Assembly (NCBI RefSeq): GCF_024172085.1
Contig: NZ_JAMZDZ010000001.1
Location: 8,122,001-8,186,000, forward strand
DNA: 64,000 nucleotides
DNA from: Hamadaea flava
GTDB taxonomy: Bacteria > Actinomycetota > Actinomycetes > Mycobacteriales > Micromonosporaceae
Direction: 5' to 3'
The notes under the pieces: model-generated
Databases searched by the model: none
What the model saw: only the letters and a program-made list of their open reading frames with translations
Told to the model about the DNA's origin: nothing
Program-made: the position numbers and the translations under genes
Shown: one piece after another, positions 1-64,000 of the stretch
Layout of the letters: the number at the start of each line of letters is the position of its first letter
Position numbering within the stretch: position 1 is the first letter of the stretch

Positions 1-1
1 G

Positions 2-1240
2 GGCGGCTGGGGCGCGGTCGCGGCGGTCGGGCGGCTGACCGGGCTGGTGGCCTCGGACCTGATGCTGCTGCAGGTGCTGCTGCTGGCCCGGATTCCCTGG
101 GTCGAGCGGGCCTTCGGGCAGGACCAGCTGGCCCGGTGGCACCGCTGGGTCGGGTTCACCTCGTTCCATCTCATGCTCGCCCACATCGTGCTCATCACCC
201 TCGGCTACGCCGGGCCGGTGCACGACAACGTGCTGCACACGTTCTGGAACCTGATCACCACCTATCCCGGGATGCTGCTCGCGCTGGCGGGCGCGGCGGC
301 GATCGTCATGGTCGTGGTGACCTCGATCAAGGCGGCCCGGCGCCGGCTGCGCTACGAGTCGTGGCACCTGCTGCACCTGTACGCGTACCTCGGCGTGGGG
401 TTGGCGCTGCCGCACCAGTTGTGGACCAGCGCAGACTTCCTCGCTTCCCCGGTCGCGCGGGCGTACTGGTGGACGCTGTGGGCGGCGACGGCCGCGGCGA
501 TCCTGATCTTCCGTGTCGGACTGCCGGCCTGGCGTACCGCCCGGCATCGGCTGGAGGTCGTCGAGGTGGTCGCCGAAGGGCCGGGCCTCACCTCGGTGTA
601 CCTCAAGGGCCGGTTCCTGGACCGGCTGCCGGTCCAGGCCGGGCAGTTCTTCCAGTGGCGGTTCCTCGACGGGCCCGGCTGGTCGCGGGCGCACCCGTAC
701 TCGTTGTCGGGGCCGCCGCGCGAAGACCGGTTGCGGATCACCGTCAAGGATCTCGGCGACGGCAGCGCGCGCGTCGCCACCCTGCGGCCCGGCACCCGCG
801 TCCTGGTCGAAGGGCCGTACGGCCGGCTCACGGGCGAGGCGTATCGGGGCGGTCCGGTCACGATGATCGCCTGCGGCATCGGCATCACCCCACTCCTCGC
901 GCTGCTGTGGGACCTGCCCTACCGCGACGGCGAAGCCACGCTCGTCTATCGCGCTCGGTCCGTGCAAGAGCTGGCCTTCCGGTCGGAGATCGAGTGGCTC
1001 GCCGCGCGGCGCGGGCTCCGCGTCGTCACACTCCTCGGTCCGCGCGCCCAGGATTCCTGGTTGCCTCACGGGTACGCCGAGAGCGGCGACCTGGCGGCGC
1101 TGCGTCGCATCGTCCCGGACGCGCGCGGACAGCACCTCTACATCTGCGGCCCCGACGACTGGACCGCCCGGGTGCGGCGCACGGCGGCCGAGGCCGGAGT
1201 CGCGCCGGACCGGGTTCACGTCGAGCACTTCGCCTGGTGA
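2..1240 (+). CDS. Ferric-reductase-like transmembrane flavoprotein oxidoreductase (5' end outside window)
   Basis: The reading frame is open from base 2, so the N-terminus lies upstream and about 412 residues are visible. The first half is hydrophobic and has spaced histidines (RWHRWVGFTSFH, HIVL, WHLLHLY), as in haem-binding ferric-reductase-like membrane domains. The second half is a ferredoxin-NADP reductase-type module: HPYSLSGPP for FAD, GIGITP for the pyridine nucleotide, YICGPDDW and a C-terminal HVEHFAW. The family moves electrons from NAD(P)H through FAD to membrane haem. The next two genes encode an FMN-carrying protein and the enzyme that loads it, so this is probably the electron donor of a small flavin electron-transfer chain (inference). 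Confidence 0.85.
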   Translation, partial: GGWGAVAAVGRLTGLVASDLMLLQVLLLARIPWVERAFGQDQLARWHRWVGFTSFHLMLAHIVLITLGYAGPVHDNVLHTFWNLITTYPGMLLALAGAAAIVMVVVTSIKAARRRLRYESWHLLHLYAYLGVGLALPHQLWTSADFLASPVARAYWWTLWAATAAAILIFRVGLPAWRTARHRLEVVEVVAEGPGLTSVYLKGRFLDRLPVQAGQFFQWRFLDGPGWSRAHPYSLSGPPREDRLRITVKDLGDGSARVATLRPGTRVLVEGPYGRLTGEAYRGGPVTMIACGIGITPLLALLWDLPYRDGEATLVYRARSVQELAFRSEIEWLAARRGLRVVTLLGPRAQDSWLPHGYAESGDLAALRRIVPDARGQHLYICGPDDWTARVRRTAAEAGVAPDRVHVEHFAW

Positions 1241-1272
1241 GACTGAGTAGCAGGAAGCGGTAGGAGGAAGAG

Positions 1273-1779
1273 ATGCGGCGGATCACGCTATGGCTGCTGT
1301 CCACTGTGGCGGCGGTGGTGCTGTTGTTCAGCTACCGCACCAGCACCATGGGCTCCGGCGGTGGTGACACGGTCGCGGTGACGCCCGCGAACACCGCGGG
1401 GGCTGCCAGGGCCACCGGTTCGGGTTCGACCACGCAGCAGCAGACGAAGAGCGGCACGACTAGCGGTGGCACCACGAACGGCACGACCACCACCTCGGGC
1501 AGCAAGACCTACGACGGCTCGGTCGCGCAGACGCGCTGGGGTCCGGTGCAGGTGCGGATCACCGTCGCCAACGGCAAGATCACCGACGTCGAGGCGGTCG
1601 AGTACCCCACCGAGAACCATCGGGACCAGGAGATCAACCAGTACGCCCTGCCGATCCTGCACGACTCGGTGATCTCGCAGCAGAGCGCGAACATCGACAC
1701 CGTCTCCGGCGCGACGGTCACCAGCGAGGGCTACATCCAGTCGTTGCAGGCGGCCCTCGACGCCGCCCACCTGTCATGA
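1273..1779 (+). CDS. Membrane-anchored FMN-binding domain protein
   Basis: This 168-residue protein has an N-terminal signal anchor (residues 4-20), a long low-complexity Ser/Thr/Gly linker (about 25-78) and an FMN-binding domain (about 80-166). The motif SGAT at residues 145-148 marks Thr148 as the expected site of covalent FMN attachment. The domain should sit outside the membrane. An RBS (AGGAGGAAGAG) lies just upstream, and the stop overlaps the apbE start by four bases. With the upstream reductase and downstream ApbE it forms a coherent set for making and reducing a flavoprotein. The electron acceptor is unknown. Confidence 0.85.
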   Translation: MRRITLWLLSTVAAVVLLFSYRTSTMGSGGGDTVAVTPANTAGAARATGSGSTTQQQTKSGTTSGGTTNGTTTTSGSKTYDGSVAQTRWGPVQVRITVANGKITDVEAVEYPTENHRDQEINQYALPILHDSVISQQSANIDTVSGATVTSEGYIQSLQAALDAAHLS

Positions 1780-2561
1780 CCGTGCCGGCGGCTGGGTTCG
1801 TCCAGCGGGCCTGGGTCGAGCAGATCATGGGATTGCCGATCAGCGTCCACCTGCGGGGCGCCGATCCGGCCACGCCCGCTGTCGAGGCCGCGGTGACGGC
1901 GTATTTCGCCGAACTGCGGCGTGCCGACGACATCTTCAGCACCTATCGCGCCGACAGCGAGATCAGCCGCTGGCAGCGCGGCGAGCTGACCCTGGCCGCT
2001 GCGGATCCGCTCTTGGGCCGGGTACTGGCGAGCTGCGATCAGGCCTTTGTGCGTACCAGTGGATTCTTCGACGCGCGATCGTTGCCCGACCCACTGGGCG
2101 GCGCACCGCGGACCGATCCTTCCGGCCTGGTCAAGGGGTGGGCCGTGGAGCGGGCCGCGCGGCGGCTGCCGGCGGACCACGGTTGGTGCGTGAACGCGGG
2201 CGGCGATGTGCTGGTGCACGCGCCGGACGGGCTGCCCGCCTGGCGCCTGGGCGTGGAGGATCCGATGCGCGACGACAAGATCCTGCGCGCGGTGACCATG
2301 CGGCGGGGAGCGCTGGCGACGTCCGGAACGCGCCATCGCGGTACGCACATCGTCGACCCGCACACGGGACAGCCGCCGATCGGGCTGCGCCAGGTCAGTG
2401 TGCTGGGCCCGGAGTTGCTCTGGGCCGACGTGTACGCGACCGCGGCGTTCGCACGGGGCACGAGCGCACTGGAGTGGCTGGCGACCCTGGACGGGTACGA
2501 GGGTCTGGTGGTGACCTCCGAGGGGCGCGTGCACAGCACGCCGGGGTGGCCGATCGCGTGA
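1776..2561 (+). CDS. apbE: FAD:protein FMN transferase ApbE
   Basis: The 261-residue product matches the ApbE family, which uses FAD and Mg2+ to attach FMN covalently to a threonine of a target protein. Visible family features are VNAGGDVLV (about residues 139-147), the loop SGTRHRGTHIVDPHTG (about 187-202) and the C-terminal metal-binding stretch ADVYATAAF. The length is somewhat short compared with lipoprotein ApbE proteins, and no signal peptide is apparent. It overlaps the upstream FMN-binding gene by ATGA, so the two are translationally coupled and that protein is the obvious substrate. Confidence 0.9.
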   Translation: MTVPAAGFVQRAWVEQIMGLPISVHLRGADPATPAVEAAVTAYFAELRRADDIFSTYRADSEISRWQRGELTLAAADPLLGRVLASCDQAFVRTSGFFDARSLPDPLGGAPRTDPSGLVKGWAVERAARRLPADHGWCVNAGGDVLVHAPDGLPAWRLGVEDPMRDDKILRAVTMRRGALATSGTRHRGTHIVDPHTGQPPIGLRQVSVLGPELLWADVYATAAFARGTSALEWLATLDGYEGLVVTSEGRVHSTPGWPIA

Positions 2562-2643
2562 ACGGCGGCGTCGGCGATGGCGCGGGGGACTGGACGGGCG
2601 CAGACTGAGGTTTGAGGGGCGACGACCGAGGAAAGGGGTCGTC

Positions 2644-3057
2644 ATGACAAGTGTTCTGCCCGCTCGGAGCACCACCGAGGCCGAGGTGCGGGCGATGCTG
2701 CGGCTGTGGACCACGGCGGAGTACCGCGGTCTGGTCGACGTCGTCGAGGAGTTGCTGACCGACGACTTCCTGGGCGTGGACCGGGCCGGGCACGTGCTGG
2801 ACAAGCAGGCTTGGCTGGCCCGGCGGCGGGACGGCCGGCTGTTCCACACGACGTTCACCGTCGATCCCGTCGATCTACGCCTGCACGGTGACTCCGCGGT
2901 CGCCGTGGGCGACCACGAATGCGCCGGTCACGACCAAGGCGAGACCTTCGGGCGACACTGCCGGATCACCGCGGTCGGCGTACGCGACGGGCGGTTGTGG
3001 AAGCTCGCCTCGGTGCACATCAGCGAGACGCCGGAGCAGGCGGGCAGCTCCGGATGA
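2644..3057 (+). CDS. SnoaL/DUF4440-like (NTF2 fold) protein
   Basis: This 137-residue protein resembles the NTF2-like superfamily of small alpha+beta barrels. Supporting segments are LRLWTTAEYRGLVDVVEELL, DDFLGVD and WKLASVHIS. No catalytic residues can be assigned. A strong RBS (GAGGAAAGGGG) precedes the ATG. The stop codon overlaps the start of the CBS-domain gene, so the two are co-transcribed. Its role is not known; many such proteins are small-molecule binding or isomerase-like. Confidence 0.7.
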   Translation: MTSVLPARSTTEAEVRAMLRLWTTAEYRGLVDVVEELLTDDFLGVDRAGHVLDKQAWLARRRDGRLFHTTFTVDPVDLRLHGDSAVAVGDHECAGHDQGETFGRHCRITAVGVRDGRLWKLASVHISETPEQAGSSG

Positions 3058-3491
3058 GGCTCACCGCGGAGACCGTGATGACCGGCGACCCCGTGACGAT
3101 CGAGGCGACCGACTCGATCGTCCACGCGGCGCGGCTGATGCGCGACTACGACATCGGCGACCTCATCGTGACCGATCGAGGCCACGTGGTCGGCATAGTC
3201 ACTGATCGGGACATCGTCATAAGGGGGATCGCGGACTCCCGGGGCGTGGAGACCACCCACGTCGGCGAGGTGTGCAGCCGGGACGTGGTGACCGTCGGCC
3301 CGGACGAGGAGCTGGATCAGGTCGTCGCGATCATGTGCGAGCACGCCGTACGCCGGATGCCGGTGATCTCGGGCGGCCGCGTCGTCGGCGTGATCTCGCT
3401 CGGCGACCTCGCCCGGGAGGACGGCGAACTGGCGTTGACCGACGCGAAGTCCGTGCTCACGGAGATCAGCCTCGCCCAGCCGAACCGTTGA
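3054..3491 (+). CDS. Tandem CBS-domain protein
   Basis: The 145-residue protein is a stand-alone CBS pair. The first domain begins VMTGDPVTI and contains GDLIVTDRGHVVGIVTDRDI; the second contains SRDVVTVGPDE, RRMPVISGGRVVGVISLGD. Such pairs bind adenosine nucleotides and often act as stress or energy sensors. I chose the ATG at 3054 because it overlaps the preceding stop (ATGA) and opens at the first CBS strand. A longer frame upstream would overlap the previous gene. A perfect hairpin covers the stop codon. Confidence 0.85.
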   Translation: MRLTAETVMTGDPVTIEATDSIVHAARLMRDYDIGDLIVTDRGHVVGIVTDRDIVIRGIADSRGVETTHVGEVCSRDVVTVGPDEELDQVVAIMCEHAVRRMPVISGGRVVGVISLGDLAREDGELALTDAKSVLTEISLAQPNR

Positions 3492-3515
3492 TCAGCAGCC
3501 GAATCGCTGATCAAC
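3487..3515 (+). terminator. Hairpin terminator over the CBS gene stop codon
   Basis: GTTGATCAGC and GCTGATCAAC form a perfect 10-bp stem around a 9-base loop. The left arm contains the TGA stop of the CBS gene. No T-run follows, as is usual in actinomycetes. Confidence 0.6.
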
Positions 3516-3570
3516 AGTGTTGGGCTGCCGTTCGGCGGGTACTGCCTCCAGTGAAACGGAGGCCCGAAAA

Positions 3571-4134
3571 ATGGACGAGATCCTGATGACGGGACCGCCG
3601 GCGGTCGATTCCCGGCCCGCGATCGCCACTACCGGTCTCACGCGATACCTGACGCTCGACGGCCATGGCGCGCCCGACGCCTTTCCCGCGTACGCCGACG
3701 CGCTGCGCCGCGTCGCCACCGCCCTTCGGCTGCCGGTACACCCGACCGAGGCGTTGTGGTGGTCGGCGGACGGCGGCCCGATGCGTCCCGAGCGCATGCA
3801 CGCCTGGCGCTGGTCACTGCTGCAGAAGGTGCCGTTGGAAACCGGAACCGCCGACGTCGCCAAGGCTTCGGCGACGCTGCGCGGCATAGTGCCCGAGGGA
3901 CTGCTGTCGGACATCAGCGTCGCCAGCCTCGACGAGGGCACCGTCGCGCAGGTTCTGTACACCGGATCGTTGCGCGACAAGGCGCCCGCCCTGCGGATGT
4001 TGCGCGATTTCGCGCGTACGCACGGCTATGCGGTCAAGGGGAAGTACCACGAGATCTATCTGGACGATCCTGGTCCGCATTCGCCGCCGGACGCCCGGAC
4101 GATTCTCCGGTTGCCCCTCGTCCGGTCGGCTTGA
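3571..4134 (+). CDS. GyrI-like small-molecule-binding domain protein
   Basis: The 187-residue protein ends with GKYHEIYLDDP followed by a TILRLPL strand, which is typical of stand-alone GyrI-like (effector-binding) proteins. An ALWWSADGGPM segment lies near residue 65. I placed the start at the ATG at 3571 because an ACGGAGG Shine-Dalgarno lies 7-8 bases upstream; an upstream in-frame start would overlap the terminator. There is no DNA-binding domain, so it is not an activator itself. Ligand and role are unknown. Confidence 0.7.
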   Translation: MDEILMTGPPAVDSRPAIATTGLTRYLTLDGHGAPDAFPAYADALRRVATALRLPVHPTEALWWSADGGPMRPERMHAWRWSLLQKVPLETGTADVAKASATLRGIVPEGLLSDISVASLDEGTVAQVLYTGSLRDKAPALRMLRDFARTHGYAVKGKYHEIYLDDPGPHSPPDARTILRLPLVRSA

Positions 4135-4248
4135 CCGGTCGCGCCGAAGATCCCGGTACGCGGCACGGCCCTCCCGCACGGCTCGTTGACAAGGGGAAGG
4201 CTGCCCATCCGGGGCAGCATGAGCAGTGCGAATGCAGGGAGGGCCGTG

Positions 4249-4506
4249 ATGGCTCGCAAACGACGGACGGCGGTGCCGGCCGCCGCCCCACCACCTCCGG
4301 TCGAGCAGATGCCGGTGGTGGCGCCGGACAGCCCGTTGGCGATGACCGCCCGGGAACTGCTGGCGGCGCACACCCCACCGGAGGGGAGCGCCACCTGCCC
4401 ACGATGTGACGTGCCCGATCCGTGCCCGACGGCGCGGCACGCGAGCATCGTGTGTCTGGCTGCGCGGGATCCCGCGGAGGCGAACGCACTGACCCCGACC
4501 GGTTGA
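4249..4506 (+). CDS. Small hypothetical protein with a cysteine cluster
   Basis: The protein has 85 residues. A basic start (MARKRRT) is followed by a Pro/Ala-rich segment, then TARELLAAHTPP and a Cys cluster (CPRC, PCP, VC) that could bind zinc. The ATG at 4249 has a GGGAGG RBS; an in-frame start at 4186 would add 21 residues without one. A short inverted repeat CTGCCC/GGGCAG lies at 4201-4217, just upstream. I do not recognise the family. It converges on the next gene. Confidence 0.5.
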   Translation: MARKRRTAVPAAAPPPPVEQMPVVAPDSPLAMTARELLAAHTPPEGSATCPRCDVPDPCPTARHASIVCLAARDPAEANALTPTG

Positions 4507-4516
4507 GGACCGGCCA

Positions 4517-4566
4517 GCCCCGGTCGCGGGCGCGTCGCTCACGGCGATTCGCTCAGCGACCGGGGC
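4517..4566. terminator. Hairpin between convergent genes
   Basis: GCCCCGGTCGC (4517-4527) pairs perfectly with GCGACCGGGGC (4556-4566). The right arm enters the 3' end of the minus-strand gene. It could serve as a bidirectional terminator, but the loop is long (28 bases). Confidence 0.4.
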
Positions 4567-5002
4567 GTTTCATGTCCCGGTTCCCCGTCGCCGTCCGCAT
4601 CGCCCTCAGCGCCCGGCTGGCCAGCGCCTCTTGATCGACCCGCGCGCGGAAGTCCGGGTCGGCACAGTACACCGCCAGCATCGCGCGCAGGCGTGAGGCG
4701 GGTGTGACGCCGTCGCCGAGCCGGAAGCTCTTCAACGCGAGATCCTCTTCGACGGTCAGCGTGACGCTGACCCGTTCCGGTCGTTTCCCCAGCGGGCGTG
4801 GTTCGCGGATCGAGCGCCGGGTCTGCGTCGCGTCGAGAAACCCGCGTTGGTAGTCACGGCCGTGCCGAGCGGACAGGGCGCGCATCGCGTCGCGGAGCAA
4901 CGAGGTTCCCCCGCCGAGCCCGTGCCGCCAGCGCTGGCCGTCGTCGGTCTGCAACCAGGCTCTTCCCATCCGGCTGCCGGCGTCATACTCGTCCGTCGTC
5001 AC
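4553..5002 (-). CDS. Hypothetical protein, possible ribbon-helix-helix-like C-terminus
   Basis: This 149-residue protein is basic and Arg-rich. The segment PERVSVTLTVEEDLALKSF followed by GVTPASRLRAMLAVY has the strand-helix-helix rhythm of ribbon-helix-helix DNA-binding proteins, but the match is by eye only. No signal peptide or membrane segment is present. It is divergent from the expansin-like gene, with 163 bases between the starts. Function is unassigned. Confidence 0.5.
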   Translation of the reverse strand: MTTDEYDAGSRMGRAWLQTDDGQRWRHGLGGGTSLLRDAMRALSARHGRDYQRGFLDATQTRRSIREPRPLGKRPERVSVTLTVEEDLALKSFRLGDGVTPASRLRAMLAVYCADPDFRARVDQEALASRALRAMRTATGNRDMKRPGR

Positions 5003-5165
5003 GAAGGTCGCGCCTACCCGATTCCGCGTAACTCAAACGTCTTGCCACTCGATAGTGGGACACTACGGGATTACAGTCAGGACATCCATCGCCGTCCACT
5101 CCCACCGGACGGGTCCGGCTCCGCCCAGAGCCACCGGACGGCGTGACTCGGAGAAAGGATGTCCC

Positions 5166-6503
5166 GTGCGCGTGCCTCACATGAGGCGCGTGACCCTGCT
5201 GCGCTCCACGGTTCTCGCGGCTGTCCTGCTCGTCGTCGGCTATGCCGGCGCCGCGCTCGCGCTGCCTGATCCGCCTGCGCCGGTCACCGCCAACGCCACC
5301 TGGTTCGACGCCCTCGGTTCGCCGTACGGCGGCTGCGGACTGCCTCAGGCCAATTTGGACAGTCAGAACTTCGTCGCCCTCAACGTGTTCAACACGCCCG
5401 GCGACTATGCGTACTCGACGCGGCCGGTGCCCGACGCCGCCAAGACCGGGATGTGGGAGAACGGGCGCAACTGCGGCCGCTGGGTCCAGGTCTCGATCGC
5501 CGACTATTGCACCGGCGTCAACGACGGCGCACCGAACCAGGCGTTCTGCCGCAACGGGTCGTGGGTCGCCGACGCGTACAACGGCGGCACGCTGACCATG
5601 CTGGTCGCCGACAGCTGCGGCGACGGCAACGCCTGGTGCCGCGACGACCCGTACCACCTCGACCTGGCCAAGGGATCGCTGAACACGTTCGTCAAGAACG
5701 GCACGACGCTGACCGACCTCTACCCGAACCACTGGAACAACCGGCACATCAGCTGGAAGTTCGTGCCCGCGCCCAACTACACCGGCGACATCAGCATCGG
5801 CTTCCTGCAGGGGGCGCAGCAGTGGTGGCCGGCCATCGCCGTGTCCCACCTGGCCAACGGCATCCACGGAGTCGAGTACTTCGCTGACGGCACGTGGCAC
5901 ACCGCCGCGATGAACAGCGACATGGGCCAGTCCTACATCATCGGCGGGCTCACCTCGGGTGCGACCTCCTTCCAGATCCGCGTACGCGACGTCACCGATG
6001 CGCTCATCAACGGCGGCCGGGTGTACTCGTTCAGCCTGCCGTGCTCGTCGCAGTGCTCCGTTCCGTACACGGCTGCGGCGTACACGACCTCGGGTGGCTC
6101 GACCGGCTCGCCTTCGACCTCAACGTCGACCTCGCCGTCGGCGTCCGTTTCGCCCTCCGCCTCGGTGTCGCCGTCGGCGTCGGTCTCGCCGACCTCGTCG
6201 TCGGGGGTGTGCACGGCGGCGTACAAGGTCACCAGTTCGTGGCCCGGCGGCTTCGGCGGCGAGGTGACCGTGACCGCGGGCAGCGCCCCGATCACGGGCT
6301 GGACCGTGAAATGGACGTACGCCAACGGGCAGACGATCAGCCAACTGTGGAACGGCACGCTGACCACGAGCGGGTCGGCGATCACGGTGAAGAACGTGTC
6401 GTACAACGGCTCGCTTGGCGCGGGCGGGACGGCGACGTTCGGCTTCAACGGGACGTCGACCGGTACCACCAGCATTCCCACACTGACCTGCACCAGCCCG
6501 TAA
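5166..6503 (+). CDS. Secreted expansin-like protein with C-terminal CBM2
   Basis: The 445-residue protein starts with a signal peptide (about 1-33, cut near LALP). An expansin-like region follows (about 35-300), with a Cys-rich double-psi-barrel-type part (YGGCGLPQ, NGRNCGRWVQVSI, DSCGDGNAW, HLDLAKGSL) and a beta-rich module. A Ser-rich linker repeats SPSASV three times. The last ~100 residues (SGVCTAAYKVTSSWPGGFGGEVTVT to TLTCTSP) are a cellulose-binding CBM2 with terminal cysteines. Such proteins loosen cellulose or chitin matrices without hydrolysis. The GTG at 5166 follows a GAGAAAGGA RBS. The chitinase gene follows downstream. Confidence 0.8.
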   Translation: MRVPHMRRVTLLRSTVLAAVLLVVGYAGAALALPDPPAPVTANATWFDALGSPYGGCGLPQANLDSQNFVALNVFNTPGDYAYSTRPVPDAAKTGMWENGRNCGRWVQVSIADYCTGVNDGAPNQAFCRNGSWVADAYNGGTLTMLVADSCGDGNAWCRDDPYHLDLAKGSLNTFVKNGTTLTDLYPNHWNNRHISWKFVPAPNYTGDISIGFLQGAQQWWPAIAVSHLANGIHGVEYFADGTWHTAAMNSDMGQSYIIGGLTSGATSFQIRVRDVTDALINGGRVYSFSLPCSSQCSVPYTAAAYTTSGGSTGSPSTSTSTSPSASVSPSASVSPSASVSPTSSSGVCTAAYKVTSSWPGGFGGEVTVTAGSAPITGWTVKWTYANGQTISQLWNGTLTTSGSAITVKNVSYNGSLGAGGTATFGFNGTSTGTTSIPTLTCTSP

Positions 6504-6509
6504 CCCCGT

Positions 6510-6568
6510 GCGGATCACGGTTGCGCATGCTTTCCGGGCCTGCGGAAGCATGCGCAACCGTGATCCGC
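6510..6568. terminator. Long palindromic terminator, copy 1 of a dispersed repeat
   Basis: Perfect 23-bp arms (6510-6532 and 6546-6568) contain the core GATCACGGTTGCGCA. The core recurs with one change in the hairpin at 26334-26386. It follows the expansin stop by 7 bases. Confidence 0.75.
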
Positions 6569-6597
6569 TGCCTACGGCGTCCATTGACGCAGGCGTG

Positions 6598-6650
6598 TCC
6601 TCAAATATTTAATAAAGCTTCCTTATAGGTTCCTCGGTTCTCCGCTGGAG
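6598..6650 (+). promoter_or_regulatory. AT-rich upstream region of the chitinase gene
   Basis: This is an AT-rich island in otherwise very GC-rich DNA, with AAATATTT, TAATAAAGCTT and CCTTATAGG. It should hold the promoter and regulator sites of the GH18 gene. An RBS (GGAGGAG) follows at 6646-6652. No exact -35/-10 pair could be fixed. Confidence 0.4.
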
Positions 6651-6658
6651 GAGCAACG

Positions 6659-8566
6659 ATGAAGCTTTCCCGCATCACGGCGCTGGTCGCGGCCGCCGTC
6701 CTGCTATTCGCCGCACCGGCGGCTCCGGCGACCGGGGCCGAACTGCTGTCCAACGGCGGCTTCGAGACGGGCGCGCTGAGCCCGTGGAGCTGCTCCGGCA
6801 GCCTGGGCAGCGTCGTCACCACCCCCGCGCGTACGGGGACTAAGGCGTTGCGAGGCGCGGCGTCCAGCTCGGACAACGCGAACTGCACGCAGACCGTCTC
6901 CGTCGTGTCGGGCACGTCGTACACGCTGACCGGCTGGGTCCGGGGCAGCTACGTCTACCTCGGGGTGACCGGCGGAACGTCGACGTGGACGCCCAGCGCC
7001 ACGAACTGGACCCAGCTCACCGTCACGTTCACCGCGTCGAGCAGCAGCGTGCAGGTGTTCCTGCACGGCTGGTACGGCACCGGCGACTACTACGCCGACG
7101 ACGTCTCGTTGCAGGGCACGGCCGGGGCAGGCGTTCCCACTGTCCCCGGTACGCCCGCCGCCGGCACGATCACGAACACCTCGGCCGCACTGAGCTGGTC
7201 GGCGTCGACCGGAACCGTGACCGGCTACCGGGTGTACGAGGGTGCGACGCTCAAGACGACCGTCACGGGGGCGTCGGCGACGATCTCCGGGCTGACCGCC
7301 TGCACGAGCCACACCTACGACGTGACCGCGTACAACAGCGTGGGGGAGTCGGCGCACTCGGGGAGCGTCACGATCACGACCACCGGGTGTGGCACCGGGG
7401 TTCCCGGCACGCCGGGCAACGCCCGCGTCACGTCCACTGCGGACACGTCGCTCGGGCTCGCCTGGGACGCGTCGACCGGGACCGTGACCGGCTATCGGGT
7501 GTACGAGGGGACGACGCTCAAGACCACGGTCACGGGGACGTCGGCGACGATCTCCGGGCTGACCGCCTGCACCAGCCACACGTACGCCGTCCGCGCGTAC
7601 AACAGCAGTGGTGAATCGGGTTCGGCGAGCGTGACCGGCACGACCACCGGATGTTCCACGGGCACGCTGCCCAAGCACCTCCTCACGGGCTACTGGCAGA
7701 ACTTCACCAACGGCGCGACGCCGCTGCGGCTGTCGGCGGTCCCGACGACCTACGACATCGTGGCGATCGCGTTCGCCAACGCCGACCCCGGCTCGGCCGG
7801 CGGCGTGACGTTCGGCGTCGACTCCGGCCTGTCGAGTGCGCTCGGCGGCTACACCGACGCCCAGTTCAAGGCGGACGTCGCCACCCTGCACTCGCGCAAC
7901 CAGAAGGTCATCCTGTCCGTCGGCGGCGAGAAGGGCACCGTCTCGGTGTCCAGTGCGGCCGCCGCGACCAACTTCGCCAACAGCGTGTACGCGATCATGA
8001 CGAGCTACGGGTTCGACGGCGTCGACATCGACCTGGAGAACGGGCTCAACGCGACCTACATGGAGCAGGCGTTGCGGTCGCTGCGGTCGAAGGCGGGCGC
8101 GAACCTGATCATCACGATGGCGCCGCAGACCATCGACATGCAGTCGACCGGGACGACGTACTTCGCACTGGCGCTCAACATCCGCGACATCCTGACCATC
8201 GTGCACACCCAGTTCTACAACTCGGGCGGCATGCTGGGCTGCGACCAGATGTTCGCGTACGGGCAGGGGACGATCAACTTCCTGACCGCGCTGGCCTGCA
8301 TCCAGCTTCAGAGCGCGCTGCGACCGGACCAGGTGGCCCTCGGCCTGCCCTCGTCCACCTCCGCGGCGGGCGGCGGCTACGTCGGCCCCGGCGTCGTCAA
8401 CAACGCGCTCGACTGCCTGGCGGCCGGGACGAACTGCGGCAGCTTCGTGCCCCCGGCCAAGTGGCCGAGCATCCGGGGCGCGATGACGTGGTCGATCAAC
8501 TGGGATGCGAGCAACGGGTACGCGTTCGCCAACACCGTCCACGGCCACCTGGTCGCGATGCCGTGA
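6659..8566 (+). CDS. Secreted GH18 chitinase with N-terminal carbohydrate-binding domain and two FN3 domains
   Basis: The 635-residue protein has a signal peptide (1-27, ending ATGA), a CBM4/9-like jelly-roll domain opening LLSNGGFETGALSPW (about 28-158), two near-identical fibronectin III domains (about 160-245 and 248-332) and a GH18 barrel from about 338. The GH18 hallmark DGVDIDLE ends in the catalytic acid Glu460; the substrate strand LSVGGEKG is also present. The enzyme cleaves beta-1,4-linked GlcNAc chains outside the cell. The FN3 copies share TGTVTGYRVYEG and ATISGLTACTSHTY, which suggests recent internal duplication. Confidence 0.92.
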   Translation: MKLSRITALVAAAVLLFAAPAAPATGAELLSNGGFETGALSPWSCSGSLGSVVTTPARTGTKALRGAASSSDNANCTQTVSVVSGTSYTLTGWVRGSYVYLGVTGGTSTWTPSATNWTQLTVTFTASSSSVQVFLHGWYGTGDYYADDVSLQGTAGAGVPTVPGTPAAGTITNTSAALSWSASTGTVTGYRVYEGATLKTTVTGASATISGLTACTSHTYDVTAYNSVGESAHSGSVTITTTGCGTGVPGTPGNARVTSTADTSLGLAWDASTGTVTGYRVYEGTTLKTTVTGTSATISGLTACTSHTYAVRAYNSSGESGSASVTGTTTGCSTGTLPKHLLTGYWQNFTNGATPLRLSAVPTTYDIVAIAFANADPGSAGGVTFGVDSGLSSALGGYTDAQFKADVATLHSRNQKVILSVGGEKGTVSVSSAAAATNFANSVYAIMTSYGFDGVDIDLENGLNATYMEQALRSLRSKAGANLIITMAPQTIDMQSTGTTYFALALNIRDILTIVHTQFYNSGGMLGCDQMFAYGQGTINFLTALACIQLQSALRPDQVALGLPSSTSAAGGGYVGPGVVNNALDCLAAGTNCGSFVPPAKWPSIRGAMTWSINWDASNGYAFANTVHGHLVAMP

Positions 8567-8570
8567 GGCA

Positions 8571-8628
8571 GTGACGCCGTGACGCCGGTGACGCCGTGAC
8601 GCCGTGACGCCGTGACGCCGGTGACCCG
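8571..8628. repeat. Tandem GTGACGCC(G) repeat
   Basis: Seven 8-9 base units of GTGACGCC or GTGACGCCG lie head to tail immediately after the chitinase stop. The last unit reads GTGACCCG. They show no spacer/repeat organisation. Confidence 0.8.
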
Positions 8629-8630
8629 GT

Positions 8631-8732
8631 GATCGTCGGTGGCCGCCGATCTTGGGGGTTCGCGCCTCCATGATCGGCGGCTGCCGCCATTCGTGGGGCT
8701 CAGCCGAAGCTGATCGTCGGCGGCCGACGATC
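8631..8732. repeat. Intergenic repeats ending in a perfect palindrome (likely terminator)
   Basis: Three variants of a GATCGTCGGCGGCCG-like word occur at 8631, 8670 and 8712. The last forms a perfect 10-1-10 palindrome (8712-8732), 11 bases beyond the minus-strand SRPBCC stop. It probably terminates that gene and insulates it from the chitinase. Confidence 0.5.
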
Positions 8733-8743
8733 ATGCCGCGCGC

Positions 8744-9163
8744 TCAGGGAGCGGTGGCCGCCCGCTGGAGTCCGGCGTTCTCGGTCGCCAGCGCTTTGGC
8801 GAAAGTCTTGCCCAGCAAGGCTCCCAGGAGTTTGGCGCCCGGCCCGGACAGCTCGAGGACGAGGGTGTTCCGGCAGCTGACGTCGTCGCCGTCCAGCAGA
8901 TGCCGCCCGGTCATGGTCACGCCGAGTCGCCGCGTCTGCCAGGTGAACTCGCGGGCCGGCTCAAGCCGGGTCACCGTCCAGATCGCGGGGGACTGGGCCG
9001 GCTGCCAGATCTTGGCCTGGCTGCCCTCGTGGAGCGGGCCGTCGTCGAGGCGGACGACGCGGCGCATCGTCGGCGTGATCGACGGCAGGTTCTCGACATC
9101 GGTGGTCAGCTCCCACACGCGGTTGGTGGGTGCGTCGATGGTGACCGTGTTCTCCCAGCGCAT
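8744..9163 (-). CDS. SRPBCC (START-like) lipid/polyketide-binding protein
   Basis: The 139-residue protein starts MRWENTVTIDAPTNRVWEL and shows the SRPBCC pattern: a first strand, WELTTDVENLP, KIWQPAQSPAIWTV and WQTRRLGVTMTGRH. The C-terminal helix is LGALLGKTFAKALATENAGLQRAA. The family makes a hydrophobic pocket, but substrate and reaction are unknown. The ATG at 9163 sits next to a palindrome shared with the divergent tetR gene, so TetR probably controls it. Confidence 0.8.
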   Translation of the reverse strand: MRWENTVTIDAPTNRVWELTTDVENLPSITPTMRRVVRLDDGPLHEGSQAKIWQPAQSPAIWTVTRLEPAREFTWQTRRLGVTMTGRHLLDGDDVSCRNTLVLELSGPGAKLLGALLGKTFAKALATENAGLQRAATAP

Positions 9164-9170
9164 GACGTCA

Positions 9171-9188
9171 ATGTACCATTCGGTACAT
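9171..9188. promoter_or_regulatory. Putative TetR operator between divergent genes
   Basis: ATGTACC-ATTC-GGTACAT is a perfect 7-4-7 palindrome. It overlaps the first bases of the TetR start codon and lies 8 bases from the SRPBCC start. One site could therefore repress both genes. Confidence 0.7.
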
Positions 9189-9732
9189 GTCAAGCGCGCG
9201 GGCGGAGATGCTGGATCGGGTGACGGCGTACGCGGCCGAGAACGGCATCGGCGCCAAGAGCCTCCGGGAGATCGCCGACGGGATCGGCAGCAGCCATCGG
9301 ATGCTCCTCTATCACTTCGGTACGCGCGAGGGCCTGCTCGCGGCGATCGTCGAGGCGGTCGAGCGGCAGCAGCGGGAGGTGATGACCGAGCTGGCCGCGC
9401 GCCACGAGACCGCGCAGGAGTTGATGCTGGCCCTGTGGGAGCGCGTCTCCAGCCCCGAGGCACGCCCGTTCGTGCGCCTGTTCTTCGAGGTCCTCGGCTT
9501 GGCGGCGCAGGGGGCGGCCGGCGCTGACCAGCTGCTGAGCGGCCTCACCGAACCGTGGCTGGACAGTGGAGCCGAGTTGGCGCCGGGCGTACGCCGTGAG
9601 GCGATCCGGGTCGGTGTGGCGGTCGTCCGCGGATTGCTCCTCGACTTGGTCGCGGGAGCTGATCCGGCCGATGTAGACCGAGCCTACCGGCTGTTCGCGG
9701 GGTCCTTCGAAGACCTGACCCGGATCGGATGA
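9187..9732 (+). CDS. TetR-family repressor
   Basis: The 181-residue protein has an N-terminal helix-turn-helix with the TetR signature: KSLREIADGIGSSHRMLLYHFGTREGLLAAIVEAVE (residues about 19-55 in part). The C-terminal helices form a ligand domain of the usual length. The ATG at 9187 overlaps the palindromic operator and has no room for an RBS, so the transcript is probably leaderless. It is divergent from the SRPBCC gene, the likely target. The inducer is unknown but probably hydrophobic. Confidence 0.88.
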   Translation: MSSARAEMLDRVTAYAAENGIGAKSLREIADGIGSSHRMLLYHFGTREGLLAAIVEAVERQQREVMTELAARHETAQELMLALWERVSSPEARPFVRLFFEVLGLAAQGAAGADQLLSGLTEPWLDSGAELAPGVRREAIRVGVAVVRGLLLDLVAGADPADVDRAYRLFAGSFEDLTRIG

Positions 9733-9829
9733 CGTCGATGCCAGTCGTTTAGGTGACGGAGCGGAGTCATTCATTCACTCCGGGCGTACGGTGCTAGCAA
9801 CCCCATCGCCTCTCCGAATCGAGGGTGAC

Positions 9830-10201
9830 ATGAGCAACGTTCAGAAGTGGGGCTACGCCTGCGCCGGCGTCGGCCTCGTCCTCGCGGTCGGTACCTTCAT
9901 CGGCTTCGCGCTCGCCGATGGCGAAGGCGCCAAGACCACTCTTCTCGTCGCCGCGACGGTCTTCACCGTCGCCGGCGCCAACGGCCTGGGCGCGGGCCTC
10001 GCCGACAACGTCAAGACCGGCAAGTGGGTCGGCATGATCGTGGGTGCCCTGGGCTTCATCGGCTGGGGGATCGCCTGGCTCGGCGACAGCACGCTGAAGA
10101 CCTCCTTCGGCTGGGCGGCCGTCTTCGCCGCGATCGCCGCGGTCGCCTCGATGGTTCCCGAACTGTTCGGGGGCAGCAGCGCACCCGCCGCGACCAACTG
10201 A
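9830..10201 (+). CDS. Small membrane protein, four predicted transmembrane helices
   Basis: The 123-residue protein has four hydrophobic segments (about 8-28, 34-50, 64-82 and 92-112) separated by short charged turns such as ADNVKTGKW. There are no recognisable catalytic motifs. The ATG at 9830 follows GAGGG; an upstream in-frame start adds residues without hydrophobic character. A strong 13-bp hairpin follows the stop. Family and function are not recognised. Confidence 0.65.
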   Translation: MSNVQKWGYACAGVGLVLAVGTFIGFALADGEGAKTTLLVAATVFTVAGANGLGAGLADNVKTGKWVGMIVGALGFIGWGIAWLGDSTLKTSFGWAAVFAAIAAVASMVPELFGGSSAPAATN

Positions 10202-10212
10202 CCATCTCGAGG

Positions 10213-10258
10213 AACGCCCGGCCGGACGCCGAGAAAATCGGATGCCCGGCCGGGCGTT
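10213..10258. terminator. Hairpin terminator
   Basis: Perfect 13-bp arms AACGCCCGGCCGG and CCGGCCGGGCGTT surround a 20-base loop. It lies 12 bases after the membrane protein stop. Confidence 0.75.
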
Positions 10259-10394
10259 CGCGCGTACGGTGACCGCGTTCTGACACGACGACCTGATGAG
10301 GTGCATTGGATGACGGTTCAGGCAGCGTCCGCCCCCGTGGCGGGCCGACTTCATGGTTCAGTCCTGATCCCGTCCAGTCCAAGGAGCATCCATC

Positions 10395-11141
10395 GTGGAT
10401 CTTCCACGCCCGTTCGTCATCCGCGAGAGCGGTCACCGCATTCACAACCCGTTCAGTCCTGAGAAACTCGACATCCTCGGGCGGGCGTTGCGCCTGACGC
10501 CCGGGACGAACGCCCTCGATCTGGCCTCCGGCAGCGGCGAAATGTTGTGCACGTGGGCTCGTGACCACGGCATCACCGGGGTCGGCGTCGACATCAGCAC
10601 ACACTTCACCGCGAGCGCCCAGGCGCGCGCGGCTGAGTTGGGTGTCGCCGACCGCGTACGCTTCGTCCACGGCGACGCGGCCGGACATATCGCCGAAGAA
10701 CCGGTCGGTCTCGCCGCCTGCATCGGCGCGACGTGGATCGGCGACGGCCTCACCGGAACGGTGGAACTGCTGCAACGCAGCCTCCGGCCCGGCGGCCTGA
10801 TGCTGATCGGCGAACCGTACTGGCGGCTCGACCCGCCGGACGAGACGACCGTGGCGGAGTCGCACGCGCACGCCAAGGAGGCGTACCGCCCGCTGCCCGA
10901 CCTGCTGAGCCACTTCGGCGACCTCGGTTACGACGTGGTCGAGATGGTGCTGGCCGACCAGGACAGCTGGGACCGCTACACGGGGGCGCAGTGGCTCAAC
11001 CTCCGCCGCTGGCTCGACGAGAACCCCGACGACGAACTGGCCGAGCAGTTCCGCGCCGAACTGCGGGACGGACCGGCGAGGTACGCGCGCTATCGCCGTG
11101 AGTACCTCGGCTGGGGCGTCTTCGCCTTGATGCGCCGGTAA
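10395..11141 (+). CDS. Class I SAM-dependent methyltransferase
   Basis: The 248-residue protein has the SAM-binding motif I ALDLASGSGE (residues 40-49), the acidic loop VGVDIS, the motif VHGDAAGH and the post-motif strand LRPGGLMLIGEPYW. The GTG at 10395 follows an AAGGAG RBS by 9 bases. The gene stands alone between two strong hairpins, so it is a single transcription unit. The substrate cannot be told from sequence; the aromatic, acidic C-terminus (WDRYTGAQWLNLRRWL) suggests a small molecule rather than nucleic acid. Confidence 0.85.
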   Translation: MDLPRPFVIRESGHRIHNPFSPEKLDILGRALRLTPGTNALDLASGSGEMLCTWARDHGITGVGVDISTHFTASAQARAAELGVADRVRFVHGDAAGHIAEEPVGLAACIGATWIGDGLTGTVELLQRSLRPGGLMLIGEPYWRLDPPDETTVAESHAHAKEAYRPLPDLLSHFGDLGYDVVEMVLADQDSWDRYTGAQWLNLRRWLDENPDDELAEQFRAELRDGPARYARYRREYLGWGVFALMRR

Positions 11142-11148
11142 CCCGGGC

Positions 11149-11186
11149 GCGTGCCGGGCTCGCCCCCATCGACGAGCCCGGCACGC
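11149..11186. terminator. Hairpin terminator
   Basis: Perfect 14-bp arms GCGTGCCGGGCTCG and CGAGCCCGGCACGC with a 10-base loop, 8 bases past the methyltransferase stop. Confidence 0.8.
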
Positions 11187-11233
11187 TGTGCCGTCCCAGC
11201 GCAGCTGGGGCGGGGTGGCTGTGGGGGCGCACA

Positions 11234-11980
11234 ATGCGGTACATGGCATGGTGGCGTCGCCCGAGCTGCCCGGTACGCCCGGTGGAGCAGGAGTGGATCG
11301 AGCAGTCGCTGGACTGGTTCGTCGCCCAGTTCGGCCGGGTTCGGCTGCTCGGCGAGGTGGTGCTGCCGACCGACGACTACTTCCCGGGTGTCTACCGTGG
11401 CACGCGGGACGACGTCCGGACCGTGGTCGGGCGGCTGTGCGAGCACCTGGGCGTCGATCCGGGGCGCGTCACGATCGAGCACGGCGACGCCGATGACTCC
11501 GACGGCCTGGCGGCGCATGTCCCGGTGGCCACGCAGTCGTCCGGCGCGGCCGGCGACTACCGGCTGGAGAACGGCCGCTCGATCATCGGCATCCGCGACG
11601 ACCAGGCAGCGAACCCGATGGCGCTGGTCGCGACGATCGCCCACGAATTGGGGCATCTGCTGCTGCTCGGGGATCAGCGGATCACCGCCGACCGGGCGGA
11701 TCACGAGCCGCTCACCGATCTGCTCACCGTCTTCTTCGGCCTGGGGATCTTCACGGCGAACTCGGCCCTGGACAACCGGCGCGAAGTGCGTGGGGAGTAC
11801 GCGTACCGGAGCACGAGCCGGCTCGGCTATCTCACCGAGCCGATGTACGGCTACGCCCTGGCCCGGTACGCCTGGCTGCGCGGCGAGAAGTCGCCGGGCT
11901 GGGCCAAGTACCTCGACACGAACCCGGGCACCTTTCTGGACCGTGGACTGCGATACCTCCGCGCCGAACGCGCGGCGTGA
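11234..11980 (+). CDS. Hypothetical protein with an HELGH zinc-metalloprotease motif
   Basis: The 248-residue protein has no signal peptide. IAHELGHLLLLGD holds HELGH at residues 137-141, the zincin metal/catalytic pattern, with a candidate third ligand or partner at Glu158 in DHEPLTDLL. The rest resembles unannotated actinobacterial proteins. If active it would be a cytoplasmic metallopeptidase, but the fold could have been kept for another purpose. The following gene starts 36 bases later. Confidence 0.6.
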   Translation: MRYMAWWRRPSCPVRPVEQEWIEQSLDWFVAQFGRVRLLGEVVLPTDDYFPGVYRGTRDDVRTVVGRLCEHLGVDPGRVTIEHGDADDSDGLAAHVPVATQSSGAAGDYRLENGRSIIGIRDDQAANPMALVATIAHELGHLLLLGDQRITADRADHEPLTDLLTVFFGLGIFTANSALDNRREVRGEYAYRSTSRLGYLTEPMYGYALARYAWLRGEKSPGWAKYLDTNPGTFLDRGLRYLRAERAA

Positions 11981-12015
11981 CGGGCCGGTGCTGGTCACCG
12001 GGTTACGGTGGGGGG

Positions 12016-12666
12016 ATGACCGACCGGATGACGGCACGGCAATTCCACGACGCCGAAGGGGTCGGGGACTGGCGGGTACTTTTCGACGGGGCATGCGCGT
12101 ACTTCGACACGGGATCGTTCGCCACCGGGGTCGCCCTCGTCGCGGAGATCGGCCGGTTGGCCGACGAGGTGAATCACCATCCCGACGTCGACCTGCGCTA
12201 TCCCGGCGTGACGGTACGCCTCTGGACGCACGACGTCGAGGGCCTGAGTCATCGGGACGTGGCGTTGGCCCGCCAGATCTCGGCGGCCGCCCGGGACCTG
12301 GGCATCTCGGCCGACTCTGGTCCGCTGCAGTGCTACAACCTCACCGTCGACGCCCTGGTTCCGGTGAACGTGCGCCCGTTCTGGGCGGCGTTGCTCGGTT
12401 ACCGCGCCGGTGCCGACGACGATCTCGTCGATCCCCGTGGGCGTGGCCCGTCGGTGGGGTTCCAGATCATGGATACCGCCCGGACGCAGCGCAATCGCGT
12501 ACATCTGGATGTCTCCGTGCCACATGATCAGGCCGAGGCGCGGATCGCGGCCGCGCTCGCCGCGGGCGGGCGGATGGTGTCCACCGAGCACGCGCCGGCC
12601 TGGTGGGTCCTGGCAGACATGGAAGGCAACGAGGCGTGCGTCGCGACGTGGCAGGGCCGTGATTGA
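12016..12666 (+). CDS. Pterin-4a-carbinolamine dehydratase domain fused to a glyoxalase-like (VOC) domain
   Basis: The 216-residue protein starts with a PCD domain (about 1-95) carrying the signature [13 protein letters not shown] and [19 protein letters not shown], with the expected His-His-Pro. The second half (about 105-216) reads as a VOC/glyoxalase_6 domain ([47 protein letters not shown]). PCD domains dehydrate 4a-hydroxy-tetrahydrobiopterin. What the VOC part adds is unknown. I chose the ATG at 12016 because a GGTGGGGGG tract precedes it; a GTG at 11977 overlaps the previous stop. Confidence 0.8.
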
Positions 12667-12797
12667 CCCGCCGGACAGGTGATTTCGCCGATGCGCGGCG
12701 ACCGGCTCCTTTAAAAGAATCGCATCTGTCAATATTTTCGGCTCGTCCGGCCGGCGCTCCCCCTGCGGCCGGCGGGCCACTTCCCCCGGGAGGGCAG

Positions 12798-13661
12798 ATG
12801 CACCTTCGCAGATCCCGGCTGCTGGCCATGTTGTCGCTGGCGCTGACTCTCGCGGTCGGCGCGGCCGTGGCGAGCCCGGCGCACGCGCTCAACCCGTACC
12901 AGCGGGGTCCGAACCCGACGGACGCGATCCTGGAGGCGAGCAGCGGTCCCTACGCGACCTCGTCGATCAGCGTGCCGTCGATCGTGAGCGGATTCGGCGG
13001 CGGCCGGATCTACTACCCGACGACCACGGCCGACGGGACGTTCGGCGGCATCGCCATCTCGCCGGGCTTCACCGCGACCTGGTCCAGCCTGTCCTGGCTC
13101 GGCCCGCGCCTGGCCTCGCACGGCTTCGTCGTGATCGGCATCGAGACCAACACCATCTACGACCAGCCGACCAGCCGGGGCCAGCAGCTCCTCGCGGCGC
13201 TGGACTACCTGGTCAACACCAGCTCGGTGCGGACCCGCGTCGACTCGTCCCGGCTCGCGGTGGCCGGGCATTCGATGGGCGGCGGAGGTACGCTCTGGGC
13301 GGCGAACTCGCGACCGTCGTTGCAGGCGGCGATCCCGCTCGCACCATGGAACACGGACAAGTCGTGGAGTGGCGTACGGGTGCCGACGCTGATCGTCGGC
13401 GGTCAGTCCGACACCGTCGCGCCGGTCGCGACCCACTCGATTCCGTTCTACACCAGCATTCCGGCGGCGTCGGAGAAGGCGTACCTGGAGCTGCGCAGCG
13501 CCAGCCACTTCTTCCCGCAGACGGTCAACACGACCGTGGCGGTGTCGATGGTGTCCTGGCTCAAGCGGTACGTCGACGACGACACGCGCTACGACCCCTG
13601 GCTCTGCCCGGGGCCGTCGGGGCTGTCCGTGTCCGACTATCGCGACACCTGTCCGGCCTGA
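12798..13661 (+). CDS. Secreted cutinase/lipase of the PET-hydrolase family
   Basis: The 287-residue precursor has a signal peptide cut after AHA30. The mature part begins [21 protein letters not shown], close to the Thermobifida cutinases and the Streptomyces exfoliatus lipase. The nucleophile is Ser159 in GHSMGGGG, with Asp205 (SDTVAP) and His237 (ASHFFP). The oxyanion/aromatic subsite is PGF (Phe91) rather than the PGY of most PET-active enzymes; Trp184 (APWN) is kept. Cys270 and Cys285 can form the C-terminal disulfide. It hydrolyses polyester or triglyceride esters outside the cell. Activity on PET is unproven. Confidence 0.92.
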
Positions 13662-13744
13662 TTCCGGCCTGATTGGGGCTTGACGCGCATCGATGCAGCC
13701 GGGGTGCCCGCCCCGGCTGCATCGCGTCGCCCTCTTCCCCTGCC

Positions 13745-13760
13745 GTTACCTGTGGGTAAC
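13745..13760. promoter_or_regulatory. Palindrome in front of the LAL regulator gene
   Basis: GTTACC-TGTG-GGTAAC is a perfect 6-4-6 palindrome 10 bases upstream of the chosen ATG. A near-copy (TTACC-TCACA-GGTAA) lies at 16918-16932 upstream of the SnoaL-like gene at the other end of this regulator. It may be the regulator's own site. Confidence 0.55.
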
Positions 13761-13770
13761 ACTGGACCGC

Positions 13771-16524
13771 ATGGTATTTGCATCGACAGTGCATGTATCT
13801 CGGTTGCGCGGCCGGAACCGGGAGGCCGACGCCATCGCCGGCCTCCTCGCGGGAGCCGCCGCCGGACGAGGCGGCGCCCTGACGATCTGCGGCGACCTCG
13901 GGCTCGGCAAGTCGGCGCTGCTCGACCACGCTGAGCGTACGGCGACGGGGTTCGCCGTGTTGCGGACGGCCGGGGTGGCCGCCGAGGCGCATCTCCCGTA
14001 CGCCGGACTCATCCGGCTGCTGGAACCGCTCGCCGGCGGCGTCGACCGGCTGGCCGACGAACACCAGCGTGCCGTACGCCAAGTGCTGCGCGGCGAGGGG
14101 AGCCCCGAAGCGGACCGGCTTGCCCTGCGCCTCGGCGTGCTGGCGCTGCTCGGCTCGGCGGGCCGCCCGGTGCTGTGCGGTGTGGACGATGCCGACCTGG
14201 TGGACCCGGCGACCGGCGACGTCCTGGCGTTCGTCGCCCGGCGGCTGAGCAACCGGCCGGTCGCGGCACTGCTCACGACCAGTCAGCCCGTCGACGGCGT
14301 ACGCACGCTCCGGCTCGCCGCCCTGGACTTCGCCGACAGCCAAGCCCTGATCGCCGATCGGCTGGACCTGGTGGACGAGGCCGTCGCCGCGCACCTCGCC
14401 GAGATCGGCCACGGCAATCCGCAGGCCCTGGCCGACCTGGCCGAATCGCTCACCGCCGCGCAACGGGCCGGCGTCGCACCCCCGCCACGCGGACTGCCCG
14501 GCGGCAGCCCACTGCGGCAGGCGTACCGGGCGCGGGTGGAGGGTCTGCCGTCGGAGACCCGGGAACTGCTACTCCTGGCGGCGACCGAGGAGGCGATGCA
14601 CACCTCGACGCTCGCCCGCGCGGCCGAGGCGGCCGGTCTCGGGCTCGGCGCGCTCAGCCCGGCGGAACTGTCCGGAGTGGTACGCGTCGCCGACGGCGTC
14701 GTCACCTTCCCGCAGCCGCTCGTGCGGCTGACCGCGTACGAGCTGGCTCCGTCGGCCCGGCGACGCGAAGCGCACCGGCTGCTGGCCGGACTGCTCGACC
14801 GGACGCCGGATCGGCTGCGCCGGGCATTGCATCGGGCGGCGGCCGGGCACGCGCCCGATCCGGTCCTGGCGGCGGAGCTGGCCGAAGCGGCCACCGGCAA
14901 CGTCCGGCCCGATGAGGCCGCCGTCGCCCTGGAACGAGCGGCCGACCTGTCCGGCGATCCGCAGACCACGGCGGCCCATCTCGTCGCCGCCGCCCGGTCC
15001 GTGTGGCTGGCCGGCCGCCCGGCGTACGCCCGATGCCTGATCAGCCGCGTCCGGCGGGCTCTGGCCGACGTTCCGCGTACGCCGGAAGCCGACCGCGTCC
15101 TCGGCCAGACCGACCTGCTCCTCGGCGAGATCGAGCTGCGCTCCGGTGCGACGGCAGCCGCCCTGGACGCCCTGCTCGCGGCGGCCGACCGGCTCGCCGA
15201 CAGTCATCGGGCGCTCGCCGTGAGCGTCCTCATGCGAGCATCGGAGGCGGCCTGCTTCTCCGGCGAGTACCCCCGGATCGCCGAGGTCCGGGCGCGCGCC
15301 GAAGCCCTGCGACGACCGGACGACTCGCTGCGACTGCGATTCGTGTTCGCGCAGATCGACGGGTTCGCCGCGACCTTCACCGGCCGGTTCGACCAGGCTG
15401 GTCCGGCCCTGCGCGACGCGATCGCACTCAGCGAACGACTCGGCGAACCCGGCGCGTTGGCCGCCGCCGGGGCCGCCGCACTGTTGCTGGGCGACGACCA
15501 CACCGCGTTGCGGGTGACCGAGCGAGCCTGTGCCTCGGCCGACGCGGCCGGCGACCGGGCCGTGCTGCCGGTGACGCTCGAGCTGATGGCGTACGCGCAG
15601 TTGTGGCTCGGCCGCCACGACGCGGTCCACCAGACCTGTCTGGCCGGGCTGCGGGCGGCCCGCGCGGGCGGTCAGGAGAACTACGTCGGCGATCATCTCG
15701 GGCTGCTCGCCGTGCTGGCCGCCGTACGTGGCGAGACCGAGGAGTGCCGCCGGCGCCTCGATCAGCTCCGGGCGCCGGTCGAGGCCGGCCGGGTCAGCCG
15801 CCCCCGTGTGCTGCGAGATTGGGCGTTGGCCGTGCTCGACCTGGCCGCCGGTCGGTCGGCCGAAGCGCTGAGCCGGCTGGCGGGCATCGCCGACCCGGCC
15901 ACCGGCCACGGGCACGTCGTCGTGCAGGTGCTGGCCACCCCATCGCTGGTGGAGGCGGCCGCTCGGTGCGGTGCGGCCGACCTGGCCCGGCCCGCCTGGC
16001 AGGCGTACGACCAGTGGGCGGAGCAGACCGGCGACCCGGCACGCCGCGCGTTGGCCCGGCGCTGCCAGGCGTTGCTGGCCGAACGGGGCAGCCCCGAAGC
16101 CGAAGCGCACTTCCGGGCGGCGCTGGACCTGCACGCGGCGTCCGACGCCGACTTCGAACACGCCCACACCCAGCTGCTGTTCGGCCAGGAACTACGGCGT
16201 ACGCGCCGACCCCGGGACGCGCGCGAGCACCTGCACCGGGCGTGGGACCTGTTCCAGTCGACCGGCGCGGTTCACTGGACTGATCAGGTACGCGCCGAGC
16301 TGCGGGCGGCCGGCGAGCCCATCGCGACGCCGACGCTCGACGCGTCGGCGGCGTTGACCGCGCAGCAGTTGCAGATCGCGCAGTTGGTGGCCGACGGAGC
16401 GACCAACCGGGAAGTCGCCGCTCAGCTGTTCATCAGTACGCGTACCGTCGACCACCACATGCGCAACATCTTCCACCGGCTCGGCATCCGCTCCCGGACC
16501 GAACTCGTCCGGGCCTTGCACTAG
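13771..16524 (+). CDS. LAL-type (large ATP-binding LuxR-family) transcriptional regulator
   Basis: The 917-residue protein starts with an AAA-type ATPase (Walker A GDLGLGKS at 41-48, Walker B region [12 protein letters not shown] near 135). A long helical, TPR-like middle follows, then a C-terminal LuxR helix-turn-helix ([33 protein letters not shown]). Members respond to small ligands and activate catabolic or secondary-metabolism genes. The ATG at 13771 was preferred because the frame begins [12 protein letters not shown] soon after it. The 3' end overlaps the convergent SnoaL-like gene by 4 bases. Confidence 0.88.
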
Positions 16525-16880
16525 AACATGCCGTGGGGGATCTCGGCGTCGTCGGGGACCGGCTGCACGACGTCCCAGTGCTCGACGATCTTGCCGTCGG
16601 CCAGCCGCCAGATGTCGACGACGGCGAGGTCCTCGTCGGGCGTGCTCATCCGGTAATGCAGGACGACCAGGTCGTCTTCGGCGATCACGCGCTTGAGGTC
16701 GAGTTTCGCCCCGGCCACCGGCGCGGTCGCGATGTACGCGATGAACGCGTCCCGGCCGGAGGGGTTGCCGGGGCTGTGCTCGACGAAGTCCTCGTGCAGC
16801 AGGGTCCGGAGGATCTCGATGTTGCCGGCGGCGAACTCGGCGAAGCCGTGCAGGACCAGGTCCTTGGTGCTGTGTGTCAT
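16521..16880 (-). CDS. SnoaL-like (NTF2 fold) protein
   Basis: The 119-residue protein has the SnoaL-type pattern: [55 protein letters not shown] and [12 protein letters not shown] (shown in part). These proteins are commonly aldol cyclases, hydrolases or orphan binders, and the substrate is unknown. The ATG at 16880 was preferred over a GTG at 16889. A palindrome nearly identical to that of the LAL gene lies 38 bases upstream of the start, which suggests control by that regulator. Confidence 0.8.
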
Positions 16881-16917
16881 GCCGATCACGCTCGCAGCCG
16901 ACCGCGCGCGGGGTCTA

Positions 16918-16932
16918 TTACCTCACAGGTAA
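16918..16932. promoter_or_regulatory. Second copy of the LAL-gene palindrome
   Basis: TTACC-TCACA-GGTAA, flanked by a further C on the right, matches the inverse of GTTACCTGTGGGTAAC except for one extra spacer base and one arm mismatch. It sits between the SnoaL-like and L36 starts. Confidence 0.5.
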
Positions 16933-16994
16933 CAGGGAATAGGCCCCGGCCGATCGACGTTGCAGCGCACGTTCCACCAGGAAAGGGGAGTGCG

Positions 16995-17117
16995 ATGAAG
17001 GTTCGCAGCTCATTGCGGTCGCTCAAGCAGAAGCCCGGTTCGGCCGTCGTCCGCCGGCACGGCAAGCTGCTCGTGATCAACAAGCGTGATCCGCGGCTGA
17101 AGGCCCGGCAGGGCTGA
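16995..17117 (+). CDS. rpmJ: 50S ribosomal protein L36, zinc-independent (cysteine-free) paralog
   Basis: The 40-residue product ([12 protein letters not shown] to PRLKARQG) is a bL36 protein of the longer type that lacks the CxxC...C...H zinc site; it has no cysteine at all. Bacteria with this form usually keep a normal zinc L36 in the main ribosomal operon and express this copy under zinc shortage through Zur. An AAAGGGGAG RBS precedes the ATG. I could not see a clear Zur box in the upstream 60 bases. Confidence 0.92.
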
Positions 17118-17123
17118 CGCCGG

Positions 17124-17930
17124 TCAGGGGCGGATGATCACCGCCTCGCGGAGCGTACGCAGAAACGCGGCCGCCTCCGCGTGCGACGGCTTGCCGTAGA
17201 AGACGCCGACACCCATGCTGCCGTGGTCGATCCACGCGCACAGCACGACGGCCTGCTTCTTGTCGTCCTTGCCGTCGCCGCACTTGAGCAGGCCGCCGAG
17301 TCGCCCCGCTGAGTAGTCGGCCACGTTACGCAGATCCGGCCCGGCCCCCTGAACCACCGACTTCAGGGTGCCGGCCGGATCCCAGATCAAGCCGGTGCCG
17401 CCGAACGCGATCACGGAGCGGCCGGCGGTCCGTGGGTGGACGAATCGGTCGGCGAAGCTGTCGTCGACGTACTCGCTGGCCCGGATTCGGAACTTCGTTT
17501 CCTCGGCGATGAGGCGGACGAGGCCGTTGTCGTCCCGCTCGAATCCGGCCACAGTGGACGGAGTGGCGGCGATCCGGGACGGATACTCGCCACGGAGCGG
17601 CGCGGTGATCACCGCACAGGCGCCGCAGCAGATCAGACTCAGCACGGCGAACACGCCCAGCACCCACGGCCAGCGGCGGCGACGGCGTACCTCCACGACG
17701 ATGACCTGTGGCGGTGGCACCGCAGATGGCACCGGCAGCGGCGGCGCAGCCGCCGTCGGGGGCAGCGGGAGCGTCGGGGGCAGCGGGAGCGTCGGGGGTA
17801 TCGGCATAGGCGTCGTCGGCGGCGGGGGAACCGGAGCCGAGCCGTGCCAGGGGTCGGCGGCTGGTGGCAGCGGGGGATCGACCACGCGCACATTAAACCG
17901 CCCTCGGCCGTGGGCCCACCAGTCAGGCAT
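17124..17930 (-). CDS. Single-pass membrane protein with a proline-rich cytoplasmic tail
   Basis: The 268-residue protein starts with a Pro-rich stretch (about 15-78) that contains a duplicated LPLPPT. A basic patch (RRRRR) and one transmembrane helix (WVLGVFAVLSLICCGACAV, about 88-108) follow. A soluble domain of about 160 residues with two later cysteines should face outside. The layout resembles actinobacterial DUF-type membrane proteins beside regulators. Its start overlaps the marR stop by 8 bases, so the two are translationally coupled. Function unknown. Confidence 0.65.
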   Translation of the reverse strand: MPDWWAHGRGRFNVRVVDPPLPPAADPWHGSAPVPPPPTTPMPIPPTLPLPPTLPLPPTAAAPPLPVPSAVPPPQVIVVEVRRRRRWPWVLGVFAVLSLICCGACAVITAPLRGEYPSRIAATPSTVAGFERDDNGLVRLIAEETKFRIRASEYVDDSFADRFVHPRTAGRSVIAFGGTGLIWDPAGTLKSVVQGAGPDLRNVADYSAGRLGGLLKCGDGKDDKKQAVVLCAWIDHGSMGVGVFYGKPSHAEAAAFLRTLREAVIIRP

Positions 17931-18405
17931 CGAGTTCGGTGAGCACCTCGCGTTCGTAGGTGGCCAGGGTGTCCACGAACAGTTTGCGTTGCGCCGGGGT
18001 CAACGGCTCCAGGGCCTTGCGCCAGGCCCGGGCGCCCTGCGAAAGCCAGGCGTCGATCGACGGCCGCCGGGGTTCGGTGATGCTGACGATGGTGCGCCGG
18101 CGGTCGGCGGGGTCGTCGGTCCGCTCGACGACCTCGCGTTTGCTCAACTCGGCGATCATCAGGCTCACGGTGGTCGGTGCGATCTCCAGCCGGCGGGCCA
18201 GTTCGCCGACCGTGAGGGGCCCGTCGAACAGCAGGTACGACAGCAGCGACAGGTGCCGGGGAGCGAGGGCGAGCGTCTGCAGCTCCTCGGGGATCCGGAT
18301 GCGCTTGACCCGGCCCACCATCCGGGGCATGAGCAGCAACAAGGTCCGGATGCCGTCGTCGACGCTCAACCCCTCGGCCGGATCCGCCCGCTTCGCCGTT
18401 GACAT
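17923..18405 (-). CDS. MarR-family transcriptional regulator
   Basis: The 160-residue protein has a winged helix-turn-helix (LTVGELARRLEIAPTTVSLMIAEL) and the wing DRRRTIV, with dimerisation helices at both ends. MarR proteins usually repress their own gene and a divergent neighbour until a ligand or oxidant binds. The divergent hemerythrin gene starts 81 bases away, and two CTTT/AAAG palindromes lie in between, one inside its promoter. The downstream membrane protein gene is coupled to it. Confidence 0.88.
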   Translation of the reverse strand: MSTAKRADPAEGLSVDDGIRTLLLLMPRMVGRVKRIRIPEELQTLALAPRHLSLLSYLLFDGPLTVGELARRLEIAPTTVSLMIAELSKREVVERTDDPADRRRTIVSITEPRRPSIDAWLSQGARAWRKALEPLTPAQRKLFVDTLATYEREVLTELDA

Positions 18406-18439
18406 AGCTTTGTCTCCAAAGTATTTTTGCTTTCAAAGC
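18399..18439 (+). promoter_or_regulatory. Hemerythrin promoter with MarR-type operators
   Basis: TTGACA (18399-18404), 17 bases and TATTTT (18422-18427) form a sigma-70-like promoter. The spacer holds the palindrome CTTTG-TCTC-CAAAG (18408-18421). A second palindrome, GCTTT-C-AAAGC, lies at 18429-18439. Binding at the first would block the promoter and the marR start side as well. Confidence 0.75.
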
Positions 18440-18486
18440 CAATTCTTTGCTTAGCTGAGCGTACCGGCTCTTGGAGAGGCCAACCC

Positions 18487-18963
18487 ATGTCAACGCCCTT
18501 CAGCCAGGTCGACTCCATGGCCGCCGCCCGCATTCGCGCGGCGGCACGACAGCTCGCCGATATCCACCGCGCCCTCCGCGAGGACCTCAAGCGAGTCCGT
18601 GTGGCCGCCCAGGCGTACGCGGACGGTGCTGGGGATGAGCCGCTAGCGCTGCCCAACCGCCTCGCCGAACACTGCGTGGCGTTCTGCGAAGCGCTGCACG
18701 CACACCACACCGGTGAGGATTCGCTGGCCTTTCCCTATCTCGACGCCACCGTGCCCGAGCTGCGGCCGGTGCTGTCCCGCCTCCGGCAAGAACACGTCGT
18801 CGTCGCGGATCATCTGCGTACGCTGCGGGGATTGCTCGACATCGGACACACCGACCCGGGTGCGCTGCTCGGCCGCCTGGACCGGTTGACCGCCGACCTC
18901 GACGAGCATTTCCGATACGAGGAGGAGCAGCTCGTCCCGGCCCTGCGAGCGCTCGACACGTGA
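18487..18963 (+). CDS. Hemerythrin HHE-domain protein
   Basis: The 158-residue helical protein carries the hemerythrin ligand set: IHRALREDL near residue 19, HAHHTGEDSLAFPYL (about 75-89), a further RQEHVVVADHL and LDEHFRYEEEQL near the end. The domain binds a di-iron centre and senses or handles oxygen, nitric oxide or peroxide. A GGAGAGG RBS precedes the ATG at 18487. It is divergent from marR and only 12 bases ahead of an AraC-family gene, so both probably belong to a MarR-controlled stress unit. Confidence 0.87.
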   Translation: MSTPFSQVDSMAAARIRAAARQLADIHRALREDLKRVRVAAQAYADGAGDEPLALPNRLAEHCVAFCEALHAHHTGEDSLAFPYLDATVPELRPVLSRLRQEHVVVADHLRTLRGLLDIGHTDPGALLGRLDRLTADLDEHFRYEEEQLVPALRALDT

Positions 18964-18975
18964 GACAGTGGGGGC

Positions 18976-19794
18976 ATGCCTCTCGCGGAGACGGCGGACC
19001 GGCTCGCCCCGCTGCCGTTGCGGCATGCCGTCGGGGTGTACCGCGGATATCACTACAGTGGCCAGGCACCGGGCGTACACCGGGGGCTGCCGTCGCTGGG
19101 CGTCACCGTGGTGGTCAGCCTCGCCGCGCCGACCCTGGTCGCATTGGACGCGGCCGAGACCCCACGCGGCTACGCGTCGCTCGCCTCGGGGATGACGGTC
19201 GGCCCCGCGTACATTCCGCATGACGGCGAGCAGTACGGCGTACAACTGGAATTGACTCCAGCCGGTGCCCGCGATCTGCTGGGGTTGCCCGCGGCCCCGC
19301 TCGCCGCGCTGGTCGTGCCGTTGCCGGAGTTGCTGGGCCGGGACGCGCGCGAGCTGATCGAGCGGATGGCCGACGCGCCGGGCTGGCCGCAGCGATTCGA
19401 CGTGCTGGACGAGGTCCTGACGCGTCGCCTGGGCCGCGTTCGCGACCGTGACCCGGCGGCCGAGGTCGCGCACGTCTGGGACGCCATCGTCATGCGAGCC
19501 GGCGCGGTACGCGTGGACGCGCTGGCCGCCGAGGTCGGCTGGAGCCGTCGGCACCTGTCGGCCCGGTTCGCCGCCGAGTTCGGGGTGTCGCCGAAGGACG
19601 CGGCCCGCATCGCGCGGTTCGACCGTTCGCACCGGCTGTTGCGCGGCGAGCAGAAACTGTCGCTGGCCGCGATCGCCGCCAGGTGCGGCTACTACGACCA
19701 GCCGCATCTGGATCGGGAGTGGCGCGCCCTGGCCGGTGCCGCGCCGACGGCCTGGCTGGCCGAGGAGAATCTGCCGTTGCGCCCGTTGGACTGA
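18976..19794 (+). CDS. AraC-family transcriptional regulator
   Basis: The 272-residue protein ends in an AraC-type double helix-turn-helix (VRVDALAAEVGWSRRHLSARF, then LSLAAIAARCGYYDQPHLDREW). The N-terminal ~165 residues form an unassigned sensor domain containing HYSGQAPGVHRGLPSLGV. The gene lies 12 bases after the hemerythrin gene and is probably co-transcribed. Target genes are unknown; the following VOC gene is a candidate. Confidence 0.85.
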   Translation: MPLAETADRLAPLPLRHAVGVYRGYHYSGQAPGVHRGLPSLGVTVVVSLAAPTLVALDAAETPRGYASLASGMTVGPAYIPHDGEQYGVQLELTPAGARDLLGLPAAPLAALVVPLPELLGRDARELIERMADAPGWPQRFDVLDEVLTRRLGRVRDRDPAAEVAHVWDAIVMRAGAVRVDALAAEVGWSRRHLSARFAAEFGVSPKDAARIARFDRSHRLLRGEQKLSLAAIAARCGYYDQPHLDREWRALAGAAPTAWLAEENLPLRPLD

Positions 19795-19843
19795 GTTCCC
19801 ATTCGTCCAAGCCGGGCCGCCCGCGATGCGGCAGGGTGAAGGC

Positions 19844-20242
19844 ATGAGCGAGATCAAGACGGCCGTGTGGCCGGTGTTGCGCTACCAGGACGGGACCGCC
19901 GCGATCCGGTTCCTCGTCGAGGCGTTCGGCTTCACCGAGAAGGCTGTGTACGAGGGCGACGGCGGAGTGATCGACCACGCCGAGTTGACCTGGCCCCAGG
20001 GCGGCGGAGTGATGCTGTCGAGCCGGTCGGCCGAGGGCGACGAGGTGCGGACGTCACCCGGCATCGGGTCGGTGTACCTGGTCACCGACCAGCCGGACCT
20101 GCTGCATGATCGGGCGGTCGCGGCCAGGGCGAAGATCGTGCGCGGGCTGCGCGACGAGGACTACGGCTCGCGGGGGTTCACCGCCCGTGATCCCGAAGGC
20201 GTCCTCTGGAGCTTCGGGACGTATGCGGGAGAACCCGACTGA
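19844..20242 (+). CDS. VOC-family (glyoxalase/PhnB-like) protein
   Basis: The 132-residue protein has the betaalphabetabetabeta layout of one VOC unit pair: VWPVLRYQDGTAAIRFLVEAFGF, GGVIDHAELTW, YGSRGFTARDPEGVLWSFGTY (shown in part). The start ATG follows CAGGGTGAAGG. Metal ligands cannot be assigned with confidence. It is the third gene of the hemerythrin/AraC set (49-base gap). Confidence 0.8.
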   Translation: MSEIKTAVWPVLRYQDGTAAIRFLVEAFGFTEKAVYEGDGGVIDHAELTWPQGGGVMLSSRSAEGDEVRTSPGIGSVYLVTDQPDLLHDRAVAARAKIVRGLRDEDYGSRGFTARDPEGVLWSFGTYAGEPD

Positions 20243-20252
20243 GCTATCGTCC

Positions 20253-20843
20253 ATGATCGTGACGATGGCGGAGGACATTCTGGCCAAGGCGATGGCTCGC
20301 CCAGCGATTGACGGCGTACGCGTGATCGGGGTCGACGGCGGGGCCGGGAGCGGCAAGAGCACCCTGGCCGGGCAGCTGGCCGAGCTGTCCGGAGCCGGGC
20401 TGGTCGAGATCGACGACTTCGTCTCCTGGGACGACTTCGCCGGCTGGTGGCCCCGGTTCGACGAGCAGGTGCTCACGCCGCTGTTGGCCGGTCAGGACGC
20501 CCATTTCCAGGTACGCGACTGGGCGAACGACTGGCGCGGCGGGTCGCTCGGCGGCTGGAAGACGCTGCCCTGGCAGCCGGTGGTGGTGATCGAAGGGGTC
20601 ACCTGCACCCGGCTCGCGACCGAGGGGCGGCTGGCGTACGGGGTCTTCGTGGACGCGCCCGCCGACCTGCGGCTGGCCCGAGGGCTCGCCCGCGATCACG
20701 GTCAGGACCACGACGTCCGGGAGTTGTGGGAGCGGTGGCTGGCCGAGGAGAGCGACTTCTTCGCCGCCGACCGTACGTGGGACCGCGCGGACGCGGTGGT
20801 GAACACCGGCTCCGATCCGGCGAGCGTCACCTACCGCGTCTGA
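20253..20843 (+). CDS. Uridine-kinase-like P-loop NTPase
   Basis: The 196-residue protein has a Walker A loop GVDGGAGSGKST (near residues 27-38), an acidic strand VEIDDFVSWDDF and the late segment VVVIEGVTC, as in uridine kinase-like small-molecule kinases. The ATG at 20253 was chosen; a second ATG at 20265 is equally possible, and no strong RBS is visible for either. It lies 10 bases after the VOC gene. The substrate is unknown. Confidence 0.75.
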   Translation: MIVTMAEDILAKAMARPAIDGVRVIGVDGGAGSGKSTLAGQLAELSGAGLVEIDDFVSWDDFAGWWPRFDEQVLTPLLAGQDAHFQVRDWANDWRGGSLGGWKTLPWQPVVVIEGVTCTRLATEGRLAYGVFVDAPADLRLARGLARDHGQDHDVRELWERWLAEESDFFAADRTWDRADAVVNTGSDPASVTYRV

Positions 20844-20856
20844 CGCCTCCACCCCC

Positions 20857-20914
20857 GGTTCCACCCAGGTTCCACCCGTGGGTTGGAGCCTTCCGGCGCG
20901 CGGATTCCTACCGT
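20857..20914 (+). promoter_or_regulatory. Direct repeats and -10 element before the sensor kinase operon
   Basis: GGTTCCACCC occurs twice (20857-20866 and 20868-20877), one helical turn apart. A partly inverted version, GGGTTGGAGCC, lies at 20880-20890. A likely -10, TACCGT, lies at 20909-20914, only 7 bases before the ATG. The repeats may bind the response regulator of the operon. Confidence 0.45.
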
Positions 20915-20921
20915 CGAGATC

Positions 20922-21431
20922 ATGAATTACGCGCAGATCCTGCTCATCGCCGCAATCCTCGTGTGGACCATGGTCCGCCGGATGGCCGGGCAACCCGTCC
21001 AGAGCCGGCGCATGGTCCTCATTCCGATCGGCGTGACGATCGCGGGCGTGGCCCAGCTCGGCTCCGGGCATCTGCCAGTGGCGGACCTGCTGCTCCTGTC
21101 GCTGCAGGCGGCGTTGTCGATCGGCCTCGGCCTCGCCCGGGGCGCGTCCGTCCAGGTGTTCCTGCGGGACGGCGTCGCCTGGTGCCGCTATCGCTGGCTC
21201 ACCCTCGGGCTGTGGGCGGCCACGATCGGCGTACGCGTCGTCTTCGCGGTCGTCACTGGAGCGTTCCGGTCGGGCGGGGCCGCCTCCGGTCTGCCGTCGC
21301 TGCTGATCGGGCTCGGCGTCGGGCTGCTGGCCGAAGCGGCGATCGTGCTCGTCCGGGTCACCTCGAACGAGCTGCCGATGGCGCCCGACGGCCGGGCGGG
21401 GCGGGCGGACCGCCGTCAGCCCATCCTGTAG
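20922..21431 (+). CDS. Multi-pass membrane protein of a two-component operon
   Basis: The 169-residue protein has about five hydrophobic helices (for example QILLIAAILVWTMV, LIPIGVTIAGVAQL, LLLLSLQAALSIGLGLA, LLIGLGVGLLAEAAIVLV). It resembles DUF1453/CcdC-like membrane proteins found beside NarL-type systems. It lies 4 bases ahead of the histidine kinase gene, which suggests it takes part in, or is an output of, that system. No enzyme motif is visible. Confidence 0.65.
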   Translation: MNYAQILLIAAILVWTMVRRMAGQPVQSRRMVLIPIGVTIAGVAQLGSGHLPVADLLLLSLQAALSIGLGLARGASVQVFLRDGVAWCRYRWLTLGLWAATIGVRVVFAVVTGAFRSGGAASGLPSLLIGLGVGLLAEAAIVLVRVTSNELPMAPDGRAGRADRRQPIL

Positions 21432-21435
21432 AACA

Positions 21436-22536
21436 ATGATCATGGACTGGCGGTACGCCCAGGGACCGCGGTGGTTCACGACCCTCCGCGGCCTGGTCAT
21501 CATGGGCCTGCTCACCGCGGGCTCCGTCAGCAACGCGCCGGCGGGCCGGGTGCCCTTGACCGCTGCCGTTCTCGTCGTGGTGGTGCTCGGCTGGCTCGCC
21601 TGGCTGGTCCGGCCGGACAGCGAACGATGGCTGTTCGCCGGTCTGGCCGCGGTCGGGCTCGGCGGCGTGGTCCTGGCGGCGACGCCGAACGGGGTGGCGT
21701 TCTCGTTCGTGGTCGTGGCGGCGATCCGCTCCGCCCGCCGGCTGCGGCCCGCGTACTCGCTGATGGTCACCGTGGGCCTCGCTGTCCTCTTCGCCGTGGC
21801 GTGCCTGCTCACCGGGCGCGAGTCCATCCTGCTGACCGGCGGACTCGGCATCCTCGCCATCTGCGAGCTGGCCGGGCTCGCCCGGCGGCAGAGCGACCAA
21901 CTGCGCGAACAGCGCCAATTGGCCCAGGCCGAACAGGCGCGGGCCGAGGCGCTGGCCCAACGCGCCCAACTGGCCCGCGAGGTCCACGACGTGCTCGCCC
22001 ACTCGCTCGGCGCGCTCAGTGTGCAACTCGAATCTGCCGACGCGCTGCTCGAACACGGCCGCGCGGAGCAGGCTCGGGAGGCCATCGGCAAGGCCGGGCG
22101 GCTGGCCCGCGACGGTCTCGCCGAGACCCGCCGCGCGATCGGCGTGCTGCGCGGTGACACGGTCCCGCTTTCCCAACTGGTACGCGATCTCGCGGCCGCG
22201 TACGAAGCTCCCGTGACGGTACGAGTGGACGGTGACGAGGTTCCGCTGGTCCCGCAGGTGTCGCTCGCGCTCTACCGCACCGTGCAGGAGTCACTGACCA
22301 ACACCCGCAAGTACGCCCCCGGCGCGACCGTGACCGTCCAGCTGACCTACTCGGCGCGGCAGGTCGAGGTGACCGTGACCGACGCCGGGGCGGGCCGGCC
22401 CACCGGACAACTGGCCACGACCGGCGGCGGCTACGGCCTGACCGGGCTGCGGGAACGGGCCGAGTTGCTGGGCGGCACCTGCACGGCGGGTCCGCGCGAC
22501 GGCGGCTGGGCGGTCGATGTCAGGATTCCCCTGTGA
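21436..22536 (+). CDS. Membrane sensor histidine kinase (HisKA_3 type)
   Basis: The 366-residue protein has about five N-terminal membrane helices (residues 15-150), a coiled linker rich in Gln/Glu/Ala and a HisKA_3 dimerisation helix with the phospho-acceptor His184 in REVHDVLAHSLG. An ATPase domain follows (QESLTNTRKYAPG, TDAGAG, GYGLTGLRERAE). It overlaps the response regulator gene by four bases, so they are a cognate pair. The signal is likely perceived in the membrane, as there is no extracellular domain. Confidence 0.9.
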   Translation: MIMDWRYAQGPRWFTTLRGLVIMGLLTAGSVSNAPAGRVPLTAAVLVVVVLGWLAWLVRPDSERWLFAGLAAVGLGGVVLAATPNGVAFSFVVVAAIRSARRLRPAYSLMVTVGLAVLFAVACLLTGRESILLTGGLGILAICELAGLARRQSDQLREQRQLAQAEQARAEALAQRAQLAREVHDVLAHSLGALSVQLESADALLEHGRAEQAREAIGKAGRLARDGLAETRRAIGVLRGDTVPLSQLVRDLAAAYEAPVTVRVDGDEVPLVPQVSLALYRTVQESLTNTRKYAPGATVTVQLTYSARQVEVTVTDAGAGRPTGQLATTGGGYGLTGLRERAELLGGTCTAGPRDGGWAVDVRIPL

Positions 22537-23183
22537 TCAAGGTGGTGGTGGCCGACGACCAGACGACGATCCGGGAAGCACTCGCCCTGATGCTCGACCT
22601 GTTCGACGACTTCGAGGTGGTCGGCACCGCCGCCGACGGCGCCGAGGCGGTCCGGCTGGTCGCCGAGTACGGAGCCGACGTCGTCCTGATGGATCTGCGG
22701 ATGCCGGGCACCGACGGGGTCACCGCCACCGCCCGCCTGCGGCAAGAGCATCCGGCGACCCGAGTCGTGGTGCTGACCACCTACTCCGACGACGCCGACG
22801 TGCTCGCCGGGCTGCGGGCCGGGGCCACCGGATATCTCACCAAGGACGCCACCCGAAACCAGATAGCGCAGGCGATCCGGGCCGCCGCCGAGGGCACGTC
22901 CGTCCTCGATTCCGAGGTCAGCCGCAAGCTGCTCGCCGCGGCCGGAGACGGGCCGGCGGCGTACGCGGGGGAGCTGCCCGACGGGCTGAGCGCCCGGGAG
23001 GCGGAAGTGCTGACGCTCATCGCGGCCGGCCTGGCGAACCGGGAGATCGCCGCCCGGCTCTTCGTCACCGAGGCGACGGTGAAGTCGCACATCAACCGGC
23101 TCTTCGCCAAGATCGGGGTGACCGACCGGGCGCAGGCGGTGCGGTACGCGTACCGGCACGGGCTGGCCGCTCCCGACGATTAG
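22533..23183 (+). CDS. NarL/LuxR-family response regulator
   Basis: The 216-residue protein has a receiver domain with acidic pocket VADD and phospho-acceptor Asp54 (VLMDLRMPG), the Lys of YLTKDA, and a C-terminal LuxR helix-turn-helix (LSAREAEVLTLIAAGLANRE, TEATVKSHINRLFAKIG). It starts at a GTG that overlaps the kinase stop. It probably controls its own operon through the GGTTCCACCC repeats at 20857. Confidence 0.92.
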   Translation: MIKVVVADDQTTIREALALMLDLFDDFEVVGTAADGAEAVRLVAEYGADVVLMDLRMPGTDGVTATARLRQEHPATRVVVLTTYSDDADVLAGLRAGATGYLTKDATRNQIAQAIRAAAEGTSVLDSEVSRKLLAAAGDGPAAYAGELPDGLSAREAEVLTLIAAGLANREIAARLFVTEATVKSHINRLFAKIGVTDRAQAVRYAYRHGLAAPDD

Positions 23184-24343
23184 GGAACAGATCCCGCCGG
23201 CTCACCGGCGTCGACGCTGAGGCTGTCATACAGGGCGAGTCCGACGACGATCGCCGCCGCGGAGATCGCCGCCCAGTACGCCGGCACGGCGAGCGTCGCG
23301 ACGCAGCCGGTCGCGAGGGCACCCAAGGTGAGCAGCCGGGAGATCCGCACGCTGCCGATCACCGTCGCGAAGTACCAGGTCATCGGGGCGATGTAGAGAG
23401 CCGGGCCGCCGAAGAGCAGCAGGTTCGTGGTGAGTCCCGCGGTCTGATGCGGGTCGGCGATGACCCGTGCGTCGCCGACCGCCGTCACGACCAGCCCGGC
23501 GACGCCGATCATGAGCCCGTAGACGGCACTGCGTCCGGCTCGGATCGGATCGTCGGTGCGGTCGAGGTGCCGCTGCACGATGCGCTCCGACCGGCGAAAG
23601 TAGATCCAGAACAACGCGACCGTGCCGGCCAGCGCGACGGTGCCGGAAATCAGCGTCATCAGCGCGATCGGCGCATCGGCGAGAGCGATCCCCGTGGTGA
23701 GCACCGCTTCGCCCAGGGCGATCAGGGTGAACAGGCGGCAGCGTTCGAGCAGGTGCCGACCCGCGAACGTGACCCGCCGCGAGTGCAGCGTACGCCGCGG
23801 CAGCGGATGCGCCAGCCACACGCCCACGACGTCGATCAGAGCTGCCGCGGCCCACCAGCCCAACCGGGCATGCCCGGCGACGGCCGCCCCGGCCAGCCAG
23901 AGTGGCGTGGTCGCCACGGTCCAGATCAGCGACCGGGTCATGTGGTCCTGGTTGACCGGGCCGATCCCGACAGTCAGCAGCCAGCCGCCCCGGCCCAGCT
24001 GAATCGCCAGATAGGTGACGACGAAGACCCAACCGGCGTCGTCGAACGCCCGGGGGATGGCCGCGTTCATGAACAGCCCGCCGAGCATCACCAGCAGCAG
24101 CATTCGCCGGGTCCGCGGATGGTCGGTGACCAGCATCGACCCCGCCCAGGCGGTGTACATCCAGGCGCTGAACACGGCCAGGTACAGCACTAGCGTCTGG
24201 GCCGCGCCGCTCCACGTCGGATGCTCGAGCAGTTGGTGGGACAGCTGCCCGATGGCGAAGACGTAGACGAGGTCGAAGAACAACTCCAGCGGCTCGACCT
24301 CGTGCCGGGCCGGGCTGCGGGTGAGGTCGGCGGAAGGCGGCAT
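23180..24343 (-). CDS. ltrA: Low-temperature-requirement A (LtrA) family membrane protein
   Basis: The 387-residue protein has the family opening VEPLELFFDLVYVFAIGQL and about ten hydrophobic helices, with conserved turns such as IPRAFDD and WIYFRRSE-like segments. LtrA was named in Listeria for growth at low temperature; its biochemical role is unclear. The start is the ATG at 24343, with a GTG two codons earlier also possible. Its stop overlaps that of the convergent response regulator. Confidence 0.82.
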   Translation of the reverse strand: MPPSADLTRSPARHEVEPLELFFDLVYVFAIGQLSHQLLEHPTWSGAAQTLVLYLAVFSAWMYTAWAGSMLVTDHPRTRRMLLLVMLGGLFMNAAIPRAFDDAGWVFVVTYLAIQLGRGGWLLTVGIGPVNQDHMTRSLIWTVATTPLWLAGAAVAGHARLGWWAAAALIDVVGVWLAHPLPRRTLHSRRVTFAGRHLLERCRLFTLIALGEAVLTTGIALADAPIALMTLISGTVALAGTVALFWIYFRRSERIVQRHLDRTDDPIRAGRSAVYGLMIGVAGLVVTAVGDARVIADPHQTAGLTTNLLLFGGPALYIAPMTWYFATVIGSVRISRLLTLGALATGCVATLAVPAYWAAISAAAIVVGLALYDSLSVDAGEPAGSVP

Positions 24344-24415
24344 GCCCACAGTGTGCTGTCCGGGGATTGCGTACGCGGTGCAACCGGATCAGGGTCTGGG
24401 GCGTGTCGTGTTGGT

Positions 24416-26317
24416 ATGGACTTCGGGGACTTCTACCAGTCGACATCGCGCCGGACCCTGCGGTACGCGTACGGGCTGACCGGGAACCTGCAGCAGGCCC
24501 AGGACGTGACGCAGGAGGCGTACACCCGGGCCTGGCAGCGCTGGCGGCAGGTCAGCGGATACGACGACGCCGAGGCGTGGCTGCGCGTCGTCGTCAACCG
24601 GCTCGTCCAGGACTGGTGGCGTCATCTCGGCGTACGCCGCCGTATCCGGCTGGAGCCGATGCTGCCGCTGCCCGCCCCGTCGGAGGACACGGTCCTGCTC
24701 ACCACGGCGCTCAAGCAACTGCCCCCGGCGCAGCGACAGGCGTTGGCGTTGCACTACCTGCTCGACCTGTCGGTCGCCCAGATCGCCGCCGAGACCGGGG
24801 TCAGCGAAGGCACCGTGAAGTCATGGCTGTCCCGAGGGCGGGCGGGGCTGGCCGACAGCCTCCGGGAGGAGGCCGACGCCGCCGGCCTGCGCGACGCCGG
24901 GCAGATCGCCGGGGCCGGCCGCCGCCGACGGCGTACCAAGGCGATCGCGACGGTGACCGCCGCAGGCTTGGCCGTGATCGCGGTCGTGACCCTCGCGGTG
25001 GCCGTCGTCCGCAGTACGCGTCACGACCAGCCGCTGAACCCGAGTCCTAGCACCACCGCCCACACCTTGCGGCGGCTCGGCGAGCCGCTGCCGGGGTCGA
25101 GGCAGGCCGCGGTGGAGGCGACCGTGTCCGGGGGACGGTTCTTCGTGGCGGTGGCCGACGCGCACGCCTTGACGGTGACAGCTCTGGACAGCGCGACCGG
25201 ACGGCGCGTGTGGCAGCAGCAGGTGCCGGGCCGGCACGACTCGATCGGCGGCGTGGTGGCGTCAGACGGGTTCGTCGTGGTGTACGACGCGGCGATCGCC
25301 GACGACGAGAACGGCGTGATCAGCAACCAGATGAACGTCCTCGATCCCGATACCGGCGAGCTGTGGTGGCAGCGAGAGTTCGCAGATCCCGACGGCAATG
25401 GCCCCGGGCTCGGCGAAGCTCCGATGGGCACGGCCCGTGAGGTCGCACTCGTCGGTGAGGTGAACAGCGGCAAGCTGACCGCATTGAACTGGCGCACGGG
25501 AACGGTGCGCTGGACGTTGCCCGGCGACGGCTCACGGACGATCGGTGAAGTGGTCACGCGGGAGGACGGCTACTCAGGCTTCGGCGATTCCCAGTACGAC
25601 GCCACCGCCTTGACGTCGGTGCTCCGGTTGAGCCCGTCCGGGGAACTACGGAGGTACTCGCTGACGAATGGCCAGTGGACCGAAGGCTGGAAATCGGTGC
25701 CCTACTCGAAGTCGACCGACTATCTGGCCTACGGCGGCCGGCTGTATCTCCGGACGGCCACGCAGTTGACGACATTTCCGTTGTGGGACAACGGAATCGG
25801 CCCGATCGTCAGCTACACCGCGAACCCGGTTGCCCAGGGCACGAAGGAGACGAGCAGGTTGTGGGATCTGACGCCCTGCGGCGGGGACGCCATGTGCCTG
25901 ATCGACGGCGGCAATCCGGTGGAGGAACGCGGCCGCAATCCGTACGAGCTGGTCGCGATCCACGCGGGGAACACAGTGAACCGCGTGGCGCTCGACCGGG
26001 ACACGTTCATCAACACGGCCGGTCCGTACGTGCTGCTGTCGAGTGGAGGTCTCTTCGACTCGGCACTGCGCCAGATCGCGCCGCAGGGTCAGCGAACGGC
26101 TTGGCCGGTGCCGACCGGCACGGGCCAGGTGCTACTGGTGGACCGCCGGACCACCGACCAAGGACGCTGGGAGCAGACGGCGTTGACGCTGTTCGACCCG
26201 GTCGCTGCGCGGGCGACGTCGCTGGGCACGATCGCCATGAACCCCAGTTGGTTGGCGACCGCGCCGGGTCGGCTGGTCGTCGAAACCGAGGCCGGCATCG
26301 AGCTGTACGCGTACTGA
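24416..26317 (+). CDS. ECF sigma factor fused to a membrane-anchored PQQ-like beta-propeller
   Basis: Residues 1-155 are a SigE/SigM-type ECF factor: region 2 (YGLTGNLQQAQDVTQEAY, DAEAWLRVVVNRL) and region 4 (LPPAQRQALALHYLLDLS, VSEGTVKSWLSRGR). After a basic patch (RRRRR, about 169-173) comes one transmembrane helix (about 175-198). A 430-residue outer domain follows, with PQQ/Trp-docking repeats such as LDSATGRRVWQQQV and LDPDTGELWWQREF. The frame is continuous, so sigma, anchor and sensor are one 633-residue protein, replacing the usual separate anti-sigma factor. Release by proteolysis is plausible but unproven. Confidence 0.85.
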   Translation: MDFGDFYQSTSRRTLRYAYGLTGNLQQAQDVTQEAYTRAWQRWRQVSGYDDAEAWLRVVVNRLVQDWWRHLGVRRRIRLEPMLPLPAPSEDTVLLTTALKQLPPAQRQALALHYLLDLSVAQIAAETGVSEGTVKSWLSRGRAGLADSLREEADAAGLRDAGQIAGAGRRRRRTKAIATVTAAGLAVIAVVTLAVAVVRSTRHDQPLNPSPSTTAHTLRRLGEPLPGSRQAAVEATVSGGRFFVAVADAHALTVTALDSATGRRVWQQQVPGRHDSIGGVVASDGFVVVYDAAIADDENGVISNQMNVLDPDTGELWWQREFADPDGNGPGLGEAPMGTAREVALVGEVNSGKLTALNWRTGTVRWTLPGDGSRTIGEVVTREDGYSGFGDSQYDATALTSVLRLSPSGELRRYSLTNGQWTEGWKSVPYSKSTDYLAYGGRLYLRTATQLTTFPLWDNGIGPIVSYTANPVAQGTKETSRLWDLTPCGGDAMCLIDGGNPVEERGRNPYELVAIHAGNTVNRVALDRDTFINTAGPYVLLSSGGLFDSALRQIAPQGQRTAWPVPTGTGQVLLVDRRTTDQGRWEQTALTLFDPVAARATSLGTIAMNPSWLATAPGRLVVETEAGIELYAY

Positions 26318-26333
26318 CGCTTTGACAGATGCA

Positions 26334-26386
26334 GATCACGGTTACGCAGGCTTCCGCCAGCGGTTTCGGCCTGCGTAACCGTGATC
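26334..26386. terminator. Long palindromic terminator, copy 2 of a dispersed repeat
   Basis: Perfect 18-bp arms with core GATCACGGTTACGCAGGC and its complement enclose 17 bases. It sits between convergent genes. It matches the hairpin at 6510-6568 in core and arrangement. Confidence 0.75.
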
Positions 26387-26397
26387 CGCAGGGAATA

Positions 26398-26427
26398 GGG
26401 GCGCCCCGCTGGCAGGCGGGACGCCCC
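26398..26427. terminator. Second hairpin, terminator of the GH87 gene
   Basis: GGGGCGCCCCGC pairs with GCGGGACGCCCC with one mismatch around a 6-base loop. It lies 14 bases beyond the minus-strand stop. Confidence 0.65.
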
Positions 26428-26440
26428 GGGAAACGGACCG

Positions 26441-29400
26441 TCAGCTCCCGGTGATCTGGAACTGCGATCCCGGCTGGATGACGATGTTGCCGTCGGCGTT
26501 GCCGGCGCAGGTGACGTTGCTGAGCACCGCGTTGCCGCGTGCCCCGCTCATCGCGAGGATTCCGGCGCCGTTGACCGACCCCTGTACGCGTACGTTGGTG
26601 ATCTTCACGTTAGGCATGCTGCCGCCGCCCGTCTTGAACTGGATCCCGTCGTACGTCGAGTCGTAGATCTCGGTGTCGCGGATGGTCACTCCGACGATGT
26701 CGGTGGTCGACGCGAACAGGGTGATCGCGCCGAATTCCTGCGCCTCGCCCCAGAACACGCCGCCCGCCCGGTAGAGGGCGTTGTTGGCGACGGTCGTCGT
26801 CCCCGAGAACGGCAGCGGGCTGTGGTCGGTCGCCAGCATGATTCCCGGATAGTTCATGGTGTCGAAGATCAGGTTGTTCTCGATGGTGTTGCCGTAGCCG
26901 CCGTAGATCGCCGCGCCGTTGGCTCGCCAGGGCAGCTGGATCGTGTTGTTGGTGAAGTGGTTGTCGTGGCCGATGTCGACCGACTGGTCCTTGACGTACG
27001 GGTTGGCCCAGACCGCCAGGGAGTCGTCGCCGGTGGTGCGGAACGACGAGTTGAACACCGTCGAGTTGCGGGTGCCGTTGGAGAAGTTGATCCCGTCGGC
27101 GTACGTGTCACGGATGCGCATCCCGCTGAACTGGAGCCCGTCACCGGGGTTCCAGTACGCCGGGGTGTCGGAGTAGTCGCGGCCGACCCAGGCGCCGACG
27201 TTGACGTGCTCGATCCAGAGGTTGGCGACCTTGGTGTTCTTGCCGAATCGGCCGTTGAGGCCGTGGCCGCGGTTGGCCCGGTTCGTCGTCATCCCGAAGA
27301 TCGCCAGGTCGGACAGCTGCACGTTGTCGTCGATGTCGAAGCCGACGTTGCCCTCGTGCGGGTGGTTGATGTTGCCGACCACGTTCTGCGGTTCGGTGTT
27401 CGTGTAGAGCGTGGTGTACCACATGCCCGCGCCCTTGATCACCGCGTTGCGGATGCCCTTCTGGTTGTACTGGTTGCGGGTCGGGTCGGGGGACAGGATC
27501 TTCTGCTCCTGCCGCCATTGCCCGGCCGGGATCCACACGCAGCTGATCACGCCGTTCTCGTCGTCGGTCACCGCTCGCTGGATCGCGCTGGTGTCGTCGA
27601 GCCCGTCGTCGGGGATCGCGCCGTACTGGGTGATCGAGGTGCACTCGGCCGGCTTGGCCAGCTCCGGCGCGACCTGCTCGAGGTCGATGAAGTCGACGAT
27701 GTAGAAGGTCGCGGTGTCACCGGAGTCCCGCTGGAGCCGGAACTTCGTCCCCGGCGGGTAGCTCGCCGACAGCAGCGCGTGCGACTCGTCGAACAACCGG
27801 CGGGCGTTGGCCTGCGGCGAGTTCGACAGGCTCTCGGTGTCGTCGGTGGTGCCGTAGAGCCAGCTGTTGCGGGACGAGAGGGTGATCTTCTGAGCGAAGG
27901 CTCCGTTGATGTAGAGGCTGAGCGTCCGGTCGATGCCGCCGCCGCTCGGAGCGTCCGGGATCGAGTTGCGGACGACGATCGAGTTCGCCTGGTTCGTGGC
28001 GGTGAACTCGACGTACTGGCCCGCGTTGTCCAGGCGTACCGACTGCCGGCCGGAGGACTCGGTGGCGAAGTTGGTGTGCCCGAAGGTCCGCAGCGGATCG
28101 GCCGTCAGGAGGGTGCCCGAGTAGGACGCCGATTCGGCCTCGTACTCGGCGTAGGGCACGGCCGCGCCCCGGCCGACCACGATGGCCTGGGAGAACGAGT
28201 TGTTGGTCTCGTTCGTCTCGGTCACCACGCCGGTGGCGTCCGCGGTCGCCGTGATCGTCGCGCCGCCCGCGGTCGCCGTCCAGGTGCCGGTCACCGGCAC
28301 GGCGACGGTCGCGCCCGCGCCGACCGACGCGGTGTTCGTGTTCAGCGTCGTCCCGGCGACGCTCAGCCGGGTCACGCTCGTGACGCCGGTCGCGGTGGTG
28401 CCGCGGTTCTTCAGCGTGACGGTGAAGGAGACCGCTTGCCCGGCCGCCGGGTTCGCCGGATTCGGCGCGATCCCCAGCACTTGCAGGTCCGGGCCGGGCG
28501 CCTGGGCCACCACCATGCTGGTCGCGTTGGCGGCGCTGTTGTTGCCCTCGTTCTTCTCGAACACCGTGTTCGCCGGATCGACCGTGGCGCTGACGGCGTA
28601 CGTGCCCATCGCCAGGGTGCCGACGCTGACGCTGACCGGTGCGGAACCGCCGGCACCGATAGCCGGAACGGTGACCGTCGCCTTCTGCGTACCGTTGAGG
28701 GCGAAGGCCAGCGTCGTAGCGGCTGAGGCCAGGTCACCGGCGTTGGTCACCGTCGCCGACAGGCTCACGCTGCTCGTCTCGTCCGGCGACGCGGGGCCCC
28801 AGGCCAGGTTCGACACCGTCAGGTCCGGGTTCGGCGCGGCCGTGCCGCACACCTCCAGCTCCGCGACCTGGCCAGACGCCGCCCCGGTGTTCGCGGTGAA
28901 GCGCAGCCGGAGGTCCGCGGTGGTCGCGGTCACCGGCACGGTCACGCTGTTCACGCCTTGCACGAAGTTGTACGCCGCCGCAGCGACCAGCGACGTGTAG
29001 GTGGTCGACGCCTGATCGCGGCCGAACACCTGGAACGTCTGGGAGCGCGTACCCCAGGCCGAGTCCGGGTTGAGCTTGACCGTGACCGACGAGACGGCGT
29101 GGTTGGCGCCCAGCGCGACGGTCAGATCCTGCGGGTAGGACGCCGAGCCCTCCCAGTAGGTCGTGACGTTGCCGTCGGTGGCCTTGTCCGGGGTGAACGT
29201 GAAGACCGAACCGGTCGCGGTCACCGGCTTGTTCAGTGCGACGTTCGAGCACGCCGGCGGCTGATGCCCGGTACGCGTGACCGTGTTGCTGTTGCCGGAC
29301 AAGTTACCGGCACCATCGCGGGCGCGTACGTAATACGACACCGTGGCGGTGGTCGGCTGAGTGTCCTGATAGGTCAGCACCGTGCCGAGGGTGGCGATGG

Positions 29401-30745
29401 CGGAGCCGCCCCGATACACGGTGTACCCGGCCAAGCCGCTGCCGCCGGAGTCGGTGGACGCGCCCCAGGTCAGCGTGATCGTCGTACCCGACTCGGCGTA
29501 CGCCAGCGCGCCGGGGACCGTCGGCGGGGTGGCGTCCGGGCTGGTCCCTGTACGCGTGACGGTGTTGCTGTTGGCCGAGATGTTCCCGGCGTTGTCGCGC
29601 GCGCGTACGTAGTAGGCGACGGTGGCTGTGGTCGGCTGGGTGTCCTGCCAGGTCGTGACCTGTCCGACGGTGGCGGCGAGGCTGCCGTCGCGGAAGACGT
29701 CGTACCCGGCCAGGCCGCTGCCGATGTCGGTGGATGCGCCCCAGGCCAGGGTGATCGTCGTGCCGGACTGCGTGTAGGACAGCGTGCCCGGCACGGTCGG
29801 CGGCGCGTCGTCGACCACACCCGCGCTGTAGACCTCCAGCTCCGACAGTTGCCCGGCGGGCCAGCCGGTGTTCGCGGTGATCCGCACCCGGACGTAGCGG
29901 GCCGACGTCGCGGTGAAGCTGATGGTCACCGAGTTGGCGGCCACCGACGGGTCGAAGGCGTACGCCGCCGACGCCTTCGCGGTGCTGTAGGCGGTGCCGT
30001 CCGTGCTCGTCTCGATCGACAGCGTCTGCGTACGCGTACCCCAGGTCGGTGGCAGCTTCAGCACGACCTTGCCGACCGAGACGGCCGAGCCGAGGTCGAC
30101 ACCGGCCCACTGCGGGAAGGCGTTGTTCGCGCTCTCCCAGTAGGTGGCCGGGTTGCCGTCGACGACGTTGCCGGAGCCGTAGACGTCGGCGTGGCCGCTC
30201 TCGGTGGTGGGCCGGCCCTGAGCCAGGTTGGCCGCCGAGGTCGAGGTTCCGTAGACCTCCAGTTCGGACAGTTGCGCGGCGGCCCATCCGGTGTTGGCCG
30301 TGATGACGACGCGGACGTAGCGGGTCGACGCCACGGAGAAGCCGACCGTCACCGTGTTGCCGCTCGCCGGGTCGAAGGCGTACGCCGCCGACGGCTTGAT
30401 GTCGGCGAAGCTCGTTCCGTTGGTGCTGCCCTGCACGGCCAAGGTCTGGGAGCGTGCGCCCCAGCCGGCGGGTAGCTTGAGGACGACCTGGTCGATGCTC
30501 GTGACACTGCCGAGGTCGAGCTGGGCCCATTGCGGGAAGGCGCCGTTGCTCTCCCAGTAGCTGGCCGCGTTGCCGTCGTTGAGGTTGCCGGCCGCGTACG
30601 CGCCGTTGGCGCTGCTCGCGGATGCGGTCTTGCCGAGCGAGAGGTTCGGGCCGCCGGCGGCCTGCGCGGCCGGCGTCCAGCTCACGGTGGCCAGGGCGAG
30701 CGTGGCGACGATCGTTGTCGCCAAGCTGCGGAGAAGTCGTCTCAT
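26441..30745 (-). CDS. Secreted multidomain GH87-type alpha-1,3-glucanase (mycodextranase-like)
   Basis: The 1,434-residue protein has a signal peptide (1-30), two discoidin domains (about 32-165 and 170-315), two FN3 domains, a third discoidin domain (about 500-640), two CARDB domains, a CBM6/35-like domain and a right-handed beta-helix (about 1020-1434). Asp1217, Asp1240 and Asp1241 (ADGINF and TTGDDSL) have exactly the 23/24-residue spacing of the catalytic aspartates of Paenibacillus GH87 alpha-1,3-glucanase. The likely substrate is fungal cell-wall or dental-plaque-type alpha-1,3-glucan. The ATG at 30745 follows a GGAGGGA RBS. Confidence 0.85.
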   Translation of the reverse strand: MRRLLRSLATTIVATLALATVSWTPAAQAAGGPNLSLGKTASASSANGAYAAGNLNDGNAASYWESNGAFPQWAQLDLGSVTSIDQVVLKLPAGWGARSQTLAVQGSTNGTSFADIKPSAAYAFDPASGNTVTVGFSVASTRYVRVVITANTGWAAAQLSELEVYGTSTSAANLAQGRPTTESGHADVYGSGNVVDGNPATYWESANNAFPQWAGVDLGSAVSVGKVVLKLPPTWGTRTQTLSIETSTDGTAYSTAKASAAYAFDPSVAANSVTISFTATSARYVRVRITANTGWPAGQLSELEVYSAGVVDDAPPTVPGTLSYTQSGTTITLAWGASTDIGSGLAGYDVFRDGSLAATVGQVTTWQDTQPTTATVAYYVRARDNAGNISANSNTVTRTGTSPDATPPTVPGALAYAESGTTITLTWGASTDSGGSGLAGYTVYRGGSAIATLGTVLTYQDTQPTTATVSYYVRARDGAGNLSGNSNTVTRTGHQPPACSNVALNKPVTATGSVFTFTPDKATDGNVTTYWEGSASYPQDLTVALGANHAVSSVTVKLNPDSAWGTRSQTFQVFGRDQASTTYTSLVAAAAYNFVQGVNSVTVPVTATTADLRLRFTANTGAASGQVAELEVCGTAAPNPDLTVSNLAWGPASPDETSSVSLSATVTNAGDLASAATTLAFALNGTQKATVTVPAIGAGGSAPVSVSVGTLAMGTYAVSATVDPANTVFEKNEGNNSAANATSMVVAQAPGPDLQVLGIAPNPANPAAGQAVSFTVTLKNRGTTATGVTSVTRLSVAGTTLNTNTASVGAGATVAVPVTGTWTATAGGATITATADATGVVTETNETNNSFSQAIVVGRGAAVPYAEYEAESASYSGTLLTADPLRTFGHTNFATESSGRQSVRLDNAGQYVEFTATNQANSIVVRNSIPDAPSGGGIDRTLSLYINGAFAQKITLSSRNSWLYGTTDDTESLSNSPQANARRLFDESHALLSASYPPGTKFRLQRDSGDTATFYIVDFIDLEQVAPELAKPAECTSITQYGAIPDDGLDDTSAIQRAVTDDENGVISCVWIPAGQWRQEQKILSPDPTRNQYNQKGIRNAVIKGAGMWYTTLYTNTEPQNVVGNINHPHEGNVGFDIDDNVQLSDLAIFGMTTNRANRGHGLNGRFGKNTKVANLWIEHVNVGAWVGRDYSDTPAYWNPGDGLQFSGMRIRDTYADGINFSNGTRNSTVFNSSFRTTGDDSLAVWANPYVKDQSVDIGHDNHFTNNTIQLPWRANGAAIYGGYGNTIENNLIFDTMNYPGIMLATDHSPLPFSGTTTVANNALYRAGGVFWGEAQEFGAITLFASTTDIVGVTIRDTEIYDSTYDGIQFKTGGGSMPNVKITNVRVQGSVNGAGILAMSGARGNAVLSNVTCAGNADGNIVIQPGSQFQITGS

Positions 30746-30758
30746 CAGTGTCCCTCCA

Positions 30759-30780
30759 CTGTGCCGGTCTTGCGGCACAG
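30759..30780 (-). promoter_or_regulatory. 5'-UTR hairpin before the GH87 gene
   Basis: CTGTGCCG and CGGCACAG form a perfect 8-bp stem with a 6-base loop, directly upstream of the RBS. An AT-rich stretch with CAATATTTCG (minus strand, near 30809-30816) lies above it. Confidence 0.4.
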
Positions 30781-30886
30781 CTGTCACGGTTCGAACATTG
30801 AGTTGTCGAAATATTGCACTGATTGAGGCGAGAGGTTACCGAAGCGCCATCGGGGCGTCAACAGCCCGAAACACGCGCACGACAAA

Positions 30887-30919
30887 GGCGGTGGACCCCG
30901 GGTCTCGGGGTCCACCGCC
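30887..30919. terminator. Hairpin terminator of csbD
   Basis: Perfect 14-bp arms GGCGGTGGACCCCG and CGGGGTCCACCGCC with a 5-base loop, 20 bases past the csbD stop on the minus strand. Confidence 0.8.
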
Positions 30920-30939
30920 GTCAGTCGTGGGGGCTGGGG

Positions 30940-31167
30940 TTACCTCGCCGAACGGTCCTCGTCGGCCTGGTTCTCGTCCGCTCGGTCGCCATCGCGGCCG
31001 CGCAGGGTGTCGCGAATGTCGTCACCGGCCTGGCCGAGCTTCGCCTTGGCCTGCTCGGCCAGGCCCTCGGCTTGGAGGCTGTGGTTGTCGGTCGCGTCGC
31101 CGACCTTCTCCTTGGCCTTGCCGATCAGCTCTTCGGCCTTGTGCTTGGCGTTGTCCACGGTTCCCAT
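30940..31167 (-). CDS. CsbD-family stress-response protein
   Basis: The 75-residue protein starts MGTVDNAKHKAEELIGKAKEKVGDATDN and is a highly charged, Ala/Lys/Glu-rich amphipathic helix protein of the CsbD family. In Bacillus csbD belongs to the general stress regulon; molecular function is unknown. A GGAAGGAG RBS precedes the ATG. The acidic tail (RGRDGDRADENQADED) is an extension. It has its own terminator. Confidence 0.88.
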   Translation of the reverse strand: MGTVDNAKHKAEELIGKAKEKVGDATDNHSLQAEGLAEQAKAKLGQAGDDIRDTLRGRDGDRADENQADEDRSAR

Positions 31168-31224
31168 GAAGTGCTCCTTCCTGAGTGCTCCCGGTACGGG
31201 GGATATGCCCTCGGAAGGCGCGCG

Positions 31225-31935
31225 CTAATCGTCGTATGGATCACGCGCGGCGACGTCGCGCAGCCACTCCGGCCGGATGCCCACCGCATCGGTCCGCTCG
31301 CCCCATTCGCAGGCGGGTCCGGCGTACTCGTCGATGTCGAGGGTCGAGGTCGCCGGGTCGGCCGCGTACCGCTCGAGGTCGTCGGCGTACCGCAGGAGCA
31401 GTTCCGTCCACGAGGGAGCGAGCACGTCCCACGTGGTGCACTCCGGGTCGACGCGGAACACCTGACCAGGCGTGCCGCCCTGGGGCGGGTCGAGGTCGAG
31501 CAGCCACCACACGTCGCCGTTCATGGTCCCGACGGGCACCCGGCTCTCGGCGGTCAAGGTCGGCCGCACCGGCCCGCTCACCCGGATCGACTTGTCATCG
31601 ATCTGGTACGCCAGCACGCCGGGGTCGGTCCAGAGCGGATCGTCGTCGGAGCCGTCGCGCCACATCCGAGTCGCCTCGACGATCTCGGCCGCCGGGTAGA
31701 GCAGGTCGAGCGGGACGGCGCTGGGCTTGGCCCACTCGGTCCCGTCGTGGACGCGCAGGCTCGCCCGGAAGTCGGGCGGCAGCGGCAGTCCCAGGGCCGC
31801 CTCGACCGCGTCGATCTCCGCCTCGGTCGCGGGCGGCCGCAGCGTCGGCACCGTCTCCGGCAGTACGCGAGCCAGGGCGGCCTCGATCCGCGCCCATGCC
31901 TCGGTGACGATCTGGTCAGCGTCGGGATGTGTCAC
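31225..31935 (-). CDS. SMI1/KNR4-family protein
   Basis: The 236-residue protein contains LRPPATEAEIDAVEAALG, LPPDFRASLRVHDG and WWLLDLDPPQGG, the SMI1/KNR4 (SUKH) pattern. In bacteria such proteins often act as immunity proteins or regulatory scaffolds; no toxin gene is adjacent here. The GTG at 31935 is preceded 7 bases upstream by TAGACT, consistent with a leaderless transcript. A much longer frame upstream is out of keeping with the family. Confidence 0.8.
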   Translation of the reverse strand: MTHPDADQIVTEAWARIEAALARVLPETVPTLRPPATEAEIDAVEAALGLPLPPDFRASLRVHDGTEWAKPSAVPLDLLYPAAEIVEATRMWRDGSDDDPLWTDPGVLAYQIDDKSIRVSGPVRPTLTAESRVPVGTMNGDVWWLLDLDPPQGGTPGQVFRVDPECTTWDVLAPSWTELLLRYADDLERYAADPATSTLDIDEYAGPACEWGERTDAVGIRPEWLRDVAARDPYDD

Positions 31936-31982
31936 GACGGGCAGTCTAGGCCGGGTCTGGCCGGGTCGCCGTTCGCGCATCC

Positions 31983-32105
31983 GAGCCGGGGATGGCGGCC
32001 CGGGGGACGGCAGGCCGCCCATCCCGCGCCGAGCCGGGGATGGCGCGCCACGGACGGCGAGCCGGCCCGGGGATGGCGAACCTTCGCCGGCCCGCCATCT
32101 CCGGC
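31983..32105. repeat. Short direct and inverted repeats between minus-strand genes
   Basis: GAGCCGGGGATGGCG occurs at 31983 and 32031, and a variant GGCCCGGGGATGGCG at 32064. Inverted versions (CCGCCATC-like) lie at 32014 and 32094. A small hairpin GGCGAA-CC-TTCGCC is at 32075-32088. The block may end the FtsX/ABC transcript. Confidence 0.45.
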
Positions 32106-32108
32106 GTA

Positions 32109-34493
32109 CTAGGCCGGGCGGCGCGACAGGGCCGGCAGCCCGGCGGAGAACACCGCGAGGACCAGGCATGCCCCGACGGTCGCGGCCAGCGTGCCCCACG
32201 GGATCGTCATCGGCACCGGGGCGCCGATCTGGGCCGACAGCCCTCGGGCCAGCGCCGCCAACGCGGCCAGGGCGACGCCGAGGCCGAGCCCGCCGCCCAC
32301 GAGCACGACGGCCGACGTCTCGGCGCTCAGCATCCCGAGCACCTGGGTCCGGGTCGCGCCGGACAGCCGCAGCAGGCGCAGATCCGCCGCCCGGGCCGCG
32401 CTCGCCATGATCATGGTGTTGACCACCGCGAGCAGCCCGAAGCCGGCCGAGACGCCGATCAGGATCACCGTGAACACCCACACCAACCGGTCGTCCTCGT
32501 CAGCGTCGGCGCGCGCGTACGCCGACCCGGTGAGTTCCCGCGCGCCGAGCCCGCCCAGCTCACTGCCGACCTGATTCCGGAAGACGGCGGTCGTCAACGC
32601 CGACGGGTCCAGCACCCGGACGACGGTCCGATCGAGCAGGATGCCCGCCGGAGTCGGGCCGTCACTCAGCACCGCCGCCACCAGCACCGAATACCGCCGC
32701 CCGTCCGTGGCGGTCACCGGATACGAGCCGCCGAGCGTCCACCCTTCCTGGTCGGCGAACGCGGTCGTGATCGCTGCCACGAGGGATGCCTCGCCGGCCG
32801 CCGGTCGATGGATCGCGGGCAGGTCGCCCGTTCCGACGGTGAACAGCGTGTCCTCGGCAGGGCTGATCCCCGCTGCGGGCAACGGCTCCGGCCCGGCGTA
32901 CAAGAAGGTGGGCAATGTGGACAGTCCACCGGCCGCGGTGACGGCGGCATCGGACAGACCCGGCGTGCCGGCGGGCACCACGACGGCGGCCGCTCCGGCG
33001 TCGGTGACCCGCCCGATGCCGTAGGCGGCGGTGGAGGTCTTCACCATGCCGCCGACCAGCACGGCGAAGGCCACGCAGAGCAGGATCGGCGCGGCCGTCG
33101 AGGCGGTACGCCGAGCGGCGGTGCGGGTGTGCTGGCGGACCAGGAGCGCTGTCGCGCCCCGGCCCCGCGCGAACGGGGCGGTCAGCAGCCGGACGGCGGG
33201 CGGCAGGATCGCCGGAGCGAGCAGGCTGCCCGCCGTCGTCAACGCCATCGCCGCGTACAAGGCGTAGGAGCCGAGATCGGGCCCGGACGCGCCGGTGGCG
33301 GCGACACCGAAGAGCACCGCGACGGCGAGTGCGGCCAGTCCGGCCAGCCACCGCAAGCGGCTCATCGGCCGATCGTCCAATGCGGACTCACGCAGCGCGT
33401 CGAGCGGGCTGACCCGGGCCGCCCGCCACGCGGCGGCGACCGCTCCGGCCAGCGCGACCAGTACTCCGGCAGCGAGCGCCGCGAGCGGAACCCACAGCCG
33501 GTACGCGACCGTGAACGTCGGCGGCTCGAACCCGGTACGCACCAGCCATCGCGCGACCGGGGCTGTCACCGCCAGCCCCACCGGTACGCCGGCCAGCCCA
33601 CCGGCGAGTCCGAGGAGCAGCACCTCAGCGCGGATCATCCGGCGGACCTGCCGGGGCAGTGCGCCCAGCAGCCGGAGCAGGGCGAGTTCCCGATGCCGGC
33701 GACGGGTCGCGAAGGCGAACGCGGACGCGACGATGAACACGGAGACGAAGGCCGCCAACACCGAGACGGCCAGCAGGACCTGCAGACCGATCCAGCGCGT
33801 ACGCGCGTCGGCAGGCGGTTCCACGGCGGCCCGCCCGTCGCCGTGCAGCACCTGACCGTCCCCGCCGACCAGCGCCGCCACTGCTTCGAGGTCGACGGCT
33901 TTCGTGGTGAGCAGGCCGATGAGGCGTACGCCGCTTGCCCGGTCGCGGGCCAGTTCGTCGCTCACCCAGAGCCCTGGGCCGTCGGCCGTCCCCGAAACGG
34001 TGAACGTCTCCGGACCTCGGGCGGTCAGGAGAGTCACCGCCGACCCGGGCGCGATCCCGAGCCCGCTGTCCACGACGGCCTCGGCCGAGCCGGCGGGGGC
34101 GCGTCCTTCGCGGAGGGCGTACCCGCCGAGGGCGGCGGCCGACCAGCCGGACGCGTCTTGGGCGTCGCCGGTCGGCACTCCGTTCTGCATCAGTTGGGCG
34201 TAGAACCGATGCTCGGCGATGGTGGTGCGTACGCCGTCGATCCGGCTCAACCGGGCGGCCAACGCGTCGGCGTCCTCGGCGGACCATGGCCGCGACTCGG
34301 TGAACGCCTCCGGATCGGCCGGCGGGATCGGGCGTACGAGCACGGGTGCGGCTGCGTACCGGCCGGGCGAGACGGGGTGAGCCGAGGCGAGCAGCAGCCC
34401 GCAGATCGTGAGCACGGCGACGGCGATGGTGAGAGTGAGCACGGTGCCGAGCAGGCTGCGCCACCGCTGCCGCAATGAGGCCAGCGCGATCAT
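32109..34493 (-). CDS. FtsX-like ABC transporter permease
   Basis: The 794-residue protein has an N-terminal helix (LLGTVLTLTIAVAVLTICG), a large outer loop and two FtsX domains (about 260-380 and 660-790) with GALPRQVRRMIRAE and LRLLRLSGATRTQVLGML. The ten-helix MacB/YknZ-type layout suits efflux or mechanotransmission rather than import. It overlaps the ATPase gene by four bases and is divergent from a two-component system, the arrangement typical of antibiotic- or envelope-stress transporters. Confidence 0.88.
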   Translation of the reverse strand: MIALASLRQRWRSLLGTVLTLTIAVAVLTICGLLLASAHPVSPGRYAAAPVLVRPIPPADPEAFTESRPWSAEDADALAARLSRIDGVRTTIAEHRFYAQLMQNGVPTGDAQDASGWSAAALGGYALREGRAPAGSAEAVVDSGLGIAPGSAVTLLTARGPETFTVSGTADGPGLWVSDELARDRASGVRLIGLLTTKAVDLEAVAALVGGDGQVLHGDGRAAVEPPADARTRWIGLQVLLAVSVLAAFVSVFIVASAFAFATRRRHRELALLRLLGALPRQVRRMIRAEVLLLGLAGGLAGVPVGLAVTAPVARWLVRTGFEPPTFTVAYRLWVPLAALAAGVLVALAGAVAAAWRAARVSPLDALRESALDDRPMSRLRWLAGLAALAVAVLFGVAATGASGPDLGSYALYAAMALTTAGSLLAPAILPPAVRLLTAPFARGRGATALLVRQHTRTAARRTASTAAPILLCVAFAVLVGGMVKTSTAAYGIGRVTDAGAAAVVVPAGTPGLSDAAVTAAGGLSTLPTFLYAGPEPLPAAGISPAEDTLFTVGTGDLPAIHRPAAGEASLVAAITTAFADQEGWTLGGSYPVTATDGRRYSVLVAAVLSDGPTPAGILLDRTVVRVLDPSALTTAVFRNQVGSELGGLGARELTGSAYARADADEDDRLVWVFTVILIGVSAGFGLLAVVNTMIMASAARAADLRLLRLSGATRTQVLGMLSAETSAVVLVGGGLGLGVALAALAALARGLSAQIGAPVPMTIPWGTLAATVGACLVLAVFSAGLPALSRRPA

Positions 34494-35227
34494 GCCCGCA
34501 CCGCCCCCTGGACGAGCCGGGCCGCGATCTGCGCGGGACCGGAGCCGGTGATCTCGTCGACGAGCCGCCCGTCGGCCAGCACGAGGACGCGATCGGCGGC
34601 CGCCGCCGCGACCGGATCGTGGGTCACCATCACGACCGTCTGATCGTGGGTGTCGACCAGGCGTCGCAGCGCGGCCAGGACGACGCCGGAGCTGACGCTG
34701 TCCAGCGCGCCGGTCGGTTCGTCGGCGTACAGGACGGCCGGGCGGGTGATCAGGGCCCGGGCCAGCGCCACCCGCTGCTGCTCACCGCCGGAGAGCTGGG
34801 CCGGATAGTGCCCGGCCCGGTCGGCCAGCCCCACTTCGGTGAGCGCGCGGGTCACCTCGGCCGGGTCGAGGGCGTGCCGGGCCAGCCGGTGCGGCAGCCC
34901 CACGTTCTGCGCGGCGGTCAGCGCGCCGACCAGGTTGTACGCCTGGAACACGAACCCGATCCGGTCGCGCCGCAGCAGCGTACGGGCGTGTTCGGACAGC
35001 CCGGCCAGCTCGGTGTCGCCGACGGTGATCGTGCCGCTGTCGGCGGTGTCGAGGCCGGCGGCACAGTGCAGCAGCGTCGACTTGCCCGAACCGGAGGCGC
35101 CCATGACGGCGGTGAAGCTGCCCGCCGTGAACTCGGCGCTCACCCCGTCGAGCGCCGTCACCGTGGCGGAGCCGGTTCCATACGTCTTGCGGACCGCCGT
35201 CAAGCGGACCGTCACCGTGGATGTCAT
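34490..35227 (-). CDS. ABC transporter ATP-binding protein (LolD/MacB type)
   Basis: The 245-residue ATPase has Walker [10 protein letters not shown] (43-51), the signature LSGGEQQR (145-152) and Walker B VLYADE with the catalytic Glu170, then PTGALD. It is the partner of the downstream FtsX permease (ATGA overlap). The ATG at 35227 follows GTGGAG; a longer N-terminus would not match the family. The divergent kinase gene starts 110 bases away. Confidence 0.9.
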
Positions 35228-35337
35228 GACCACACTCCACCGTGCGCGGGGTGTTCGGCGCACTGGTGCGTGAGCGAGGATCAGGACTACACCCAGCACT
35301 ACTGTGCCCGGTGTTTACGCAGGTTAGGGTTCGTGCC

Positions 35338-36561
35338 GTGAACCCTCGCACCGCCCTGGCCGCCGCCGCCTCGCCGCCGTGGCGACTGGCGCGCTCGGTC
35401 TGGCCCTGGCGATCGCTGGCCTACCTGCTGACCGGGCTCGTCCCGGCCGCCCTGCCGCTGGCGCTGCTGGCCGGCATCGAGCTGCTGCGGCCGGAGTTGA
35501 CCGCGCTGGTCGGCCTGCTGTTGGTGGCGCTGGTGATCGTGGCGGCCGCCGGTCCGGTGCTGGCCGGGTTCGAGCGGTGGCGGTTGCGCCTGGTCGACGC
35601 CCGGCCGCTGCCCGCCCGGCCGCCGCTCCGGCTCGCCGAGCCCGGTCTGTGGCGCGAGCTCGGGTACGCCGTCCTCGGCGCCTGCGTCGCCTGGTGCCTC
35701 GACCTGGCCGTCATCGGGCTGTCGCTGTTCCCGCCGTTGCTGCTGCTGTCGGCCCCGCTCCAGCCCTCGGACGCGTCAGCCGAGCTGTCGGCTGCCCCGG
35801 CGATGCGGACGGTCCTGTTCGTCGCCGGGCTGATCCTGCTGCCGCTGACGGCGTACCCGATCACGGCCTGGGCCGGGGCCCGGGCGGCGATCGCCCGCGC
35901 GGTGCTGGCCCCGGCCGACCCCGACCTGGCCGATGAACTCGTCGAGGTGATGCGATCGCGCGTACGCCTCGTCGACGCATTCGACTCCGAACGGCGGCGC
36001 ATCGAACGCGACCTGCACGACGGCGCGCAGCAACGACTCGTCGCGCTGAGCATGACGCTCGGTCTGACCCGCTTGCGGCTCGCCGACGACCATCCGGCTG
36101 CCGCCCTGCTCGATCAGGCCCGGGAGCAGACCGCCCAGGCCCAGGCCGAGCTGCGCGAGCTGATCCGGGGCGTGCATCCGCAGATCCTCAGCGACCGCGG
36201 GCTGGCCGCCGCGTTGCGCGACGTGGCGGGGCGCTCGCCTGTCCCGGTCGACCTGCAGCTTCGGCTGGATGGGCGGTTGCCCGCCCCGGTGGAGATCACG
36301 GCGTACTTCGCGGTGTCGGAGGCGTTGACGAACCTGGCACGGCACAGCGGCGCGTCGGCCGGGGTGGTGGCGGCGTCGGTGCACGGCGGCCGCCTCGTGG
36401 TGGAGGTCTCCGACGACGGGACCGGCGGAGCCGACCCGGACCGGGGCACCGGCCTGACCGGGCTGGCCGACCGCGCGGCCACCGTCGGCGGGCGGCTGCT
36501 GCTGGCCAGCCCGGCCGGTGGCCCGACCCTGCTGCGGGTGGAGCTGCCGTGCGAGCGCTGA
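35338..36561 (+). CDS. Membrane sensor histidine kinase (HisKA_3 type)
   Basis: The 407-residue protein has about four to six membrane helices (residues 25-195), then ERRRIERDLHDGAQQRLVAL with the phospho-accepting histidine and an ATPase domain (VSEALTNLARHS, VSDDGTGG, TGLTGLADRAA). The GTG at 35338 has a TAGGGT -10-like element 7 bases upstream, so the mRNA may be leaderless. It overlaps the response regulator gene and is divergent from the ABC exporter, which it probably regulates. Confidence 0.9.
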   Translation: MNPRTALAAAASPPWRLARSVWPWRSLAYLLTGLVPAALPLALLAGIELLRPELTALVGLLLVALVIVAAAGPVLAGFERWRLRLVDARPLPARPPLRLAEPGLWRELGYAVLGACVAWCLDLAVIGLSLFPPLLLLSAPLQPSDASAELSAAPAMRTVLFVAGLILLPLTAYPITAWAGARAAIARAVLAPADPDLADELVEVMRSRVRLVDAFDSERRRIERDLHDGAQQRLVALSMTLGLTRLRLADDHPAAALLDQAREQTAQAQAELRELIRGVHPQILSDRGLAAALRDVAGRSPVPVDLQLRLDGRLPAPVEITAYFAVSEALTNLARHSGASAGVVAASVHGGRLVVEVSDDGTGGADPDRGTGLTGLADRAATVGGRLLLASPAGGPTLLRVELPCER

Positions 36562-37199
36562 CGATCGTGCTCGCCGAGGACTCCGTGCTCTTGCGCGAAG
36601 GACTCACCAGCCTGTTGCGGCACTTCGGGCACGACGTCGTGGCCGCGGTCGGCGACGCCGACGCGTTGCGCCGCGAGGCGGTGGATCGGCTGCCGGACGT
36701 CGTCGTCACCGACGTGCGCATGCCGCCCGGGTTCAGCGACGAAGGACTCCGCGCCGCGTTGGCTCTGCGCGCCGAGCGGCCCGAGCTGCCGATCCTGGTG
36801 CTCAGCCAATACGTCGAGCAGACGTACGCGACCGAGCTGATCGACGCGGGCCGGGCGGCGGGCACCGGTTACCTGCTCAAGGACCGGGTCGGCGAGGTGG
36901 CCGAGTTCGTCGACGCGCTCGCCCGGGTCGCCGACGGCCACACCGTCATCGACCCGGAGGTGGTCCGCCAACTGCTGGACCGCCGCCGCGACCCGGTACG
37001 CCGCTTGACGCCCCGGGAACGGGAGGTGCTGGGCCTGGTCGCCGAAGGCCGGTCCAACGCGGCCATCGCCCGTCGCCTCGTCGTGACCGAAGCCGCCGTC
37101 GCCAAGCACATCGCCGGGATCCTGACCAAACTCGACCTGCCGCCGGACGCCGACGACCACCGCCGGGTGCTCGCCGTGCTCGCGTACCTGCGCGCCTGA
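36549..37199 (+). CDS. NarL/LuxR-family response regulator
   Basis: The 216-residue protein has a receiver domain (VLAEDS, phospho-acceptor Asp55 in VVTDVRMPP, Lys in YLLKDRVGE) and a LuxR helix-turn-helix (LTPREREVLGLVAEGRSNAA, TEAAVAKHIAGILTKL). It begins at a GTG 13 bases inside the kinase gene. Expected targets are the ABC transporter genes on the other side. Confidence 0.92.
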   Translation: MRALTIVLAEDSVLLREGLTSLLRHFGHDVVAAVGDADALRREAVDRLPDVVVTDVRMPPGFSDEGLRAALALRAERPELPILVLSQYVEQTYATELIDAGRAAGTGYLLKDRVGEVAEFVDALARVADGHTVIDPEVVRQLLDRRRDPVRRLTPREREVLGLVAEGRSNAAIARRLVVTEAAVAKHIAGILTKLDLPPDADDHRRVLAVLAYLRA

Positions 37200-37276
37200 T
37201 CCGGCGGAGTGCGTGGCCCGGGGCTCAGCCCGTGAACGGCGGCTGAGGGCCCGGCCGGCGAACCGCGGCGACACGG

Positions 37277-37870
37277 TCAGCCGGGGAACGGTGGCAGGAC
37301 GGCGAAGCGCGGGTCCACTGTGACCTGAGCGGCCAGCTGTGCCATCACTTGCCGGACCCGGGTCAGCGGATGCTGTGGGAACTGCGGGTCGTACGCCGGG
37401 CTGTCCGCCACGTGCGAGGGCAGGCCGCCGTCGCCGTCGGGACCGTACGGGTGGGGATGGAAGTACGCCGTCGGCCCGACCTGGGCCATTACGAGCGCTT
37501 CCCGCATGCCGGTCGTGCCCTCTTCAGCGGCCTGGACGCGCAGCACGGCGCTGCATCGGGACTTGGGCAGGATGTAGCTGCCCAGGAATGCCTGTCCGTG
37601 CTCCTGATGCTGCAGCTTCACCTTCACGACCTGGCGCAGGGCGGGCTGCCCGCCCAACGGCACGACGTCGGCCTCGATCAGCGCTCCACCTTGCTGCGCG
37701 GCCAACCTCGCCAGCCCGCGCCGCAGCGACGGCAGGTCGTGCAGCGGGGCCGGCAGATCCGGCACGAGTCCGAAGAAGACGGGCTGGACGATGATGCGCT
37801 CGCCGTTGGCCCAGGTGTCTTCGGCGACGGGTGCGAAGCCGGGCAGGAGGAACTGCTGAAAGGGGTGCAT
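37277..37870 (-). CDS. Conserved hypothetical protein
   Basis: The 197-residue protein starts MHPFQQFLLPGFAPVAEDTWANG and has no signal peptide, membrane helix or known motif. The middle (LQHQEHGQAFLGSYILPKSRC) and the His/Pro-rich VGPTAYFHPHPYGPDGDGGLP are distinctive. I do not recognise the family. Codon use on this strand fits real coding for these 197 residues, but not for the open frame that continues further upstream. It is divergent from the GH3 gene. Confidence 0.6.
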   Translation of the reverse strand: MHPFQQFLLPGFAPVAEDTWANGERIIVQPVFFGLVPDLPAPLHDLPSLRRGLARLAAQQGGALIEADVVPLGGQPALRQVVKVKLQHQEHGQAFLGSYILPKSRCSAVLRVQAAEEGTTGMREALVMAQVGPTAYFHPHPYGPDGDGGLPSHVADSPAYDPQFPQHPLTRVRQVMAQLAAQVTVDPRFAVLPPFPG

Positions 37871-37919
37871 GCGACGGGATGCTGCCAGATCTTGGCCCGC
37901 CGCCGTGCACGGGCCGCCC

Positions 37920-37966
37920 TTGACATGTGGACGTAGGTCTATCATTCTCTGCGAGAGAGCGCTCTC
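37920..37966 (+). promoter_or_regulatory. Promoter and LacI-type operator of the GH3 gene
   Basis: GAGAGCGCTCTC (37955-37966) is a perfect 12-bp palindrome with central CG, typical of LacI/CebR-like operators. Upstream are TTGACA (37920-37925) and TATCAT (37940-37945); their 14-base spacing is short, so the exact promoter is uncertain. The operator would cover the transcription start. Confidence 0.65.
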
Positions 37967-38065
37967 CAGCATGATCCACCGGTTTCCCGACCGGTCGTCC
38001 CCGCACGCCCCGGCGGACGGCAGCGACGCCGCCGCCGGGCGTACCCGCACCCCGGGAGATGCCCA

Positions 38066-41569
<3,504 letters not shown>

Positions 41570-41576
41570 CGCTCGT

Positions 41577-41604
41577 CGGGGCCGGGCCACACGGTCCGGC
41601 CCCG
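41577..41604. terminator. Bidirectional hairpin terminator
   Basis: CGGGGCCGGGCC and GGTCCGGCCCCG form a 12-bp stem with one G-T wobble and a 4-base loop. It sits between the convergent GH3 and YcaQ-like genes. Confidence 0.75.
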
Positions 41605-41609
41605 CCGGG

Positions 41610-42716
41610 TCACTCGTCGGGAAGGTCGAGGGCCAGGCGCAGGAAGCGGGCGAGGTCTTCGATCTCGTGCCGGACTTCGGCCGACAGCTTCTTGCCGAAC
41701 GGAACGTCCTGGTGGACCGCGTCCACCCGGAGGACGCCGCGTTTGTGGTCGGCGGTGGCGTCGACCTTGCCGACGAGCCGGTCGCCGTGCAGGATCGGCA
41801 GCGCGAAGTAGCCCCAGCGCCGTTTCGCCACGGGCTTGTACATCTCCAGTTGGTACTCGTACTCGAAGAGCTCGGTCATCCGCTTGCGGTCGTAGACCAG
41901 CCGGTCCAGCGGCGACAGCAGCGCCGTCCGGCCCTCGAAGGGCCGCCCGAGCTGCTCCGGGTCGACCCGCCACTTGCCGCGGACGCCCTCGATCACGGCC
42001 GGCTCACCGGCCTCGGCGACGTCGTTCGGCTCGATCTGGTGCTCGGTCGACTTGCCGCGTGCGATGCCCAGCGAGCGCAGTCGCTTGTCGTCGCGCAGGT
42101 GACGCGCCTCGTCGCGGGGGACGGCCCGATCGTCCGGGTAGATCCGCTCGGCCAGGTCCCACAGCCGCTCCCGGCCTTGCCGTCCGGCGGTCGCTACCTC
42201 GCCGCGCCGCTCCATGAACTCCAGCAGCCGCATGACGTTCTTGTCGTTCGTCCAGCCGCTGGACTGCCATGGCAGCACACAGGTGTCCGGGATCTCGCGC
42301 GCGGCCAGCGGTCCGTCGGACCGCAGCCGATCGAGGATGTCCAACCGGCAGCCCCGATTCGCGTCGATCCAGTCCCGCACATACTCCTGCCAGTCGCGCA
42401 ACGGCTCCGGTCCCGGCCAGACCGCCATGTCCGCGCGGTACAGCGCGAGGTCCTCGCGCGGCCGGATCATCCCGAACACCTCGACCAGCGTCTGATTGCC
42501 CAGGTCCGTCTCCAGGTCTTTCGACTGGTACGCCATGGCGCCGAGCCTGCTCCACAACACGAGATCGGCGTTGGGCGCGACGGCGGCGGTGAGATCGACC
42601 TGCAGCAGGGTCAGCTGCCGGACCACGTCCACCAGATCGTCGGGCCGGGGCCGGTCGAGCAGCTGGGCGCGTACGGCGATGCGGCGCGCCTCCTGGCGGG
42701 ACAGCTCGTGGACCAT
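41610..42716 (-). CDS. YcaQ/AlkZ-family DNA glycosylase (winged-helix)
   Basis: The 368-residue protein belongs to the HTH_42 family of crosslink-repair DNA glycosylases. The catalytic motif reads QVD (Gln39, Asp41, in LTLLQVDLTA). That is the QxD form of E. coli YcaQ/AlkX rather than the QxQ form of the antibiotic self-resistance enzyme AlkZ. Further family segments are LLSPLDRLVYDRKR and YKPVAKRRWGYFALPIL. The role is probably excision of bulky alkyl or crosslink lesions. A start at ATG 42716 gives full length. Confidence 0.82.
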   Translation of the reverse strand: MVHELSRQEARRIAVRAQLLDRPRPDDLVDVVRQLTLLQVDLTAAVAPNADLVLWSRLGAMAYQSKDLETDLGNQTLVEVFGMIRPREDLALYRADMAVWPGPEPLRDWQEYVRDWIDANRGCRLDILDRLRSDGPLAAREIPDTCVLPWQSSGWTNDKNVMRLLEFMERRGEVATAGRQGRERLWDLAERIYPDDRAVPRDEARHLRDDKRLRSLGIARGKSTEHQIEPNDVAEAGEPAVIEGVRGKWRVDPEQLGRPFEGRTALLSPLDRLVYDRKRMTELFEYEYQLEMYKPVAKRRWGYFALPILHGDRLVGKVDATADHKRGVLRVDAVHQDVPFGKKLSAEVRHEIEDLARFLRLALDLPDE

Positions 42717-42742
42717 TCGCCCAGCCTAGGCCCCACGTATGA

Positions 42743-43708
42743 CTAATCTCCGCCGCCGGCCAGGCGGCGCCCCAGCTCGGTGATCACATGCAGGACGTGT
42801 CTGCCCAGCGGGCGGGCCCGCAACAAGCCTGCCTGCCGCAGGACCGTCGCGTGCTCGCTCGCACTCGACAACGAGATCCCGGCGTATCTCGCGAGGTCGC
42901 CGGTGGTGCAGCCGTGGGGATGGCGCAGCGCCGCCCGGAGCACGGCCGCCCGGGTCGCGCCGACCAGCGCGGTCAGGTTCCCCGGCGTCGCCCCGTGATG
43001 GCGGTCCGCCGAATGGTCGATGGGGTAGACGAGCACGGGCGGCCGATCCGCCGCGCGCAGGGTCACCGGCGTACGCCAGCAGAAGTACGACGGCAGCAAC
43101 ACGAGACCCCGACCGCCGAGGTGCAGGTCCCGATCCTCCGGGTACGCCACCCGCAGCACCGGCGGCTCCCAGCGTACGGCGGGATGCAGGGTCGCCAGCA
43201 GCCGGCGGACGCCGCCGTCGGCCATCGCCCGGGCCCGGATCGCGCGCTCGGCGGCGACGTGACCGCAGACGGAAGGCCACACCGCGGCGAGCGCGGCGTC
43301 GAAGTACTCCCGCATCGCCTCGGTCAGCCCGCGCATCGCCGCCGCGTCGCCGTCGGCCAGCTTCCGCACCCAGCCCGGCGGCGGCCGATGCGCCTGCATC
43401 CAGCCGAGATCGGCGTGGACGAGGTCGAGCGACGTCCGCCGGACCGCTTCGAGGCTCGCTTCGATGTCGCGTACGCCGGCGGTCGGGGTCAGGAAGTCGG
43501 GGGAGTATCCGGTCGGCGGGGCCAGCCGCAGCAGCGTCCGCATCGGCGGGGTGAGTCGTGATCGCGTACGCCGCCGCCAGGACCGGAGCACCGGTGGCCC
43601 GCCGCCGGTCACCTGGTGCTGGCTCAGCAGCGCCTCCCACAGCGGATCGGCGCCGGGTGCCAGCCGCACCCCGCCCAGATCGGCGTCGGTGAAATGAATG
43701 CGCAGCAT
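42743..43708 (-). CDS. DUF5937/ArsR-like winged-helix regulator
   Basis: The 321-residue protein ends with an ArsR-type winged helix (HGCTTGDLARYAGISLSSASEHATVLRQAGLL, in part) after an N-terminal region of DUF5937 type (LRIHFTDADLGGVRL, PDFLTPTAGVRDIEASLEAV). It lacks the metal-binding cysteines of classical ArsR. It is divergent from the GH43 gene, with 78 bases between starts, so it may regulate that gene (inference). Confidence 0.8.
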   Translation of the reverse strand: MLRIHFTDADLGGVRLAPGADPLWEALLSQHQVTGGGPPVLRSWRRRTRSRLTPPMRTLLRLAPPTGYSPDFLTPTAGVRDIEASLEAVRRTSLDLVHADLGWMQAHRPPPGWVRKLADGDAAAMRGLTEAMREYFDAALAAVWPSVCGHVAAERAIRARAMADGGVRRLLATLHPAVRWEPPVLRVAYPEDRDLHLGGRGLVLLPSYFCWRTPVTLRAADRPPVLVYPIDHSADRHHGATPGNLTALVGATRAAVLRAALRHPHGCTTGDLARYAGISLSSASEHATVLRQAGLLRARPLGRHVLHVITELGRRLAGGGD

Positions 43709-43786
43709 CGCGCCGCGGAATCTATCACGCTTCGGCCCAGATCGAATCGACTGGCGTCGTCACGATCGGGCTTGCAGGCTGGCCTC

Positions 43787-45202
43787 ATGAGACGGCTGGC
43801 TGTGCTGTTCACTACGCTGATCATGACCGCGCTGCTGATGCCGGGCGCGCCCGCGCACGCGGCCGGCACCTTCACCAATCCGCTCAACGGCAGCGCCGAT
43901 CCGACGCTGACCTACGCGAACGGCTTCTACTATCTGGCCACCACCCTGGGCGACCGGATCGGGATCTGGAAGTCGGCGACCCTCGCCGGGCTGGCGTCCG
44001 CGTCCGAGAACACGGTGTGGCGTGACGGCGACGGCAGCCGCAACAAACAGATGTGGGCGCCCGCGCTTTACCGGTTCGGGCAGCACTGGTACGTCTACTA
44101 CACCGCCAGCGACGGGGTGGACGGCAACCACCGCAACTACGTGATCGAATCCGACGGCGACGACCCGCTGGGTCCCTACCACTTCAAGGCCCGGATCGCC
44201 GACTGGGGCGAGTACGCCATCGACGGCGAACCATTCGTCCACAACGGACTGATGTACTTCGCCTGGGCCGGACCCGGCCGGGGGATGGGCGGCCCGGCGC
44301 AGCTCTACCTCCAGCGGATGGACACGGCTTGGTCGACGACCGGGTCCCGGGTGGCCCTGCCGGCGTCCGGCGGCTGCACCGAGGTACGCGAAGGCCCGGT
44401 CGGACTGCACGGGCACGGCCGGCTGTTCCTGGTCTACTCGTCCTGCGACACCGGCAAACCCGACTATCAACTGTGGATGAAATCGATCGCCGACGGCGCC
44501 GATCCGCTGGTGCCCGCCAACTGGACCCAGCACGCCGGTCCGGTGTTCTCGCGCAACGACGCGGCGGGCGTGTTCGGCCCGGGCCACAACGGCTTCTTCA
44601 AGTCGCCGGACGGCAGCGAGGACTGGATCGTCTACCACGGCAAGACGACCTCGGTCTACACGTACGCCGGGCGTACGACGCGGGCGCAGAAGATCAGCTG
44701 GAACGCCGACGGCACGCCGAACTTCGGCCGCCCGTACGCCGTGGGCACCAAGCTGACCCCGCCGTCGGGCGACCCCGACAACCCGCCGTCGTCGTGGTCG
44801 GCGATCGTCGACAACACCACCGAGGGCCGGTTCAGCGCCAGCGCCAACTGGGGCCTGTCGTCCTACTCCGGCCAGCGCTACGGCGCGGACTACCGGTTCG
44901 CCGCGCCGGTTTCGGCCAGCGACCCGGCCTGGTACAAGTTCGCCGTCCCCGAGACTGCGACCTATCGGGTGGACGCGTGGTGGCCCGCGCTGTCCGGCTA
45001 CAACAACGACACGCCATACGTCGTCGTCACTGCGAGCGGCACGCAGTCGATCCATGTGGATCAGCGCTACAACGGCGGCGCGTGGCGTACCCTCGGCACC
45101 TTCACGCTCACCGCGGGCGACGAGAACAAGGTCGGCGTCAGCCGGTGGACCTCCGGCACCGGCTACGTCATCGCCGACGCGGTCCGGCTGACCAGAGTCT
45201 GA
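43787..45202 (+). CDS. Secreted GH43 glycosidase with C-terminal golvesin/xanthan-lyase-like domain
   Basis: The 471-residue protein has a signal peptide (1-26), a five-bladed GH43 propeller (about 28-325) and a beta-sandwich (about 335-471) of the golvesin type (FSASANWGLSSYSGQRYG, WYKFAVPETATYRVDAWWP). Candidate catalytic residues are Asp38 (GSADPTL), Asp146 (YAIDGEPFV) and Glu202 (VREGPV). GH43 enzymes act on arabinan, xylan or galactan side chains; the exact linkage cannot be told. A perfect 13-bp terminator follows. Confidence 0.87.
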   Translation: MRRLAVLFTTLIMTALLMPGAPAHAAGTFTNPLNGSADPTLTYANGFYYLATTLGDRIGIWKSATLAGLASASENTVWRDGDGSRNKQMWAPALYRFGQHWYVYYTASDGVDGNHRNYVIESDGDDPLGPYHFKARIADWGEYAIDGEPFVHNGLMYFAWAGPGRGMGGPAQLYLQRMDTAWSTTGSRVALPASGGCTEVREGPVGLHGHGRLFLVYSSCDTGKPDYQLWMKSIADGADPLVPANWTQHAGPVFSRNDAAGVFGPGHNGFFKSPDGSEDWIVYHGKTTSVYTYAGRTTRAQKISWNADGTPNFGRPYAVGTKLTPPSGDPDNPPSSWSAIVDNTTEGRFSASANWGLSSYSGQRYGADYRFAAPVSASDPAWYKFAVPETATYRVDAWWPALSGYNNDTPYVVVTASGTQSIHVDQRYNGGAWRTLGTFTLTAGDENKVGVSRWTSGTGYVIADAVRLTRV

Positions 45203-45220
45203 GGAACAGTCAGACGAACA

Positions 45221-45255
45221 CGAAGGGCTGGGCACACGACGCGCCCAGCCCTTCG
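45221..45255. terminator. Bidirectional hairpin terminator
   Basis: Perfect 13-bp arms CGAAGGGCTGGGC and GCCCAGCCCTTCG with a 9-base loop, between convergent genes. Confidence 0.8.
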
Positions 45256-45268
45256 CCCCCGAGACCGG

Positions 45269-46249
45269 TCAGCAGCTGTAGGACTTCCAGCCGACCATGT
45301 AGTGCGGCGACGGGTAGTTGTACTTCACCTCCACGCAGCGGTTGTTGTTGTGGGCGTACAGGAAGGTCTGCCAGACCGAGCCGAAATAGGCGTTGATGAA
45401 CAGGTTGCAGGCGTAGCGGATGATCGAGTTGGGGATCATGCCGCACATCCGGCTGGTGAAGTACCGCAGGCCGTACGCCTGCGCGTAGGTGACGGCGTTG
45501 TGCACTTCGCTCTTGCTGTAGCGGACGTAGATGAACCAGCCGAAGCTGACCGACGGGTCGGCCGTCACCGGGTACGCCGCGCCGGCGTGCTCGATGGTCT
45601 GCACGAGCTGCCCGGCCGCGTTCACGGTGTAGCTGGTGGGGACGGTCACGTTGGCCGCGTCCCGGGCCCATGCCGGGTTCAGGTAGCCCAGCGCCTCGCC
45701 GGTCACCGAGTTGACGATGCCGATGATGTTGCCGGTCTCGCTCTCGGCGACCGTGACGAACTTGATGTCCGGGCTGCCGATCGAGTAGGTGTAGGTCGTC
45801 GGCGCGGCGGCGTTGTCGATGACGATCAGCGATCGCACCCGGTTCTCGCTGCGCTCGTTCACCAGCGAACCGGACGCGCCCGTCGTGACCGCCGTCGTCG
45901 ACGACACCGTGGTCACCGTGGACCCGGTCCCGAGGGACGGCGGCACCACCGACACGTTGGTGCCGTTGACGACCGCCACCGGCGTACCGCCCTGCAACGA
46001 GGTCGCGACCGTCGGCGTGCGGTCCGCGTCCACGACGATGTCGACGTCCGGCGTCGCCGGGTCGTTGTAGGTGCTGTCGGCGATGTCGCTGGTCGCTGTG
46101 AAGAACTGCGCGTCGTAGTTCGCGGCGACCGCCCCGGCGTTGGCCGCGATGGCCGCCGCCGAGTCCGCCGCCGCCGCCGGTTGAGGCGTCGCCAGGAGCA
46201 ACGCCAGCACCCCAGCCCCCGCAAGGACTGTCATCCTTCTGGTTCTCAC
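45269..46249 (-). CDS. Secreted orphan protein with an aromatic, cysteine-containing C-terminus
   Basis: The 326-residue protein has a signal peptide (about 1-27, ending AAAADS) and a beta-rich Ser/Thr/Val middle. It then has AYPVTADPSVSFGWF, a short motif also seen in large secreted actinobacterial proteins of the toxin/RHS type. The last ~75 residues contain four cysteines and many Tyr/Asn/Phe. I do not recognise a family. The GTG at 46249 has a perfect ATGGAGG RBS 8-9 bases upstream; an ATG at 46264 would overlap that RBS. It is divergent from the SARP gene. Confidence 0.65.
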   Translation of the reverse strand: MRTRRMTVLAGAGVLALLLATPQPAAAADSAAAIAANAGAVAANYDAQFFTATSDIADSTYNDPATPDVDIVVDADRTPTVATSLQGGTPVAVVNGTNVSVVPPSLGTGSTVTTVSSTTAVTTGASGSLVNERSENRVRSLIVIDNAAAPTTYTYSIGSPDIKFVTVAESETGNIIGIVNSVTGEALGYLNPAWARDAANVTVPTSYTVNAAGQLVQTIEHAGAAYPVTADPSVSFGWFIYVRYSKSEVHNAVTYAQAYGLRYFTSRMCGMIPNSIIRYACNLFINAYFGSVWQTFLYAHNNNRCVEVKYNYPSPHYMVGWKSYSC

Positions 46250-46362
46250 GTGCCTAACCTCCATAGAGATCGTGTGTGCTTCGCAGGTGATCCTCGCCAG
46301 CGGCGGTGGTCGATCGGTGGTGCGACGGTGGCATGGTGGTAGTCAGCGATCGGCGTCTCCGT

Positions 46363-46376
46363 CTACGCTGCGGCTG
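46363..46376 (+). promoter_or_regulatory. Leaderless promoter -10 of the SARP gene
   Basis: TACGCT (46363-46368) lies 7 bases before the GTG start at 46376. This is the spacing expected for an mRNA beginning at the start codon. No RBS is present. Confidence 0.5.
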
Positions 46377-49300
46377 TGATCGGCTTTCGGGTGCTGGGCG
46401 GAGTCACGGCTGAGCGCGACGGGGCAGAAGTCGAGGTCGGCGGGGCCATGGTCCGGCAGCTGCTGGCGGTCCTGCTCGCCGCGTCGAACCGGGTGGTGCC
46501 GCGCGACAAGCTCATCGACGCGCTGTGGGAGGGCACTCCGCCGGCAGCCGCGCGGAAGACCCTGCACGGATATGTCATGCGGCTACGCAAGGCCATCGGT
46601 GAACCCGAACGCCTCCAGTGGACCGCGGGCGGCTACCGGCTGACCGTCGGCGACGGCGAGCTGGACGCCGATCGGTTCGCGAGCCTCATCTCCCGGGGCA
46701 AGCAGGCGTGGGCTCAGCGGGAGCTTTCTGCCGCAGCGGCGGACTTCGCGTCGGCGCTCCAGCTCTGGCGGGGTGACCCGTTCCCGGACGTGCCGGCGCC
46801 AGGCGTCGCCGAAGAGGTCCTCGCGTTGCAGGAACTGCGGTTGACCGCCATCGAAGGCCAGGCCGAGATCGGCCTCGACCTGCACCGCGCCGCCGAGGTC
46901 GCCGCGTCGCTGGTGCCGCTCGCACTGGCTTTCCCGTACCGGGAACGGCTCCAGGAGTTCCTGATGCTCGCCCTGTTCCAGGCGGGCCGCCCGGCCGAGG
47001 CACTGGAGACCTACCGCCGGCTGCACCGGCAGCTCGCCGACGAACTCGGAGTGGCGCCAGGAGCCCGGCTTCAGCAGCTGCACGAGGAGATGCTGCGCGG
47101 ATCGCCCGACCTCGTCGTGGCGGCGTCCTCGCCGTCGGTGCGTACGACCGTCCCACGGCGGCTGCCCGCCTCGGTGGCCGGGTTCGTCGGCCGGTCGGCG
47201 GAGCTGGCGCGGCTGCGGGAGCTGCTGCCGGACGAGGACGAGTCGGCGATCGTGGTCATCAGCGGCACCGCCGGCATCGGCAAGACCGCCTTGGCCGTGC
47301 GCTGGGCGCATCAGGTGGCGGCCCGGTTCCCCGGCGGCGCGCTGTACGTCAATCTGCGCGGCTACGATCCGCGTGAGCCCATGCGGCCGGGCGAGGCACT
47401 GGCCCAGCTCCTGCGGGCCTGCGACGTTCAGGAGCTGAGGATCCCCACCGACGAGGAGGAAGCGGCGGCGTTGTTCCGGGCGGTCATCGCGGCCGAGCCG
47501 ACGCTGATCCTGCTGGACAATGCGCGATCGGCCGACCAGGTCCGGCCCCTGCTGCCCGGCGGCGGCGGTCACCTGCTCCTGGTCACGAGCCGGGACCTGC
47601 TCGGTGGACTGATGGCCCGGGACGGCGCGCGCCGGATCCTGCTCGACACGCTGAGCCGGTCCGAGGCCCTGGATCTCATGCGGTACATCCTCGGCGACCG
47701 GGTGGACGTCGAGTCCCACGCGGCCACCGACCTGGTGGCCGCCTGCGGCAACCTGCCGCTCGCCGTACGCGTCGCCGCCGCGAACCTCGCCAAGCGGCCC
47801 CGCCAGACGATCGCCGATCAGCTGAGCCGGATGCCGCCCGCCGACCGGCTGGACGCGTTGGCCGTCGACGGAGATTCGCAGAGCACCGTCAGCGCGGTGT
47901 TCGAGCTGTCCTACCAGCACCTCACCGACGGACAACGGGAGGTGTTCCGGATTCTGGGCCTGATCCCAGGGCCCGACACGGGCGCCGAGGCGATCGCGGC
48001 GACGGCCGGGCTGTCCGTCGCGGACGCGGACGTCGTGCTGGGCCAGCTCACCGACGTGTGCCTCGTGACGGAGCACGCGGCGGGCCGCTACAACAGCCAC
48101 GACCTCATCAAGGAGTACGCCGCCCGGCTCGCCCGGGAGCCACGGCACCACGCCGCCGCCGAGGTCGCGCTGAAGCGGTACTACGACTGGCTGCTCGGCC
48201 GTGCGCACGCGATCGAGGCAGCGTTGGGCAGTGCCCCGTGGCGGCCGGACGGTCAGAATCCGTTCACGTCTGCCGGGGAAGCCATCGCCTTCGCCGACGC
48301 CGAGCGCCAGAACATCGCCGCCGCCGTCGAGTCCGCCGCCGCACTGGGACACGCCGCCTCCGCCTGGCAAATCACGTACGCCGTCAGCGACTACTACGTC
48401 ATTCGCATGGCGCCGGTCGACCTGGTGAAGATGGGTGAGGCGAGTCTGTCCGCCGCTGTCGCCGCCGGGGACAAGCAGGGGCAGGCGATGGCGGAGATGG
48501 TGCTCGGCCAGGCGCACAACCTCGCCGAGCGGCCGACCGTCGCACTGCCACATCTCGAACAGGCCCAAGAACTCGCCGAATCGGTGGGGGCTGTCGAAGT
48601 GGCCTTGGCCGCGCTGAACGGCAAGACGAACGCCCGGCTCTTCCTCGGCGACGTGCGCGGCTATGTGGATGCCGCCGCAACGGTCGCGGCGCTGGCCGCG
48701 CGGCTCGGCCGGCCGGTGACGAGGTATGTGGGCAAGCAAGGACTGGGCTGCATGCTGCTGGGCCGGCTCGCCGAGGCGAGCGCCTACCTCGAGCAGGCCG
48801 CCGACGCCGATCCGGACTACTCGCGTCATGGCCGGGCCATCACGCTGCTGAACCTCGGCGAGGCGTACACCGGCCAGGGCCGGCACGACGCCGCGGAGCA
48901 GGTCTTCGTCGAGGCGATCCAATGCTTCGAGAGCGTCGGCGGTCACCATTATCTCGGCATCGCCCGGGTCGGCCTGTCGCACGTCCTCCGTGAGACCGGC
49001 CGGTACGCCGAGGCGGCCGAGCAGCTCCGCCGGGCCGAGACCGTGCTCGGCGAGACGGTCGAGATCCAGAGCAAAGCACAGCTCAGGTACGCCCAAGCCA
49101 TGCTGCTCCAAGCGACCGGCCGGCCGCAGGAGTCGCTGGCACTGGCGATGGGGACGCTGGCCGAAGCGCGTACCGTGCGCATCGCGCATCCGCTGGTCCA
49201 GCTGCTGATCGTGGCGGCGCTGGCCTGCCACGATCTGGGGGAGGCCGACCGTGGTCTGCGGTTCGCCGACGAAGCGCACGAGCTGGCCGCCAAACACGAG

Positions 49301-49498
49301 TACGCGCTGCTCGACGGCATGGCCCTCGCCGCGGTCGCCGTCCTGTCCGCGGCGCGCGGCGACCTGCCCGCCGCCGTCGTGGCCGCGCAGCAGGCCGAAC
49401 AGACGCACCAGCGATGCGGGCATCCGCAAGGGGTGCGTACCGCGCGCGACATCCTGGACAGAGTTCGGCCGCGACTGTCCATGGTGGCCGAATATTGA
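46376..49498 (+). CDS. SARP/AfsR-type regulator with BTAD, NB-ARC and TPR domains
   Basis: The 1,040-residue protein has an OmpR-like winged helix (about 1-92), a bacterial transcriptional activator domain (about 97-242, ending RRLHRQLADELGVAPGARL in part), an NB-ARC ATPase (Walker A GTAGIGKT at 297-304, LILLDNARSADQV) and about 400 residues of TPR helices. This is the architecture of AfsR-like activators of secondary metabolism. No biosynthetic gene cluster is visible nearby, so its target may be the divergent secreted protein or distant genes. Confidence 0.9.
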   Translation: MIGFRVLGGVTAERDGAEVEVGGAMVRQLLAVLLAASNRVVPRDKLIDALWEGTPPAAARKTLHGYVMRLRKAIGEPERLQWTAGGYRLTVGDGELDADRFASLISRGKQAWAQRELSAAAADFASALQLWRGDPFPDVPAPGVAEEVLALQELRLTAIEGQAEIGLDLHRAAEVAASLVPLALAFPYRERLQEFLMLALFQAGRPAEALETYRRLHRQLADELGVAPGARLQQLHEEMLRGSPDLVVAASSPSVRTTVPRRLPASVAGFVGRSAELARLRELLPDEDESAIVVISGTAGIGKTALAVRWAHQVAARFPGGALYVNLRGYDPREPMRPGEALAQLLRACDVQELRIPTDEEEAAALFRAVIAAEPTLILLDNARSADQVRPLLPGGGGHLLLVTSRDLLGGLMARDGARRILLDTLSRSEALDLMRYILGDRVDVESHAATDLVAACGNLPLAVRVAAANLAKRPRQTIADQLSRMPPADRLDALAVDGDSQSTVSAVFELSYQHLTDGQREVFRILGLIPGPDTGAEAIAATAGLSVADADVVLGQLTDVCLVTEHAAGRYNSHDLIKEYAARLAREPRHHAAAEVALKRYYDWLLGRAHAIEAALGSAPWRPDGQNPFTSAGEAIAFADAERQNIAAAVESAAALGHAASAWQITYAVSDYYVIRMAPVDLVKMGEASLSAAVAAGDKQGQAMAEMVLGQAHNLAERPTVALPHLEQAQELAESVGAVEVALAALNGKTNARLFLGDVRGYVDAAATVAALAARLGRPVTRYVGKQGLGCMLLGRLAEASAYLEQAADADPDYSRHGRAITLLNLGEAYTGQGRHDAAEQVFVEAIQCFESVGGHHYLGIARVGLSHVLRETGRYAEAAEQLRRAETVLGETVEIQSKAQLRYAQAMLLQATGRPQESLALAMGTLAEARTVRIAHPLVQLLIVAALACHDLGEADRGLRFADEAHELAAKHEYALLDGMALAAVAVLSAARGDLPAAVVAAQQAEQTHQRCGHPQGVRTARDILDRVRPRLSMVAEY

Positions 49499-49508
49499 CC
49501 CCGGCCGA

Positions 49509-49697
49509 CTGACTACGCCGGGGGACCGGCGCTACACTCTGAGCCCCTGCGGCGATCAGGTGTGACGGGCTGGTGGTGGGAGCCCGTCCTCGGCGTGGAC
49601 CGCTTCGGCGGTCCACGCCGCCCCACCTGGGGGACGGCGCGTTTGCCCGGCAGCGCAGCGGGGTAGCCCTAGGACAACCGTCCGAGGGGAGACCTCC
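49509..49697 (+). ncRNA. Structured 5' leader RNA with promoter (class unassigned)
   Basis: CTGACT-N18-TACACT (49509-49538) is a plausible promoter, leaving a leader of about 150 bases. The leader holds GACGGGCT/AGCCCGTC (49564-49588) and a perfect 13-bp stem closed by a C(UUCG)G tetraloop (49591-49620). A longer-range GGACGG/CCGTCC pair (49632-49637 with 49678-49683) encloses a GCGC-paired loop. The RBS GAGGGGAG can pair with CCTC just before the ATG, so expression could be switched. It matches no riboswitch class I could recall. Confidence 0.5.
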
Positions 49698-50108
49698 ATG
49701 TTTACTCGTAGACAGGACCGCACCGCGGAGTGGTGGAACAGCCTGTCCGACGCGTTGTCCGATGCCCGTGACAGTGCCGCCGACCGGGCGCACGACGTCG
49801 GTGGCAAGTTCGACGACGCCACCTCCGAAGCCCAGCGCCGCGCCGTACGCGCATGGGCGGCGCTGTCGGGCAAGCCGGTCCGGCCGGCCTGGCCGGTGAT
49901 CGCGGCCGCCGTCGGCGCTGGAGTGGCTCTGGGCTGGCTGGGCGCGCAGGCGTACCGCCGGCCGCAGATCCGCCGGGCGCTGGCCTCGGCCGAGGAGACG
50001 GCCCAGGAGCGGATGCAGGACCTCACCATGGCCGCCGGCGAACGCGCCCGGCAGCTCAAGGCGTCCTCCAACAGCCTCCTGGACAAGGCCCAGGGCCGGA
50101 TGTCGTGA
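49698..50108 (+). CDS. Small membrane protein with amphipathic helical ends
   Basis: The 136-residue protein has a charged helical N-terminus (WWNSLSDALSDARDSAADRA), one membrane segment (WPVIAAAVGAGVALGWLGAQA, about 64-84 in part) and a helical C-terminus (AEETAQERMQDLTMAAGERARQL in part). It resembles YtxH/DUF-type envelope stress proteins but I cannot assign a family. A GAGGGGAG RBS is embedded in a possible hairpin at the end of a structured leader. Confidence 0.65.
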   Translation: MFTRRQDRTAEWWNSLSDALSDARDSAADRAHDVGGKFDDATSEAQRRAVRAWAALSGKPVRPAWPVIAAAVGAGVALGWLGAQAYRRPQIRRALASAEETAQERMQDLTMAAGERARQLKASSNSLLDKAQGRMS

Positions 50109-50112
50109 CCGT

Positions 50113-50148
50113 CGCGGGGGGCCGGGACTTCGGCCCCGGCCCCCCGCG
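50113..50148. terminator. Bidirectional hairpin terminator
   Basis: Perfect 14-bp arms CGCGGGGGGCCGGG and CCCGGCCCCCCGCG with an 8-base loop, between convergent genes. Confidence 0.8.
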
Positions 50149-50153
50149 CCAGC

Positions 50154-52199
50154 TCAGAGAGTCGCCTCGCCGGGCAGGCCGAAGAAGTCGTGCCACTTCA
50201 CCCCGCCGTTGAACGACGTGCCCGTGGACAGCCCCACCCAGACGTCGTTCGTCGACCCCTTGGTGAAGGTGATGGCGTCAGCCTTGCCATCGCCGTTGTA
50301 GTCGCCCAGGAACGGGAACTCGCCGCCGAGGCAGAAGTAGTCGCTCCACTTGAGACCGGTGCCGACGAACGACGTGCCGTTCGACAGCGCCACGTACGCG
50401 TCGGCGTTCGAGTCGCAGGTGAAGCTGACGATGTCGGCCTTGCCGTCGCCGTTGACGTCACCGACCCGGGGCTGTTCGCTGCCGACCGCGAACAGGTCGT
50501 GCCACTTGGCCGACGCGCCGAACGAGGTGCCGGTCGACAGGGCGACGTAGACGTCGGCGAGGGTGGCGCCCGGTCCCCGGGTGAAGGTGATGATGTCGTC
50601 CTTGCCGTCGCCGTTCACGTCAGCGGCGGCCGGGATCTCGCCGGTCAGGGCGAAGAAGTCGTGCCATTTGGTCGACGCGGTGAACGACGTGCCGGTCGAC
50701 AGCGCCACCCACACGTCGCCCTCGGCGTTGTGGGTGAACGAGATGACGTCGTCCTTGCCGTCGCCGTTCACATCGCCGACCGCCGGCACCTCGACACCCG
50801 GCGCGAACCAGTCGTCCCACTTCACCCCGCCGGCGAACGCGGAGCCGGTGGACAGCCCGACGTAGACGTCACCCAGTGAGCCGCCGGTGAAGGTGATCGC
50901 GTCGTCCTTGCCGTCGCCGTTGAAGTCACCGGACAGCAGCGTCTCCCCGGTCAGCCCGAAGTAGTCGTTCCACTTCACCGAGGTCCCCGCGAACGAGGTG
51001 CCGGTCGACGTGGCCACGTACGCGTCGTTGAGCGTACCCAGGGTGAAGGTGACGATGTCGTCCTTGCCGTCGCCGCTGAAGTCGGTCGACGCCCCGGCCA
51101 CCGGCTGCCCGCCGGAGTTGACCAGGGACATGTAGTAGTCCCAGTTCCAGTAGCCGCCCGGGTCGGTGTGGTCGTTGCCCGGCATCTCGTTGTGGCCCTT
51201 GATCGCGGTCCGGTTCTTCGGCAGGCCCCACTTGTCGGCCAGGTAGCGGGTCAGCGCGGCCGACGAGCGGTACATCGAGTCGGTGAACCAGCCCGGATCG
51301 TCGACGTAGCCCTCGTGCTCGATGCCGATCGCGTAGGAGTTGGCGTCGCGTACGTGGTAGGCGGTGTCCTCCTCCCGCACCATCTGGGTGATGTCACCGT
51401 CGCTCGACCGCACCACATAGTGTGCGCTGACCTGCGCCGACGGGTTCTGGAACCAGCTGATCGTGCCGGCGTAGGAGCCTTGGGTCACGTGGATGACGAT
51501 CGTGCTGATCGCCGACGACCGGCCGGGCGAGTAGTTGCTGCCGTTCGCGGCCACCCAGTGCGCCGGCGGATACTGCGGCACCGCTGCGGCGGCCAGCGCC
51601 GTCGCCTGCTGCGGCTTTCCGGTGCTCAGCTGTCCCGCCGGGGTGACGTCCGCGTACCGGCCCAGCTCCGGTCGTACGGTTCGGGGCGCTACGCGTACCG
51701 GGCCGTCGATGCCTTGGTTGAGCAGGCTGTAGACCTGGTCGGCGGCCACCCGCGCGGTGGCGTCGCTGCTCGCCCCGGCGAAGGCGGCCACCGCCGGATA
51801 CCAGGCCGCGATCCGGTGCCGGTCAGCGCGGCTCATTCCGTTTTTCATCGCGTACGCGTCGAGCACGGCGGCCGCCCCGCGCACGTTGGCGGCCGGGTCG
51901 GATTTCAGCCGCGGTACGCCGACGCCGGTGAGCGCGGCGGCCTCGGTCAGCGAATGGTTCGCCGGATTGTCGGCGAGGTGCATGACGCCGTACCCGTTGT
52001 CCTGGCTGGGTTTTCCGTCGTGATCGAGCAGCCGGGTCTCGCTGAAGCCTATCGCGGCGAGCAGATCCCGGGGCACGTCGTACGCCGCCGCGGCGCGGGC
52101 GAAGTTGATGGCCAGTTCCGGCGTCGCCGGTGCGGCGGCGGCCGGGGTGGCCGGTGCGAGGAGCAGCAGTGCTCCCGCTAGGACAGACAGCGGTCTCAC
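50154..52199 (-). CDS. Secreted N-acetylmuramoyl-L-alanine amidase with six FG-GAP/VCBS repeats
   Basis: The 681-residue protein has a signal peptide (1-22) and a lysozyme-like helical region (about 25-165; FSETRLLDHDGKPSQDNGYG). An Amidase_2 domain follows (about 220-365), with zinc-ligand candidates in TIVIHVTQ and GHNEMPGNDHTDPGG. Six ~50-residue repeats end the protein, each with a calcium loop such as GDVNGDGKDD and VALSTGTSF. It should cut the peptide from cell-wall glycan. It lies 15 bases after a gene with a near-identical C-terminal half and has an AAGGAG RBS. Confidence 0.87.
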   Translation of the reverse strand: MRPLSVLAGALLLLAPATPAAAAPATPELAINFARAAAAYDVPRDLLAAIGFSETRLLDHDGKPSQDNGYGVMHLADNPANHSLTEAAALTGVGVPRLKSDPAANVRGAAAVLDAYAMKNGMSRADRHRIAAWYPAVAAFAGASSDATARVAADQVYSLLNQGIDGPVRVAPRTVRPELGRYADVTPAGQLSTGKPQQATALAAAAVPQYPPAHWVAANGSNYSPGRSSAISTIVIHVTQGSYAGTISWFQNPSAQVSAHYVVRSSDGDITQMVREEDTAYHVRDANSYAIGIEHEGYVDDPGWFTDSMYRSSAALTRYLADKWGLPKNRTAIKGHNEMPGNDHTDPGGYWNWDYYMSLVNSGGQPVAGASTDFSGDGKDDIVTFTLGTLNDAYVATSTGTSFAGTSVKWNDYFGLTGETLLSGDFNGDGKDDAITFTGGSLGDVYVGLSTGSAFAGGVKWDDWFAPGVEVPAVGDVNGDGKDDVISFTHNAEGDVWVALSTGTSFTASTKWHDFFALTGEIPAAADVNGDGKDDIITFTRGPGATLADVYVALSTGTSFGASAKWHDLFAVGSEQPRVGDVNGDGKADIVSFTCDSNADAYVALSNGTSFVGTGLKWSDYFCLGGEFPFLGDYNGDGKADAITFTKGSTNDVWVGLSTGTSFNGGVKWHDFFGLPGEATL

Positions 52200-52214
52200 G
52201 ATTTCTCCTTGGGG

Positions 52215-53645
52215 CTAGAGAGTGGTTTCGCCGGGCAGGCCGAAGAAGTCGTGCCACTTCACTCCACCGAGGAATCCGGTGCCGGTGGAAAGGCCGACCC
52301 AGACGTCATTCGTGGAGCCTTTGGTGAAGGTGAGCGCGTCGGCCTTGCCGTCGCCGTTCACGTCGGCGAGATAGGGGAACTCGCCGCCGAGGCAGAAGTA
52401 GTCGCTCCACTTGAGACCGGTGCCGACGAACGACGTGCCGTTCGACAGCGCCACGTACGCGTCCGCATTCGAGTCACAGGTGAAGCTCACGATGTCGGCC
52501 TTGCCGTCGCCGTTGACGTCGCCGACTCTGGGCAGCTCGCCACCGACGGCGAACAGGTCGTGCCAGGTGGCCGACGCGGCGAACGACGAGCCGGTCGACA
52601 GGGCCACATAGACGTCGGCGGCGGTATCACCCGGTCCCTGGGTGAAGGTGATGACGTCCGCTTTGCCGTCGCCATTGACATCCGCGACCGCGGGGTATTC
52701 CCCGGTCGGGGCGAACCAGTCGTGCCATTTGGCGCTCGCGGCGAACGCGGCTCCGGTGGACAGGGCGACATAGACGTCGCCAAGCCCGTCGTGGGTGAAG
52801 GACACGATGTCGTCCTTGCCGTCGCCGTTCACGTCGCCGGTCGCCACCAATTCGCCGCGCGGGGCGAAGAAGTCATGCCATTTCGTGGCGCCCGCGAAGG
52901 ACGTGCCGGTGGACAACGCCACCCACACGTCGGCGTCCGAGCCGTGCGTGAAGGTGACCGCGTCGTCCTTGCCGTCGCCGTTGAAGTCGCCGGTCAGCGC
53001 CGTCTCCCCGCCGAGCGAGAAGTAGTCGTTCCACTTGACCGAGGTGCCGGCGAACGAGCTGCCGGTCGACGTCGCCACGTACGCGTCGGCCAGCGAGCCC
53101 TGCGTGAACGTGACGATGTCGTCCTTGCCGTCGCCGTCGAAGTCGGTCGGCGTGCCGGCGGTCATCTCGACCGTCCGGCGGGCGGTCGCCAGGAGCTGTC
53201 CCGCCGTGCCCGCCGCCTGGTCGTAGCGGTCAGGAAAGCCCGACCCCTGCACACATTGGGCGACCTGCCCCGCCGAGTACGCCGGATGGTTCTGGTCGCA
53301 GCCGATGGCGCGGGTGAAGAACTGGGTCGAGGCGTAGACCGGGTCCATGATCTGTTCCGGCGTGCCCCACCCGTAGTCGTAGCGCTGCTGGAACACGCCG
53401 AGCGAGGTCTTGTCCCCGCAGGGCAGGTTGTTCATGTGGGACTCGACCCAGCCCGCCTCGAACCCGGCGAGCAGCACTTTCTCGGAGACGTTCAGGTGCC
53501 GGGCGACCCGGTGCACGACGACGAGCACGGAGAGGTCCGCGGTGGACGGGATGGCGGGGCAGGCCGCCGCGGCCCGGCCTGGGTCGAGGACGGCGAGACC
53601 GCCGGCCGTGCTGAGGGCGCACAGTATCGCGAGGAGACGTCGCAT
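52215..53645 (-). CDS. Secreted lysozyme-like/transglycosylase protein with six FG-GAP/VCBS repeats
   Basis: The 476-residue protein has a signal peptide (1-27) and a goose-lysozyme or transglycosylase-like head (about 30-165; VSEKVLLAGFEAGWVESHMNN in part, with Glu18-type ESH, and LGVFQQRYDYGWGTPEQI). Six calcium-loop repeats closely match those of the downstream amidase; both end KWHDFFGLPGExTL. The pair looks like one duplicated binding tail joined to two different wall-cutting heads. The region from 53646 to the LacI gene (53835) shows no gene. Confidence 0.85.
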   Translation of the reverse strand: MRRLLAILCALSTAGGLAVLDPGRAAAACPAIPSTADLSVLVVVHRVARHLNVSEKVLLAGFEAGWVESHMNNLPCGDKTSLGVFQQRYDYGWGTPEQIMDPVYASTQFFTRAIGCDQNHPAYSAGQVAQCVQGSGFPDRYDQAAGTAGQLLATARRTVEMTAGTPTDFDGDGKDDIVTFTQGSLADAYVATSTGSSFAGTSVKWNDYFSLGGETALTGDFNGDGKDDAVTFTHGSDADVWVALSTGTSFAGATKWHDFFAPRGELVATGDVNGDGKDDIVSFTHDGLGDVYVALSTGAAFAASAKWHDWFAPTGEYPAVADVNGDGKADVITFTQGPGDTAADVYVALSTGSSFAASATWHDLFAVGGELPRVGDVNGDGKADIVSFTCDSNADAYVALSNGTSFVGTGLKWSDYFCLGGEFPYLADVNGDGKADALTFTKGSTNDVWVGLSTGTGFLGGVKWHDFFGLPGETTL

Positions 53646-53834
53646 CGAAGCTCCTGGATGTAAGAAGGGCGCACTCGTCCAAGGCGAGCGCGATGAGCTG
53701 GAAGTTCGGCGCGCCGGAGAAATGGGCGCGCTGCGTCAGGCCTTACGCGGGATGGATGGGGATCGAATTGTTGCGGGCGAAATTAGCAACCGCTGCGAAG
53801 CGGCGTCAAGTGACGAAATTTCAGCCGTCGAGGT

Positions 53835-54833
53835 TCACGCAGGCCGGACCGAGCTTTCCCGGATCTTGAGTTCGGTCTGCAGGGTGACCGTCGACGCCGG
53901 GCGGCCGGGCTCGGCGATCCGCTCGGCCAACAGCAGGGCCGCGGTGCGGCCGAGTTCGTACGTGGGCTGCACGACCGTGGTCAGCGACGGGCGTACGAGA
54001 TGGGCCCACGGGATGTCGTCGAAGCCGACCACGCCGAACCGGCCCGGGACCGAGATCCCGCGATCGACCAGGCATTCCATCGCGCCGACGGTCATCAGGT
54101 TGTTGGCGGCGAAGACGGCGTCGGGCTCGGCACCGGAGTCCAGCAGCGACGCCATCGCGGCGTAGCCGCCCTCCTCGCGGTAGTCCGCGTGGCGGATGAG
54201 CTGGTCGTCGGCCGGGCGCTTGTGGCGCCTGACGGCGTTGGTGTATCCGCGGAGCCGCTGCTGGGCGGTCGGCAGTTTGCGCGGCCCGGTGATGCAGGCG
54301 ATCCGCTGGTACCCGGCGGCGACCAGGTGCGACGTCGCGACGTCCGCGCCGTGCTCGTTGTCGGCCAGCACGGTGTCCACTGTGGCTCCCCGGATCTGCC
54401 GGTCGATCGCCACCACCGGGGTCCCGGACTCGACGAGCCGCGTGATGGTGGCGAGCTTGCCGGTCGAGGAGATGATCACGCCCGCCATCTGCTCGGCGAG
54501 CGCGGCGCTGACGTAGCGGTCCTCCTTGCCGGGGTCCTCGTCGCTGTTGCACAGCACCACGGAGTACCCGGCGGCCTGCGCGACGTCCTCGACGCCGCGG
54601 ACCAGCGAGGTGAAGAACGGGTTCCCGATGTCGGAGATGATCACCGCCCAGATGCTGGTCTGCTGGCGGCGCAGGTTGCGGGCGACCGCGTTGGGGCGGT
54701 AGTCGAGGTCGCGCATGGCCTGATGGACCCGGGCGGCGAGCGCGGCGTCCACCGTCGTGCGCCCGTTGACGACGCGCGAGACGGTCGCGGCGGAGACGCC
54801 GGCGTGCCGGGCGACGTCGTAGATCGTGGCCAT
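53835..54833 (-). CDS. LacI-family regulator of the D-arabinan locus
   Basis: The 332-residue protein has the LacI helix-turn-helix (TIYDVARHAGVSAATVSRVVNG), hinge (RPNAVARNLRRQ) and a periplasmic-binding-type sugar domain (VIISDIGNPFFTSLVRGVED, VFAANNLMTVGAM, GVVGFDDIPWAHLVRPSLTT, in part). It is divergent from the isomerase/kinase/GH/ABC operon. Three copies of GGAAATCGATTTCC-like operators lie in the 304 bases between the starts, one 39 bases from its own start, so it probably represses itself and the operon until a sugar effector binds. Confidence 0.9.
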   Translation of the reverse strand: MATIYDVARHAGVSAATVSRVVNGRTTVDAALAARVHQAMRDLDYRPNAVARNLRRQQTSIWAVIISDIGNPFFTSLVRGVEDVAQAAGYSVVLCNSDEDPGKEDRYVSAALAEQMAGVIISSTGKLATITRLVESGTPVVAIDRQIRGATVDTVLADNEHGADVATSHLVAAGYQRIACITGPRKLPTAQQRLRGYTNAVRRHKRPADDQLIRHADYREEGGYAAMASLLDSGAEPDAVFAANNLMTVGAMECLVDRGISVPGRFGVVGFDDIPWAHLVRPSLTTVVQPTYELGRTAALLLAERIAEPGRPASTVTLQTELKIRESSVRPA

Positions 54834-54871
54834 GAATCCCCGCCTTCCAGAAGCGCGTTGAGCCTAGCAGG

Positions 54872-54885
54872 AGAAATCGATCCCT
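54872..54885. promoter_or_regulatory. LacI operator site 1
   Basis: AGAAATCGATCCCT matches 10 of 14 bases of GGAAATCGATTTCC. It lies 39 bases upstream of the lacI start, placed for autorepression. Confidence 0.6.
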
Positions 54886-54974
54886 CGGACCGCACACCTG
54901 GCGGCTCGCCCTAAGCGGCCCCCGATGTGGTCGGGGCGGTCACGGAGATTTCCCAGCCTGGCGAGGCTGTTTCC

Positions 54975-54988
54975 GGAAATCGATCTCG
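54975..54988. promoter_or_regulatory. LacI operator site 2
   Basis: GGAAATCGATCTCG matches 12 of 14 bases of the consensus palindrome. It is 105 bases from site 3 and 103 from site 1, about ten helical turns each, which would suit DNA looping. Confidence 0.65.
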
Positions 54989-55048
54989 CCGTCGCTGACC
55001 AGGTAATACGGCTCTGACATCTGGTGCTAGCAGGCTGGAAACGAACTG

Positions 55049-55093
55049 TTGACAACCCTCGTTGCCGAGCCTACTCTCTGGAAATCGATTTCC
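55049..55093 (+). promoter_or_regulatory. Operon promoter with perfect LacI operator (site 3)
   Basis: TTGACA (55049-55054), 17 bases and TACTCT (55072-55077) form a strong promoter. The perfect palindrome GGAAATCGATTTCC (55080-55093) begins 3 bases after the -10, covering the transcription start. The SIS gene begins 45 bases downstream. The rest of 54834-55137 holds no gene. Confidence 0.85.
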
Positions 55094-55137
55094 CGAACCT
55101 GCTCGATCGGGACCCTCAGCACTTCGTTAGGAGCACC

Positions 55138-55785
55138 GTGACGACGCAATCGGCGGACGGGCCGGCTCGCCTCGATCCTGGCATCGGCGACCCCGGCATC
55201 ACTGCGGCCCGCCAGGCGCTGCGGCACGAGGCCGACGCCGTCGCCGCGCTCATCGGCCGGCTGGGGCCGCAGTTCACCGCGGTCGTCGACGCGATCCTCG
55301 AATGCCGCGGCCGTGTGGTGGTCTCCGGTCTGGGCAAGTCCGGCATCATCGGCCGGAAGATCGCGGCGACGCTGGCCAGCACCGGAACCCCGACGGCGTT
55401 CGTCCACGCGGCGGAGGCGCTGCACGGCGACTCCGGCATGGTGGCGCCTGGCGACCTGGTGATCGCCCTGTCGGCGTCCGGTGAGACCGCCGAGGTCTGC
55501 GACTTCGCCGAGATGGTGACCGCGCGGGGCATCCCGGTGGTCGCGCTGACCGGCCGACCCGACTCCACCCTCGCCACGCTGTCCCAGCACGTGCTGGACG
55601 TGGCGGTCGAACGAGAGGCCGATCCGTTGAACGTCGCGCCGACCGCCTCCACGACGGCGACCCTCGCGATGGGCGACGCGCTCGCCTCGGCGCTGATGGT
55701 CCGCCGGGGGTTCACCTCGCAGGACTTCGCCGGGTTCCACCCCGGCGGCTCGCTGGGCCGGCGGCTGACCGGGGGTGCCCGATGA
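55138..55785 (+). CDS. SIS-domain sugar-phosphate isomerase (KpsF/GutQ/KdsD type, no CBS domains)
   Basis: The 215-residue protein matches the SIS core of arabinose-5-phosphate isomerases: SGLGKSG (63-69), VHAAEALHGDSGMV and SASGET (112-117), ending DFAGFHPGGSLGRRL. KdsD/GutQ proteins interconvert D-ribulose 5-phosphate and D-arabinose 5-phosphate; they normally carry two C-terminal CBS domains, absent here. This organism type does not make KDO, so a catabolic role, D-arabinose 5-phosphate to ribulose 5-phosphate, fits the operon. The GTG follows TAGGAG and the perfect LacI operator. Confidence 0.87.
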   Translation: MTTQSADGPARLDPGIGDPGITAARQALRHEADAVAALIGRLGPQFTAVVDAILECRGRVVVSGLGKSGIIGRKIAATLASTGTPTAFVHAAEALHGDSGMVAPGDLVIALSASGETAEVCDFAEMVTARGIPVVALTGRPDSTLATLSQHVLDVAVEREADPLNVAPTASTTATLAMGDALASALMVRRGFTSQDFAGFHPGGSLGRRLTGGAR

Positions 55786-56813
55786 TCCCGCAGCAGACCG
55801 GCGGCGACGACGGCTTCGACGTGTGCGTCCTGGGCAGCTTCATGAAGGACCTGGTCACGCAGGCGCCGCGGCGGCCGCGGCCGGGCGAGACGATCCGGGG
55901 CCGCGCCTTCGACGAGTACCTCGGCGGCAAGGGCTTCAACCAGGCGATCGCGGCGCGCAGAGCCGGAGCGCGTACGGCGATGATCGGGCGCGTCGGCGAC
56001 GACCGGCACGGCGCGGAATTCCTCGCGATGCTGGCCGAGGAGGGCGTCGACGCGGCGTACGTGCGGCGCGACTCGGGCTGGGGGACCGGGGTCGGTCTGC
56101 CCGTCGTGGAGCCGGACGGCAGCAACTCCATCATCATCGTGCCCCGCGCGAACGACGCAGTCACCGCCGACGACGTCCTGGCCGCGGCCCCGGTCATCCA
56201 GCGCAGCCGCGTACTGCTGGTGCAGTTGGAGGTGCCGCTGCCCGCCGTGCTGACCGCGTTGCACCTCGCCCGGTCGGCGAACGTGCTGACCGTGCTCAAC
56301 CCGGCGCCGTCGGCGCCGCTGCCGGAGGACATCAGCGCGCTGGTCGACGTGGTGGTCCCGAACGAGGTCGAGGCCGAAAGCCTCACCGGCCTGCCCTGTC
56401 ACGGCGACGCCGTCCTCGGCACCGCGCCGACGCTGCGGCGGCGGCTGGCCCGCCGGGGCGCGATCATCACCCTCGGCGGACGCGGTGTCGTGGTGGTCGA
56501 CCGGCCCGGCGACGACGAGGTGCCGCCCGAAGCCGTCGACGCGTACGCGGGCTGGCGGACCAGCGTCCTGAACCCGTTGGCGGTCGACACGATCGACACC
56601 GTCGGGGCCGGCGACGCCTTCTGCGGCGCGCTCGCCGCTCGCATCGCAGCCGGGGACGGTCTGCTGAGCGCGGCCGAGTACGCCAACGCGGCCGGCGCGC
56701 TGGCGACCACCCGACGGGGAACCGCACCGGCCATGCCCCGCGCCGACGAGATCGGCGCGCTGCTCACCCGTACGACAGTCTCCGGCGCGCCCGTCGGAGA
56801 GCACGCACTGTAA
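55782..56813 (+). CDS. PfkB-family sugar kinase, candidate D-arabinose kinase
   Basis: The 343-residue protein has the PfkB signatures YLGGKGFNQAIAARRAGA (near residue 46) and DTVGAGDAF (272-280), with the catalytic base Asp278 and the anion hole GAGD. PfkB kinases phosphorylate a sugar hydroxyl with ATP; ribokinase-like members act on pentoses at O5. Coupled by ATGA to the A5P-isomerase-like gene, it is the obvious source of arabinose 5-phosphate, though ribose or fructose cannot be ruled out from sequence. Confidence 0.87.
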   Translation: MIPQQTGGDDGFDVCVLGSFMKDLVTQAPRRPRPGETIRGRAFDEYLGGKGFNQAIAARRAGARTAMIGRVGDDRHGAEFLAMLAEEGVDAAYVRRDSGWGTGVGLPVVEPDGSNSIIIVPRANDAVTADDVLAAAPVIQRSRVLLVQLEVPLPAVLTALHLARSANVLTVLNPAPSAPLPEDISALVDVVVPNEVEAESLTGLPCHGDAVLGTAPTLRRRLARRGAIITLGGRGVVVVDRPGDDEVPPEAVDAYAGWRTSVLNPLAVDTIDTVGAGDAFCGALAARIAAGDGLLSAAEYANAAGALATTRRGTAPAMPRADEIGALLTRTTVSGAPVGEHAL

Positions 56814-56824
56814 CCCCGTTGGAG

Positions 56825-56959
56825 GTGGTGCTCGATGAAGACCCGGACGCACCGCGCCGCAGCGGCGGGCGTACGCAGGCCGAGGTGTTCGCCGGGATTT
56901 GGACGGACAACGGGGACATGTGGTTGCAGCATGACGACTTCGCGGTGGTCAAAGCCTGA
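56825..56959 (+). CDS. Possible 44-residue acidic peptide in the operon gap
   Basis: A frame from GTG 56825 to a stop at 56959 gives a small protein with LDEDPDAPRRSGG and FAGIWTDNGDMWLQHDDF. Third codon positions are nearly all G or C, as in true genes here, and it lies in an otherwise unexplained 234-base gap. Start choice is uncertain (56825, 56828 or TTG 56819), and the RBS GGAGG overlaps the start. An alternative ATG frame at 56834 has poor codon bias. From 56960 to the GH172 start I see only its RBS. Confidence 0.35.
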   Translation: MVLDEDPDAPRRSGGRTQAEVFAGIWTDNGDMWLQHDDFAVVKA

Positions 56960-57047
56960 CACGCCCAGCCAGGAGATCAACGCCTGAGACATCATCGGAT
57001 CGGTTCGGCGGCAGCGTGGCCGCTGTGACCGCGAGAGAGGGGACAGC

Positions 57048-58121
57048 GTGAACTACGGTTCATACGGCAGCAGCCTTCGGGACCTGCCCCGGTTGCGACC
57101 GCATCGCCGCCGGCGGGAGTCGAGCTGGGACCGGAGCGGCGGCAACGACGACCGGGTCACCGTCCACCCCGGCGAGACCGTGACACTCGCCGACATCCAG
57201 GGCGCGGGTTCGATCAACCACATCTGGATGACCGTCGCCCCGCGCGACGCGGCCACGCCCGCCACCGCCGACCGTGATTTCCTGCGCAAACTGGTCCTGC
57301 GGGTCTACTGGGACGACGCCGAGCACCCGAGCGTGCTCGTGCCGCTCGGCGACTTCTTCGGGGTCGGCCACGGCCGCACCGCGAACTTCGTCTCCGCGCC
57401 GCTCCAGATGAGCCCGCAGGACGGCAAGGCCTTCAACTGCTTCTTCCACATGCCGTTCGCCACCCGCGCCCGGTTCGAGCTGACCAGCGAGTGCGAGTCG
57501 GAAGTCCTGTGGTTCTACTACTACATCGACTACGACCAATTCGATGAGCTGGGCGCGGACCTCGGCCGGTTCCACGCCCAGTGGCGGCGCGAGTGCCCCA
57601 CCGACGGGATCGAGCAGGGCGACCTGTCGAACTCCGACTGGCTGTTCTCCGGCAGCAACCTCGACGGGGCGGGCAACTACACGATCCTCGACGCCGAGGG
57701 CCGCGGCCACTACGTGGGCTGCGTGCTCAACGTGACGAACCTGCGCCAGACCGCCGACTGGAACTGGTACGGCGAAGGCGACGACATGATCTTCATCGAC
57801 GGCGAGGCGTTCCCGCCGAGCCTGCACGGCACCGGGACCGAGGACTACTTCAACACCGCCTGGTGCCCGAGCGAGTCCTACCACGCGCCGTACCACGGGA
57901 TCACCCTGCCCGGCGGCGAGAACTGGAGCGGGCAGATCTCGCTCTACCGGTTCCACATCGAGGATCCGGTGCCGTTCCGCAGCTCCATCCGGGTGACCAT
58001 CGAGCACGGTCACGCCAACCGGCGCAACGACGACCTGTCCTCGGTCGCGTACTGGTATCAGGAGCTGCCCCACAAGCCGTTCACTCTGCCGCCCGTCGCC
58101 CAGCGACTGCCCCGGCTGTGA
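57048..58121 (+). CDS. GH172 (DUF2961) exo-alpha-furanosidase, candidate alpha-D-arabinofuranosidase
   Basis: The 357-residue protein is a DUF2961/GH172 member, with jelly-roll segments (GAGSINHIWMTVAP, LVPLGDFFGVGHG, WFYYYIDYDQ) and the catalytic region. Likely catalytic Glu243 (GEGDDMIFIDGE) and Glu265 (HGTGTEDYF) occupy the positions of the two glutamates of Bifidobacterium alpha-fructofuranosidase, allowing one inserted residue. The family releases D-fructofuranose or D-arabinofuranose. No signal peptide is seen, so it acts in the cytoplasm. The GTG has a GAGAGAGG RBS. Confidence 0.9.
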   Translation: MNYGSYGSSLRDLPRLRPHRRRRESSWDRSGGNDDRVTVHPGETVTLADIQGAGSINHIWMTVAPRDAATPATADRDFLRKLVLRVYWDDAEHPSVLVPLGDFFGVGHGRTANFVSAPLQMSPQDGKAFNCFFHMPFATRARFELTSECESEVLWFYYYIDYDQFDELGADLGRFHAQWRRECPTDGIEQGDLSNSDWLFSGSNLDGAGNYTILDAEGRGHYVGCVLNVTNLRQTADWNWYGEGDDMIFIDGEAFPPSLHGTGTEDYFNTAWCPSESYHAPYHGITLPGGENWSGQISLYRFHIEDPVPFRSSIRVTIEHGHANRRNDDLSSVAYWYQELPHKPFTLPPVAQRLPRL

Positions 58122-59245
58122 ATCACCGACCCCGTCTGCCCGCTCTCGTCGCGGTGGTGCTGCTCGCCGCCGGATGCACGAGCCCGTCAGGAGAGACCGT
58201 GACCGTGCTGGACCCGCGCACCGACAAGCCCTTCGTGCTGACGGGCGTCGGCGGCCTGACCGAGATCGGCCAGGTCACCGGCGTGCCGGGCGGCACCGAC
58301 AAGTACGCCGTGCACGGCACCGACCTGGGCTCGATGTTCAGCGCCGGCGGCACCACGTACTTCGTCTTCGGCGACACCTTCGGCGAGCGGACGGACGGGC
58401 AGACCGGGGCGGGCGGCAGCTTCTGGCGATCGAACGTCCTCGGCTACACCACGGATCGCGACCCGTCCGACGGCGTACGCCTCACCGGCATGGTCACCGA
58501 CGAGATCGGGCTCGCCAAGGAACTGCTGGGCAGCAAGAAGGTCGACGGGGACGAGATGACCGTCATCCCGACGTATGGGTTTGCCGTCGGGAAGACCTTC
58601 TACCTCTATTACATGTCGGTGCGGCACTGGGGCGACCCCGGCCGCTGGGACGCCAACCACGCCGGGCTGGCCCGCTCCACCGACGGCGGGCAGAACTGGA
58701 CCCGGCTGGACGCGGTGACCTGGCCAGGTGACTCCGGATTCATCCAGGTCAGCGTCACCCATGCGCTCGAGGACGGGGTGGACCAGCTCTACTTCTGGGC
58801 CATCCCGGCCGGCCGATTCGGCGGCGTACGCCTCATGCGCGTACCCGCCGCGCAGGTCGAGCAACTGTCGGCGTACCGGTACTACGCCGGCGCCGGCTCC
58901 ACCGGCCCGATCTGGGCCGCCGACCGGGACCAGGCGGTCCTCGTCGTCGACGACACCGTCGGCGAGCTGTCGGTGGCGTACAACTCGTATCTCGACCGGT
59001 GGATCATGATGTACCTCCGCGAGGGCGACGGCGTCGTCCTGCGGGAGGGCGTCACCCCCTGGGGCCCCTGGAGCGAGCCGCGCACCGTTGTGGACGCGGC
59101 CGGTCACCCGGGCCTCTACGCACCCTTCCAATACCCGGTGACCAGCGAAGCGACCGATGACGGTGGCCGCCGGATCTACTTCAACCTCTCCCTCTGGGGA
59201 CCGTACAACGTGTTCCTCTACTCAATTGATCTTGAGAAATCCTAG
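58118..59245 (+). CDS. DUF4185/GH183 lipoprotein, candidate endo-D-arabinanase
   Basis: The 375-residue protein begins at a GTG that overlaps the GH172 stop. Its lipobox LAAGC puts Cys20 at the lipid anchor, so it sits on the cell surface. The body is a DUF4185 propeller: HGTDLGSMFSAGGTTYFVFGDTFGE (in part), DEMTVIPTYG, STDGGQNWTR, RWIMMYL. Asp69 (HGTDLG) and Asp86 (FGDTF) are candidate catalytic carboxylates. Enzymes of this family, now GH183, cleave D-arabinan of mycobacterial arabinogalactan and lipoarabinomannan in endo mode. Confidence 0.88.
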   Translation: MNHRPRLPALVAVVLLAAGCTSPSGETVTVLDPRTDKPFVLTGVGGLTEIGQVTGVPGGTDKYAVHGTDLGSMFSAGGTTYFVFGDTFGERTDGQTGAGGSFWRSNVLGYTTDRDPSDGVRLTGMVTDEIGLAKELLGSKKVDGDEMTVIPTYGFAVGKTFYLYYMSVRHWGDPGRWDANHAGLARSTDGGQNWTRLDAVTWPGDSGFIQVSVTHALEDGVDQLYFWAIPAGRFGGVRLMRVPAAQVEQLSAYRYYAGAGSTGPIWAADRDQAVLVVDDTVGELSVAYNSYLDRWIMMYLREGDGVVLREGVTPWGPWSEPRTVVDAAGHPGLYAPFQYPVTSEATDDGGRRIYFNLSLWGPYNVFLYSIDLEKS

Positions 59246-59253
59246 GAGTTGCG

Positions 59254-60570
59254 ATGAAGCGCAGAGCTCTGCTCAGCGGGCTGGCCGGCGCGGCCGCGCT
59301 CGCGGCCGCCGGGTGCGGCAGTAAGGACAGCGGTTCCGGTGACAAGGCCGAGGTGACCATCTGGCAGCAGAAGTTCACCGACCAGGAGGACGCCTGGTAC
59401 AAGAAGGCGGTCGCCGCGTACAACGCCTCGCAGAACAAGGTCAAGGTCGTGCACCAGATCGTGCCGGCCGACGCCTGGGACCAGAAGATGAAGGCCGCGC
59501 AGGCGGCGGGCAAGGCGCCCGACGTGTTCACCCTGAACTACAACAAGGTGCAGGGATTCGCCCGGACCAGCCAGATCCAGGCCCTCGACGGGGTCATCGC
59601 CGCCGACAAGTGGTCGGGCCTGCAGGAGTCGGTCGTCGGGTCGATCACCTACAAGGGCAAGAAGTACGGCTACCCGATGCTCGTCGAGCCGTCGGCCGTC
59701 CTCTACTACCGCAAGGACCTGTTCGCCAAGGCCGGCCTCGACCCCGAGAAGCCGCCGACGAGCTGGGCCGAGCTGGTCGACTTCGGCAAGAAGCTGACGA
59801 CCAAGGACGTCTCCGGCTTCTCCACCGCCGGCAACCAGATCGACATGGGCTGGTCGACGTGGGGCCTGCAGTGGAACGCCGCCGGGCACCTGCCGATCAG
59901 CGACGACTGGTCGCAGCCGCGGGCCAACGACCCGGCGTACAAGCCGCTCCTGCAGGCCTACCAGGATCTCTACAAGCAGGGCATCATGCCGAAGCAGCCG
60001 CTCGCGCCGTACGCCGACGCCACCCCGTTCGGCCAGGGCAAGGCCGCCATGATGGCCTGCGGTTCCTGGGCGGCCAGCGTGCTGCTGTCGGACTTCCCGA
60101 AGGTCGTCGGGAACGTGGCCGCCGCGCCGATGCCCTCGTTCGACGGCGACGTCACCAAGCCGACCGCCACCCTCGGCGGCTGGACCTGGGTGATCGACGG
60201 CAAGTCGACCAAGGCCCAGGCGGCGGCCGAGTTCATCGCGTACGTGCTCGCCGGCGACCCCGCCCTCCTGGTCGACTACTTCAAGACGACCAAGTTCTCG
60301 AAGTACTCTCCCCGAACCGCGGTCGCCGACACGATCAGCAGCGACCCGGCCGCGAAGGAGAACCCGTGGGCGCAGACGATTCAGGACAAGGTGGTCAAGT
60401 ACGCCAAGCCGGAGCCGACCTACGACTGGTCGATCAGCCTGGCGTTCGGCAAGGCGATCGAGAAGGCCCTCCAGGGCAAGGACATCGACACGGCCCTGAA
60501 GGAGGCCGACGCCGAGATCAAGGACATCATCGCGAAGAACAACCTGGCCGGACAGGGCACCACGTCATGA
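59254..60570 (+). CDS. ABC sugar-binding lipoprotein (CUT1 type)
   Basis: The 438-residue protein has a lipobox AAAGC (Cys21) and a type-B substrate-binding fold (VTIWQQKFTDQEDAWYKKAV, PDVFTLNYNK, VEPSAVLYYRKDLFAKAG, MACGSWAASVLLSDFP, in part). CUT1 proteins capture mono- or oligosaccharides outside the cell and hand them to the permeases encoded next. The position between GH183 and cytoplasmic-type GH172/GH116 genes suggests D-arabino-oligosaccharides as ligand. It ends in ATGA with the first permease. The ATPase is absent and may be shared (MsiK-like). Confidence 0.92.
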   Translation: MKRRALLSGLAGAAALAAAGCGSKDSGSGDKAEVTIWQQKFTDQEDAWYKKAVAAYNASQNKVKVVHQIVPADAWDQKMKAAQAAGKAPDVFTLNYNKVQGFARTSQIQALDGVIAADKWSGLQESVVGSITYKGKKYGYPMLVEPSAVLYYRKDLFAKAGLDPEKPPTSWAELVDFGKKLTTKDVSGFSTAGNQIDMGWSTWGLQWNAAGHLPISDDWSQPRANDPAYKPLLQAYQDLYKQGIMPKQPLAPYADATPFGQGKAAMMACGSWAASVLLSDFPKVVGNVAAAPMPSFDGDVTKPTATLGGWTWVIDGKSTKAQAAAEFIAYVLAGDPALLVDYFKTTKFSKYSPRTAVADTISSDPAAKENPWAQTIQDKVVKYAKPEPTYDWSISLAFGKAIEKALQGKDIDTALKEADAEIKDIIAKNNLAGQGTTS

Positions 60571-61520
60571 CGAGCGCGGCCGGTGCTGCGACCGCGGTCG
60601 CAGCACCGGGCACCCGCGGCGCGTCGGGGTCGACGGCGCGGCGACGGCGGCACGGCGACACCAAGGTCGCGTACCTCATGCTCACGCCGCTGGTCGTCCT
60701 GCTGGCGATCTTCGTCATCTGGCCGTTGCTGCACGCCGTCTACATCAGCTTCTTCACCTGGAGCTTCTACGCGCCATCGGAGTTCGTGGGGCTCGACAAC
60801 TACGTGAACGTGCTGACGGACCAGGCGTTCCTGTCCTCGGTGCTGCGCGGACTCGGGTTCGCCGCGATGGTGGTCCCGGCGCAGCTGCTGATCGCGTTCG
60901 CGTTCGCCAACCTCGTGAAGTCGTTCAGCGGGCGCATGGCCGGCGTACTCAAGGTCACGATCTATGTCCCGGCCGTGATCTCCGAGGTCATCGCGTCCAT
61001 CATCTTCACGATCATCTACGCGTACCGTGGGGGCATCCTGAACTGGGCCCTGGGCCTGGTGGGGCGCGACGACACCGCGTGGCTGGGGGAGACCGGGACC
61101 GCGCTGCCCGCGATCGCGGTGCCGGCGATCTGGATCGGGATGGGCATCGCCTCGCTGATCATGCTGGCCGGCCTGCTGGACATCCCGGAGGCTTACTACG
61201 AGGTGGCCTCGCTGGACGGCGCGGGCTGGTGGTCCAAGATGGTCCACATCACGCTGCCGCTGATGAAGAACATCTTCCTGTATCTGCTGGTCACCGGGTT
61301 CGCCGGCTCGCTGCAGTTCCTCGTCGTGCCGCTCGTGATGACCAACGGCGGCCCGCTGGAGTCGACCACGCTGCCGAACCTGTTCATCTTCCGGCACTTC
61401 ACCAACGACCTCTACTCCGGCTATCCGATCGCGGCCGCCCTGCTGCTGTTCCTCGTCCTGGGCTCGGTGTCGGCGATCATCTTCCGGCTGGTGCGATCCG
61501 AGAAGGCGGTGGACGGCTGA
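60567..61520 (+). CDS. ABC sugar transporter permease, inner subunit 1 (MalF-like)
   Basis: The 317-residue protein has six membrane helices (first LMLTPLVVLLAIFVIWPLL) and the permease EAA loop EAYYEVASLDGAGWWSKMVHITLP, which contacts the ATPase. A basic N-terminus (ARRRRHGD) faces the cytoplasm. It overlaps the binding-protein gene by four bases and the next permease gene by one. Confidence 0.92.
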   Translation: MTSAAGAATAVAAPGTRGASGSTARRRRHGDTKVAYLMLTPLVVLLAIFVIWPLLHAVYISFFTWSFYAPSEFVGLDNYVNVLTDQAFLSSVLRGLGFAAMVVPAQLLIAFAFANLVKSFSGRMAGVLKVTIYVPAVISEVIASIIFTIIYAYRGGILNWALGLVGRDDTAWLGETGTALPAIAVPAIWIGMGIASLIMLAGLLDIPEAYYEVASLDGAGWWSKMVHITLPLMKNIFLYLLVTGFAGSLQFLVVPLVMTNGGPLESTTLPNLFIFRHFTNDLYSGYPIAAALLLFLVLGSVSAIIFRLVRSEKAVDG

Positions 61521-62335
61521 TGCGGTTCCTCGTGATGGCGGGCAAACTCGGGCTGGCCGGGCTGTTCCTGCTCAGCGCCCTGTTCCCGCTGGCCTGGATG
61601 CTGATCGCGGGATTCAAGAGCAAGACCGAGGTCGTGCAGACCCCGTTCCAGTTCTTCCCCGAGGTCTGGCGCTGGGAGAACTACACCCAGATCCTCGGGG
61701 ACCCCGCGTTCCTGCGCTCGATCGGCGTGACCTTCGTCGGCGCGCTGCTGTTCGCCGCGCTGAGCCTGGTGGTCAACTCCCTCGGGGCGTACGCCTTCGC
61801 CCGGCTGGACTTCGCGTTCAAGCGCACCCTGTGGGTCGTGGTCATCACGACGATGTTCATCCCGGGCATCGCCATCATGCTGACCTCGTTCATCGTGGTG
61901 ACCCAGCTCGGGATGCTCGACACGATGGCGGTCCTGGTCATTCCGGGCGCGGCGTCCGGGCTCCAGGTGTTCTTCCTGCGCCAGTACTACCTGGGTGTGC
62001 CGGTCGCGCTGGAGGAGGCCGCGCTGATCGACGGCGCCGGGCGGTGGCGGATCTTCCTGCACATCTTCACGCCGATCTCGAAGGGCGCGCTGGTCGTCGT
62101 CGGGGTCACCTCGTTCCTGGCGTTCTGGAACGCGTACATCTGGCCGGTGCTCACCATCACCGACCCGAACCTGTTCCAGATCCAGCAGTACCTGGCGACC
62201 TTCCGGTCCGACCGGTCGTCCGAGCTCGGCCTGCTCATGGCCGGGTCGACGCTGGCGGCGTTGCCCGTGATCCTGCTCTTCCTGGCCTTCCAGAAGCAGA
62301 TCATCGGCGGCATCCGGATCTCGGGGATGAAGTGA
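61520..62335 (+). CDS. ABC sugar transporter permease, inner subunit 2 (MalG-like)
   Basis: The 271-residue protein has six membrane helices and the EAA loop LEEAALIDGAGRWRIFLHIFTP. The C-terminus QKQIIGGIRISGMK is typical of MalG-like subunits. It pairs with the preceding permease. The stop overlaps the GH116 start (GTGA). No ATPase gene is visible in the operon within this window. Confidence 0.92.
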   Translation: MRFLVMAGKLGLAGLFLLSALFPLAWMLIAGFKSKTEVVQTPFQFFPEVWRWENYTQILGDPAFLRSIGVTFVGALLFAALSLVVNSLGAYAFARLDFAFKRTLWVVVITTMFIPGIAIMLTSFIVVTQLGMLDTMAVLVIPGAASGLQVFFLRQYYLGVPVALEEAALIDGAGRWRIFLHIFTPISKGALVVVGVTSFLAFWNAYIWPVLTITDPNLFQIQQYLATFRSDRSSELGLLMAGSTLAALPVILLFLAFQKQIIGGIRISGMK

Positions 62336-64000
62336 GGGCCCGTCCGATCCCTCACGAGGAGGGGCGCTTCGTCGCGATGCCGCTGGGTGGCATCGGCACC
62401 GGCGGCTTCGCGATCGGCGCCGACGGCGGGCTGCGGCAATGGCAGCTGCAGAACGTCGGCAACCATCGTGGCGAGCTGCCGGGGACGTTCTTCGCGTTGC
62501 GGGTCAGCCAGATCGAGCCGCCGCTCGACCGGACCTACGTGCTGCAAGCGCCGCCCGGCCCGGCGGACGCCGCCCGGACCCCGCTCGTCAACGACGATCT
62601 CGTGCCGGGCTGGCAGCGGGATCTGCTCGGGGCGTACCCAGGTGTGACGTCGACGACGTTCCGCGGGCTGTATCCGGTCGCCGAGATCGATTATCACGGG
62701 TTGCCGGTGGACGTCCGGCTGACGGCGGTCAACCCGCTGATTCCGCTCGACGTCGAACGGTCGTCGCTGCCCGTGGCGATGTTCACCTTCACCGTCACGA
62801 ATCCGTCTGATGTGGATGCTCATGTCTGGCTGGGTGCGGCGATGCAGAATCCGGTCGGGCACGACGGGACCACTCCGATCGACGGCGTGACCGGGCGTGG
62901 GTACGGCGGCAACACCAATCGCGTACGGCGGGAGAACGGCTGGACCTCCCTGGTCCTGGAGAACCATGCGATCGACCCGCTCGCGCCGGGCGCGGGCCAG
63001 GCCGTCCTGGCGATCGACTCGCCGTCTGCCGCGACGCTGCCGCAGTGGCAGCATCCCGCCGAGTTCCTCGGCTTCCTCGACGCCCGCGCGTTCTACGTCG
63101 ACTCCTCGGTGCTCGCCCCACACACCGCCGAGTACCAGCCCAGCGGTCCCGCGCCGACCTGGGGGCCGAGCGGCCCCGGCCGCACGTGGAACGGCGGGGT
63201 CGCGGCGGTGCTCGACCTCAAGCCCGGGGAGACCGGCACGATCCGCGTCCTGCTGGCCTGGCATTTTCCCAACCGGTACGCGAATTTCGTGCAGTTCGGC
63301 CCGCCGAATCCTCAGTGGGGGCCGACCCGGTTCTGGCTCGGCAACGCCTATGCGCAGCGGTACGCCGACGCCCAGGCGGTCGCCGCCGAGGTGGTGTCGC
63401 AGTGGGATTCGCTGCTGGCCGACACCCGGGCGTGGACGTCGGTGCTCACCGAGAGCAGCCTCGACGGCGACGCGGTGGAGCACCTGGCCGCCCAAGCCGC
63501 GATCCTGCGCAGCCCGTCCTGTTTCGTCACCGCCGACGGCGCGTTCTTCGGTTTCGAAGGCGTGCTCGGGGCGTCGACCGTGATGTGGACCGGCGACGTC
63601 GGCGGCTCATGCCCGCTCAACTGCACCCACGTCTGGAACTACGCCCAGGCCGTTGCGAAGCTGTTCCCGCAGCTCGAACGCAGCATGCGGCAGACCGAGT
63701 ACGACGTCATGCAGGCGCCGGCGGGTTACCTGCCGCATCGCGTGATCTCGCCTCCCTACCTGCCGCAGCTGTGGGACAAACCCATCGGCGGCCCGGTCGA
63801 GCCGGCCCTCGACGGGATGCTCGGCAGCGTCCTGAAGACCTACCGGGAGGTACGCAACGGCGCCGGCCTCGACTGGCTCCGACGGTACTGGCCCTCGGTG
63901 CAACGGTTGCTGGACTACGTGCGCGATCGCTGGGATCCGACGGCGTCCGGGGTGCTGCGCGGCGTACAGCCGTCCACGCACGACATCGATCTGTGCGGGG
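62332..64000 (+). CDS. GH116 glycosidase, candidate beta-D-arabinofuranosidase (3' end outside window)
   Basis: The frame is open from the GTG at 62332 to the window end, giving 556 residues without a stop. The N-terminal part matches the GH116 beta-sandwich (AMPLGGIGTGGFAIGADG, LPVAMFTFTVTNPS, LLAWHFPNRYAN). The alpha/alpha barrel begins with FFGFEG (Glu409), GGSCPLNCTHVWNYAQAVAKLFP (in part) and ERSMRQTEY. The window ends in HDIDLCG, near the acid/base region. It has no signal peptide. GH116 includes beta-glucosidases and a beta-D-arabinofuranosidase that trims mycobacterial arabinan ends. Confidence 0.88.
   Translation, partial: MRARPIPHEEGRFVAMPLGGIGTGGFAIGADGGLRQWQLQNVGNHRGELPGTFFALRVSQIEPPLDRTYVLQAPPGPADAARTPLVNDDLVPGWQRDLLGAYPGVTSTTFRGLYPVAEIDYHGLPVDVRLTAVNPLIPLDVERSSLPVAMFTFTVTNPSDVDAHVWLGAAMQNPVGHDGTTPIDGVTGRGYGGNTNRVRRENGWTSLVLENHAIDPLAPGAGQAVLAIDSPSAATLPQWQHPAEFLGFLDARAFYVDSSVLAPHTAEYQPSGPAPTWGPSGPGRTWNGGVAAVLDLKPGETGTIRVLLAWHFPNRYANFVQFGPPNPQWGPTRFWLGNAYAQRYADAQAVAAEVVSQWDSLLADTRAWTSVLTESSLDGDAVEHLAAQAAILRSPSCFVTADGAFFGFEGVLGASTVMWTGDVGGSCPLNCTHVWNYAQAVAKLFPQLERSMRQTEYDVMQAPAGYLPHRVISPPYLPQLWDKPIGGPVEPALDGMLGSVLKTYREVRNGAGLDWLRRYWPSVQRLLDYVRDRWDPTASGVLRGVQPSTHDIDLCG

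Follow-up and report, generated by a model that had tools for sequence, protein, structure and literature searches.

A probably LacI-regulated operon of a Hamadaea species with predicted functions in D-arabinan utilisation

The cell walls of mycobacteria contain D-arabinan, an unusual polymer of sugar, and research on these walls calls for enzymes able to degrade mycobacterial arabinogalactan and lipoarabinomannan. The stretch of Hamadaea flava DNA analysed here (the window: 64,000 nucleotides, NZ_JAMZDZ010000001.1, forward-strand positions 8,122,001-8,186,000) ends in a run of genes that raises the question of whether this soil-type actinomycete uses D-arabinan and, if so, by which route the released sugar is burned. 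On the + strand the order is SIS isomerase, PfkB kinase, GH172, GH183, sugar-binding protein (SBP), two permeases, and GH116, with a LacI regulator divergent on the - strand; reading frames and Pfam profiles confirm the genes, order, and orientation given in the initial annotation. The features of the locus are as follows.

53835..54833, - strand: LacI-family regulator (Pfam LacI 63.8 bits, Peripla_BP_3 123 bits), kept alongside the operon in the sister Hamadaea locus L025
54873..54884: operator-like site GAAATCGATCCC, differing from GAAATCGATTTC at two positions and lying close to the start of LacI (motif scan)
54976..54987: operator GAAATCGATCTC, one mismatch (motif scan)
55081..55092: operator GAAATCGATTTC, perfect palindrome (motif scan)
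55138..55785, + strand: KpsF/GutQ/KdsD-type SIS isomerase without CBS, predicted D-arabinose-5-phosphate isomerase (Pfam SIS 108 bits)
55782..56813, + strand: PfkB ribokinase-like kinase, predicted D-arabinose 5-kinase (PfkB 184 bits)
56814..57047, + strand: scar left by the deletion of a GH183+CBM gene of EndoMA1 type (alignment with intact L025:3079-4605, frames checked)
57048..58121, + strand: GH172 (DUF2961), predicted intracellular exo-alpha-D-arabinofuranosidase of DgGH172c type (Pfam 298 bits)
58118..59245, + strand: GH183 (DUF4185), predicted surface endo-D-arabinanase (Pfam 298 bits; start inferred from a GTGA overlap)
59254..60570, + strand: ABC sugar-binding lipoprotein (SBP_bac_1/8; 120 and 107 bits)
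60567..61520, + strand: ABC permease 1 (BPD_transp_1 48.9 bits)
61520..62335, + strand: ABC permease 2 (open frame and homology, 542 bits to its counterpart in L025)
62332..64000, continuing, + strand: GH116 of subfamily-4 type, predicted exo-beta-D-arabinofuranosidase (Pfam GH116 N 163 bits, catalytic 158 bits)

Every component of the Gram-positive D-arabinan PUL gene set (GH183, GH172, GH116, ABC importer, isomerase, and kinase in one cluster) is present, and together the genes should be a set for cutting, importing, and burning D-arabinan. The window end truncates the GH116 gene, whose reading frame stops at window-equivalent 64797, and RbsD and esterase genes lie directly beyond the window end; an ATPase gene for the importer was not found within the operon. 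The genes are packed as tightly as had been noted, with five junctions overlapping by 1-4 bp and 8 bp separating GH183 from the SBP gene (start and stop codons checked), the exception being a gap of 234 bp between PfkB and GH172. This gap holds a start remnant from 56835 and a C-terminal remnant to 56959, mutually out of frame, of an endo-arabinanase gene that is intact in the sister Hamadaea and matches EndoMA1 over its full length (554 bits). The operon is therefore not quite the complete one first described, because an EndoMA1-type endo-arabinanase has been deleted from it. A 44-codon gene in the same gap was considered as a small protein and rejected, the L025 alignment identifying it as the tail of the deleted GH183.

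The kind of system is already published. The initial annotation placed the locus outside the known Microbacterium example and credited it with adding import, phosphorylation, and isomerisation, but clusters of Cellulomonas and other actinobacteria have been reported, in a publication that already covers importer, isomerase, and kinase (Shimokawa 2023, PMC10509167); what goes beyond that earlier reading is the probable kinase-first sugar route, the operator, and the likely additions to the regulon. The Microbacterium arabinogalactanolyticum PUL likewise has extracellular GH183 endo-enzymes, intracellular GH172 and GH116, an SBP_bac_8-type importer, an isomerase, and a kinase, and is induced by D-arabinose and mycobacterial cell-wall extract (PMC10509167). 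Its GH172 is of ExoMA1 type, whereas that of Hamadaea is of DgGH172c type, and the main text of that paper, Fig. 9 aside, speaks of "a putative isomerase and kinase" where Hamadaea has SIS and PfkB. The cluster of Cellulomonas sp. 73-145 (L056; named in PMC10509167) resembles that of Hamadaea in having SIS and PfkB, GH183, SBP, permeases, and a GH116 with 54% best-segment identity, and carries the operator GGAAATCGATTCCC, but differs in gene order and in an ExoMA1-type GH172. Dysgonomonas gadei PUL42 shares a DgGH172c-type GH172 and GH183 endo-arabinanases, although it is a Bacteroidota PUL (PMC10115798).

If the locus serves D-arabinan, then its three glycoside hydrolases need to resemble characterised enzymes for that polymer, and this comparison supports the assignment. 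The in-operon GH183 scores 298 bits against DUF4185 (curated cutoff 39.5) and 186 bits against EndoMA1 (8hhv), keeps eight of eight listed EndoMA1 residues (nucleophile D33, acid/base D51, E243, R198, W138, P141, L292, and Y293), and has by eye the lipobox LLAAGC. The GH116 reaches 381 bits to ExoMA2, from which it differs by a 9-residue insert after the nucleophile, and about 101 bits to the best beta-glucosidases. A pairwise phmmer alignment put Thr at ExoMA2 E431, but loss of the nucleophile (a dead enzyme) was rejected, as a 95-row alignment places the Glu of GFEG there. In the latter alignment the GH116 keeps ExoMA2 E431, H446, R483, and D557; the beta-glucosidase TxGH116 has Asp452 and His507 where ExoMA2 has H446 and R483. 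Conservation of these four residues was rejected as proof of D-arabinan activity, being common to all 95 rows, which include archaeal and Chloroflexi loci without GH183.

The GH172 is the enzyme for which another furanoside needs to be weighed. Its PDB matches are 4kq7, 7v1v, 8ah3, and 8ic8, and it scores 281 bits to 4kq7, 274 to alphaFFase1, 262 to DgGH172c, and only 114 to ExoMA1. It is closer to alphaFFase1, a fructofuranosidase, than to ExoMA1, as would be expected if it worked as a fructofuranosidase itself and the substrate were an alpha-D-fructofuranoside or a mixed glycan. However, DgGH172c is about as close and is a proven alpha-D-arabinofuranosidase (PMC10115798), and the Hamadaea enzyme conserves its catalytic E233/E254 plus D255. 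(A D225A mutant of DgGH172c is named in PMC10115798, but residue 225 of chain 8ah3 is Cys.) At the specificity position, Asn253 in ExoMA1 and the fructose-permitting Gly299 in alphaFFase1, the Hamadaea enzyme has Cys, as do DgGH172c and 4kq7; no signal peptide was seen by eye. Relatives were sampled as the best 80 of 591 loci, and leaving out 13 shorter than 12 kb gives 23 loci with GH116 and GH183 and 44 with GH116 but without GH183, counts that describe the nearest relatives only. Loci L009-L024 stand outside these counts; L022 and L023 apparently duplicate the genomes of L025 and L026. GH172 in these 23 loci is of Cys type in eight and Asn type in fifteen (L033 has both, L057 neither) and never of Gly type. 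With an eight-of-eight GH183 in the same operon and a KpsF-type isomerase that would have no obvious role in fructofuranoside use, that substrate is very improbable.

The whole-cell sugars of Micromonosporaceae include arabinose. Mycobacterial GH183 enzymes have been suggested to alter or break down the wall of the cell that makes them (PMC10115798). Both points are consistent with recycling or remodelling of self-wall arabinan instead of feeding on other bacteria. Both the Emb family and AftA are unmatched in the one-contig Hamadaea genome, with Corynebacterium glutamicum positive in both controls, which argues against own-wall recycling. Importer and catabolic genes also fit feeding, so that a self-wall function appears highly unlikely.

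The route of the sugar after its release depends on the SIS and PfkB proteins. The SIS protein scores 208.9 bits against TIGR00393 (cutoff 203.7) and 158 bits against Escherichia coli KdsD (2xhz), and conserves the KdsD positions K59, H88, D90, E111, and E152. Its K71, H100, E123, and E164 (numbered from 55126, four codons upstream of the GTG start) presumably have the catalytic roles of the KdsD Lys/His/Glu/Glu positions. A start at 55126 was rejected, as the codon there is GTT, in favour of a putative GTG start at 55138; the results are unaffected by the four additional codons. While E. coli KdsD and GutQ share the SIS domain and catalytic positions, their CBS domains were not found in the Hamadaea protein (SIS domains only), which falls below both equivalog cutoffs (505 for KdsD and 481 for GutQ), and Kdo8P synthase has no match in the Hamadaea genome. 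The PfkB protein scores 263.9 bits against ribokinase TIGR02152, below the equivalog cutoff of 299.65, and would work like a ribokinase-family kinase, with D-arabinose as predicted substrate, yet does not qualify as RbsK. Since phosphosugars are the substrates of KpsF-type SIS enzymes, the kinase would have to act first, and the sugar route is probably kinase-first. No title or abstract opening in the literature searched, subscription journals aside, describes this order.

An isomerase-first or other order, with PfkB acting on D-ribulose or D-ribose and SIS as an accessory or regulatory isomerase, is rather unlikely, although fucose-isomerase relatives occur in the Microbacterium, Agromyces, and Nonomuraea loci and in D. 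gadei, the kinase is ribokinase-like, and the RbsD protein matches D-ribose pyranase. The Rbl D-ribulose locus of Citrobacter rodentium is also a catabolic pentose locus with a KpsF-like isomerase; however, its kinase is an FGGY kinase on D-ribulose and the isomerase is dispensable for D-ribulose growth (PMC12307932), the latter again compatible with an accessory SIS. The fucose isomerase C-domain is unmatched in the Hamadaea genome, where positive controls worked, and the Nonomuraea fucose-isomerase relative as query also found nothing there in a search without a positive control. The Hamadaea kinase and those of partner loci share the motif changes SFMxD and GGKG[FV]NQ relative to the one ribokinase compared. 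SIS plus PfkB occurs in six of the 23 loci (from the best 80 of 591 relatives), FucI and/or FGGY in twelve (three of these, L027, L057, and L077, with a partial pair or weak partial matches at the locus edge), neither in five, and both in none, an exclusion with a hypergeometric value of 0.0046 when kinship is ignored. Of 396 phylum genomes, 17 yielded a KpsF-type SIS, and a PfkB gene adjoins it in the window but in none of the 16 other genomes (about 1.5 kb searched on each side, less at contig ends). In the 17 kb of L065 the kinase type and GH116 are present while SIS and GH183 are both absent, and in L120 SIS adjoins an FGGY-kinase match, so SIS and kinase are not strictly tied to each other.

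The LacI-type operator GNAATCGATTNC has 67 sites in 22 of the 23 GH116 and GH183 loci (from the best 80 of 591 relatives), whereas 64 shuffled palindromes gave 0.19 sites on average and Markov shuffles gave 0.1; L051 has GH183 but not the operator. The operator is also present in 19 of the 44 GH116 loci without GH183 from the same 80, and the regulon may therefore extend beyond D-arabinan. The 14-mer GGAAATCGATTTCC at the 55081..55092 operator occurs once in the 8.86-Mb genome, while exact GNAATCGATTNC sites number five: one before the operon, one before the esterase, one unassigned, and two before a second GH183 at 2.31 Mb, about 5.9 Mb from the operon on the contig and bearing a twin-arginine-like signal. 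The operator thus likely adds the RbsD-type pyranase, the secreted esterase, and the distant second GH183 to the regulon. Stretches at 7022008, 2048481, and 8780871 were considered as places of further regulon members, but none is put forward here. In the literature searched, subscription journals aside, GAAATCGATTTC was not found in print, and no title or abstract opening describes a D-arabinose LacI regulon with such an operator.

Judged by gene content and homology, the Hamadaea locus is in all likelihood an operon for D-arabinan utilisation under LacI control, working as follows. Exogenous D-arabinan would be cut by surface or secreted GH183 (the in-operon lipoprotein and the 2.31-Mb enzyme), the oligosaccharides taken up by the ABC importer, and free D-arabinose released inside the cell by GH172 from alpha ends and GH116 from beta ends. 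The RbsD-like pyranase may hold D-arabinose in a form suited to the PfkB kinase, which would make D-arabinose 5-phosphate, and the KpsF/GutQ-type isomerase would convert this to D-ribulose 5-phosphate, which would enter the pentose phosphate pathway. LacI, putatively bound at the GNAATCGATTNC operators, would repress the set until an arabinose-type inducer is present. In this scheme the sequence itself shows the gene content, the conserved residues, the palindromes with their positions, and the scar, whereas the enzyme activities, the kinase-first order, the part of the pyranase, LacI binding, and induction are predictions.

The chances are about evenly balanced that an undescribed kinase-first D-arabinose route, with a dedicated PfkB kinase and a KpsF-type isomerase freed from Kdo, operates in D-arabinan eaters of several actinobacterial families, and that a shared LacI code, GNAATCGATTNC, locates D-arabinofuranoside regulons elsewhere, including a secreted esterase possibly stripping acyl (mycolyl or succinyl) groups off wall arabinan before digestion. 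If true, this would be a second natural D-arabinose route in D-arabinan eaters and a Kdo-free role for arabinose-5-phosphate isomerase in a Gram-positive organism, and the operator would expose regulon members outside the operon, namely the second GH183, the pyranase, and the secreted esterase. Testing for the operator costs little and might bring new D-arabinan enzymes of other actinomycetes to light.

The gene set claimed in the initial annotation, including the divergence of LacI and the tight packing, is borne out by Pfam or homology for each gene and by overlaps of 1-4 bp. LacI on the minus strand is followed on the plus strand by SIS, PfkB, GH172, GH183, SBP, permease 1, permease 2, and GH116; Pfam supports every gene but permease 2, which is assigned by homology to the Hamadaea MAG locus L025. 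Checked at codon level, the 4-bp overlaps are those of SIS/PfkB, GH172/GH183, SBP/permease 1, and permease 2/GH116; the two permease genes share 1 bp. The GH116 gene extends beyond the window end. The host genome is a single 8.86-Mb contig (window, 8122001-8186000), and the genes outside the window are listed here, L002 being the stretch that continues the operon and L005 a distant one.

L002:13104-13523, minus strand, RbsD-type pyranase (NF008761, 117 bits, cutoff 93)
L002:13609-14601, genome 8187608-8188600, minus strand, esterase (PF00756; twin-arginine-like signal by eye)
G000:C1:2306865-2307806 (L005), second strong GH183 (226 bits), some 5.9 Mb away from the operon along the contig

By eye, the GH116-RbsD interval (L002:12820-13010) holds an inverted unit, GATCGTCGGC...GCCGATC, repeated in tandem, and window 50154-53645 (minus strand) encodes two adjoining proteins that look secreted, each with numerous FG-GAP-like (DVNGDGKDD) repeats but with differing N-terminal parts.

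The substrate class of the operon is very probably D-arabinan. Alignment to characterised enzymes agrees with the initial assignment for GH183 and GH116 and is mixed for GH172. The top PDB match of the operon GH183 is Microbacterium EndoMA1 (186 bits), and all eight residues compared (D33, D51, W138, P141, R198, E243, L292, Y293), with roles as given in the available part of Shimokawa 2023 (PMC10509167), are retained; its N-terminus has a lipoprotein box, LLAAGC, by eye. GH116 scores 381 bits to ExoMA2 versus about 101 bits to beta-glucosidases. It passes the residue test for ExoMA2 E431, D557, H446, and R483, but this test is weak because the four are conserved in all 95 aligned GH116 rows; 74 of these rows have a long loop behind the nucleophile. 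GH172 scores 281 bits to 4kq7 (BACUNI_00161), 274 to the fructofuranosidase alphaFFase1, 262 to DgGH172c from Dysgonomonas gadei, and 114 to ExoMA1. Its specificity position, Asn in ExoMA1 and Gly in alphaFFase1 (PMC10509167, available part), is Cys, the same as in DgGH172c, which is active on pNP-alpha-D-Araf, AG, and LAM (Al-Jourani 2023, PMC10115798, available part).

For comparison, 80 GH116 loci were taken as the best 80 of 591 relatives; 67 reach 12 kb or more, and GH183 is present as well in 23 of the 67. The GH172 position in these 23 is of Cys type in eight and Asn type in 15, with both in L033, Gly in none, and GH172 not found at L057. Among the best 80, the nearest named GH116 records are Hamadaea MAGs (87 and 89% identity). 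GH116 matches occur in all four genomes examined of the host genus (E <= 1e-80; one with just 39% identity) and in eight of 298 of the order (E <= 1e-40). Archaeal relatives (Thermoprotei and Lokiarchaeota MAGs; L072, L075, L082, L084, L085, L087, L089, L091, L092) keep the ExoMA2 catalytic and specificity residues, and GH183 is absent from their examined DNA. A divergent DUF4185-like family in D-arabinan loci (L032:17531-18925, 39.8 bits against a cutoff of 39.5 and the sole member scored; L033:1242-3125; L048:7639-8814) may be a new GH183-like branch. A family without a name adjoins three D-arabinan clusters (L056:859-1974, L073:1010-2311, L048:16961-17905); the L073 member, alone searched, has no Pfam match.

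The operon was also called complete, which does not hold: an EndoMA1-type GH183 between PfkB and GH172 survives as a scar. L025 has it intact with the EndoMA1 C-terminal domain (554 bits over 473 residues); the window shares its flanks, and about 1.38 kb is missing from it. What is left of the gene in the scar is its opening codons and its final 32, mutually out of frame, and there is short similar sequence where the two pieces join. A loss within the lineage of the window is the simpler reading, since Thermoactinospora L027 and Nonomuraea L028-L030 likewise carry such a GH183 ahead of GH172. The second strong GH183, which by eye carries a twin-arginine-like signal, scores 111 bits to EndoMA1 and is preceded by two operator sites; two further matches in the genome are weak (43 and 39 bits).

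The SIS protein passes TIGR00393 (KpsF/GutQ) and keeps the catalytic positions of E. coli KdsD; no CBS domains were found in it. KpsF-type enzymes act on phosphorylated pentoses, and therefore the kinase would act first: PfkB would form D-arabinose 5-phosphate and SIS D-ribulose 5-phosphate, a route that the sequences make likely. Searches of the host genome gave no match for Kdo8P synthase, for the fucose-isomerase C-domain (positive controls matched), or for a Nonomuraea isomerase query (run without a positive control). Among the 23 loci from the best 80 of 591, SIS+PfkB occurs in six (Hamadaea, Pseudactinotalea, Catelliglobosispora, Actinotalea, two Cellulomonas), at 56-97% (SIS) and 49-92% (PfkB) identity to the window proteins. 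FucI and/or FGGY occurs in 12 (four Microbacterium, Agromyces, two Nonomuraea, Thermoactinospora, Thermomicrobiales, three actinomycete MAGs), including weak partial matches at the edge of L027, FucI alone in L057, and FGGY alone in L077. Neither module was seen in the examined DNA of five, and none of the 23 has both (hypergeometric 0.0046, uncorrected for kinship). The Fucose_iso_C match is weak in the two isomerases tested (L058, 38 bits; L057, 24 bits; cutoff 29.3), unlike that of FGGY, which is clear. KpsF-type SIS genes (E <= 1e-20) occur in 17 of 396 phylum genomes; in the flanking DNA examined, roughly 1.5 kb each way and shorter where a contig ends, none of the 16 outside the window's genome has a PfkB match, and the pair is thus linked mainly to D-arabinan loci. 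The closest of these 16 is 48% identical, and one (L120) has an FGGY match beside it. L065, an Arcanobacterium MAG locus, has LacI, an importer, GH116, and a kinase with SFMxD/GGKGFNQ motifs, and neither GH183 nor SIS was found in the 17 kb examined; L065 and L120 loosen the link within the pair. The kinases of the six loci, window, and L065 share SFMxD and GGKG[FV]NQ; the corresponding motifs of the single ribokinase used for comparison are SLNMD and GGKGANQ.

The LacI-SIS intergenic region has three palindrome copies. With at most one mismatch, GAAATCGATTTC has 67 sites in 22 of the 23 loci from the best 80 of 591 (L051 is the miss), against a mean of 0.19 (maximum 3) for 64 shuffled palindromes and 0.1 for Markov shuffles. 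The palindrome is very likely a real regulatory site, and the window LacI would, with slightly less assurance, bind it. GH116 loci lacking GH183 have 24 such sites in 19 of 44 (shuffle mean 2.25, maximum 5), including Kribbella, Jiangella, and Actinocrispum, and the role of this regulator family may therefore extend beyond D-arabinan. Exact AGAAATCGATTTCC is in all eight Kribbella GH116 loci (L042-L045, L047, L059, L070, L101), whose examined DNA lacks GH183. Exact GNAATCGATTNC has five sites in the host genome, one at the operon, one at the esterase, two ahead of the distant GH183, and one unassigned; up to one mismatch gives at least 79 places versus 13 for the reversed control, most of which are presumably unrelated. 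Upstream of RbsD lies GAATTCGATTTC, as it does in L025, and GAAATCGATTTC lies directly upstream of the esterase. The esterase looks secreted. Its nearest PDB entries, at 68-55 bits, are esterases of the feruloyl and CE1 kinds, with weaker matches to Ag85 and to corynebacterial PS1 and Cmt1; as a guess, it is possibly a deacylase of wall arabinan.

The initial claim of novelty outside Microbacterium is not supported, and the system is already known in kind, because Shimokawa 2023 (PMC10509167), in its available part, describes a D-arabinose-induced Microbacterium PUL (GH183, GH172, GH116, importer, isomerase, kinase) together with similar clusters from further Actinobacteria, Cellulomonas 73-145 among them. 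That cluster (L056) has SIS+PfkB, like the window. What looks new relative to that part of the source, whose Fig. 9 may already name the Cellulomonas genes, is the kinase-first order of the route, together with the operator code. The account as a whole is held with fairly high confidence, and the operon quite probably serves feeding rather than self-recycling.
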